A DNA stretch of 64,000 nt from Argyresthia goedartella (lineage: Eukaryota > Arthropoda > Insecta > Lepidoptera > Argyresthiidae). Every line of letters begins with the position of its first letter. Position 1 is the first letter of the stretch. The stretch covers positions 25,700,715 to 25,764,714 of the forward strand of contig OX463829.1 of NCBI GenBank assembly GCA_949825045.1. The letters run 5' to 3'. A program made the position numbers and the translations under genes. Positions 1 through 64,000 of this stretch are shown here, piece after piece. The notes beneath the pieces are model-generated. The model worked only from the letters and a program-made list of their open reading frames with translations. It ran no database searches and was not told the DNA's origin.

Positions 1-1730
1 TTAATTAACTAAACATTAACTTAAATTTTAGATTTTAGTCTCTATTCTGCACCTATTTATGTTAGAATTATGTTCTTTCAACGTAACATAAAGCAGGTAG
101 CTATTTTATTAAAGTTCAGGCAGGTATTTACCAGTAATAAATAAGGCACATAATGGTATGCTAACTCTTAAGACAAAGGACAGTGTCGTTATTCTCACAG
201 ATAATGTCTAGTTTCCTTCAACAAGGAAGTAGTTTCGATGCACCGTCACCAACACAACTCGCAACTTAACTAATACCTACCTGCAAACTGGTTTTACCTA
301 GGTACCTTAAGGAAATCTGTTGCTTAACTCCTACCAAATGATTGGAGATGAGATTACATAAATACTCAAACCTAGATAAAAATGCAAATAATATGAATAT
401 CTACGTAACTCTTAGTAGAAGTCTGACAAAGTTTCGGTTATACTTACATAAATCCTCAATATTACGCCTCACTGCCGTCACAGATTTGGTCCTTCGTACA
501 GATAAAACCGTCTACATGCACTTAAATTTTCAGATATTTATACCCAATTTGTAGATCAACAAAAAAACTAGTTTAACTGCCCAAACACATCAATAAACAA
601 AGAACATAGCACGTTAGATTTGGCATCTAATTTCAAGAGTCTTCTCACTTCAGCACTGTAATTTTGATATCAGCTGTTCACATGTTTTTGTGGACGTTCT
701 GTAGGATCCCATTCAATCTTGTGAGCGCACTGAAAACAAATGACAAAAGAGTGTGTTTACATCGATTAGATGCACAGGCGTAGTAGCGGTCTGCCCGCGT
801 ACGTGCATGCCAACCTGCCTTGCGTTGTTGTGTCTACTCACACTGACAGAACACAATCACTCACACAGACACCACAAACGTGTTTGAATTGAACGCCATT
901 ACACCACCCACACGAGGATAGACCAGCGGGGACGGGGAGGGGATCAAGGGGGTCAATGACGGCGTAAATGTGAACGAGACAGCCGTATGCATAAAGTTGT
1001 AGGATAGTTGAGACCGGTATACAACAAACAACGCTTCGAGATGTACGGTCCGTTTGAATCTGAGAACTTTTTTAGTACGTTGACGATTCGATCCTTATTA
1101 TGCTTGGGAATAGGCCTCTAAAATTTTACTCCAAATCGTACGAACGAATCTAACGGACAAACGATACGTAGACTTTTTTTATCCGCGACATATAATATTC
1201 GATCCGATTATGGTCTGCCATAGAAAATTTAAGTCTTCGACATGGAATAACGATTCCTAAGTTTTAGTCATACAAAAAATATTGCATGTTCTAACGATAT
1301 GATACTTTACTCACGTAATTAGTAGTCACTTAGTTAATAAAGGGGACATTTTATAAAGCGGGGACATTTTGTTCTTGTTTCTATGACAACACTTTTTATT
1401 TCTTCTTTCTCGCGTTAGTCGTGTAGTTGGCTATATAATGTCACCCTGTCGTCTTAAGTCGGATGACACTTTCATAATTTTGGTTTTCGTATTTATGTAC
1501 TTTATACTTATACAAAGCACATGTATTTTGTTTATTTATTAATTTATTTGTCTCTTTACATATTTACATATTATTTAATTAAGTAGGTTATTTAACGCCC
1601 ACCCGTATATGATTCCCACGCACGATGTCTAGGTACCGACGGAATATCAGCGTTGGACTTGCTGCAAGTCCTGTAGCACATGCTGAGTCGGGACCCATTC
1701 GCTGTTGCAGTACACACGATTTTTGAGCTA
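1..1730. other. Upstream non-coding region, no gene recognised
   Basis: AT-rich sequence with only short chance reading frames. A more CpG-rich patch lies at about 770-1000. Because the first ETHE1 coding exon begins directly after a splice acceptor, a 5' untranslated exon and promoter should lie upstream, possibly here, but I see no TATA/Inr arrangement that decides it. Confidence 0.4.
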
Positions 1731-1935
1731 TTCAAAAACCGTATAAAAACATCTTTGTGTAAAAAGGGATACTATGATGTCCAATATTATGTTAATGATA
1801 AAAACGCATGGAGTTAACACTGAACTCAATCTTAAGATTTTACTAATAAAGTTATCTCGTAAGTCAATCTGTGGGAGTTTCTTGCCCTTCTTTCCCCACA
1901 GTGGTCCAATGTAAAGAAGTGGCAAATATGACGTA
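1731..1935 (+). repeat. 3' end of a non-LTR retrotransposon (C-terminal codons plus 3' UTR)
   Basis: The + strand reads FKNRIKTSLCKKGYYDVQYY and ends in NDKNAWS-stop at 1817. This matches the end of the minus-strand fragment at 5.8-6.45 kb ([13 protein letters not shown]). The downstream sequence with the CCCACAGTGGTCCAATGTA motif is the same 3' UTR in inverse orientation. I read it as a 5'-truncated LINE copy, probably CR1/Jockey-like. The clade is inferred from the tail only. Confidence 0.6.
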
Positions 1936-2534
1936 TACTAAGAATATTGTTAATATCTACAGTAATAAAGAACTTTGAACACCGCATGGGGAATGGTCAT
2001 TTTTGTCTAATTTTTTCCGTATCATCATCATATATTAAGGGGTCTTGTCGTCCCCTGTCGTTGCAGCAACCTACAGTACTCTCTGTCTTGGGCCTTGGTC
2101 TTCATCCCCTGGTACGATCCGTATACAACAATGATTTTTTAATTTAGTATTTTATTTCTCTGTATACTTTATAATACTTATATGGCCCAACTTGTGTTGT
2201 GTATAGTAACAGTCAATAAATCGATATTCTATTCTATTCTATGGATAATTTTATGTCGACAAGAGTCAAAAAACATCTTGCGCACGTGTACCATATTTTG
2301 CTATGCATTGAGAATTGAGAGACAATAAGAACCGGGAATTCGGGTACTCATCATCAGAGGAATCGGGATTTGCCCGGCATTTTCGGCACTTTCGGTAACA
2401 TTTTTTTTATTAAAAAAAACCGCCTTCAATCTAACCCACTTTTATTAGCAACGATATTTAATTTTCTTTATGCCTTCCGAGAGTAAATGCTCGAGTTACT
2501 GTAAAACAAATCCTAATTGCTACAGGTTTGCCTT

Positions 2535-3225
2535 TATGACTTAAAGAGTTCCTTCATTGATTCTTCCATGATTCCATCATCAGAGCCTGAATCTATTTTA
2601 TTTATTTTATTTTTATTTATTTATTCCATCTTAGTGTACAACTTTACAGATAACAATTCAAGGCGTGATATAAAATACATATAAAATCTAAAAATCAAAA
2701 AAATATGATAAAAATACAATTTGCACAATGTCAATAAAATAAAATTAGAATAATGTCAATAAAATAAAATTAGATCAATATCAGATAGAATTTCGATACA
2801 ATCAAAAATACAATTTGCATATCACCCAACATAATGTCAATAAAATAAAATTAGATTAATGTGATTGAAGTGATTGATAAATTGTTGAAAAGCTCTCATT
2901 GTACCTCACCAATACCCCCACTTCGCCATATACATCATTACGAGTTTACATTACTCAGCAACCGTAACAAAGTAATCACATCCCAACCTGTCGGACAGCT
3001 AGTATTGAGCAGTTCTGGTGGCCATCTGTAGACTTCATCATCAACTCCACTTCACAAAATGATACCTCCGAACAATCACTGCACGAGTAACTTTGAAAAA
3101 CCCGAAGTCTATAGGTCTGCGTATAATATTTGAAGAGTTCCTTCGATTTTTCCAGGATCTCATCATCAGACCCTGATTTGATGTCTTTGGGTCTTATTGG
3201 AAAGTACACCTTTCAAACAAAAAAA
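2535..3225. repeat. Interspersed repeat split by an AT-rich LINE-like tail
   Basis: Two related segments (about 2535-2595 and 3130-3185), both containing AAGAGTTCCTTC and a CATCATCAGA tract, flank an AT-rich stretch. Within that stretch, AATGTCAATAAAATAAAATT recurs at about 2727, 2752 and 2832, giving a loose tandem array at 2705-2868. The flanking sequence looks like a common lepidopteran repeat. Family identity is uncertain. Confidence 0.35.
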
Positions 3226-3349
3226 TATGTTTCCTAACCGTCTTGGAGAAATCGCTGAGCATACATAAAAAATGAAAAGCAACTTAAAAGATCCCGACAA
3301 AATGAGAACTTCTCTCCTTTTTTGAAGTCTGCTAAAAAGATACTATTTA

Positions 3350-3800
3350 GAGTTCCGTACCCAAAGGGTAAAAATGGGATCCTATTACTAAGACTCCGCT
3401 GTCTGTCTGTCTGTCTGTCTGTCCATCTGTCACCAGGCTGTAACTCATGAACCGTGATAGTTAGACAGTTAAAATTTTCACTGATGATGTATTTCTGTGG
3501 CCGCTATAACAACAAATACAAAGAAATAGAATAAAATAAATATTTAAGGGGGCTGCCATACAACAAACGTGATTTTTTTTCTCATTATTACTTGATATTG
3601 ATAACGGCAACATGTAGACGCTTGAAATATTTACAGAATATTGAACTATATTATTCACTTTCAAAATAAATAATTAAATTAAAACAGAATTAATATTAAA
3701 TGGGCGCTCCCATACAACAGATGTGATTTTTTGCCGTTTTTATAGATAATGGTACGGAACCCTTCGTCTGCGAGTCCGACTCGCACTTGGCCGTTTTTTT
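3350..3800. repeat. Lepidopteran interspersed repeat with GGTTCCGTACC ends
   Basis: Starts with GAGTTCCGTACCCAAAGGG and ends with GGTACGGAACCCTTCG followed by GCGAGTCCGACTCGCACTTGG, so the ends are inversely related. An internal CTGT microsatellite lies at about 3402-3424. Related sequence is seen at 15312-15390, 37535-38716 and 61140-61400. No coding capacity; non-autonomous. Confidence 0.6.
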
Positions 3801-3969
3801 TTTATAGTAAGATATCATAATTATAGTTACTAACAAATCACAATAAAAGTTTCATATCTGGCAACATTTTCAAAACAAACAAAAGTTAGCTTTATCTTAA
3901 ATAATACTTAAACAAAAAATCACAAAATCAATTAATAGCGATGTTTAACACAGTATCCCTCTTCATTCT

Positions 3970-4009
3970 AGTTTATTTTGATGTTGTCACGACAACATCA
4001 AAATAAACT
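3970..4009. repeat. Perfect 19-bp-stem palindrome
   Basis: AGTTTATTTTGATGTTGTC at 3970-3988 is exactly reverse-complemented at 3991-4009 with a 2-base loop. It could be the closed remnant of a MITE or a cruciform-prone site. Confidence 0.8.
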
Positions 4010-4062
4010 TCCAAAAAATATTAATGTAACACGTTACATTTATTATTCACTACATCTGTATA

Positions 4063-4400
4063 CATATGTCACCGTAAGATTGTCAAAACCCTTAGATTAT
4101 AATCTAATATTTTTTCTCTCGTTACTTTACAAACTATCGATAAATTGTTAACTGTACAGTACTGCTTACGATATGACGTGTTAGTTTATAATAAAACCGT
4201 TAAATTGTGAACATTTACTTTTTTAACTTGAATTGCAAAGGAAATACCAGGGCAAACACTGCGGTGGCTTAGGTGGAGGGGACGAACGCAGCGAAGCCCC
4301 CGACTAGTCTTCATGTTAGGTTGACATGTAAGAACACAATAAATGTGAATTTTAAACCCTGTCGGTCTGGTTTAAAATTTGTCGATAGTTTACAAAGTGG
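4063..4400. mobile_element. MITE copy carrying the GCGAAGC hairpin module
   Basis: Begins TATGTCACCGTAAG. Near both ends it has the inverse motifs ACTATCGATAAATTG and AATTTGTCGATAGT. It aligns along its length with the more complete copy at 47270-47625, but the right terminal repeat is missing here. The hairpin module occupies about 4247-4338. Non-coding and mobilised in trans if at all. Confidence 0.65.
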
Positions 4401-4581
4401 ACTTTTATCTGCTAACTATCCTACCTTTCCCCGAATGAGTCAGATAGTATCTAACATGCATAGGATGGTCAAGTAGTGTTTGGAATTCGTCTCACGCAAC
4501 ACATTTTCTACTAGTGCGGAGGGTAGCTGACTATTCTGGTGGTTTAACTTACAGTGATACAGTTTTATACACAGACATGTG

Positions 4582-4650
4582 GTATCATCATCATCATCAT
4601 CATCATCAGCCCTTGTCATCCCACTGCTGGGCATAGGTCATCCGCCAGTC
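4582..4650. repeat. CAT-repeat tail of a LINE fragment
   Basis: An (ATC)n tract is followed by AGCCCTTGTCATCCCACTGC and TGGGCATAGG, a sequence shape common at ends of lepidopteran RTE-like LINEs. Too short to classify further. Confidence 0.4.
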
Positions 4651-4659
4651 TCGTCCATA

Positions 4660-5800
4660 TGTGGTATAATTAAAATATAATGGCTTGTTATTAACCTCTC
4701 AATAACTTTGTAACCAGCATCGTTTGCGATCTTAGTATACACTTCAGTTCATTTCTATCTACTTTCTGAATGGCCCACAGGGGATATGAAATTATTACAT
4801 ACCTGTTGATAAAATCTAATAACTTGTACTGCTTGTATAGATGCAGTGCTCTACATTATAACAAAATTTAAAATATTTTAGATTTTTTTGAGGGTCTGCT
4901 TCGTTGAATTACTGTTGTGGTGACAGCGGGTGCCATTAGATAACGATTGATTGATCAAGTATGGTACCTATGGAAGATAGTATCCCGTAAGGAGGGTAGT
5001 TGCATAGTTGCAGGCAGGTTTACAATAAATTGCAGTAAATATAATTTATCCACCCGTGGAACTGGAGCTGGCACGCTCCCTCCAATTCAAAGCCATCAAT
5101 CACTTGTATTACTTAAAGATCCATTGAGAATCACTCAATGATCCAACCTGGTAGGTTTGTGTGTAGGCGTTCATATTTATTCTTCTAATCTGTGGGCCTT
5201 GTCAAACAGATTTATATTTCAACGTCCGGTTGATAGCTTTGCAAATTCTACGGAAACAGCAACGTTGAGAAAATTTCAAGCTGTTGTTGTCATTCATCGT
5301 TAGCAATGGTGGATATTGAAAACTTTCGATTTCAAAACGTCAATGTCAATAGTAACTGTCTGTTGACTGATGATTTTGTTATCGTATTTCTTGAAATTGT
5401 TTCGCAGTTCGCATAAACATTCGTGTGAATGCGAAGTGGTTGGGTTATGAATATAAGTGTTTCTTGGGATAATTAAGTCATTGTGCATTTAGAGGGCTGT
5501 TGCGAAAATCCACTATTGTTACACGTTATCCAGGTAATATGTACCAATCTCATCTCAGGTTACCATTACCAAAACAACTGTGATAATATTGTATTCAATT
5601 AGTGTTTTAAGGCTGAAAATATTACCGTCAAATAATCGTAGATAATCAAGTTTGATAAATTGGATTTCTAGTAAAGAATTTCGTTAACAAAGAATTTTAT
5701 TTTTATGATAAAGAAGAATCAAACTATGAGCCATTATATACCTGATGCCAAGTTTCTTGGCGCCTGAGTGCCGCCTGGGGGCGTAGCGGCGCATGGGAAC
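4660..5800. other. Non-coding, nothing recognised
   Basis: Only short unsupported reading frames and no recognisable repeat ends. The stretch closes just before the LINE tail that begins near 5805. Confidence 0.4.
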
Positions 5801-5804
5801 AAGA

Positions 5805-6460
5805 GAAAGTCAAAGTCAAAGTACTCTATTACTGTAGATATTTACATATACTTAGCAAACATAATTTTTTGCCTCTTCTCTACATTGGACCACTGTGGGA
5901 GAAGACGGGCGTAGAAACTCCCACAGATTGATTTTTAGATCTCTTTTAAAAATAGGTTGGGCTTAACTAATACAAATATGAAAAATTTAATTGTTATGAA
6001 TAAGCAGGAATAAATAATTACAAAATTATTAACAGCAAGGTCTGTGTTGAGCCAGATTAACCCCATACAGTCCTGTCATTTAAGTAATCTTGAACATTGT
6101 AATATCCCTTTTTCACCAAAGTCGCTTTAACATGCTTTTTAAATTGCTCAAATGGCAATTTCAAAATCTCCAGAGGTATCTTATTGTAGTAGAGAATGCA
6201 CTGACCCTTGAAAGAATTGCTAACCTTCGCGAGTCTAAATCGGGGCGTACATAGTCTGTGATTATTTCTTAGGTTAACATTACAGCTATCGCTAAGTTTG
6301 GAGAATGTTGTAAGGTTCTTGCGTACATACATTATATTTTGGTGAGATGCATACATGGGCGAGAGAGAGATGGTGACTTTGCTCAGGCGCCAAGAAACCT
6401 TGCAATATCTGGACCTACTTAGCCTAGGTATTTTGTTACATTTTCTCAATAGAGACTGGA
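5805..6460 (-). mobile_element. 3' fragment of a CR1/Jockey-like LINE (RT C-terminus + 3' UTR)
   Basis: On the minus strand an open frame of about 130 residues runs 6449-6057 and ends in QDYLNDRTVWG. It includes [34 protein letters not shown] and the conserved tail [14 protein letters not shown]. This resembles the region after the reverse transcriptase in insect CR1/Jockey-type elements. The 3' UTR runs to an AAAGTC microsatellite at 5805-5822, which may be the element's simple-repeat tail. A second copy in the same orientation lies at 49780-50335 and an inverse short one at 1731-1935. Dead on arrival: no endonuclease or catalytic RT region is present. Confidence 0.65.
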
Positions 6461-6827
6461 TTCGTGATTTGTATCACCTATATAATGATCTACATAAGTT
6501 TCTTACTTTTAAGTTTACAGTATTTATAATATCATTCTTCCAGCCCTCCAGATGAAATTGTTAATTTTTCTTAGTTAAATTTTGACTATTGGATTGCTGA
6601 AATTTCCTCCTTTCTTTTTAGATAAACTTGTGGGTCCCACAGGCGAGCGAGATTATTACACAATGCATCATTGTGGCATGCATATTAATACACAACAATA
6701 GACAATTTCTGATACACACTGAATGATATTTACTGTTATTGACTCATCTGAGATAAATAACATTAACATCTCTCTGAATAATAATTATACTCATATGATT
6801 ACAATCATCTATTAATCATCTTACAGT

Positions 6828-6953
6828 ATGTTACAAAGGCTGTCTTTGGGTGGAGTGAGGCTAGCTGATCTGCTCAGCATCGTCTCCAGACCAGCTCTTC
6901 AGTTTCGAGCAATGGCGGTGATGCAGACCAGGTCAGACTTCTTTTTTAGACAG
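6828..6953 (+). CDS. ETHE1: ETHE1 exon 1 (presequence)
   Basis: The ATG at 6828 follows the acceptor CTTACAG by one base. It encodes 42 residues beginning [16 protein letters not shown] and ending FFFRQ, which joins to [15 protein letters not shown] in exon 2 (human LRQMFEPVSCTFTYLLGD). Donor GTCCGT at 6954 is non-optimal. An alternative GTCAGA donor at 6932 would break the frame. Confidence 0.88.
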
Positions 6954-9900
6954 GTCCGTATTATTGTTTTAGATTTAGAATAAAATAGATAGTAAATATA
7001 AATCAGTACAATATAATTGTAAATTTGCTGGCGGTTAATATGATACATTCACTATTAGCATCATCTCTGTTGCACAAATCACTAACAGCTTTGTGCAATA
7101 GCGATGATGCTGCTAGCCAATGTGCCATATAAACCTCCAGTAACTGTATGTATTGTACATATGTTGTTAAAAGTATCATTTTTTTGGCACCAAGTACCGG
7201 AACTCGCTGGGATGGTAAATGATAGCATATGTTATGTGCAATTGTTGAAATCACATTTTCACACATCACGTTGGAGATTCACATTCCAATAAAGTACGAT
7301 TTAGACAGATTCTGAGTATGCACATATTTAGTGTATTGTTAGATATAAATGTGATTGAAATTTCAGAATTTGTTTGTACACGGAGGCTGAGATATTTCAC
7401 AAAAACACTTCCTGCTAGAAACACGTTTCGAAACGTGATCCTAGCAAGAAAGTGTGAAATCGAAAGATTTCACTTATATGGGCATTTAGTGTGTCGTGAG
7501 TGGTAAATGTGACCGAAAAGCCAATTTTGTGTGTCCACGGGTTTCAGAGATATTCCATTTCCTGCTAGGATCACGTTTGACCAAATGCTGGTTTGAGAAA
7601 AATATTGAACACACAAATCTTGCCAACTACATAAATATTCGTGGTAATTTGTTTGTAATTTGTGTGGAATTACTTTTTTCAATTATCACACCGTTTGGGA
7701 GTTTGTGGTAAATCTTCAAAATACCTAAATGGCTTAATATATCCCTAACAAAGCAACTCAAAGTCAAACGAGAGACACCTAACGATACATCTTACTCAAT
7801 ACTATCACTATACCGACTTGAAAAAGCCTAGGATAAGTCGTTTTACCAACACAACAACTTTTGTAAAGAATTTGGACGAAAATATTTGGACCCTAAAATA
7901 ATCAGGATGTACTTTGTTTACAGCAAATTTTTTACTACTAGTATTTAGTGTGTCGCATTTAGTGTGTAATTATTAAATTTTAAAACCAAAAAGTCGTAGA
8001 AAGTTGTTGTTTCAGTGTTGTCGCAGTTTTTTTTTTGAAAATTGAAATTTCCACAATAATACGACCAAATTAAAGTCATGGTCCAAATGCGTCCGTGCAG
8101 TACTTGAGACATACCATCATCATTTTGCAGAGTTATGTTACTACTAATGATGTACAATGTACAGTTATGTGAAAAAGTGCGAAGATTATTTTCAGTGTCA
8201 GACAGTGGGTTACTTACAAAACTAACCTTAGTAGCTAAGTGCAGAATACCCAATAAACTATTATATTCTAAGGTATACCTTAAGCTAAACACTATTCTAT
8301 AGAATAGAATAGTGTTTAGCTTACCCGGTTGTTGGACACTGAAATAGCATTATGCCCGTAGTTCACAACCACTACCCATAAATCGTCATATACATATCGT
8401 CGTAAACATTGTCTAGAAACCACGGAAGTTGTCGGAAGCACTATATAAGTCCCGCTGTATTGTTTGTTGTTTCCAATCCAATTCCAAACATAGCTAAAGA
8501 TGACTATTACTCACGCCGCATTGTTTTTTTAAGTTCTTAGACAGGCTACTCAATTTTTTAAGTCGGAATTTTGGTCTTTATTTTTATTTTTCGTAGGACA
8601 GAAATTGAATAAACTAACAACATTTGTGATTATAAAACAGTCTGTAGGGTTATGGTTATCGAGTAAAAAATGTTGCAAAAATATATCGAGAAAATTACGA
8701 TATTTTTGTCTAAAATTGGTCTCACTTGGCAGCAGTTTGGTAGTTTCATGTGAAAGTTAAGTGCTACACTACCTAGAAAAATAGAACTCTTACTTACTAG
8801 TATAGTCACTTGCAGCCTTGGGAGAAATCATTTATCGCGGCATAAAAACCAGGCTACAATTCTGGCGGCAAAGTTTGTTGCTGCTTGACTCCCATCTTGT
8901 TGCCGCTACCGAAACCTTCCTTATTGCTCGGTTGGAGATGCCGAGGTTACGGCGGGTGGCTGGAGCGTGCTGCGCCGTGACCGCGCCACCCCGTGCGGAG
9001 GCGTGCTGCTCGCCGCCCGCCCTGGCATCATACTGAGACGGGGCACCGGGATCTGGAAACGGAACATGGAGAAGATCTCTGGGTTACACTTACTGTTGAT
9101 GGTATGCTGCTTACAGTCTGTATAGTGTACATCGATCCCAGCAAGAAGAAAATGAAAATAATCACGCAAAAAGAAAAGGATGCCAAGTATATGAAGTGGT
9201 TCGATAAGACTGAGGAAAATGTGGCCCGGTTAACCGGTACCTTAATTATTCTAGGAGACCTTAATATGAACAGTGCATCAGTTGACATCCTTAATTATTA
9301 TTGTTATTTTCTATCTGTCTGGCATGTATGAGACGAATGAAGTGATGAATGATCATGGTGGCGTGCTTGATGTGGTGTTCCTGCCGGAGAGCGTGCGTGA
9401 CGTAACTGTGCGCGCTTCCGTGACAGGAAGCCTGGTGCCACGCACTGACTACCGCCCGCCTCTCGACGTCATTGTGCCCCTGTTGCGTATGTGCGGGGCG
9501 GCGACAAGCGACCCCGCCGCTTGGATCCCAGCAACATTGGTGGCCGCAACGACTGGAAATTTGCCAAGGGCAACCACGCAGTCATGTACGAACTCATGTG
9601 TGGCGTATCCTGGGACCTGGGACGGTGTTCTCGAAGCCGCTGATGTTGAGATGGCATTCAGTCGCTTCTCGTCGTTGTTGCGAATTAGTATGACTTTCTA
9701 AATCTTTCGCTTACACTTACATATATGGAGCAGCAGCAAAAACTAATACTCACTAAATACTAATTAATTCAAATATAACACTATTCTTTGTACGAATTCT
9801 GCCGAAAATTCGCAAACAAAAGGTAGGTCAGGTAAAACCGTAGGAAAAGTGGGAATTGCAAAGGATTTTGTAACATTAACAACAACAACAACATTAACAA

Positions 9901-12900
9901 CACGGCAAAAACACAAAAGCATGGAAAATAAACATAGCCTCAAAGTTAATAAATATATACATAGTCAGGTCATAAGTTCTGTCACATGTGCAATATGAAA
10001 TAATTTAGACATGTTTATTATTTATGTAAACATTTATATAGCAAAATGAACGTAATAAAACATAGATTCTTATGGTAATAAAGTTTATTCAAAATGACCC
10101 CCGGGATTTTGAATACAGGCCTTTATTCTGCGCGGCCAGTCGTCTATCGCAGCACGAACGAGGTCCATGTCAATATCGGCGGCTGCCTTAATCAAGGATG
10201 CCTTGAGTGACTCCAAATCAGGATGAGGCTTTGAGCAGGCCTTTTCCTCCAAGTGTTGCCATATCTTGTGATCTAACGGACTCAAATCTGGACTGGAGGA
10301 GGGCCAGTCTTCGTGCCGGATGAAGTCGATTTCACGCGCCGCCAGCCAGTCTTGTGTGCTTTTCGCTCTATGAGCTGGCGCAGAATCTTGTTGGAATACC
10401 CAGTGCCTGTTATTAAACATGGTATGAGAAACAGGTTCCACAAGGTTCTTGAGGACTGTATTTTGATACACAACTGCATTAGTTTTTACGCCTTTAACAC
10501 AAAAATTTACCTCAGTTAAGCCCCAATAAGAGACTCCCAACCAAACCATGAGCGAGGATGGAAAATGACCTCGTTGGACACGCGGAATACGGTTGCTCGC
10601 TTCTTCACTGCTGTTTGTTGTAGCTCTCGTCCACGGTGAAAAATTTTTCATCCGAAAAAAGAATTTCCCGATGCTTTTTTCCCGCGTACCGCTTCAACAA
10701 AGCGCGGCATCTCTTCAGTCTCAGGTCCATTAAACGAGCGTCCAAACGATGTCCTGTTTTTATTCGATATGCCCTAAGCCCTAAGTCTTCATTTAACACC
10801 CTTTTCAACGTGGTCCTGCTTAACCACATCTGAAGGGCCAACAGTTTCTGCTTACGTATGGGATTTCTTTGAATTCGCGCCTTCACAGCTTTTATCACTG
10901 CTGGAGTCCTAACAGAGCGAGGGCGACCACTTCTTGACCTGTCATCTACACTAGAGTCTTCATTGTATCGTTTTATGGTACGATAAACGAATCTTTTGGT
11001 TATATTCAAATTTTTCAGTAAGTCGAAAATCTGAATTGGCGCGTAACCGCAACGATGCAACGCAATAACTGCGACACGGTCTTCTTTAAGTGTCCACTCC
11101 ATATTTAAAAATGAGGAAAATTCTAAAAAGTACACATTTTTATGTTCATGAAAAATTCGAAATTCGAATTCAATAAACTTTTTTGTGGCCAGCGTTCTAA
11201 ATTCAAAAGTTTTTATTGTGTGACAGAACTTATGACCTGACTGTGTATTTGGCCTGGGTTGAGTCTAGAATCGTTTGGCAGGACGAGAGGGGTAAAAGGG
11301 GTTAAATCTGATAGGAGCAAGGTAATGCAAATTTATCGAATTATTAATAAAAATAGTTTCTAACCTCAAATCAGACAAAAAGCGATAACGAAACGTACAA
11401 ATGGGCAATTGAAGATTAAAATGGTGGTGTAAAACAGTCTGTGTCACGCAAAATCGTTGAAATAGAACGTAAAAAATAAAAACGCCATTTGCGTCATGTA
11501 TCATCATTCGTTTTCGTTCATTCCGTTTCTTCTAGAGTTTCGTTAATGTTTTTGTTGCGTTTCGTTTCGGAATAGAAAATCCAGATTAGGTCATCACACT
11601 TCCTAGGTAATCTTGTAGCTACACTCTAGAGTGTTTTTCATGTGCTGGAGGCGCGGAGGGACGCAGGGGACCGCGCACTGCTGCGCAACGAGTGAGACGG
11701 AGTGGCCGAGGATGCGGAGGCGTGCGTGACTGTGCTGCAGTACGGGGGCATCCCCGCAGCCCCCTAGTAGCCGGAGCTAAGGCGATTTATAAATATTAAT
11801 GCAAAATAGGTCACTTACGTAGCGAAAATTATGTAAACGTAATCTCAAAAATGAGGTTACTAAGTTATTGACATCATACGTCATTGATATGATATGCATC
11901 TAGGGATCTTAAATTAGCTCTTTTTCCATAAGTCATTGAAAATTTGCTGAACGATGTATTTATCTACTTGTATTTCAAAAGTTGTCTTGAGAGGTAATTC
12001 AAGGTTAAGACGAAATAATTAAAAAATAAGTTGCAATATAATGGCTCCGTGGTGCAGGAGATGCAGGTTCGATTCCTGACGAAGTACCAATGAGATAATA
12101 AATTCATCTTAAGTAAGACTGACGGACGTTTTATTTTAACGGTGATGGAAAACATAGTGAGGAAACCTTCTTTACTCCATAGCTGCTGGCTAACCCCCTG
12201 TCACGCAAAATGGAGTACTGAATAACTGGCTGAACGTGGGCACAATTGTGCCGCTGCCACCCCGTCTGGGAAAGGCATGACGCTATGTAATGTGTACTAG
12301 CCGGTCAGAATATCTGTGCACCTCGCTGGAATGCGGCGCCTCTCCCGCTTCCCCTGTCACCTCTCCGCGCACTCCCCGGTGCGACAGTATGCGACAGTAC
12401 GGTTAGCATCTTCGTTGCCGATACACGTCCCGATAATTTTGATATTTTCGCTTTGTTGGTGTTTTGTTTTTTATTTATTATTTATAGTTAAGTTTTTTTA
12501 ATACCACTAGGGGAAGACAGTTCGGAGAGTTCAGAAAGTGAGAGTGAGGAAGATACAATGTCAGGCATTGAGTCAATAATTTATAGTGACTGAGTTTAAT
12601 AATAAATGTTTTTGTAATCAAAATTATTGTTTTTTAATAACAAACCCTTCATCAATGATAAATTGATTTGAATAGGTTAGTAGTTTTTTTTTACCTCCAC
12701 ATTTCTCGAAATAACTTTTTTTCACACCGTACCCAGACCGCCGATATGACGTCACGAGGTCAGGTGCACAGATATTGTGACCGGGTAGTAGAAGTGCTAA
12801 TCCATGACCGCTGGTGTTTTGCAAGTTGCAAGACAAACAATCGATTTGGGCTACGGGTAGAATACTTTTTCAGTTTTCATTGCAACAAGCGGTTAAATTA

Positions 12901-15900
12901 TACAATACACTGTTATTTTAGTATTTATTACCATTATGATTAGGTAGGCAATGCCTAAACTGCCTAAAGTACATGCCTACTAGGCATGTACTTTAGGCAG
13001 TTACTTAAGTGAGTTTCATTTTAGGAAGCTATTTACGGATCTTCTTATCATTTGCTAACAAGTTTTCCACGTCATTGTACCGCATATAACTCTACACAAT
13101 GAGGATGGTATGTCTCAAGTACTGCACGGACGCTTTTGGACCATGACTTTAATTTGGTCGTATTATTGTTGAAATTTCAATTTTCAAAAAATAACTGTAT
13201 TTCTACGACTTTTTGGTTTTAAAAGTTAATAATTACACAGTAAATGCGACACTAAATGCTAGTAGTAAAAGTTTTGCTGTAAACAAAGTACATCCTGCTT
13301 ATTTTGGGGTCCAAATATTTTCGTCCAAATTCTTTACAAAAGTTGTCGTATTGGTAAAACGGCTTATCCTAGGCTTTTGCAATTCGGTATAGTGATAGTA
13401 TTGAGTAAGATCTATCGTTAGGTGACTCTCGTTTGACTTTGAGTTGCTTTGTTAGGGAGATATTAAGCCATTTAGGTATTTTAAAGATTTACCAAAAACT
13501 CCCAAACGGTAATTGTGAACTGAAAAAAGTAATTCCACACAAATTACAAACAAATTACCACGAATATTTATGTAGCTGGCAAGATTTGTGTGTTCAGTAG
13601 TTTTCTCAAACCAGCATTTGGTCAAACGTGATTCTAGCAGGAAATGGAATATCTCTGAAACCCGTGGACACATAAAACTGGCTTTTCGGTCACATTTACA
13701 ACTCACGACACACTAAATGCCCATATACTTTCTTGCTAGGATCACGTTTCGAAACGTGATTCTAGCAGGAAGTGTTTTTGTGAAATATCTCAGCCCCCGT
13801 GTACAAACAAACTCTGAAATTTCGGTCACATTTATATCTAACAACACTCTAAATATGTGCATACTCAGAATCTGCCTAAATCGTAATTTCTTGCTAGAAT
13901 CACGGTCTCTCCAACATAATGTTAATATAAAATTACATGGACTTATGAATTTGCTTATTATTCTCTGGTAGTAGGTAGTGTGTTCATGAAGTAGAACAAT
14001 GCATTCATTGCTTTTTATTATGATTATACCAGAATGTTGAAGGTTAGATAATATCTATAGTCTTAGTATATGTATGTACTACAGTACACACTCTCAACTC
14101 ACTAGTATTTTAAATAATGAACTCAGTGGCGGACTAAGGAGGTGTGGCGGGAATGGCCAAAAGGGGGGGTGGCCCGGCTTGGCATGCTTACATAAAAAAA
14201 AATGTTCTTGCAAGACAAAGAAATCGAGCATGTGGGCCTCGCTCGCTTAATGCACAGGTTCATAATAATAAATACATAAGTTTCTTATATCGTCCGCCGG
14301 AGGAAAATATTTGAATTTATTATTAAATGGGACTTTACCAAATCCATACCCAATATATTTCTAAAGGGCAACAAATATAATGGATAAATGAACACCAAAA
14401 GTTGCAAAACATTTCAGGGCAAAATACTGCGGTAGCTTAGGTGAAGGGTAAAGGGGGTGACCGTAGCGAAGCCCCCTTTATCCTTCGTGTTAGGTTGAAC
14501 ATGTAAGAACAACAAAAAATACTTAAAACATAGACTTAAGTACACAAAACATAAAAAGAAGTTTTGTGAACATTTATCACAACACAATTTAGTGGACATT
14601 TAACCATTCTGGCAGTCATTTCGAATTTATTGGTAGTAAAATAGGTGCGTTTTTTAATAATCGTTTAAAAACAAGCCTTTCTAAAGTCTGGCCGCCGAGA
14701 GAATGCGATCCTGACTGCTCAGAACCCATAATTTTTTGACATCTGCAATGAAAAATATTCCTTATTACGTATGCATTAAAGAAATGACATAAACGCATTA
14801 TAAAAACGGCCGAAGATCCTTCAGTATTTCTTAACAATAAGTGTATCAGTGGCGGTAGTTTTTCAACATAACTAATCATAATTCACCAAGTTAAAAAAAA
14901 ATAAAAAACCGACTTGAAGTTCAAGCCCTATTTCTTCCTCCCCGTCGGGATGCGAATAAAGTGTATGTATATGAATGAACTACAGTCTATGAAAATGAAA
15001 TGAACCACAAACCAAAACGTCATCTGTGTATATATTTTTTGTATTTGTTGATTTTTTCACTAAGCACTTAATCAATTTTGATTTATATAGGACCGCCTCT
15101 GAAGTATGACCTACCAATCAAAACAAGAATCATAAAAATCGGTTCATAATTGACGGACTAGTCGCGCAACAAAAACAGAACAGACTAATTGAGAACCGCA
15201 CCTCCGCCTTTTTGAAGTCGGTTGAAAATTTATCTTAGATCGACCATGACTGAAGAACGACTTGGCAGTCTGGCTATTTTAGTCCATCTTAAGAAAAAAC
15301 AACAAAAAAAAACGCCCAAGTGCGAGTAGGACTCGCGCACGAAGGGTTCCGTACAATTATTTATAAAAACGGCAAAAAAAACATGTCTGTTATATGGGTT
15401 TTTATTTAGTTTGGGTAATCATTTATTTAATACACATTTTTTTAAAATTAACTTTATTCATGGCATCATGGAAATCAGCTTTTTTTTCTTTGTCGTTATA
15501 AATTAATAAAGCATTCGGGACGAACCCAGTCTTGTCACTATCATGAACAATTATGTATCTTTTTCCTGTAGTTACAGATTTAGATACGCCGGGCTCATTT
15601 AGAAAGAAAGAAAGAAACGTTTATTCACAGCTGACGGAGGCGCATACAGTCAACAAGTTCAACCGCATACCAATCCGTTATCGCGATTCGCCTCAGCAGC
15701 TGCAATGGCTGCTGACTCAGCATAATGCTAAGGTGAAAAACGCCTTAGCGCTGGTTATCAGTCAGTGCCAGTGGTGACCCACAAGCGTCGCCAAGCCTGG
15801 TACCATGGTGTGTAGATACTTGAATACATGCTTTCAATACAATAAATATATTAAAGTACGTATCAATGGTATTGGTCAGTGTAATAAAAAATAAACAATT

Positions 15901-18900
15901 TTTAAAACGAAAAACTAAAACTTAAACATAAAACCTAAGCACATCCCACCACAGACAAATAAAAACAAAATACTAATTAAATATTCAAAATGGCACAGCA
16001 GAGCGGAACATAAATAAGATACCAAAGAGGAAGACGAAATACAACAACACCAAAAGAAAATTTTGAAAATGCGATTTTCGCTTTGCCAACATTTTGCATG
16101 ATTTAGTGAAGTATGAATATAACTGTCATCAAGGTATAGAATAGGCACCACCACTCTCCCACCATAACGGTACCTGTCCCTCCATGCCACTATATCATGT
16201 CGCTCCATAAGTACTGTCCTTTGGTTTCAAAATTTTTTATTTTTATAACCTAATTTGTGTAAGAGTAAACGAAGAGATTCTCTGCTACCAACAAAATTTA
16301 TGGATTCTTTAAGAGCTGCAAGCAGCCGTTTCAAACTTGGTACTTCTTTTCGGACAGCATAAAATTCATGTAATTTATGCCTAATTGCAGATAAATCAAA
16401 ATCATCCAGATTTATTTTCTTTTTGGTTTTAGGTTTATTTTTATTAGGCGTAGAAAATACAGCTGACGTCCCACATTCGTTTTGTATTTTCATAACGGAA
16501 GATCGGGATATGCCTAAAATACAACAAAATATTTTACTTATAAATAGTTACAAATTAGCCAATTCACATTACACATACTACACACACACATTTTCGGCAT
16601 TTTCACTCATAAAACACAAGAAATATACCATGCACAATCGACACCCCACTTTGACAGCAATCGACAGATGACGTTAATTACTTTTTAAAGAAAGTAATTA
16701 ACGTCATCTGTCTAACTTTTTAAAGAAAGTGTTGAAAGTTGAAGAAAATAGTTTCATAGGTTTTCCGCAACATGGCGATGATTTTATATTCTTGGTTTGG
16801 CTTTGATGTTGTTATTATTTTCTATTGTGCATTCATAATGAATTCTGCAATTTATGAATTACTCGATTATCGCTCTAATCAAATGTAACCTGTGATTGTC
16901 TGTTGCAGACTGATCAAATGATTGTTCACTTAGAACAGAAAACGTTTTTTTGTCTACGAATGTTTTCAGACGCACAACGCCATTAGGCGTTGTGCGTCTG
17001 AATATTGAGAAGACATTGCTCTGGCGAAATTTCTTAGACATTTTTCAGGCATGCAAACTTCAAATGCGTCAGTGGAAGGAAAACATAGTCCTCCAATATT
17101 TTTTATTGCTATCAATCTGTGAAATTTCATCTTTTCGTTGGTCAGACTGATAATACACGTCTCACTCTTAGTTTTTTGTAATACCCCTGGCCACCCAACC
17201 TGCTATATATCCCACAAGCGGTTCTATGTCTTCCGAGAGGTTTGAAATATTTCTATCTAATAGTCTAATATAATCAGGGTCTATTTGTATGGAGCTGTGG
17301 GTAGAGCTATCACAAACTCTAACTTAATCATCTACCTCAAAATGACGAGCACCAGCGACCGTAAAATTTATTGTTTTAACACTTGTTACAGTTAGTATTG
17401 GGAAGTTGTCTAGGGGTATGGCGTTTCCGGTGAAACCCGATGTAAGAGACACGTTATTCAGGGCTGTTCTATGTGCACCTCTACACTGTATTGCATTAGG
17501 GTTGTTGTTAAAACCGCCATGCTTTCTAATCATCCCAAAAGAAGTTCCAGATAGTCTTGTGAGAGGCAGTAGGTTGTGATTTACTGTTATTTGGATTTTG
17601 ATTCAACCAAGTTAGAGTATAATATTTCTAGGCTCTGAGACACTACTAATCCCAAAAATCCAACATTGCTTTGTGAGTTCAAGATGTCTTTTTTCTTTAC
17701 TTTGATTATGTGGCGAGGTTGGAGAGAGGTACCGTACAACTTATTTATTTATTTAGATATGTATTTAATATAAAATACTAATATTTAGTTAATTTGGACT
17801 TCGGCTTGGAATTTTTATAACTTCTACTTCCATTTTGGTCTTCGTCCTGTAAACAAAAAAAATGCTATATGAAATGATAACTATGTATAATCACCCTCTG
17901 AAAAATGTAAGGAACAAATCCTTACATATGGTTTGGCCATATAATTGGCATTGTTACGATGCGACGCTAAAATGCGATGCCTTATTTCGCGTCACATAGG
18001 ATCACGAGATAGAGACACTGAAAAAACAACAAATGTTGTTTTGCTGTCTAGGTAATACCTGTCCTACAAAAAATATCACAATCAATATTCAGACTTAAAA
18101 AATTAAGGTATCTGTGCTTTACAACACAAACGTAACAAAACGTAAAGAAAGTTACGTCAGTCGGATAAAAGATTTTCGGTTGAGGAGTTTTTCGAGAAAA
18201 ATATTTAAGACTACTAATTTACAGCCAATAGTAATTGTAAATAATATGAATTACTTGTGATACGACACTCCTTGTTTTTTTGTATCGCGACTCCCGTACG
18301 ATTTTAGTATGTGCTACCGATACGCCAATCGGTTGTCTAAGTCTGGGCGCGACTGAGTGAAATGTAAACACACAATCAGTTTTGGTACTGATTTAGTGGC
18401 AACAATTTCAAGTGCCACCATTTCCCTCAAGTCAAATTAGTATAATTTTAATTACTTGTCTAGTATCATTGCTTTACTTGAAAATCTGTTTCTAACATGG
18501 TATAGATACTTCAACTCAGTTCTGCGCGCGGCGCTATGTGTGCGTGCGCTTGTAAATATATAGGTTTCATTTGTGTGAACAAGAACACGTCTTGCTCGGA
18601 CGACGACTGCCACGTCACTGCAGCAAGACGTGTTCTTATCGCTTTTTCTTACGGGTACAGTCGTTAACAAAAATGTCCAGTTCTTCGCGGAGAAAATGTT
18701 TAAGGAGTCATGTAAATATTTGTTAATTTTAAATTTAGATATAATTAATTTTATTATGATTCTATTTCCTATAAAAATTAAATAATATTTAAATGAAATG
18801 AAATATTATATCCTTGTTGACGTTTATGAATTATTGTTTTAGACTCGAGAAACCATTGCTAAGATATACGAATTTCTGAAAAAAGATGCGAGAGATATAT

Positions 18901-21900
18901 TGCAACTAGTAATTGATCCAGTTTGCAGTGCAAGTCCAATTTTAATATCTAAATTAAGTGAACATTTAAACAGCGTACGGAAAAGAACAGCAATGGCAGT
19001 GGGGGGTATCAGAGAGAACAATAACTAATACATATATTGGCTGAAGGAAAAGAATCTGACTCTAAATTTAGATCTCCGCATAAAGACCGCAAAAAACGTT
19101 CAAAGAAGTTAGAATTAGACAACTTTAACGTTGATGTTATACGTTCAACTATTCAAAATTACCATTTAGAACATCACGAGTTACCTACCTTGCTAAAGTT
19201 GAAAAGAATATTTCAAGAGAAACTTAATTATGATGGAAGTATTTCGACTCTGCGCACAGCTTTGTTAAAGTTGCGATACAAATGGCGAAGAACTGCGGAT
19301 AACAGACGTGTTATTATAGAGCGGCATGACATCCAAAAACTTATCTTAACTAGTCATGTGCAAAACAAAGGATGGGTTAATAAAGATGGACCACCTTTAA
19401 AGAGAAACATGTCTAAAGGACAAAGAATTATCATTGTGCATGCTGGTTCACAACAAGGTTTCGTTCCTACTGACATTCAAAGCAAATAGTGTTTCCGGTG
19501 ATTATCACTCTAACAAGAATGCAGAAAACTATGAAAAGTGGCTTAAAGAACGTCTTGTACCGAATCTGCCACCTAACTCTGTAATTGTGCTTGATAATGC
19601 CTCATACCATAATGTTCAAAATGACAGAGCTCCAAATTCTAATTCCAAAAAAACAGAAATGCAGAGATGTCTGACAGAAAAACATATAGCTTTTAATCTA
19701 GATATGAAAAAAATTGAACTGTATGATTTGATAAAAAAAAAACAAAGAAAACCATATTTGTTATAAGATTGATGACATACTTCAGCCATATGGCATAAAA
19801 GTTCTTCGACTGCCACCATATCATCCTGATATAAACCCCATAGAAAATGTGTGGGGAATTTTAAAAAATTATATTGCTTCGCATAATGTCGACCAAAATG
19901 TGACGGGAATAATGGAACAAATAAATGAACGTTTAAGTCAAATTGATGGAGAGATGTGGGGTAATACTTGTCGACATGAACAAAAGAAAGAAGAAGAATA
20001 CTATCGACATTTTGACATGGAGTCAGAAATCGTAATCAACCTTGGCGAGAGCAGCGAATCCGACAATTCATCATTTGATTTTTCAAGTAGCGATTCAGAA
20101 TAAGTAATATGTTCAATACATAAACATTAAATTACAGTGTGCCAATACCAAATTATTGTTTTTTTAAGAACCCGTATATTATCAAACACAACAAGTTAGC
20201 GCTCCTGCACACGATAACTGTATTTGTATTTGTACCCGACTGTACTTCTTGTCACGTACACTAAGTCACTGTATATGTACATGGTTTACCCACACATAGC
20301 GACGCGCGCACAACTGAGTTGAAGTATCTATAACAATATTGATTAAAATTTGATTTTCTGTTTGGATTGTGTTTAATGCAGTAAATATTCAAATCTGGGG
20401 GGCGTCAGAGGGCCCATAATTGAAGATCGCCCCGGGCCTCAAAAAGTCTTAGTCCGCCATTGAATGTACTACTTCTGTTGCATAGCAGCCAAGATACTGC
20501 TTCAAAAACAAAACATTCCGGGTTCGAATCTCGACCAGGGAACTTTTAAAACGTGCTTTGAATGATTATTATGTTTGTGACATTGCCGTTTCTGGTTCTT
20601 ACGACCAAGTGTATCCTAGTGTGGGGCCAGAAGATAGGTATGTGCCTATAATAATTGTTAATGACGTTTGCATTTGTGTCATAGTGTACTAGCTAGCAAA
20701 TAAGATCCCTGGATTACTTACCTGTGTTTTTCTTATATCTCTGTTCTCAACTTCCAGCTTTTCGACACCGTCAGCAGCACATACACATACCTGCTGGGAG
20801 ACACGCAATCAGGTAACAACCTACCACATCCAACTTGATTTCTTTATAGAAGTAAGCTCGCCTTTGTTCATTTTTTTTTCCCGGCTACAGCGAAGCCAAA
20901 AGGCTTTGTTCATACTCATCCCCAGCCCCGGCAGCACGTTGACCGCGGAGGGGGAGGGGTTTCGCGACGCGGGAATGTGAGGGACAAAGCTATTTGTAGT
21001 GTATAGGTCTGTCTCTCACTTTCCCTCGTCGCTACACCCCGCGGGGGGGGTAAACGTGCTACGGGTGCTGGTCACACTCGCCCGGTCCGCATATCTATAT
21101 ACATGTACATGTGTAACATTGACGACCCGAATGGCCGAGTCGGCAGTGACGCTGCCTACGAAGCCAAGGGTCCCGGGTTCGAGTCCCGGCGGGGGCAAAT
21201 ATTTGTTTGATGAGAACGAATGTTTGTACCCTAGTCATGGTTGTTTATCTATCTAAGTATAATATTTATCTATTTAAGTATGTGTATCGTTGTCTAGTAC
21301 CCAAGATACAGGGAATCCTAGTTTGTAAATGTGTGTAAATGGTGTCCAAGGTATTATGATTATTATAGAATGCGCAAAGGTACTGATGGTAAGAAAAGTA
21401 TGTTTTGTGTTATTTGTTATTTATTTTTATTCAGTCAATAATGACAGAACGCGCCAATAACGCGGTATAAAAGTAACTGTATATACCTACAGTTAATTTT
21501 ATACCGTGTTTAAAGGTACTATTAGTTTTTTCTCAACATACCTATATAAAATAGAATCAATAATAAACAATAATCAACGTTAGTAATGTCAATGATCCGT
21601 GTCCCTGAGGTCCTTTTTCACCTGTTAACACGCACGCAAACATATGGTGAATTGTTTTCACGGCGTTTATAATATGTATGACCAGCGTACAAAAGAGATC
21701 GTCCACGTTGGTTTTTTATAACTTCAAAATTTCGCGAAATTCCCCGCGAAGATCCTTCTCCGAACTTGTTGCCGAAACATACTGATACATAATAAAATTA
21801 CTTGTCATCAGCTGCACCTGGGCAGCATTATAAAGTTAAACTAATGGGATGTTTTTTTTTATTTTTTTTTGTTTGAATTTATTCAGCAATTGTTTATTAT

Positions 21901-24900
21901 AGTAATTCGAATGGGATGCTTGCTTCCTATCTTAGAGAAAACAGATTTTACTTCATCATAAATGAATGAGAGAGAGAGAGAGATAGCTCTATACTCTTGT
22001 ATTTTCTATTCCGTGGCTTTATGTAATCACCGAAATCCGCTATGACAAAAGGCTTGTCACCGACATTTGCCATTGCGATTAATGAATTCTATTACTCTTT
22101 TGTTCGGATACGTGCAGGCTGCCTTATTGTAATTTCTAGGAATAAATAATTATTTGTAAGGAACCAAAGTAAGTCGTTTTGTTAAAAAATATATAGAAAA
22201 AGATCATGCAAGAGTGCCATAGTAAAAATAATGTTCGTGAAGTATTTATGTTCTACGTCGTAGCACTTTAGCGACAAACTGTAAAAAGATATGTATTTAA
22301 AAAGATTAAATGTCCATTGAGATATATTTGAAGTTTTAATACAAAACACATTTAAATATATTTTTCCATTCATTCTTTTTAAAGATACTTTGAAAATAAT
22401 TCAGATATCGAGGATGTAGGCAGAAGAACTACAAATACCTTTGCCTAGCATTAAAAAAATACGAGCTGACCCTCGTTTCGGTTCGGTTTGTTTTTGTTTT
22501 CAGGAAGAAACACCCGCATAAAATTAATAGAAGAATAGCACTATACACTTCTACGCCTGCTAAAGAGATAGTATGGTGGGCTCACGGCGGGCGTCAACTG
22601 ACACTTTCAAACCGAACGCAGCCTTTTTTTTTTTACTTTTTAGGACAGGCAAAGACAAAGCCTTGACAATAACATTTTTTTATGTTCTGGCAAAGGTAAC
22701 ATGGTCCATTATGTCTACATCAACTCAAAACTCAAGATTTAAAAATTTATTTAAATATGAAAGATCAAAATTTTGGAAAATGGCAAAATGAAAATCCCTT
22801 GCTGTCGACCAACTTTCGAATTAGCTATTAAAATTAGGGGGTTAATAATTTACAATGTTGTGAATTGATAGGCATATAAAAAGCGGGCGAGTATGAACTG
22901 GGGATGAGTAAGAACGAATCCAGCCAAAAGGAGGGTTACGTGTTTGAGCGGTGTGTATGTAAAATGTATATATGTAAGTATGCATGTTTGTTCACTTGTT
23001 CCACCAGAATATCTTAAATACTTATCAGAATTTGACAAATTAGGTATCATTAGAAGAGTCTTGATCGTGCACTACTTATAGGCGATGTGACGTCACACTA
23101 CATTCAATATGGCGCCCTCTAAAGAGCTTAGCACTGGAAAAAAAAATGAACAGGGCTGTGTTGAGTATGAAATTATATGGATTATATAATTATAGGGCTT
23201 AATTAGCCCATTCCAAATACTATATATTATATATATATATCATGCTAGCTCCTTACATTTAATATAATCGTTAGAAGCATATTGACCGGTTATAGGTTTC
23301 ATTTTAGAGCGCGATGTTTTAATAGTCGGGTTTTAGTTTTTAAATTGTATTATTAAATTGCTTGAATTATTGATTGATGATGACGATAACAAAAATTACA
23401 AATGACAGGTGAAGCCGTGCTCATCGATCCGGTGTTGGAGCATGCTGAGAGGGACGCAGCACTCATCAGGGATCTGAAGTTTAAACTGCTCTATTCCAGT
23501 TAGTACTATCCTCTCTCAATTCCCATTACTTCGGCATGTAGTTTGGGGACAACACATGACGTCTCCATGACTCTTTGTCATGGGCATTGGCCCATTGAGC
23601 TCGAATCTGTAGGCATATAATGTATCTCTGGCATCTAGGAATTTAATTCCCTTTATAGGGCAGAAGCGAAATTAGTATGGCGACTGTAACCACCTGACAA
23701 GGTTGACTCTAAGGCTCATAATTAATGTAGGGTTGCATTGGTAGTCGACCTTATTTCTTTAATAAGTAGCAAGCTACAAATGAAACCACCAAAGTGAAGT
23801 TAGTCACAAGACTTTGGTAGGGTGCAACTTAATGGTGCTACCTTTGTGCCTTTCGTTTAATAAGTGTTTACGATCTGGAGAAGTGTTTTGTCTCGTATAT
23901 TGTATTGAACTAAAGAATGTTCCCAAGAAATCTAATGAGTCTAGAAATGACCTGATAAACATGGTCAAGACCATGGCTTACTCCATAAATATGAACATGG
24001 TTGAGAGAGATATAACGGATATATTCCGCTTAAAGGGCAAGTCAGACAAAATCAACAACCCGACAATTATTGTAGAATTTGGCTCATCTCTACTAAGAAC
24101 CGATTTTCTAAAAAAAACAAAAGATTTCAACATAAAGAACAAATCCAAATTGCAGGCCAAAGACCTTGGCCATACAACCGAAGTTAATACGCCCGTGTTT
24201 GTCGCTGAACAGCTGACTTCCAAGGGAGCCCGACTACATTTCCTTGCACGTGACCTGATAAGAACCCAAAAATACAAGCATTGCTGGGTCTCTTTCGGAC
24301 GAGTTTTTGTGAGAAAGAATGATACGTCTAAAATCATACAAATCCAACACGAAGCGCAGGTTCAAAATCTTCTACAGCAAGAAAAGTGACTATCTTTGTG
24401 TAACGATTCTATAATTAGTCTACCGATTTTATATTCTGTAAGTAACGAATCTACCTTGCTTAAGCTTACTTTTAATATATCTTTTGTTGTAATACAACCA
24501 CTAAACACTTTTATACTAAGGAGTTGTCATCCGCTCCTGCGTGGAAAAAAAAATAAGTGGAGGTAAAGAGAAACAAATTAATCCTAAGGTAGCTTTAGTC
24601 GCTACGACTTAAGACAAGATTAAGAACGGCCAGAGCGGTAGAGCTCGAAGCCAGAGATCAGCCACATCGCCAACGAGATGTGTCTGAAATAAAGAATATA
24701 CATATATACAAATTAACAGTTAATAGAAGTTAAGAAAATTTATGCTACTTACATGCAAAAATTTTATATCTTTAATGCTAAACTTTCGTATCACCTTCAG
24801 GACAGAAGTTTGAGAAACAAGAGGGGGTTCCATGACAGTCGGTTCAGCAGGAAGGTCAAGTGATGGAGAGTCATTTGCAGTTGAAGGTGGAGTCAAGAAT

Positions 24901-27900
24901 TCGAATTGTTTAGAAAATTTTACCTCTTTCCATTGTTATAGTTAAGTGTAGAGTCAAGTGTTATAGAAGTGAAGTGAAGTGAAGTGAAGTGAAGTAATGT
25001 AAGTTAAATGTAGGCCTAAATATAATCCAGATGAGTTGAAAAACTAGATGAAGTTTTGTTTTAGAATTTGGAAAAGTAAGTCAAAATAACCCTTTCCATT
25101 GTTATAGTTAAGTGTAGAGTCAAGTGTTATAGAAGTGAAGTGAAGTGAAGTGAAGTGAAGTGAAGTGAAGTGAAGTAATGTAAGTTAAATGTAGGCCTAA
25201 ATATAATCCAGATGAGTTGAAAAACTAGATGAAGTTTTGTTTTAGAATTTGGAAAATATTTAGGCTAATTTTTTCCGCCCTTTCCATTGTTATAGTTAAG
25301 TGTAGAGTCAAGTGTTATAGAAGTGAAGTGAAGTGAAGTGAAGTGAAGTAATGTAAGTTTAATGTAGGCCTAAATATAATCCAGATGAGTTGAAAAACTA
25401 GATGAAGTTTTGATTTAGAATTTGAAAAATGTGAAAAGGATGAATAGATAAATATTTAAGAGTGAAAGAGAAAGCAAATCAAAGGGAAAGAGACAAGGCG
25501 CAGAAAAGGTGAAGAGTGGAGAAGAACTTTTACGTTGGGCGCCAAAATGTCGTGTAAAGATATTTACCTAACCAGAACCTAACAGAAAACAACCAGGATA
25601 AAATTTAGAAATGACAGTTTATTAGGGCTATTTACAGTGACTATTTAAAAAAAAAATGGTAGGAAGATGAGGGTGGATGAAGTGAGACAAGGTTTTTTTA
25701 AAAAAAAACAGATATAAGGTAAAAAAGAAAGGAAGCGGAGGACACGGAGAGTAGGAGGCCGATGAAGCAGTAGACGTCTGGTGAACCGGTCAGTGGAGGC
25801 ACTGGCGGGCGATGTAGGAGTTGCAGTTGGAGAGTGTGGCCGGCGGCCTATCGGTCATCAGACCCCGACGGGCAGCAGGAGTAGGGGCCCTGGTACCGAA
25901 ACGCCGGCCAGGGTAGAGGCCCGCAGCGTGTCGGCCTGAAGTCACTGATGTGCAGGTGTAGCCGAGAACGGGCAGGTGAAGTGGGGACTCAACGAAGCGC
26001 TGACCAGGGTGCAGGTGTAGCCGAGAACGGGCAGGTGAAGTGGAGACTCAACGAAGCGCTGACCAGGGTAGAGACTCGCCAAGTCAGGAGGCGTTGCAGT
26101 AACGGCTCGCAGGTTCCCAGGGCAGTGCGACCCCGGGATAAGGCCTTTAGGTGATTCTTCTTGTTTGAGAACTGAAGTGAGACTCTTGAATTTCAGAAAT
26201 GTTCCGCTCTTATACCCTTTTTGGAGAGTTCTAAAAATTATTTAAATTAAAAGCAATTTTTGTGAGTGGCCAAGAGAGAAAAAGTATTTTTGTAAAAGTA
26301 TTGAAGCAAACATATCAGACCGCTAACGAGTTTGAATGGACATTGCCATGACAACCAGATAAACAACAACATAATAAATGTCAGATTTTGGTTTCAGGCT
26401 CGTAATAGAAAAATTAACAAGTTCACATAGCCAAAATTACATAACAGCGAAAGATAAAAGGGTAGCGCACCAGCGCGCACGAAGCCCGAGATTGCAGAGT
26501 TTCGGAGAAAGCCAAATACAAGGTCACCAAAGGTAAACCCCTTCGCTATCGATTTAGGAGTGCTGATAGTGTGAAAATATGAAGCGAAAATGATTTGTTA
26601 ATGTGTTCTTATGGTTTAAAACGTTACAGGGTCCTATGAAAATAAAGGTGAAGAAAATATACAGCAAGTATCCAGCTGAACATCCTGGAAAATGACATGT
26701 AAGTAGCATAACACTACAACCCTTATCTGTTAATATTTAAGAAAAGTAAAAATGCTTACCTTTAACTGTACGCTAGAATCTTAGGAGAAGTTGCGAGTCA
26801 TTCCCAACACAAGTATTATTATTACTTACTGGGAAGTCTTGTTATATGCTATGTTAACAGTTTCTATGAAATTAATCAACTTTTTGTTTTTTTTTGTTTG
26901 TTTTGTATATTATTAAATAATTTAGTTGTTAAATAAGATATTTGCATGTTTCAAGGTAAGTTAAGGGATAATTTAGTTATTTTCCTTTAATTTGGTATAT
27001 ACATCATAATCTCTATCTGTATTTTTAAATTACAATAACGATTTCAACAACTGAACAGGAAGTCAAAACCGATTTTTAAGATTAGAATCGCAACAAGTGC
27101 ATTCTTCAGATTCTCATTTGTTTATTTTACGTATTTGGGACTAGTTAACTTTTGCGAATAATTACTAGTTACCGGAAAACAGTTAGACTTTTTAAATGTT
27201 TTTGCTCAAAGATGATATTAGGTATCAAAGTCGGCCGGTGGGTTTGTGCTATAAGTGCTACCTAATTGAAGCTTTACTCTAATGTATTTTCTGTTTGTTT
27301 TAGATGCCTATATCAGCATTATATTTGGAAAAAAATGCCCTACGATCAGCTAGTCGTGACGACCAAGCTGAAAACTGATATAGGAGAGGACTCAGAACCT
27401 GAGGATGATCTAACTTTGAATGTCATATCACGGAGATTATCAGCTGGAGGGGTCTTTCGTCGCGATACCATGGACACACCTCCTCATCATTCTCCATCTC
27501 CAGTCATCAGTGGTTCCATATCACCACTTCCATCACCAGCAGTACCAACTCGAGTACGAAGACGAGGCCGTGTTCGTACCAGAGGTCCTGTGAGAGCGCA
27601 TGGACGAGGACGCCTTCGTACACGAGGATCTGAAATATTATAATATAATTAAAGATTTTTAAGATATAACAGACTAAAACGTTGTTATTTTGAATAATAC
27701 TCATTTGATTATGATATGGTTTTATTTAAAAATTTTGTTCCTAAACGGTCACGGTTACCAATGAAACCATTTTTTTTCCCTAAATGGTCTTGGTTGCATA
27801 TGGAACCACCCCCTAAAGCCAAACCCAAATAAATCAACTGGTGAAAATCACACTAATTCTAGTCCTTACCTTTACCTAATACCACCCCTCACCCTAAAAC

Positions 27901-30900
27901 TATCCCGATACCAATAAAATTCTAGTTCAACAAAAAAAAACTGTCCTATAAAGGGTTAAATAGCAATGGACAATCCATCAATCAGCTCTAATAATCTCTG
28001 GCATCTAGGAATTTAAATAGCAATAGACAATTCCACCAGTCAGCTCTATTAATCTCTGACATCTAGAAATTTAAATCGGAATTGACAATTCCACCAGTCA
28101 GCTCTGTTAATCTCTGGCATCTAGGAATTTAAATCGCAATAGACAATTCCACCAGTCAGCTCTATTAATCTCTGACATCTAGAAATTTAAATCGGAATTG
28201 ACAATTCCACCAGTCAGCTCTGTTAATCTCTGGCATCTAGGAATTTAAATCGCAATAGACAATTCCACCAGTCAGCTCTATTAATCTCTGTCATCTAGAA
28301 ATTTAAATCGCGATAGACAATTCCACCAGTCAGCTCTTTTAATCTCTGGCATCTAGGAAATTAAATCGCAATTGACAATCCATCAATCAGCTCTATTAAT
28401 CTCTGGCATCTAGGAATTTAAATCTTAATTGACAATCCATCAATCAGCTCTATTAATCTCTGGCATCTAGGAATTTAAATCTTAATTGACTATCCATCAA
28501 TCAGCTCTATTAATCTCTGGCATCTATGAATTTAAATCGCAATTGACAATCCATCAATCAGCTCTATTACTCTCTGGCATCTAGGAATTTAAATCGCAAT
28601 TGACGATTCCTTCAATCAGCTCTATTAATCTCTGGCATCTAGGAATTTAAATCGCAATTGACAATCCCACCAGTCAGCTCTATTAATCTCTGACATCTAG
28701 AAATCGAAATGTATGGTATGTATGGAAGGAAAAAAAAACAATTAAAAATATAATTTCTCAAAAGCCTGCCATCCAAATTATGTGAGAGAGCATCGAACGG
28801 GTTGATGAAATACGTAACTTGGGGTTGCTGATGGACAGTGCCCGCCGATTTGAGAACCATGTCGTTAGTACTGTGCATAACTGCTTCTACAGATTGAAAA
28901 TACTGTACAAAATCAGACCCTTCCTCAGTGTGAATCTTCGTGTGCAAATGTGCGAGTCCTTAGTGCTGTCTATACTTAATTATATGGACACGGTGTACGA
29001 CGCACGCCTTCTGAGCCGATCTAATCGTCTACTTCAGCGCGTTCAGAACGCGTGCGCTAGGTTCTGCTTCAATGTGCTACCCCGCACTCATGTCACCCCC
29101 TATATTAGTAAGTCCAAAGTTCTTAGTGCTAGAAGAAATCTTCACTTCGCGACACTATTGTTTGGAGTGGTAAGGTTTATGGCTCCGGAATACCTATATT
29201 CTAAACTTAACTGGTCCTACAGGAACCCGACCTATTCAAGAGCATCCTCGTTGCTGTTGTCATGTCCAAGAAACAAAACTGCTGCATTCCGTGGTAGTTT
29301 TCGCTACGCTTCTACGTAGTGCTGGAATACCATTCCCCCCCCCCCCCTCCATGACTTGAAATCAGTTACAACGTTTCGACACAAGCTCAAAACACATTTA
29401 CTGGCAGCTCAAAGATTCACACTTGGAGTCACAGCACCATGTTGTACACCACCACCACCACCACAACTACCCTACACTACACTACACTACACCCTATACT
29501 CAACATTTATTTATTATCCACATTACCTTTTCCCCTGCATAGAGTTTTTATTGCAATTGACGTGTGTTTTGACTGTGCATGGCTATACAGTTTTTCGTTG
29601 CTTAGTTTTAAGTTCTTAGTGTTTTTCGTTGCTTAGTTTTAAGTTCTTAGTTTTATAAAATGGTGTGAGCCGAAAACCAGCGTTACGTGTAGTTGCTACT
29701 CTTAACACATGCTGAGCTCAAGCCATTTTGTCATAAACTAGATCCTTTCATTATTATTATTTTCTTTCTTTCTTTCTATATTAAAAGGCCATTCTATATA
29801 TATATGAATTATGAAACAGGGTGCTCATTCCATACATATTAGAATTAGTAACCCTTCGCAATCCAAAGATGAACTGGGAGTAACGGTTGTAATTTAAATT
29901 ATGGCTTAAGTCAACATGTTAATCTAAGAATGTAAAAATGAAAATGTTACAGAATCGCAAATAGATTGGTCTTTAGCAAATCTCTTCAATATTTATAATC
30001 TATTAAATGTAAATAAAAGTGTCAAAGACAAATCGGTTGTTGTTATCTTGAAATGTAATCTCCTAGCGCCATCTGGTTGGATTTGCAATACTACAATGGT
30101 GCTGCACCAAGTTAAACACTACCAGTGATACACCAGTGAACTAAAGATACTTTCGTACATCTCTGATTACTCCGGTGACATATTTTTTCCTTCGTGGTAT
30201 CTGTATTACTATACTATTATAGTATCTGCGAGTAGAAAGAAATAAGACCGTAGTCATTTATTCTGACAGTCAGGCAGCTTTGAATGTGCTTAGGCAACCA
30301 ATGAATAAATCTGCACTAGTCAAAGAGTGTCAGGCAAGTCTTAACTCTTTGGGAAAAACATCAGAAATAATTATCGCATGGGTCCCCGGATATGAAGGGA
30401 TTCAAGGTAACGAAAAAGCTGATGAGCTGGCAAGAAACGGCGCTGATGAGCCTTTTTTTGGACCAGAACCAAGATTATCTATATCAGCGACTGTCACTAA
30501 AACATCTTCAACATGATAGCTACGCGAGATGCAAACCTTGTGTGAAAGAACACGAAAGACTAGGCAGTCTAAGATGTTTATCTTAAGACCCCAAAAAGGC
30601 TAACTATTTACTTAATCTCAGTAGGAAAAAATTTGCAACACTGGTGGTTAGGTGACAGGTCACTGAAAAATACATAATCACCTTTCATTATAAAAGCTCG
30701 TACTAGACCCATCATGCCCTCACTGTGGCTTGGAGGAAAGCAAAGAGGAAAGTAGCCAGCACTTTATGGGAGAATGCGTGATGTATTCAATCATAAGATG
30801 GCGAGTACTATGGATGTGGGGGATAGGATATGGAATAGAATTCATTAAGCGAACAAGAAGATTTGGGGAGGGACATCTGTTGAAACCAACAGCAACCAGT

Positions 30901-33900
30901 GCCCAAACACTGGGAATTGGGTGAAATAGTCACAATAGGGGACCGATCACCCGCCTGTTGTTCAGCGGGCGTCCCACCTTCATCATAAACATCATCATCA
31001 TCTGTGATTAGAACTATCGGAGCGTGTACCATAGTTATACAATATTGCCCACTCAGTTTTAACTAATTGAATTTCCATCTCGCAGTGAACACGCACATGC
31101 ACGCGGACCACGTGACCGGCACTGGCAAGCTCAGATCCATCCTCCCCGGCAGTAAGAGCATGATCAGTAAAGCGAGCGGGGCACAAGCGGACTTGTACCT
31201 GCAGGACGGGGATCTGGTGACTTTCGGGAAGCACAGGCTGGTGGCGACGGCGACGCCGGGACACACGAACGGGTGTTTCACTTATATCTGTCATGAGCAG
31301 GTCAGTTAGTTTTTGAACTTTGAACTCTTGAGGCCTTTTTTAATAAATATAGGCTAATAATGATAACTATCAAAAAGCTCAGCTTTGTAAGGGCGCGCGG
31401 AAGGTAATCCTTTGTAAGGGCGCGCGGAAGGTAATCCTTTGTAAGGGCGCGCGGAAGGTAATCCTTTGTAAGGGCGCGCGGAAGGTAATCCTTTGTAAGG
31501 GCGCGCGGAAGGTAATCCTTTGTAAGGGCGCGCGGAAGGTAATCCTTTGTAAGGGCGCGCGGAAGGTAATCCTTTGTAAGGGCGCGCGGAAGGTAATCCT
31601 TTGTAAGGGCGCGCGGAAGGTAATCCTTTGAGAACTTGTCTATGACCTGCTATTAATGTTCGGTAACCGCAGCGCCTTCGAGACCTTTCGGTGCTTTTTC
31701 CTTATGATTTTTCTGACACCATATTACAATAATTACAGTCCATATAATTTATGTTATCTAAACACGTATCATAAACCCTCTTTACTGCGTCCAAAAACCG
31801 CACGTTACGACCATCATAATGTTATTTACTTGGTAAAACTCATTTCTTATCTTAATATTGATACATTATGACCATACTGATACATACTGGAGGGCATTAA
31901 AACTCGAGAGTGGGTGTATGAAATAATATCACTCGAGAGTTTTAATGCCTAATTATTATGTACAGTTACATACACTAGTTTATCTACACACATATCATAA
32001 GCTCTCTTTGATGTGTTCAGGAACCGCATGTTCGACCGGCAATGTGGCATTGATAATTGCTCTGCACTTGCTTAGCATGTTCAGTAGCACCAACTTCACA
32101 GACAAACTAGGGGCGGCACGTCACGGCACGGTTTCTGATACGTGTGTAGATAAACTACTATTATGTTTTATTTTCGAGTTTTCAATCATATTCGGCAAAA
32201 ATAAATGTGAAATTAAATCACTATGTCAAAGCTGAAACCTAAGACTGTAATAGTTTTTTCATAAGTGTACCGCAAGGTGTGCGTAGTGGTCGAGTGTCTG
32301 CCTGACAAGCGAGAAGTCCGTTGTCCGAATCCCTTTCGGGGCCAGAAGCAATGTATGTGCCTATATACAGGGTGTCCCATAAGTCACACCTCACAGCAAC
32401 CCCGTAAGTAGTCCTTAGATGCAAATAAAATATGACCTCAGTGAAAGTTGCATTTAATTCGAGAAGTCGTCGGTTTAAGGGTTTAATTTAAATTCCCCAT
32501 TTTTATTGTTGGTGCCAGCCATTTATTGGATTGCCCCTTTTTTTTATTACTACGCTATCATGAACAGCTACTTCTGAGGAGTCAGTTGTAATTTTGTCAA
32601 AACCTTAAGTAGAGAGTACGAGAAATTGATGATTTAGTCTTAACTTAAATCTTCAGCAATTACATTGACTTTTCCTTTCATCATCAGCCGTGTTTATTTT
32701 TTCCAGACACGGTATGAGAACATACCTTGTTTGCTTATATTATGCCGATTCAGGAATTGTACAGACAGCATCAGAGAAAGTACCGCCCTTGGTATTGACA
32801 TAGAAGACCATAACATTTTTGACATTGAGTAAATTGCATGTTGGTCCGGAGGTTAACAAATTGGACTTGTGAACCGTAGGTCGCGAGTTCGATGCCACGG
32901 CAATGGAGGTTCTTTTTCCATTTTATAGCAGTTCTTGTTTATTTTTTATTTTCTGACTAGAAAAGCATATAAAATGTAGAAGTTACGCAATAACAAATAG
33001 GCATGTTGTTGAAAGAATATTTCATTGTTTATTCAAGTTATGATTTTTTATAGTGTTTTTCAAGGGATATCATATTTAGTTTTCTTAAAGTCTATTTGCT
33101 CATCTTATAGGTTTGTAAAAATACTATGGTTTTATGTAACGCTCACGCTAAACGAGAGATACTTACTTAAAATATTGTTTAAAAACTTCTCCTTTACTTG
33201 AAGGAATATCCCCCAGCATTTTCCAATTCCAACTTACTTGAGCATTATTTGAATGTATTTAAATGTTACTTTTTTTTTTGCGAGCAGTTTACTTCCAGCG
33301 TTAGTTAATAAAATAAACGAAAAACCAACTTGAAAAGGAAAACATATTCTATTTACAATTTGCACAAAAATTGCAGGTATTGAATGAATGATAATGGGTA
33401 GGGCAGTGTAACGATAATGATTTGCAGACATTATTAATATTGCTAGCAAATATTACAATATTTCATTAACTATAGCTCTGTGAACCTAATAACGTTTTAG
33501 AGAGAAAAACATGTTAAACTACGATGTAGTATAACAATTTACATCTCATATTTATCACAATTTTAGACAATATTAAAGACAAAAAATCTATTGAATTGCA
33601 ATACAGTATACCTATATAAACAGGGGAGTCAAATAATGCTTCACAAGCGTGAACTTTTATCTCGTTTAATAGCTTAAAGGGTGATCTTCACTATCTATTA
33701 TTTGCATGTATGACCATGTTGGAAGATGCACTGTTGTTTCGCATTATCTCCCAAGTTCTGTTGACCTCTTCGTCAAATTGCTGTTTAGATTTAACTTCAC
33801 TGGAATCCCAGTTCAGAACCATTTGCCCCCACAAGTTTTCTATTTGATTTAGGTCAGGACTTTTAGACGGCCAATTGAACACAGTTATGTCAGCCTGGGA

Positions 33901-36900
33901 TCACAGCCATTCCTGGACGAGTCGGGCAGGAGCAGTGCACCAAACCATTATCTTGGACTGGATGAATTTGGCCTTCATGGTATGCGACATGCACCGACGG
34001 CTGCATCACGTGCCTCAACACCTCCAAGTATCGCTGGGCATTCATAAGGCCGCCCACTTGCACAAGCTCTCCTGGGCCCATGGGTGACATCCATCCCTAA
34101 TACGCTTAAAAACAGTAAATATATAATTCTAATTTATTTACATACCATATGCAATCAGCAAGGCAACAATTGTTTATATACATATTCTTCATAATCTTAA
34201 ATATGGTAGTGAGATTAGCTTACCTAATTTTATACTCCCACATGTTCTCATATCTAACAAGTGTTGTGTCTCCTTATCCACTTACTATCCGTTTTTCTCA
34301 GTGCGTATAAATTTATTAGAAGAACACCACAGAAATATATACCGATATTAATACTAAATCAGTATTATAAAATAAATTATAACAGATCGACTGTTTCATT
34401 ATCTCACCGTTATAGAGAAGATAATGATATATTCATTAAGGTGATTCAAATGATTCATCTCTCGGGCAATTTTTTCAAAGCTCTGGTTTTGTTCCCAAAG
34501 AACAACTATTTTAGATTTTAAAAAGGTCATGAAACTAACCATAATAAGTATTTTTCAAGATAATTTAAAGAAAACTGATAAGAAATCGAGATAATCGCAC
34601 AAGGCTCAGCACGTTGTTTTCGTAAACTTTACAAACTTAGCCCCAACCATAATTTATTAAACGAAGTAAAAGTTGAAATCATTCCAATATCAACCTTACT
34701 CCATAGCTAATTATATCGTTTACAAGTTTCCGTTTAAATATAAAACCGTATAAAACGACGCTGACGTATTCAAACAAGGGTAAACAAAGACATAACTATT
34801 ATCCATACTGATTAGTTAGACAAGGATGCCGGGACAGAAACGTCGAATATCTTTGCAACCAATAAATGCATAATTTCGTATCAAAGCTATCCTCCGTAGC
34901 TCAGCGGTAACGAGCAAGTGAATATGACTCGGGCGGCCTAAGAGATTGAGGTTCCGATTTCGAGAATGATTAAATAATAAAAATTTGCAATTGGTATGAT
35001 ATAACCAAAGTCGATTTGATTAACAGGTTGTGTTTGACGGCCACGGGCAGAGTATTGAACCTCAACTTCTCTCTGCCTTGCGAAGTTAATGTTTTAAAAC
35101 TAGAATTAATACTACCCTTACTCATTAAAACGGGGCTCCGTCTAGTATGAAATGTGAAACATTACACATCACATCATTACTCATTTCCTACCGACTTTTA
35201 CTGTTTTTAGATGTATGAGAGCAAATGAGATGGCTAGTGCAATTAAGTCAACTAATCTAGGATTTATAATTTGAGGCCAGAAATGTAAACAAACAACTGT
35301 CATTTTCTAGAACAAAACCGTTGACTTTGATATTCATATTTCACTTTTTGTACTGGAAAATGACAGTTCTTTGCTTACATTTCTGGCCTCAAATTAAATT
35401 TCTGGCCTCAAATTAAAAATCCTGGTATAGTGAGATCAATTCCAGATGCATCATTAAGACTAAAGACGCTGCTGCTCGTGTGAAAGAGCTCTTAGGCTTA
35501 TTCGATGCATCTGAGGCAGTTCCACCTCCGGTGTCATTGTGACGTATTATTTATGGGAAACCCTGTATTTTTAGCTAATACATAAATAGCGTCACGCCTT
35601 TTGCCATACGGGATTGCGCCCACGTTTAGCCAAGGACTACACACCAGGCAGTACCTATACAGGTAGTGCCTGGTGTGTAGTCCCCTGACCCAGAGAGGCG
35701 CATCAGGTGAGGGGAGGAGATGTGCGGGAGCGCGGGTGGCCGCGCATGGGCTTCCGCCGCCTGCAATCATTTCGTGAGCGTTGATTGGCTCGCTAGTGGT
35801 AATGAGTAGTATTGCTTCTCGCGCATGCAATAAATAAATAAAAAAAAAAGGCTTATATCGACAAGACGCAACTTAGTACTTTTCAAGATTGAGGTGAAGC
35901 CTGCTAATATGGAATCTCATTTATGAAATCGATGCTATCTTATAGAAAATTTATTGAATGATATAGTATTTAAAAAAATCTAGGTAATTGCCTAAAATAG
36001 TAATGTCAAATTGAACAGAATTACCGACGCATTTTGTCAATTTCTGCTTTTCCTCGTCATTCTGAACCTTCGATATATGGGGAATACCTATGAAACTTAC
36101 GAAAATATAGGTTATATTTCAAACGGGTGGACGGAGTTTAATGCGGATTTATGTAGTTGGTTGTAGAATTTGAAGCGACGAGAGCGGCTATACAAGGTGA
36201 CATTTAATTAGCTGACCATATTTTGTGGAATGATAGTACTAATATAATATAACTTCTATACTATGAACTGATAATTATGAACAACTTTCCCCACGTAACA
36301 TATGGTCGCAAATGAAAAAAAAATTTCGTCCCTCAGTACATTGACCCGATCAGCTGATTACAAGTTACTAAGGCAGACCCAATTATTTTTTTCGTTTGCG
36401 GCCATATGTTTCTTGAGGAAAGTTATTCATAATTAAGGGTACTATCATTCCACAAAATATGGTCAGCTAATTAAATGTCACCTTGGATATAGAAGAGGTC
36501 TGGTGGCTATTACGGCTGGGGACCACTGGTCCAACAGCTTATGCTCGGACGTTCTATATATTGTTAGTAACCGAAGAAACTTCTCTTGCGCGATGCAGGA
36601 TCGATTGTCAATTGTTGACCGCCTGATAGGTGACGCCACAACTTCACTGCGATGGTTTTTTAATATATTTTATTACAAGCGATTCAGCGCTTCAAATGTT
36701 ATCAGCCTAAATAGAAAACAAGCGAACCACATTCTAGTCGTAAGATTTCATTTATTGTGTCAGGCAAGGGTGTTTTATATTTTCACTTTAAGTACTTCGA
36801 CACAAAGTTAACTTGAATGCGTTTCCCCTCACTCGCTCGCTCGCTCTCTCCCTCGACGACACTATGACGTTATCAGAGCGAGGTGCCAAGTTATGGTGAT

Positions 36901-39900
36901 ACCGAACAAAATGTATTTTTTTTTCGAATCCATTTACTCCACTATAAAGTCATCTACAGATTGACTTTTTGGTTAACGTTTATTGAGCATTTGATTAAGA
37001 TTCTCACTGAAGGAAAACGGCGATTGGATGAAATTTTCTCGATATAATTTAATCACGAAAAGAGCTCTAAATTGTTTTATTTTTTCCTGTAATTCTGAAA
37101 TCCTAACTAATTTTATTGCGCAATTGCATACAAAATGTAGATATTATGTACTTACCTTGAAAATCTTTTTGACATAATAGCGTAGTTTATTTTTAAACAT
37201 ATTCGTATGTGGTTTGGCGCTACGTTATTTCAATTTCAGTCGAGCGCATTGTTTGCGGTCTCTTTTCTTTCTATGTGGAAGTAATTAACGCTGTCACTTT
37301 CGTTTACATTTGCATTACTTTTACCGATATTTTTCCGTATCACCTTGACTTTGCCGTGTCATATATTCCAGAGTATAGCGTTCACTGGCGACACGCTGCT
37401 CATCAGAGGCTGCGGCCGCACGGACTTCCAGGAAGGCTCGCCGGAGACGCTCTACTCCTCGGTGCATCGACGCATCTTCACGCTGCCCGACCACTACACT
37501 GTGTACCCTGCGCATGACTACAAGGTAAAATAAAAAAAAACCGGTCAAGTGCGAGTCGGACCCGCGCACGAAGGGTTCTGTGATACCGCACGAAGAAACT
37601 GGTGTTTCCTTAATGGTACCCCGCATTTTAACCATACCTTTCTCGGTATTATTCTGCTATAAGTAACGACCTCGTTTTTTTTTTCAAAATCAGTGGTTTC
37701 GGAGATGAGGTGGGGAATGGATTTTTTGTCTTTTAAACTTTTTTAATTATGAAAAACAAATATTTGAAATCCTTGCAACAAGCTTTTTCATTGAACATGA
37801 CACTCTATATAGTTTTTTTTTGTTTTACCCCTCAAATTCAAAATGATTTTGTTTGGGTCACAATAATACTTAAGGTAAGGGAACCAAATTTCAACTTAAT
37901 TGTCTCAGAAACCGGTCGATTTATACAGGTGTCCCTTAAATAATGGTCCAATGTTAAGGGGAAGACAGCTTGCCTAATTTCCTAAAACTAATTTAATTAT
38001 TTAAAAACACGATATATGTACCTAACATACCGGTTTTGCACTTTCTCCACCAAGAAGCTATATTTCGCTTCATGTAGGTGCCAGATAATCGCACTATTTC
38101 TATGTTGATTCTGACTAAAGACCAAAGCGTTATAAAGGGCTCTGACATCTTCAATGTTCCTAAACTCTAGATTGTCTCATTAGAAAACTGAGATTTTTAT
38201 GCGCTTGCTTAGTGCCATCTACAATGTGATTACGAAACGTTATATTTCACGCGCATTCCGGGATCTTTAACCCACTTACCCGTGTAATTTCCGCGGCATC
38301 TACCGAGTACTGGTGCAGAGTCATCAGCGTACACTTCCCAACATTGAAGTATAGTTAGTTGAGTTTGCTCCACTCCACCACACGATCTATATCCCTTTGC
38401 AGCTTTTCGCAATCCGAAATGTCCCTTACTTCCAGGAATAACTTGAGGTCATCGGCAAACAAGAGACAGATAGCGTCCTTAATGACCTTCGGGAGGTCAT
38501 TAATCACAATGATAAATTCTAAAGGCCCCAAGGTACTGCCCTGACTAACGCCAGAAAATGTTATATACGCGTTTTCCACAAACTGTCTCCGGATTTTAAG
38601 ATAGCTCACAAAAAACCGCATACGTTGAGGAGTAAAGCCGACCCCACGTAATTTCTCCAGAAGGACGTCGATGTCCACTCAGTAATAGGGTCCTGTTTGG
38701 TGCGGAACCCTAAAAAGAAAGCAAGAAAAAGCATTTGTTTGCCACGACAAAAAAAATACAAGGCTTTTAAATCAACATCACATCAACAGATTATTTGTGG
38801 CAAAGAAGACTGGACTAAGCTTAATACCGTGTGATGCTGGTGTGACATCAACACAGCGCTGTTTATCAGGCCAGCTCATATGACTTGGGGCGGCCTATTT
38901 ACTTAAAATCCGTTTATTCATTAGCTGCTATAAAATATATAATTGGACTTAGTAGTATATTTATAACAGTAAATAAAAGACTCGTATCACCACAATCCAT
39001 TTATATTCCAAAGATAATAATGTTTAAAACTTACCCAAGAAAATAATTTATTAAAACAACGACGTAGTACACATCATTTTTTCTCGAAACTTAAATGGTA
39101 TCAATTGGAGGCCGGTCCACACTGGACGAATGTGGCGAACGGAAGCGACGGGGTAAAACAAAAAAATCTGTTTCCTAATTCTTAAAATAATAATTTCGTC
39201 TGATAAGCGATATGGTTTATTTCAGTAAGCCCTGAGGCTAAATCTAAATCTTGGTTCCTTGGGCACAGCACCAGGTGCATTTATGAGTTTGTGTTTGGTA
39301 TTGATAGAAAATGCAGTCGGGTTATTTATTTTATAATAACTCTACTTGTTTAAATAATAAATTGTACTCATAGCCAGTTTTTGTTTCTTTCATTATTCCT
39401 TAAAAAGTAATAACCATGTGATCAATGGATTTTATGATTCATTTAGCAATGATGTAATGATCCGCGATGGAAAAAATGTTAATTAATGGTTTTGTGACGA
39501 AAAGCGGGTATTTACGATTTCCATACACGTTTTGACACCTGAATGTTACGATACAAACGATTGCTGTGTCATGGAGGAGTTGCTCACGTCCGAAAGAAAT
39601 ACTTGGTTCCTACCGCTCTTCAGATTCTTTCGGGTAGTGTTAATGACCAACAAAATATTCACAAGACGCTAATTTCCTGGTTCTCTTAGTAAATTGGGAT
39701 GTTTCAAATACACTTGACACCAATGACACTTGAAAAAACGAGACCAATATAATTCAGTACGGAATGAAAAATAACATAACATAAACATAAGCATTTACAT
39801 ACAGGCATAAATTATTTATAAATTGCGCAAAAAATACAAAACCATAGACTATGACTTTTTAATTTTTATATTTTAACCAGGCCCAGATCATTTCATCTTT

Positions 39901-42900
39901 CTAATTAGTTGTCCATCTACACGCCTAATCAAATTATGCTCGGCCTAAGTAATGTTAGAAAATCTTTTTTGTTTTAAGTGTTTTAAAATATCCTTAGCAC
40001 TTATCACACTAATAGTGTGACTACTTAAATACACCACCAATTTTTTTTTTATGATCACTACAAATTCAAGAGCAGTTTGAACTCAATGTTTTGGATTTAC
40101 TACTAGGCGTTTCTAATTATCTGGCCACCACTGTATGTTCACGCCATTCTCGTAAACCCAAATCTAACCTAGATTTTAAGCAAAAGATCGATACAGTCAA
40201 TTTAGTGGGGTGGGGCAGAGGATATATATAGATATAGGTAAAGCACAGACCTATATCTATCTATATCCTCACTAGTGCTCCACTAAACTGACTGCATCGA
40301 CTGCGCTAAGGACTGTCCCTTCACTGTGGTTCGGCTAATATATTATGTTCGAACAAAGATCGTGCTTTTATTCATCACTGCTTCGCATCCCATATCTACT
40401 AGCTAACGCAATAATGCAAGGACCGCAAGGATAAATACACCACCTAATTTACTCTAATACACCACACACTAAAGCCAGTCGCGCTCGCCGCGGCTCCTAG
40501 TCACCGCTCGCCCAGTGTGGACGCGCCATGTGTCAAATGTCGTAGTGTCAGTATTTTTTTTCGGTAGATTAATAAGAAATAGATTGTAGTAAAAGTAAAT
40601 TTTGACTTTTGTGCATCGATATAAATACTAAGGATAGGCCTTCCCGTGCTCAATTTCTTACCATTTTGAGGCTAAGAAAAATAGCGCCCCTGTCGGAATT
40701 CGTCGGAACCAAGACAGTACGAAAAATTGTAACGGCGGCGTCACGGTCGGTCACGTTCCGATTTGTGGTGTATAGACACAATATTAGGAAAGTTGATCTA
40801 CGGATAACTCTCAAATACCCGGTGACTTTTAATCGGTGATTAGGAGTAGAAATAAAATATCTAGCTAAAATTTTACTTAAGGGGCGAGGTCTCACGCAAT
40901 TACCTCATGTTCAATATATAAAAAGTTGAAACATAATTAAATAGGCATATAAATTTTTGTCTTTGCCGTTAAATTATGAAAGAGGGTGTAAGCTCACAGA
41001 TACACAATAGTAGCGTGACTTGGAATTTAAGATCTTGATTTTGATTTATAAGTAATAAAATACCTAATCATAGAAAAAGTTATGAAAATTGGTACCTGAT
41101 ATTACTGATTAAGTCATCGTGTATAAAATAGAGTATTTAGCAATACATTACACGCTAACATAGCGTCACGTCTTTTCCCATACGGGCTGGCAGAGGCACA
41201 ACTGTGCCGGTCTGTGCCCACTTAGCTAGTGATTTAATACTCCATCTTGCGTGTCAGGGGGCAAGCCCATCGCCGCAGCTAATGTAATGAAGCCGGAGTA
41301 ATGAAGATTTCCTCACGATGTTTTCCATCACCGTTAGGACATCCGCACAGTGGTCTAGGATTTGTTCCTCCATACTCATAGGAACATAATGTCTGGAATA
41401 ATTATAAAAAAATATGCAATGTCTCCGGTATACCTTCTTATATGTCATATTAAAACATGGAGTGGATTAGTTGCTCCACAAGTGAGAAAAAAAATGTTGA
41501 TTATTTTTTTTGTATGGGAGAAAACACTTAAAGTACATTATTTCGGAACTAATTACAACTGATGGGCTGGTGCTCACATGGTCTATTGTACCTTGCACGC
41601 TGAACATAATGACATATAATTCATGCACTTTTCGGTGCAGCTTTGGATGTAGTTAACTTTTAAAAAATTAAATATTTAGTATGAGCGTATTCGTTTATGT
41701 TCGACATCATGAGAGTAGTTCATAGGTAGATAGATAGATAGATAGATAGATAAATTAATTTATTCATTGCAACATGGTACACACACAAATACATAATTTT
41801 AACTCAAACTTTAAGAAGAAAAATCTGCAAAAAGAAAACAAAACACAGCAGTTAAATAAAACAAACAATAAATAATAAAATTATACAAGCAAAACATTAA
41901 GGTACGGTAAGGATAACTATGTGGTATTGTGACTGTACCGCGACAATGAAATGGCCCTGACTCAGCAATGTCACAGACGAATCTGTGACGCTGATATTCT
42001 GCCAGAGCCAGTACGGACGAGACAACGGTCTGCTCAAGTACACATTTAACAACGTAAAATATGATGATTTTAATAAAATTGTTGAATAAAATAAATAGGT
42101 AGAATGCAGCAAACATGAATACTAGGTACTTGTGTTTATGTAGGTGCATCATCAATAACTTTGGGGATGTCGTTAGTTAATAGCCCGTTATAATAACTTT
42201 GGGGATATTGCTAGTTAATAGCCCGTGTTTGGCTTTTATGAATAATAATGAGTTAAAGAAATTACATTGAATGACTAACCAGATCGTTATAGTAATGGTT
42301 TAGTTTCAAGCTTAATGAAAAACATTAATTAAGGGAATTCCAATATATATAGGGACATTTAAGATGGGTTAATTCAGTAGTTTCTCGCACTTGTAAGCGC
42401 TTACTATACTTCATACGTTCTATTCATTTCCGCGTTATAATGGAAGGATTTGTAACCAATTTGGACATTTTCATGTTTGTTGCAAATAACAGTTGTTTCT
42501 CAGAGCCCATTGTATTATTTGAAGTTTTTGTGAATGCGGTTAACTTATCAGAAAGTGAAAAGAAAGAATTGAAACAATTCTGCCAGACATATACATGCGC
42601 TTTGAAACAAAAGTGGATCTTGTCTAGCCGTGCGAGGCATACATTTATCAAGAAGTTTGAAACATGGTTGGGAAAAGACATAATATGGCCTAAGAATTTG
42701 AAGGAAAAGATGACACCATTATTGTCAGCAGAGAAACAGCCATGTTCCAGTTCTCATTTCAGTGTAAATGAGGATGCATCAACATCCTGCCAACCAGATA
42801 TGTGCAGTGTAAGTACCTCAACATCAATTATGATTGAAAGGAAACCGTTTTCGGAGTTAAGCCCCCTACAGAAGAGAAGGAGAGTGCAAGAACTCTTAAC

Positions 42901-45900
42901 AAACTCTAACAAACTCTAACTCTTAACATGCGCTTTGAAACAAAAGTGGATCTTGTCTAGCCGTGCGAGGCATACATTTATCAAGAAGTTTGAAACATGG
43001 TTGGGAAAAGACATAATATGGCCTAAGAATTTGAAGGAAAAGATGACACCATTATTGTCAGCAGAGAAACAGCCATGTTCCAGTTCTCATTTCAGTGTAA
43101 ATGAGGATGCATCAACATCCTGCCAACCAGATATGTGCAGTGTAAGTACCTCAACATCAATTATGATTGAAAGGAAACCGTTTTCGGAGTTAAGCCCCCT
43201 ACAGAAGAGAAGGAGAGTGCAAGAACTCTTAACAAATAGTACGGAAAGCCTTGCTTACGCAACAGGTTTAAAAGCAGATAGCCAGGATGCAGCAGATATA
43301 ATAAAACTTGTTATCGAGAAACCTGAAGAGGCAACAAAGTTAAAGGAATTATTGAAGCCGAAAAAAGCAGTGCCCATATATTCCGCAGATAAAGCTTTAG
43401 GTATTTTGACCTCTTTGAAGCTATCAAAGTGGCAATATTTGACTATGAGAGCTAGTGCAATAGCAGAAGGAGTGTCACTTTATCCTGCATACAATGCCAT
43501 CCTAGAGGCAAAAAAGGAAGTCTACACATCAAGAGAAACCACAGAATTCAACAAAAGTGGCGCAAGAGTACAGCTTCAAGCAGTTTTGGACAAAACTGTA
43601 GCTAGATTTGGAAAATTCTTACGTTTGGAAGATTCGCTGGCTGGTAAAGAACTGTTGCTAATTTGCAAATGGGGCTTTGATGGAGCTTCGGGACAAAGCC
43701 TTTACAAGCAAGCAACTGACGGAGATGATGACTCCAGTATATTCATGTGCTCCTTTGTGCCTTTGCGCTTTGTATGTGGTGAGAAAGTGGTGTGGGAAAA
43801 CTCAAAACCATCTTCTACAACGCTGTGTAGATCACTTTTCTTCAAGTTTGTCAACGAAAATAAGTTAGATATATGCCAAGAACAAGCCCTAATAGAAGCC
43901 GAGATTGCTGCCCTGGAGCCTTCTATTATGGGGAGCCACGCTGTTAAGCATTCCATGCTTATGACAATGATAGATGGAAAAATCACTTCTGCACTATCAA
44001 ACACATCAACGCAGACTTGTGACATTTGTCGAGCTACCCCTTCGGAAATGAATCAGTTAGAAAAGGTTTCACAGTGAGTTATTCAATAAAGTAATAAAAT
44101 AACGTTGTCGTTCTGCATTACATTACTTGCCTTTTTACTAACTTGTTTATTTTCTTTACAGAAAACCAGTTTCAGAAGAGATTTACCAATATGGTTTATC
44201 CACTCTTCATGCGTGGATCAGGTGTATGGAGTGTCTGCTCCATATTTCGTACAGACTGGACTTTAAGAAATGGCAAGCCAGAGATGACAGTAGTAAGCAG
44301 TTGATGAAAAGTAGAAAAGAAGCAATGCAACATAAGTTCCGTGATGAAATGGGCCTTTTAATAGACATCGTCAAACAAGGTGAGTTAAAATTATTATTTC
44401 ATAACGATTCTTTTCTCCAAGTTGATTATTATATTATAAATATAAATTTGATACCTATTAAAGTATATTTAATGTCCCTACCGAGGGGCACAGGCTTTTG
44501 CCCGGATACGAGTAAGATTGAGCCATATCTCTTCTCCTAGTGCAGTATTATTTTTTGTTCTAGGCTCGGGGACCACAAATGACGGGAACACAGCCAGAAC
44601 TTTTTTTAGCAATCCAGAAAAAACTGCAGCTATCACAGGCTTGGATTCGGGTTTGATCCAAACATTTGATACAATTTTGCGTGTACTTGCCTGTGGGGAA
44701 CCCATTAACATTGAAGCGTTTGAAAGTTTTGCGCGGCTTACTGCAGAAATGTATGTAGAGCTCTATGGCTGGTATAACATGCCTTCGAGTGTCCACAAAC
44801 TTTTACTGCATGGTGCTGAAATCATCAAACACTTTAATGTTATTCCCATTGGAAAATTATCAGAAGAGGCATCGGAAGCTAGAAACAAAGACTTTAGAAA
44901 AATCCGGGAACATCATTCGCGCAAATTTTGTCGGGAAGCGACAAACGAAGACATATTTTATAGTCTTCTTGTGTCGTCAGATCCCTACCTGTCTAGCATA
45001 AGACCTGTGTTAAGAAAAGGTAAAAAAACGCTCGTGACTTATGATATGAAACATCTCATAATTAATGACGATTCAGTGATAGATAAAGAAAACATAGAAT
45101 TTGTTGATGTTAATGCATCATTGATGGACTCGGATAAAGAGGACTGTGATGATGACTAAGCTAAGACTCACTTTTTTATTTTGTCCTTGACGTCTTTTAT
45201 TAGATATATCATAGTAATATTTGTGTTTTTATTGCAGTATGTTGTATAGGTATTACGAATCATGTCATTAAATTAAGAGATTACCTAAATATTTGTGATT
45301 AGTACATAGTTTCTAATTCTAAGAGTTACCCAAATATTTGGTATATCTATACATATTTAAATTACCTCTATTATTGTTAATAAAGATCATTAGCAGCCTG
45401 TTGACTAATGACAGGTTTATTGTTATTGATGTATTTTGCCTTATTTTTTTTACTTTTTAACAAGCTATTATTAATTATTATATTAACCATATTGTAATTT
45501 CCGTATCAAAAGAATAAAATAAAATAACTTATAAACTTAGTTTTTGTTATTATCTGCATTTCTATTATTTTTACGGTATTTTCACTCTCAAAGAGATCGG
45601 CTGGCATCTCATTATGTCAAAGATTATAATGATAAAGCTGATACAAAAAATTCAAAATTTCAAAAAATAACTACTTCCAAAAGCTGCACCGAAAAGTGCA
45701 TGAATTATATAACATTATGTTCAGTATGCCATGTATAATAGATCATGTGAGCACCAGCCCATCAGTTGTAATTAGTTCCGAAATAATGTACTTTAAGTGT
45801 TTTCTCCCATACAAAAAAATAATCAACATTTTTTTTCTCACTTGTGGAGCAACTAATCCACTCCATGTTTTAATATGACATATAGGGAGGTATACCAGAG

Positions 45901-48900
45901 ACATTACATATTTTTTTATAATTATTCCAGACATTAAGAATAAAGAATTTCCTATGAGTTTGGAGGCCAAATCCTAGACCACTGTGATCCGGTTAGATTA
46001 TTTATCCTTATATTATTCTGTTGCGTCGCGCGTCGCTACAAAGTAACGTCAGTCGAATGGTTGATTTTCGTTTGAGGATTTTTTCGAGAACAATATTTTA
46101 TAGATAATCAATTTGAAGCCAATAGTAATAGAAAATATAATACTTACTTGTGATACGACACTTCCTGTTTTTGTGTTTTGCGATTTGGGTATGATTTACA
46201 ATGGATTTACACCTTTTTACGTCGCAGGTCACCATTTTTGTTTTTGCTGCCGATATGTCAATCGGCTGTTACCGTCCAAGCGCGACTGATTGCAAACAGT
46301 CCAATTTTCCCGATTTTGTACTGTTTTTGTAGCGACACTTTCAAGCGCTTCGTGCCCTGTCCCTACTATTCAAGTCTGTGCTTTTGTGTATATTTTATTA
46401 ATTGTTTAGGTGTCGTTTGTGTCTCCTACCGAATAAACTTTGCTTCTGCCTCCCCGTGAAGGAAAAAGGTGGTGCGCTGCGCCTTTTGTAAAAGATGAAT
46501 ATTGTCGGGGGGAACAGGACGTCTGCAGGAAATGATCCCACAGCCCAGCACGGTACCCCTGGGTAGTGTTAACGAGCAACGAATCAATACAAAAAATTGC
46601 AGATTCTCGAAAGAAAACTTGTCCAAGTAAAGTGAAATCTGTGACGCGAAACACACGTAACTTCGATGAAATTAACCTGAGTTGTTAGATCGTCTTTAGT
46701 AGGAAATTGATTTTGATTGATGATTATTTTGTCCAGGGCCTGACAGCAACCACGGTGGGCGAAGAGAAGAAATACAACCCTCGCCTTACGAAGAGTTTGG
46801 ACGAGTTCATCAAGATTATGGCTGGCCTGAATCTGCCTTACCCCAAGATGATCGGTGAGTCACGCCAATGTCTTTGTCTAAAGTACTATTTTTAATTTGA
46901 GGCCAGAAATGTACACAACAAATTTCATTTTCTTGAAAATGAACAAACCGTTGACTTTGACATTCATATTCGATTGTTTGTACTGGAAAATGACAGTTCA
47001 TTGTTTACATTTCTGGCCTCAAATTAAAAATTCCACTTTAATGACACCTAATCTCAAACGGTCTTTGCAGATGGCGCTGGTGTAACCAACCACACCAGCT
47101 GGAGCCTGTCTGTCTGTCAAAGTTGCCAAAGTCTTTTACTTCTTATAATATGAGGCGTGCTAATCATTTGAGGTTATTTTTGACGTGGTTTTGAACCTAA
47201 CCTCAGATGAATGAAACTCGTACACTGCGAGATTTTTGAGTTTGAAAATTTAAATATTATTTAAATTATATATGTCACCGTGAGCTTGTCAAAACCGTTA
47301 GTATGTAATCTAACATTTTTTCTCTCGTTAGTTTATAAACTATCGATAAATTGTAAACTGTACCGTACTGCTTACGATATGACACGTTAGTTTATAATAA
47401 TACCGTTAAATTGTGAACTGGTTTAAACTTGAATTGCAAACGAAATACCAGGGCAAACACTGCGGTAGCTTCGGTGAATACTAGAGGGGGCGAGCGTAGC
47501 GAGGCCCCCGAATAGTCTTCGTGTTAGTTTGTCATGTAAGAACAAAATAAACGTAAATTCTAAAACCTGTCGGTCTCGTTTACAATTTGTTGATAGTTTA
47601 CAAACGAACACGTTACGGTGATATATACACAGTCAGGTCATAAGTTCTGTCACACAATAAAAACTTTTGAATTTAGAACGCTAGCCACAAAAAAGTTTAT
47701 TGAATTCGAATTTCGAATTTTTCATGAAAATAAAAATGTGTACTTTTTAGAATTTTCCTCATTTTTAAATATGGAGTGGACACTTAAAGAAGACCGTGTC
47801 GCAGTTATTGCGTTGCATCGTTGCGGTTACGCGCCAATTCAGATTTTCGACTTACTGAAAAATTGTAATATAACCAAAAGATTCGTTTATCGTACCATAA
47901 AACGATACAATGAAGACTCTAGTGTAGATGACAGGTCAAGAAGTGGTCGCCCTCGCTCTGTTAGGACTCCAGCAGTGATAAAAGCTGTGAAGGCGCGAAT
48001 TCAAAGAAATCCCATACGTAAGCAGAAACTGTTGGCCCTTCAGATGGGGTTAAGCAGGACCACGGTGAAAAGGGTGTTAAATGAAGACTTAGGGCTTAGG
48101 GCATATCGAAGAAAAACAGGACATCGTTTGGACGCTCGTTTAATGGACCTGAGACTGAAGAGATGCCGCGCTTTGTTGAAGCGGTACGCGGGAAAAAAGC
48201 ATCGGGAAATTCTTTTTTCGGATGAAAAAATTTTCACCGTGGAGGAGAGCTACAACAAACAAAATGATAAGGTGTACGCACACAGCAGTGAAGAAGCGAG
48301 CAACCGTATTCCGCGTGTCCAACGAGGTCATTTTCCATCCTCGCTCATGGTTTGGTTGGGAGTCTCTTATTGGGGCTTAACTGAGGTACATTTTTGTGAG
48401 AAAGGCGTAAAAACGAATGCAGTTGTGTATCAAAATACAGTCCTCAAGAACCTTGTGGAACCTGTTTCTCATACCATGTTTAATAACAGGCACTGGGTAT
48501 TCCAACAAGATTCTACGCCAGCTCATAGAGCGAAAAGCACACAAGACTGGCTGGCGGCGCGTGAAATCGACTTCATCCGGCACGAAGACTGGCCCTCCTC
48601 CAGTCTAGATTTGAGTCCGTTAGATTACAAGATATGGCAACACTTGGAGGAAAAGGCCTGCTCAAAGCCTCATCCTGATTTGGAGTCACTCAAGGCATCC
48701 TTGATTAAGGCAGCCGCCGATATTGACACGGACCTCGTTCGTGCTGCGATAGACGACTGGCCGCGCAGAATAAAGGCCTGTATTCAAAATCGCGGGGGTC
48801 ATTTTGAATAAACTTTATTACCATAAGAATCTATGTTTTATTAAGTTCATTTTGCTATATAAATGTTTACATAAATAATAAACATGTCTAAATTATTTCA

Positions 48901-51900
48901 TATTGCACATGTGACAGAACTTATGACCTGACTATGTATGTTACCGGCCAAACCCGATTTCAGGACAAACTAGTTTTACCTAGGATAAACTATTATTTAT
49001 CTCTTTGGCCAGACATTATCTTGCCATGTGGGTTTCGGGCAATGTGATAACACAGATACTATAAGGGAAAACACTGCGGCAGCTTAGGTGTAGGGTAAAG
49101 GGGGTGAGCGAAGCGAAGCCCCCTTTATCCTTCGTGTTAGGTTGAACATGTAAGAACAACAATATTATCATAGGGCAGCAGAGTACCAATGAAAATAAAC
49201 TTATCCTAGGCAAAACTAGTTTGTCCTGAAATCGGGTTTGGCCTGTAACATATATAAGCCGTAATGAGTGTAATGCCTAGCTAACTAACAGTACGCTGTA
49301 TGGCTGACAATATGTCAAGTGTCAATGAATGATTCTGCACGCAAACTGCTTACAGCGCTCTGGGTCAAGTATAACATATCATTTATAGATTGCTTCTGGC
49401 CCTACACTATGATAGGATGAAACAGCGACGTCACACACTTACACATCCAAGACCGGGTGTGTCTGTTTTCTTCCTCCCCACCCGGGATTCGAATCCGGTC
49501 CACAGAGGTCGTCGTCGGTCGATATAGAAGAGAACTGGAGGCGAACAGTCAGCCGCTTACAGTGAGCGTGATGTGGCAATGCCTAATGCCTTCGGGCACA
49601 TGCTGACCGTTTCCGAAAACACATTCTGGGAGACACATTATCGGGAATCGGATTATTAAGGAAACGGTAGTGACGGGAACGGGTGTTTTGGGAAACGCAT
49701 GTTCCGGACATGCCTAATGATATGCAATAGACGGCGCGTTTTTTTTGTTGGCGGATGATGTCAATCGATCATTCAATCAAATGTATTTATTACTGTAGAT
49801 ATTTACATATACGACATTTACATATAGCAATCGACATTTTTTGTCTCTTCTCTACATTGTACCACTGTGGGAGAAGAAGGGCGTAGAAACTCCCACAGAT
49901 TGATCTTTAGATCTCTTTTAAAAATTGCTAGTGCTTAGCTAATACAAATATTACAATATTAGATTAGTTAATAATTATTGTAATTAATAAGCAGGAATAA
50001 ATAATTACAAAATTATAAACAGCAAGGTCTGTTTTGAGCCAGATTAACCCCATACAGTCCCGTCATTTAAGTAATCTTGAACATTCTAATATCCATTTTT
50101 CGACAAAGTCACTTTAACATTGTTTTTAAATTGCTGAAAAGGCAATTTCAGATCTCCAGTATGTTGTTCTAGTAGAGAATGCAGTAATGCACTGACCCTT
50201 GAAAGAATTGCTAACCTTCGGGAATCTAAACCGGGGTGCAACTAGTCTGTGATTATTTCTTAGGTTAGTTAACATTACAGCTATCGCTAAATTTGAAAAA
50301 TTTTGTAAGGTTCTTGCGTACATCCATTATGTTCGAAAATAAATTGACTAGCTACAGTTTATACGGTGGTGGTCATATAATTGCAGACACTGAATGAATA
50401 TTAACATAACTATGCTATTCCTCTCTATATTTTTATTAGTATATTATTGGAACTTCCTACACAATACGCCTAGCGGGTAGTGACCCTGCCTACGAAGCTG
50501 ACGGTCCTGGGTTCGAATCCCGGTAAGGGCAAATATTTGTGTAATGAACATGAATATTTGTTTCTTAGTCTTGGATGTTTTCTATGTATTTACATAAGTA
50601 TATCGTCTCTATTTAATTTATCGTCGTCTAGTGCCCATAACACAAGCCTCATTGAGCTTACTATGGGCCTAGTTAGATTTGTGTAAAATTGTCCTCTATT
50701 ATTATCCTCCAATATTAATTTTAAAATACTTAAGTACTGTACATTGCTAATACGAAATATTATCAACAAAACTTGTCTGTTCCTAAGCTTTTATTCGGTT
50801 ATCCTAATTGTTTTGTTATTGTTTTTTAAAGGTCTTTGTTGATAAATAATACGCTAGTAGCAAAAGCAAAGTATTAGCAGTTTAAATGGTCATTCCTGGG
50901 TTTGAAAGATATTCTTATTTTTTCAGGTAAACATTAAAACATATTAAAACTATTGGCATAGGCAATGAATATGAAAATAAGTGTATAATGTAATAATTTC
51001 TTACATCCTACCCCAAAGTCCACATAAGCACTTCAAGTCCTGAAAAACAGCCCCACTCTTTGATATTTCCGCCCCCATGTTTGACTACATTGATATACTT
51101 TGGATATTTTATTTGATCGGGGGACGTTTAACATATTGTTTTTCGTCAGAATCAATCGTATAAATTTTTGTTTCATCAGAAAAAAGCGCATGTTCATATT
51201 TTTTAGCAAATGCTATTCTTGCCTTAACATTTTGCTTTTTCAAAAGTGGCCCCTTCCGAGACATTCTTCTTTTCTTGCATTCGTCTTCTTGTTATCTATC
51301 TATCTTTCTATATTTCCTATGAAAGTTCAAAATAATCTTCCTAGTGGATGAATCGCAACTTTGGTTTTCTTCCCATATTTATTGGTTTCAAACGTATTTA
51401 TTAATGGGAAATATTAAACTGCCCATCAAAAATACTGATTTGCACAGAAAATATCAGGGCAAAATGCTGCCGTAGCTTAGGTGAAGGGTAAATAGAATTT
51501 TGGAATATGGAATCGCTCGTTTCGCTCTGAATTCAAAATAGCGCCTTCGCCGTAAACATATTATTTGGCTCCCTTGTTATATTATCTACTAGTCCCACAT
51601 TTTAAGAATACAACATCGTGTATGGTATTATAACAATAACACTAAATTAAATACCTATTTAGCTTATAGTTTATTTATTTCATAAGAAATAGTTACAAAG
51701 TTCTACTTAAATAACTTATAGTAGGATGGATGTTTCTTATAATTAATGACAAGTTGCGAAGTTGACTTTTAAGTAGAAGTTGACACAATGAAGTCTGAAC
51801 TAGTGTTATACCACTGTATCTCTGATGGTACTTCCATAATTAAGTATTTGGTGGTCAATAAGGGATGTCTTTAATTATGTGACCGCCCATCTCCACTTCG

Positions 51901-53461: not shown

Positions 53462-53464
53462 TTG

Positions 53465-54600
53465 GAGATGCACAAACTAGATAAATCAGACTTCGACCAA
53501 TTCAATTGTAGTAGAACAGCATAATTTTTGTTGGTTAGATCAAAAGAAAAATATGTACCTTCGGAGTGAATAATTTCAAAATACCTAATGTATTTATGTA
53601 TAAACATAATGTTGGTGGAATTCTTGACATTATGGTGATACCAAATAAGAGCGTTCTTATTAAAGCTTAGAATTATATGAATTTATTCTATCTGCTAGTG
53701 TTGTGATAAAAATAATCCATGAAACTGATTATTACATTATTTTGCGACTGAAAACAATGCGAGAAGACAAAAGAACATACTCTGCTAGTAAGCCAAAATC
53801 TTGTATTATTTCAAGATGTCCCTACTATTTCGCCCGCTAGCTGTACCATGCAATAGATGCTGAGTGCTTAGGCTGACGACGTAGTATAATCCATCGTCAT
53901 ATCGTCGAAAAAACAGAGATGGCGCTTTTACTATTTTTACGAGGAAACGGCCAAAACAACGCACACACACAAGGTACCTAATACCTACAAAATACAAATG
54001 CATGTGCGCGAGAAGTGTTGCATCGTATATAAATGCGTGCTCATACGCGTAAGACTTGTTTGTTCTTAGGAAGTGGACGTTTATACCGCCCCATCTTTCC
54101 TAAATTAAGCGCACCACTGCGATACTACCCTTGCTGGAAAGAAAGTACAAAGTCGTGAATCCGTTTGAATTCTATTCTTTCGAACTATTAGCTCTATCTA
54201 GTGACAACATTTAAACTATATATCGAATTACGCTTCAAAGTATGACGGTTCTCTGTCCTCTCGTATTGTTGGTCCATGGTTGTAGGCTGTTAATTGTCTA
54301 AGATTAAATGATGAAATGTTTTCTCAAATTAACAAATGAATATTTGGTAAGACGGGCACAGTGATGCTAATATTTTTGGTTGGATGTTTTTATTATTTAA
54401 TAATTTTAAGGGGGTTTCATTTGCATACTTAGCATTAGGCATTTTTCTATTCTATTATATTTTTCTATTTCATCATTTTTCATTTATTATAGCTATGGAA
54501 CTGCGGCATAATGTACGCTACAAACGACATGTATTTTAAATAGGATGATCTGTACTGTATTTTTAGATTTTTGGGCTTTTCTGCTAGTAAATAATAAATG
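53465..54600. other. ETHE1 3' flank, no gene recognised
   Basis: Contains the probable 3' UTR and an AT-rich spacer. No repeat ends or coding similarity seen. Confidence 0.4.
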
Positions 54601-54870
54601 GAGCCCATTAATTTCCCCACCGAGGGGCACAGGCCTTTACCTGGATACGAGTAAGATTAAGCCATACTCCACCACGCTGGCTCAGTGGGGTATAATGGAG
54701 GGGTTTACGGCCACTACCACGTAGCGTTAGCAGCAGGGACCTACAGCTTAACGTGTCATCCGATACACAGAACAGCTGATACTGTACTAATCCCATTGTT
54801 ACATGGTCTGGATTCGAACCTGCATCGCCTTTGTGAGAAGCAAGAGTGAAACCCATTAGATCACGGAGCG
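54601..54870 (-). mobile_element. tRNA-derived SINE
   Basis: Minus strand: GTGATCTAATGGGTTTCACT, then B box GCAGGTTCGAATCCAGACC, a ~180-bp body and the end CCTGTGCCCCTCGGTGGGGA. The last part is also found at 44470-44545. Confidence 0.75.
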
Positions 54871-54929
54871 CTGTTCTCTTAATGTTTCTTTCGTTTTCTC
54901 TTCGAAACTTTCTGAGACTTCGACGGATA

Positions 54930-55225
54930 GTTTAAAAAGGGAAATATTAAACTGCACATCAATAATACTGATTTTCAGAGCAAATATACTGATTTTCACA
55001 GCAAATATACTGATTTTCACACCAAATATCAGGGCAAAATACTGCGGTGTCTTAGGTGAAGGGTAAAGGGGGTGAGCGAAGCGAAGGTTGAACATGTAAG
55101 AACAACAAAAATACTTAAAACATAAAAAGTATTTTTGCTGATCCTTTTTTGGTGTGAAAATCAGTGTTTTTGCTGTGCGATTAAATACTAGCCGTTTAAA
55201 AAGGTCATCCAAATTGGTCAAGCCG
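54930..55225. mobile_element. MITE-like element with hairpin module, copy f
   Basis: ATACTGATTTTCACACC repeats loosely three times (54965-55015) and faces the inverse GGTGTGAAAATCAG at 55150. The module is at 55029-55113, with its GC hairpin half deleted (GCGAAGCGAAGGTTGAAC). Confidence 0.6.
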
Positions 55226-55519
55226 TTCTCGAGTTTTGCATAAAGCGATTCATATTAACGCCTGTTCCCCTCGGCTGGTTCTTTAATGCGCCACAGGTAT
55301 TTCAGAGATATCCTTTTTTTTCTGTGTTGTGTCATTGTTCATTGATCTACTAGTCGATTATATATACAGGGTGTCCGGTAGATCGATGCAAAGACTTAAA
55401 CCGAAGCTAGTACATTTAGAACCATTTGAGCCAGACATACATAAGGCGAAGTCTTACCGTATTTTTTTTATTGATGATTTAGTGTTTTTGAAGAAAATTT
55501 CCAGGTTTTCACAGTTAAG

Positions 55520-55917
55520 TGATTGCTTGATCGGCAGAGACGGACCTATTCCTTGGCCTGCTTGTTCACCAGACCTGACCCAATGGACTATTTTGTGTGG
55601 GGCAGAGCCAAAGAACAGAGGCTCTAATTTTGAATCACTCGCATCGGAAGCGAGCGGTCTCCAAGCGACACGATTAGTGGGGCTTAGCTAAGTCGAGTGA
55701 TATGAACCAATTGTTGCGCTTGGCGAGAGCTCGCCACGACGCGAGTGATTCAAAAATAGAGCTCCTGGTCTATTCCAAAGAAGAGTTGATTTCAAAAATA
55801 AGAATGGGTTTGGACACCATAAAAGATGAAATGATGCTCAAAATCACGACCACACAAGTCCGAAGACGGGCTCGTGTCTGTGTGAGGAACCAAGGATCTC
55901 ATTTAGAGTATGAATAG
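55520..55917 (+). pseudogene. Mariner-type transposase C-terminus, split by a palindromic insertion
   Basis: CLIGRDGPIPWPACSPDLTQ at 55525-55585 is the last-acidic-residue motif of mariner-like transposases (usual SPDLTPMDYF); here WTILCG replaces DYFVWG after a frame change. It resumes at about 55769 as VYSKEELISKIRMGLDTIKD, EMMLKITTTQVRRRARVCVR, NQGSHLEYE-stop. Everything N-terminal is missing. The interruption at 55617-55768 is a separate small inverted-repeat insertion. Confidence 0.7.
55617..55768. mobile_element. Small palindromic insertion within the mariner
   Basis: GGCTCTAATTTTGAATCACT then CGCATCGG at the left; CGCGAGTGATTCAAAAATAGAG at the right (inverse with few mismatches). ~150 bp, non-coding MITE. 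Confidence 0.7.
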
Positions 55918-56491
55918 CATAAATTTAATTAATTAAAAAGACTGTCTAAAAAGTCTTCTTTTATCCCTCAAACTAGTTAGTAGGGTATAACTTCAAGAAT
56001 GTGTGAGGTATCTACGTCAATAATACCTTAAATGAAAGATCATTAACTAAGAATGTTTTTATAAAGATTTTCGCATAAAAATGTTTCACTTGCTTTTGTT
56101 AAATTAGGTCCGAAAAACTTATTTTATTGATGATTGAAATTTTCCGTGCTCTTCAATGGTCTGTATAAACTAAGTCTGACGTAGCAGATGCACAAATCAA
56201 GAGTTATTAGAATGTTTATTAAGTGATTTATTAGAATCAATTGTAAAATAATCCAATTATTGTTTAGTTTTGCAATGATAATCACTTAACTGTGAAAATC
56301 TGGAAATTTTCTTGAAAAACACTAAATCATCAATAAAAACTTAACGGTTATACTACGCCATATGTATGTTTGTCTCAAATGGTTCTAAATGCTCTGTAAG
56401 TTAGTACAGACCATTTAGAACCATTTGAGCCAAACAACGGAACTGTTTAAGTCTTTGCATCGATCTACCGGACACCCTTTATATATATCTA

Positions 56492-57250
56492 TGTTACGGC
56501 CAAAGCTAGGTGTGAAACTAAACCTAAGTTTAGCCGGCTAGTCTTAAAATTAATTTCGAGCCTCGGCTAATGTCCGAAGTCATGTTCGTTGGTGATAACG
56601 GATGTCATCTTTAATCGGCTAGACTGCACATTAGCCGATGCGTTTCGGTTGATGTTGGACATTAGCTAGCTAATGTTGAAAACGAAGTATTCGTGCGACT
56701 GCGGGTAGCGGGGCGGGTTAATTTAATTCAGATATCCGGGCAAAACACTGCGGTAGCTTAGGTGAAGAGTAGAGGGGGTGAGCGAAGCGAAGCCCCCTTT
56801 ATCCTTCTTGTTAGGTTGAACATGTAAGAACAACAAAAACTATAATAAGACGAGTATAAGTATTTTTTGTTGTTCTTACATGTTCAACCTAACACGAAGT
56901 ATAAAGGGGGCTTCGCTTCGCTCACTCCATTTATCTTTCACCTAAGCTACCGCAGTGTTAACGGCTACCGAATCATTATCATCACTTATTCCAGATTAAG
57001 ACGGTAATTTTTCAACATTAGCCTAGGTATACTGAAAAATAAACTGAAGTTAGTCGGCTAATGTCAACCATATTTTCTCACCCATCTTTAGCCTCAACAG
57101 CGTCGAGGCTAAACTGCAGTTTAGCCGACTAATGTTGAAATCATTTATCGCAATGAACATTATTTCGGACATTAGCCGAGGCTCGAAATTAATCTTAAGA
57201 CTAGCCGGCTAAACTTAATTTTAGTTTCACACCTAGCTTTAGCCGTAACA
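56492..57250. mobile_element. Long-TIR foldback MITE with two inverted hairpin modules
   Basis: TGTTACGGCCAAAGCTAGGT, then GTGAAACTAAACC, CGGCTAGTCTTAA and CGAGCCTCGGCTAATGTCC, is mirrored at ~57165-57250. TA on both sides. Inside, the module occurs at 56738-56836 and inverted at 56862-56962, so the element is a palindrome within a palindrome. Confidence 0.9.
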
Positions 57251-58100
57251 TATGTACACATAATAGAGTGGTGACATCAGCCGGATACAGTCCGATAACA
57301 TTCAAAGCACGATTCAAAGTAATATTCAGATGTGTGCCACTTACAGCGAAGAGATGAGACGCGTTTCACATATTATATTGTCATTCTTTGCAGTTTCCCT
57401 ATTTTGGAGATTTCCAGTTTCATGAATTTCAAAAAATATTAATCTTGGCTAAGACTTGTTATGTCGATTGTGGTAACAAGGGCCGGAGCATGCAGATTTT
57501 TTTATTTTTTTTATTACCAATTCATAAGGATGAAAATGATGTAGCAATATATGTCTCCTTGCCTTATTAAGAGTTAATTACTGACGTCAATTGTGGGTGT
57601 GTTGGTTAGGTACCTAAACCTAAGGTCTGCCTACCTACCCTTAAAATATTTCTTCCCCCGGAAAAGTTGTTCAAAGAAACTTGACCTAAGTGATTAAATC
57701 TGGGTCAACGGAAATTGTGCTTTAAATATTTTTCCACAAGTCTAATGAATAATGATAATGGAGAGCAGACGTGGCCGGGTGGCGGCGTCTCTAGACAATG
57801 CAGTATGACGTCATCTACTGCATGGATACGAACACTGGTTGCATGGAGACTTCCATATTGGTCTTTTAACAATAGATTCAGAGGCGGACGCGAGTGGGTA
57901 AGTAATTATTGCATGGCGCATAAACCACGCGTTATACTTGATAGCAAAATGCACAGACTCAAATAAAGTACTGATTTGGAGCTGGAGGTCACATTTCCTG
58001 AGCGAGTGACAGCAGTTAGGTAACAGCATGAACTTTTTTGAGTGTCCGTCAAATTTGGAGTTGTCGGTTTTGCATCAGGGCCTGAGAAGCTTCAGTGGGT
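57251..58100. other. Intergenic, nothing recognised
   Basis: AT-rich with one moderately GC-rich patch near 57760-57860; no coding similarity. Confidence 0.35.
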
Positions 58101-58129
58101 GATTTGTGCTGCGAGGTGTGACAATAGAT

Positions 58130-58275
58130 ACTTTTTAACCGACTTAAAAAAGGAGAATTGTATATTATATCGGAAACGCAAAAAATATTCATCTCTTATC
58201 CTTTTAGGTGTTATATGTTTGTCTTCGTGTTTCTCCGAAATTATGGATCGGATTTTGAGCTGAATTTTTATATTG
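58130..58275. repeat. AAACCGACTT-type repeat, second copy
   Basis: TTTTTAACCGACTTAAAAAA and GGATCGGATTTTGAGC. Related by its end to 14900-15226. Confidence 0.4.
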
Positions 58276-58504
58276 GCTAACATTTACTCCAACTTAGGGA
58301 AGCGTGCAAGTTTTATTAAAATTGTTCAGTAGTTTTTAAAATATGGAACTATTACATGTAAGTATGGTAGTCTAGCTTATTAATACGAGCTGGGCAACAA
58401 AGAAATGATAGAAAACTAGGGAAAAATACAAATAAAAATGCAGGTTTTATCAAAATCAGTTTAGTTTAGTAGACTGAAAAGAGAGCTGTAAAACTTGACA
58501 AATT

Positions 58505-58640
58505 ACCGGTGTTTGAAAGAAAGAAAGAAAGAAAATGGAAATTTATTGCCAAAAACACATTATAAAAGAAAAGAGTAGATCAACTTAGACTAACTTATAA
58601 ATAGAACAGCTTAAACTAATAATACAAAATTTATATCTAT
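58505..58640 (-). repeat. LINE 3' tail with GAAA microsatellite
   Basis: A GAAA run (58515-58533), then ATGGAAATTTATTGCCAAAA, a LINE-tail arrangement read on the minus strand. Confidence 0.4.
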
Positions 58641-59650
58641 TTAAAAACTGGCAAATGGATACTTGCTTAGCAAATGCTATCTGTTAAAGTAAACAATAAC
58701 AAAACTGCGCTGGTTTTCAGCATGTACCATGGCTGTTGACATATATTTCGCTGATTTCAGTGAGAGCGAAACGCATGCAGAAAACTGTCCTTAAAAAAAC
58801 CAAATTGCATCATAAATTGTAAAAAAAATATACAGTGTTTGTGTAGTAGTAGTGAATAGGTATATATAATAAGTAAGCATATAAAAGTATCTATCTATGA
58901 TATAAGAGATATGATATATGTTTAATCCTTAGTTCTTTGTGAATATATTAGGAGATCAACAAAGACTAGGTGGTAAGGGGTTTTACGCCTACGTTTACGT
59001 TTATCTTTTCCGGCCTGAAAGGATTTTGTATTTCTATCCACAAGCAGAATATCTAAAGAATTGTAAGATGTACGATCAGTGCTGAAACTCTTAAATGGAA
59101 TTCTTCGTAGCGGATATGTTTGAGGCATTTTAGCCGGACCGCGGTATTTTAACGACCTCAGCGGACTAATACCTAACGCGGCATCCGGCCAGCACATCGA
59201 TCTATAAATTATAGCTTTTGTATAACATACATGACATTATTATAGACGGAGTAACAGAAACTTACGCTATCGATTATATTAGAGCCGAACCGGTCTAGTT
59301 ACCTCAATGTACCACCATCAACAGCAAATGTGGAGACCCACTGGTTCTTTTCCCATGCAGCCCAACACTTAAGTCATAAAACAAATGGTTTTTGAATGGT
59401 TTTTGAAATTCTACAAAAGTTTAACAAAAGCAAGGGTTTACCGCCACATGCTAGCTGCAAGGTTTTTTTTTAATGGGTCTCTACAACTGCCACTGATAGT
59501 ACTTACATGTACAGGCAAGAAGGCAAGACCTGAGAATTGCGATTGTGTGCATGCAGAGGGCCGGCTAATGGGCTACATGAAAAGTGTACACTACACTGAC
59601 GAAACTTGCATAGACACGTCTCACACTTTGTCGAAGTCTTATACGGATGG
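58641..59650. other. Intergenic, no gene assigned
   Basis: A minus frame at 59197-58922 (YRGPAKMPQTYPLRRIPFKS, DRTSYNSLDILLVDRN) and a + frame from 59385 are open but unassigned. The latter leads into the remnant at 59655. Confidence 0.3.
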
Positions 59651-59654
59651 AAGC

Positions 59655-60000
59655 AGTCACATAATGCTTACACGCAGCAGTATTTTACAACCACTCACGG
59701 CGAGGATTAAGAGGCTGGAAAGATATGCTTTCCCAAATGGTATGGGACACCAGCTAGAGAGACCTGCCTCAAGCAGTACAGCTTCCAGTCGTTCATGAGG
59801 TCATTGGTAAAGCCTGACATCAGCTCCCGCCCACCAACTGAGAGCGAAGCTAAACACCATTCCAGGTGAACCTATCACTAAGTGCAACAGAAGGTATACC
59901 AGCACCAGACGTTCTACTAAAAACGACATTTTGTCGCTGCACCAAAGATTATGGTAGTGGCAAATGTGGATGCCGGAAATAAATGCTGAACTGCTCTGCC
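59655..60000 (+). pseudogene. Transposon-encoded CXC/Cys-rich protein remnant
   Basis: Across three frames: YSFQSFMRSLVKPDISSRPP, TESEAKHHS and, at 59933-59998, CRCTKDYGSGKCGCRK with a stop and then MLNC. This order (LPPT..A..H..R.Y, followed by a CNC..C..CGCRK..L.C motif) is known to me from repeated arthropod genes likely to be transposon-borne. No active frame. The identification is tentative. Confidence 0.35.
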
Positions 60001-60470
60001 GCTTGCCTCCACTGCCAATGGAATTGATATGCCTCTTCTATGACGAGGTTCTGTTTTACGTTTTCATAAAATTCCGGCAGTATTTTCTTCTTCAATGTTG
60101 TTATATCAGGGATTTCATATCTATTATCGAGAGCATTCACAAAATTCGTCATGCTCTCCTTTGCGCAAAGGGTCCATGTCAACAGCAATCATGCGCACGT
60201 TTTTTTTATCCAAATTTGGCTTTGTATTCCCATCTGCTTATTTACTTCTTCTATCAAAATAATATTTTACCGTTTTTAGGGCTTGCGGGGGCCACAGATT
60301 TGCTCATTTTGCTCAGCGGTATCTTCATCTTGAACTCCTGAGTAACAGAAAACAGTGACCATTCCTCATTGTGTTTTCTCTTCATATGATCAATCAAGTT
60401 CGTAGTATTTCCACTTAGTTTAAACTCTCTTTTACATAAAGAACACTTTGCAAACTTTTGGTAAAAATTT
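59960..60470 (-). pseudogene. hAT transposase fragment with BED zinc finger
   Basis: Minus strand: CSLCKREFKLSGNTTNLIDH and MKRKHNEEW (60445-60360) form a C2H2 BED finger. After stops, FAKESMTNFVNALDNRYEIP and TTLKKKILPEFYENVKQNL (60175-60000) match the region that follows the BED domain in ZBED/hAT transposases. The catalytic RNase H-like core is missing. It overlaps the end of the Cys-rich remnant on the other strand. Confidence 0.65.
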
Positions 60471-60682
60471 AGAATCGTGCGGCACGAATTTGAGGGGTTG
60501 GAACCCCCCCTGAGAAGTGGGGGGTGAGCAAACCCCTCGTTTTTTTTTTAATGTTTCTTTTTTGTTTTTGTTTATGTTGCCTAAATAATTAATAAAACCA
60601 CATTTTTTTAGTTGTAGACATACTTCATAGCATCTATCAAGTCTAGAAATGGATCCTTTTTCTCCCTGCAAATTTAGAATCG

Positions 60683-60800
60683 CCTGAACTCCGGCTACTA
60701 CGGGGCTACGGCGCTGCCCCCGCACTGCAGCACACTCACGCTCGCCTCCGCAGCCTCGGCCGCTCCGTCTCGCTCAGTGCGCGGTCGCCTTCGCCCATGC
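60683..60800 (-). repeat. GC-rich repeat fragment, copy 2
   Basis: Inverse of 11637-11795: CTCCGGCTACTACGGGGC, GCCTCCGCAGCCTCGGCC and GCTCCGTCTCGCTCAGTGCG. It adjoins the hAT fragment by ~210 bp, so the repeat may be part of a hAT-derived element. Confidence 0.65.
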
Positions 60801-61139
60801 GTGCCTCCGACTTATAAAAACACTCAAGCGTATATCTATATATTGTTTGTTAGCTAACTCCACTCAACTTCAATGTTGCAAAAAAAAATCCACAATAAAA
60901 AACTGAATGACTTTTTTCTTGTAAATGAATGATATACGAACGGTAATTCCCCTACCATAGAGAACAATCTATGCCTACGCCTTTGTCACTATGGCCGGGG
61001 AATAACCTATATACATATGCATACCTCGACGCGAGGGATGTAATAGTAGTACTCGAGTAAAGAATTGATCGATAGTTTTAAAAACTATCAGTTGAGAGTC
61101 GGAATTTACACATATATAGATATTAGATATTGGGTATAA

Positions 61140-61400
61140 TTAGGGTTCCGTAACCAAACAGGACCTAAGCTGTCCCTGCCCGCCTGTTTCGGTTGGTCCG
61201 TCCGTCACCGGGCTCTGCCGGATCAACCGAATCAGGCAGAGAGTTGAAATTTTCACAGAGGGTGTATTTCTGTTGCCGCTATAACAAAAAATCCATACCA
61301 AAAGAATAAAAATAATAATAAGTGGTCCTAATAGAAGATACGTGTTACAACAAGCTTGTAATGAGATTCTATGGCTAATGGCCATGTTCTTTCATATTGT
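61140..61400. repeat. GGTTCCGTA-family repeat, left part
   Basis: TAGGGTTCCGTAACCAAACA, GGTCCGTCCGTCACCGGG and TTGAAATTTTCACAGAGGGT, then GTATTTCTGTTGCCGCTATA parallel 3350-3530. Confidence 0.6.
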
Positions 61401-61624
61401 TTTTTTTGCCTCCTCAGATAGAAAACAAGATTTTAATTTCGATTTAAAGCCGAGCACTCCTATTCTCAGCCCAGTTGGGAAAACTGGCCGCATCGATAAA
61501 TAATTAGAGGAAAACCAAATTCAAATATCAAAGTCAAGAGGGGTGTTATTCCAAACATTATTTAGATATCTACAACTCGAAATATTGAAAGTAGTTTCTT
61601 AAAAAAGCTAAAATTTCATAAAAT

Positions 61625-61800
61625 AAAATAAAAACTTTTATTTATTTAGCATCGTCCATTGTGCAGTTAGCTTGTACCTTAAATGAACATTAACATTTAC
61701 TTACAGGCCCCACATTCATATAAAATGGAACCCGGGACCTCTCGCTTGGGAATCACAGCCTCGATCGCTTCACCACAGAGGTCGTTCTGGTATCTTCGAG
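61625..61800 (-). mobile_element. Probable SINE with A-rich/T-rich tail
   Basis: Tail AAAATAAAATAAAAACTTTT at the left; tRNA-like GGGACCTCTCGCTTGGG and GATCGCTTCACCACAGAGG at the right. Read as a minus-strand SINE. Confidence 0.35.
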
Positions 61801-63554
61801 CCTTTTTGTAGAGTACATTTATTTGTATTTGTTTTGAGTACCTAGTCTAATGCTCAATTCATATTCATATTCTTTAACGCACAGAAAATATAAAGGTACA
61901 GACAGTAACAAGAAATGTTACAAGCAAAGCCGAGCTTATCTCTAAAGAGAGTTTCTTCCACGAGAGTTAATGCAACAGGACAGCCTAGTCCTAGTGCGCA
62001 ATAAAACTGTTTACCTACCTATGTAGTGATAAATTAAATAATAAGTAAAAACATTCACTGACAAAACACGTATAATTTTATTTTCATAACAAAATCGAAA
62101 GTTTACAATGAAATATTGAATGATAACCGTGTCCAAGACCAAAAATTAAACCAGAAAAGAGATAAAAAACTGAAATTGTCTATGTCGCAAATGAACACAG
62201 AAATTGCTTTTGACGCTGTATGCACACTTTGATCAGGACTTGACGTGAAGATGAAATGATTGTATGAGGAGGATATGAAGTGATTATGGAATGAACGAGG
62301 GGTTATATGAGTGATTGCCCAAAAGTATGCCGAAAATATCTTTGACGGTGGCGTACAAATGCCTTTAGGAATTTAGACGAACTAATGAACAGACGACCTA
62401 ATCCTGTTCAAAGATTTAAAGTTGTCGAAAGAGTGAAGCCGCGCTATGAAACTAAATTTAAATTAAAAAACATTGGCAGTTCAAATAAACAAAAAAAAAA
62501 TGATGGGGTCAAAAAAAATACGGGATCTCCTGATGCGGCGTCCAAGTTCCTCCTTCACGTACGCCTGCCTGCCTGCGTCTGCCTGCTCCAAAGCACGCCT
62601 TGGTGAGGTTTACGCGTCCGCGGTGTCGGTATCATAAATTGCGCAGCTCTCCACCAAAAGATACAAATAAGATATAATGATAAGTACCAGAATAACGCTA
62701 ACACGGCCAAAATGCCACCACGGAATATAAACACCAAATACATACCCAGATCGCTTCCAACGTCTGGCCTTTGAGTTCAGATGAAAAAATGGATGAAATA
62801 TCGGGAAAATATCAGGAATATTTTAGGCCGGCACCAATTCTTGCCCAAGGACAATTCTTCTTATGACAAGGCTGCCCAAAACACATTACACAGCTCCTCA
62901 TAACAGCAACAAAACTGGTCAAACGAGAAAAATGTGCACCAAAATGCTTACGACTCCAACAGCTCAATGAAAATGATTTTTTCCAGTCCTGCCAAAACTG
63001 ACAACTACCAATAAGAATCTAGAATAATTCGAACTTTCAATTTCGCATAAACTTATAAAACATCAACCAACCTGTATCACAATAAAATCGAATTAAAAAT
63101 TAACATAACAAAGGAGTCTTAAAACGACATCTGCGAGTTCACGCTGCAGATATTCCCCAAATAAACCAAAGAAAATAATAAATAAAACGAAACTAACGTT
63201 CGCCGAAGTCAACATTCGAAAAGACAGGATGCAAGAAGATCCAAATATCATACCTAGATTATTATAAGAAAAATTACGGTATCGACATCATGGATTGGAA
63301 CCAACCGATGCTGATATCCAAGAAGTCCTAATTGTAAAAATAGTTTTAAGAATATTTCTCTGCTATAACTTTACTTGGGAAAAAAGTTAGTTTTCCTGGT
63401 TATCTGGGCTGTTATTAGCATCCATAAGCTTGATTTCCTCTCTTTAGCCTCCCACACATAACGAAAAACCTGGCCATAGAAACCAAAACACCAAAAAGAC
63501 CAAAAAACACCTTAAACTAGACTAAGAGAGAAAAAAAAAACAAAGAAATGCCAG
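61801..63554. other. Intergenic, no gene recognised
   Basis: The first part is AT-rich. From about 62640 the + strand is rich in A and C with long CCAA/ACCA runs and almost no long frame. No repeat family assigned. Confidence 0.35.
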
Positions 63555-64000
63555 CACCACCAGGTTACGACATTACAAGCAAAATCCGACCGTCGATGAC
63601 CTTCTCAATCAACGCCCTGACTCATAGGCCTATAATGAAGAACAGAAGGTTTAACCTGAACCCAAAATATAGCCAACGGACACCTATAATGAATCGCCAA
63701 TAACACCAAGTTACGACATTACAAGCAAAATCCGAGCGTCGATGACCTTTTCAATCGACGCCCTGACTCATAGGCCTATATGAAGAACAATGATTAAAAG
63801 CGGAAAGATGGGAGGAAATTAAGGCCTAAAGAGAGAAGCGAAAAAAAAGGAATATGACGTGCAGCTTGTCTTTCTGAATTTAGAAGAAAACCAAGTTACG
63901 ACATTACAAGCAAAATCCGAGTGTCGATGACCTATTCAATCGACACCCTGACTCATAGGCCTATAATGAAGAACAGAAGGTTTTAACCTAGATCCAAAAT
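63555..64000. repeat. Three imperfect copies of a ~100-bp repeat, running off the window
   Basis: GTTACGACATTACAAGCAAA, ATCCGA(C/G)(C/T)GTCGATGACC, CCCTGACTCATAGGCCTATA and GAAGAACAGAAGG start at about 63564, 63712 and 63893. Intervals between copies differ (148 and 181 bp) because the linkers differ. Possibly part of a larger satellite. Confidence 0.85.

Follow-up and report, generated by a model that had tools for sequence, protein, structure and literature searches.

Described Transib and RAG systems

Among solved proteins, the closest relative of the transposon reported here is Hztransib of Helicoverpa zea, a DDE transposase system (PDB 6PQN, 6PQR, 6PQX, 6PQY, 6PR5). In the excerpted text of PMC1852546, Hztransib is 3518 bp long, carries long inverted repeats, is flanked by a GCTCG duplication and has 489 deduced residues. 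According to the accessible part of PMC8289069, most Transibs, Hztransib among them, have symmetric ends that are clearly similar to the RSS in the heptamer and little or not at all in the nonamer, and both Transib and RAG make GC-biased 5-bp duplications. Excerpts of three further papers describe heptamers of some Transib ends that are identical to the RSS consensus (PMC6941560), a 12/23-like spacing even in a few Transibs (PMC8355894) and a nonamer-binding-like domain already recognized in Transibs (PMC9435367).

Ends and terminal repeats of the transposon

The window, a stretch of 64,000 nucleotides from the genome of the moth Argyresthia goedartella, contains a transposon unit of 4641 bp (41346-45986) with the following boundaries, all read from the window sequence:

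41341..41345, unstranded: left target-site duplication, ATCCG, 5 bp
41346..41714, + strand: left terminal inverted repeat, matching the reverse complement of 45607-45986 at 87% identity; heptamer CACAGTG at 41346-41352
45607..45986, - strand: right terminal inverted repeat; heptamer CACAGTG on the - strand at 45980-45986
45987..45991, unstranded: right target-site duplication, ATCCG, 5 bp

The initial annotation had described identical ATCCG flanks, CACAGTGGTCTAGGATTTG reading inward from both ends and an RSS-type heptamer at the unit ends, all of which the window sequence bears out; CACAGTGGTCTAGGATTTG occurs once per strand in the window, and the first 19 bp are the same at both ends. Terminal inverted repeats are present as well, but are slightly longer than the ~320 bp first given, about 370-380 bp (369 bp on the left and 380 bp on the right, ~87% identity). 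The right repeat of the window copy is 87-88% identical to the left ends of other loci, whereas repeats of the same side are 97-99% identical to each other, as seen for the left ends at 39 loci and for the right ends at L018 and L030 (98%). The difference between left and right repeats is thus a trait of the family and not a clock. Within 60 bp of each end, no RSS nonamer follows the heptamer at a 12- or 23-bp spacing; the best match to ACAAAAACC there is 5/9, and never at these distances. The long repeats and the perfect heptamer had been put forward as setting the unit apart; since both have been published for Transibs (long repeats for Hztransib in the part of PMC1852546 consulted, heptamer likeness in those of PMC8289069 and PMC6941560), they are not distinguishing features.

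The transposase gene and its disruption

The unit carries a transposase gene, which in the window copy consists of the following parts:

42440..44073, + strand: exon 1, GT/AG border, with an in-frame stop TAA at 42917-42919
44162..44379, + strand: exon 2, GT/AG borders
44564..45159, + strand: exon 3 and stop codon, with the catalytic Glu at 44875-44877
43679..43681, + strand: first catalytic Asp, from alignment to Hztransib
43973..43975, + strand: second catalytic Asp, from alignment to Hztransib

The exon borders are identical in all 13 other copies in which every site was located (7 of the 20 copies were not locatable). The DDE triad is complete: D, D and E at 43679, 43973 and 44875 correspond in the alignment to Hztransib D126, D225 and E436 (residue numbering from the accessible part of PMC6941560; all three agree with a single offset of 17). 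Of the three-exon gene of about 704 codons proposed initially, the exons with their GT/AG borders stand, but the 704 codons are open in other copies of the genome. In the window copy, the frame starting with ATG 42440 runs into the TAA in exon 1, so that it lacks the open frame expected of an active copy. Among 20 long loci, two are open over 704 codons and a third over 692; these three count as one insertion, because their flanks are common to all. Judged from sequence, copies with an open frame are still present in the genome.

Among the loci examined, two rearrangements are private to the window copy:

41731..42094, unstranded: nested insertion of 364 bp with a (GATA)n end, between 9-bp copies of ATAGGTAGA at 41722-41730 and 42095-42103
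42593..43236, unstranded: tandem duplication in exon 1, 42593-42903 being identical to 42926-43236 (311 bp), with 22 bp of filler; it carries the stop

The nested insertion adjoins the left terminal repeat. It is missing from all 39 other loci, where element position 385 abuts position 750, and among the loci examined it occurs only in the window's own (L001). The tandem duplication, 333 bp long (311 bp of exact repeat plus 22 bp), introduces the in-frame stop and thereby breaks the window copy; the TAA sits within the 22-bp joint, which is composed of AACTCT/CTCTAAC repeats. The order of these two damaging events is something we only infer. The exon-1 region is unduplicated in all 32 other loci that are informative, the remaining 7 of the 39 being deleted or interrupted there and hence uninformative. 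This lack of any counterpart, together with the 100% identity of the two 311-bp stretches, would fit an alternative in which duplication and stop are assembly errors and the window copy is really open in frame. We consider this quite unlikely, because the joint resembles templated end-joining filler more than a copied read overlap.

Relationship to Transib and RAG transposases

To place the transposase we compared it with known proteins by sequence, profile and fold. Against PDB proteins, the window pieces 42920-44074 and 44473-45156 matched HzTransib (6PQN) far ahead, with E-values of 5.9e-59 and 9.5e-59, respectively, while amphioxus RAG1L reached 6.6e-4 for piece 44473-45156 and vertebrate RAG1 0.42 or worse. 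The 704-codon open genomic copy matched 6PQN with an E-value of 2.5e-156 and 249 identical residues out of 476 aligned (52%), against 8e-5 for RAG1L and 0.03 for RAG1. A profile built from exon-1 relatives gave 9e-134 for HzTransib, 0.004 for RAG1L and 0.0011 for RAG1, and the score of the transposase with the Pfam RAG1 family fell under the family cut-off. As a fold model of exon 1 we used the AlphaFold model of P0001, a public protein with 99% identity (mean pLDDT 82.6, pTM 0.52); in the fold search HzTransib chains came first (E = 2.5e-22), ahead of RAG1 (1.7e-11) and BbRAGL (1.1e-7). A search with P0001 confirmed no relative in viral contigs. The RAG1/Transib-like identity proposed at the outset is therefore upheld, with the DDE residues kept, and the comparison with RAG1, Transib and ProtoRAG transposases that had been suggested places HzTransib best and RAG1L and RAG1 far behind.

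The window unit is almost certainly one copy of a Transib-superfamily DNA transposon that moves by cut and paste, with Hztransib as the closest solved protein. It combines the traits by which Transibs are recognized: homology to Transib transposases including the DDE residues, an RSS-like heptamer at the start of the repeats (CACAGTG at both window ends and at 31 of 40 left ends), a GC-rich 5-bp target-site duplication and, in the window copy, a single gene with no RAG2-like partner seen. It could alternatively be a RAG-like (ProtoRAG/RAGL) transposon, directly akin to RAG1 and not a Transib, and RAG1 and RAG1L do appear among the matches of both sequence and fold searches. This is highly improbable, since their scores lie so far under those of HzTransib in sequence and profile comparisons, and an identity as RAGL was rejected on the ranking in sequence, profile and fold searches. 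Furthermore, the RAG1L gene with convergent RAG2L that marks RAGL/ProtoRAG is not found in the window copy: its 8 non-transposase frames of at least 75 aa gave 0 Pfam families (E 0.01) and no RAG2-like gene was seen in them, although short or split genes would escape such a scan.

Having assigned the unit to Transib, we compared its family with the described systems. RAG1/RAG2 and ProtoRAG share with it a heptamer starting with CAC, a GC-biased 5-bp duplication and the DDE core fold; unlike them, the window copy has no RAG2 partner that we could see, no nonamer at 12/23 bp and identical initial sequences at its two ends. Hztransib resembles the family in its DDE transposase and, according to the consulted part of PMC1852546, in its long inverted repeats and 5-bp duplication. 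Measured against the figures in the same excerpt, the commonest unit of the family is longer (~3.9 kb compared with 3518 bp), as is its open frame (704 codons in three exons compared with 489 deduced residues), and the family transposase has about 200 residues ahead of the core aligned with Hztransib. The fold alignment concerns the following part of this stretch:

43109..43480, + strand: coding region for a segment ahead of the HzTransib-like core; a portion of it may be comparable to the RAG1 nonamer-binding domain

In some alignment rows only, the exon-1 model from residue 130-136 aligns with RAG1 from residue 391-408, at an rmsd of 9-12; a model of the N-terminal domain on its own had no significant match in the fold search. 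Other Transib-like insect proteins matching the exon-1 query come from moths, butterflies and beetles, including the weevil Cylas formicarius, whose protein covers 99% of the query. Matches with a species name are 29-68% identical to it, and one public contig is 99% identical.

Copies in the genome

When the left 555 bp of the unit were used to search the genome (89 contigs, 1.11 Gb), scoring 40 of the 833 candidates gave the window locus and at least 39 other left ends, for one of which the right end appeared as well. The end patterns, allowing up to 2 mismatches, occur 118 times as left and 129 times as right ends in the whole genome, and 0 times in the reversed control, indicating that the matches are not due to chance. 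Among the ends listed (100 per side), 66 left ends have a partner right end no more than 40 kb away: 20 pairs span 3.7-4.2 kb, 21 span 0.7-3.7 kb and 25 are longer, the window unit being one of the latter. The longest pairs may be nested insertions or wrong pairs. The 21 pairs of 0.7-3.7 kb fit the expectation for copies with internal deletions that were mobilized in trans.

The initial annotation regarded the insertion as recent, which holds only loosely. Over its left 385 bp, the window copy is 1.04% divergent from the majority sequence of 40 copies (the window copy plus the 39 best-matching ones). The other copies are 0-1.6% off this majority, a range that understates the true spread of divergence because the 39 comparison copies are the best-scoring ones, and their variants are mostly private (78 private vs 17 shared).

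Target sites

For 19 independent insertions both ends could be read, and 13 of these, the window included, have an exact 5-bp duplication; together with the number of ends, this answers affirmatively the genome-wide search with element ends proposed initially. Loci represented more than once (L006-L008; L038/L039; L009/L010, whose flanks are 89% alike) were counted once. In two of the 13 (L036 and C23:28403956) the duplication is exact only if the left end is read as CAGTG, two bases short. The duplication at L044 has a one-base difference, and that at L010 is exact with the end CGCAGTG and one base off with the end CAGTG. Four of the 19 insertions are ambiguous, three (L026, L032, L033) lying in GACG/CGTC microsatellites and one (L038) having degraded ends.

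A target consensus was derived from 30 insertions, namely the 40 left flanks minus duplicates (L007, L008, L010, L039) and loci with other ends (L024, L026, L032, L033, L036, L038); L009, with a CGCAGTG end, was retained. Over the five positions, C occurs in 24, G in 24, a mixture of bases, C in 25 and G in 23 of the 30. CGNCG is matched perfectly by 10 of the 30 left flanks, and by 27 if one mismatch is allowed. The GC content of the duplications at these 30 sites is 83%, compared with 41% at a distance of 101-300 bp. No empty site was found, which we count against the preferred explanation, along with the six insertions that lack a clear exact duplication and the left ends that do not start with CACAGTG.

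Variant left ends

Nine of the 40 left ends (a set that includes the window's own) lack CACAGTG. CGCAGTG is present at no fewer than 9 of the 118 left ends (7 in the first 100 listed, plus L009 and L010) and at 2 of the 100 right ends listed out of 129. At L036/L074 and L071/L072 the duplications (GCTCG and CTTCG) are exact only when set directly against CAGTG. Such variant ends may reflect plain substitution, the integration of shortened ends or the later loss of one CA from an inserted copy. That the left end was already two bases short (CAGTG, not CACAGTG) when some members of the family inserted is unlikely in our view, since at L010, L026 and L032 (the last two in microsatellites) the 5 bp match with the two extra bases counted as element, which argues against short-end integration. 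Should CAGTG ends nevertheless be integration products and not the result of later CA loss, the enzyme would be able to join ends without the first CA of the heptamer. A separate sublineage of copies ending in CGCAGTG was also considered and rejected: beyond the end itself, no variant in the left 385 bp is exclusive to them.

Host gene setting

The transposon lies within a host gene:

31067..46853, + strand: ETHE1-like (persulfide dioxygenase) host gene context, given as coding pieces in 3 searched frames, not exact exon borders

The three + strand pieces are located within 31067-31306 (E = 4.5e-26 to mitochondrial ETHE1, 4CHL), within 37285-37521 (hydroxyacylglutathione-hydrolase-like, E = 1.1e-9) and within 46737-46853 (E = 1.7e-8 to 4CHL). 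The transposon occupies the intron between the second and third pieces, in the same orientation as the gene, so the intronic position first suggested can be specified as an intron of an ETHE1-like gene. Although this location and orientation might recall a domesticated RAG1-like gene serving the host, such a role is barely conceivable given the broken frame of the window copy (unless the stop is an assembly error), its 5-bp duplication and two intact ends, and the 118 left and 129 right family ends in the genome.

Proposed mode of transposition

The preferred explanation, a Transib transposon, suggests the following course of events. Intact relatives would make a single transposase that binds the terminal repeats and, by analogy with Hztransib, presumably cuts exactly at CACAGTG, first by a nick and then by forming a hairpin on the flank. 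The cut ends would be joined 5 bp apart at GC-rich, CGNCG-like targets, and one such event would have placed the window copy in the intron of the ETHE1-like gene. Because its own gene is stopped by the tandem duplication, the window copy would now be mobile only with enzyme from another copy. What the unit is, its ends and its damage, the target duplications and the number of copies are shown directly; both the cleavage chemistry and this mobilization in trans are steps that we infer.

Significance

The window unit is a damaged copy in a multi-copy family of the already well-described Transib type, whose transposase is related to the enzyme cutting human antibody genes. It adds a multi-copy family of the Hztransib type, some of whose copies are still open in frame and whose ends carry the consensus RSS heptamer. 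The ends of this family form a usable natural set for comparing Transib and RAG, and leave the existing picture unchanged.

Rearrangements in the Transib copy and neighbouring elements

The damaged Transib copy carries two internal rearrangements, a nested insert and a tandem duplication, and lies among other repeats and transposase-like genes.

Features inside and around the Transib copy (window positions)
10088-11264, minus strand: transposase gene with HTH_29/HTH_32; sub-threshold DDE_3 match
30223-30513, plus strand: reverse transcriptase/RNase H fragment
31305-31701: minisatellite encoding 9-residue repeats in several frames
38358-38678, minus strand: reverse transcriptase/RNase H fragment
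41731-42094: 364-bp insert inside Transib, with a (GATA)n end and a 9-bp duplication
42593-43236: exact 311-bp tandem duplication with a 22-bp filler, AACTCT/CTCTAAC
47597-48808, plus strand: transposase gene with HTH_29/HTH_32; 404-residue open frame
52205-52717, minus strand: reverse transcriptase/RNase H fragment

Among the loci searched, the 364-bp insert was found solely at the window's own locus; it may be a fragment of a SINE or LINE in reverse orientation. The tandem duplication is missing from all 32 informative loci. The two transposase genes resemble each other, the 404-residue frame lying a short distance downstream of Transib, and the reverse transcriptase and RNase H fragments are of retrotransposon type. 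The minisatellite adjoins an ETHE1-like coding piece.

Copies of the family elsewhere in the genome

Several Transib-family insertions in the searched genome (G000), at loci L026, L032 and L033, reside in GACG/CGTC microsatellites, which also occur at the flanks of L027 and L037; the microsatellite sequence is similar to the CGNCG-like target of the family. Three copies on contig C30 (L006-L008; 21.69, 22.11 and 22.83 Mb) share identical 300-bp left flanks, and represent a segmental duplication with the transposon carried within it.

The end-pattern search of the same genome also revealed a right-end variant, GATTCGGCC, accounting for 20 of the 100 right ends listed. Because at least nine of these are paired with a left end 1.0-3.2 kb away, the copies bearing this variant appear to constitute a non-autonomous subfamily of the Transib family.
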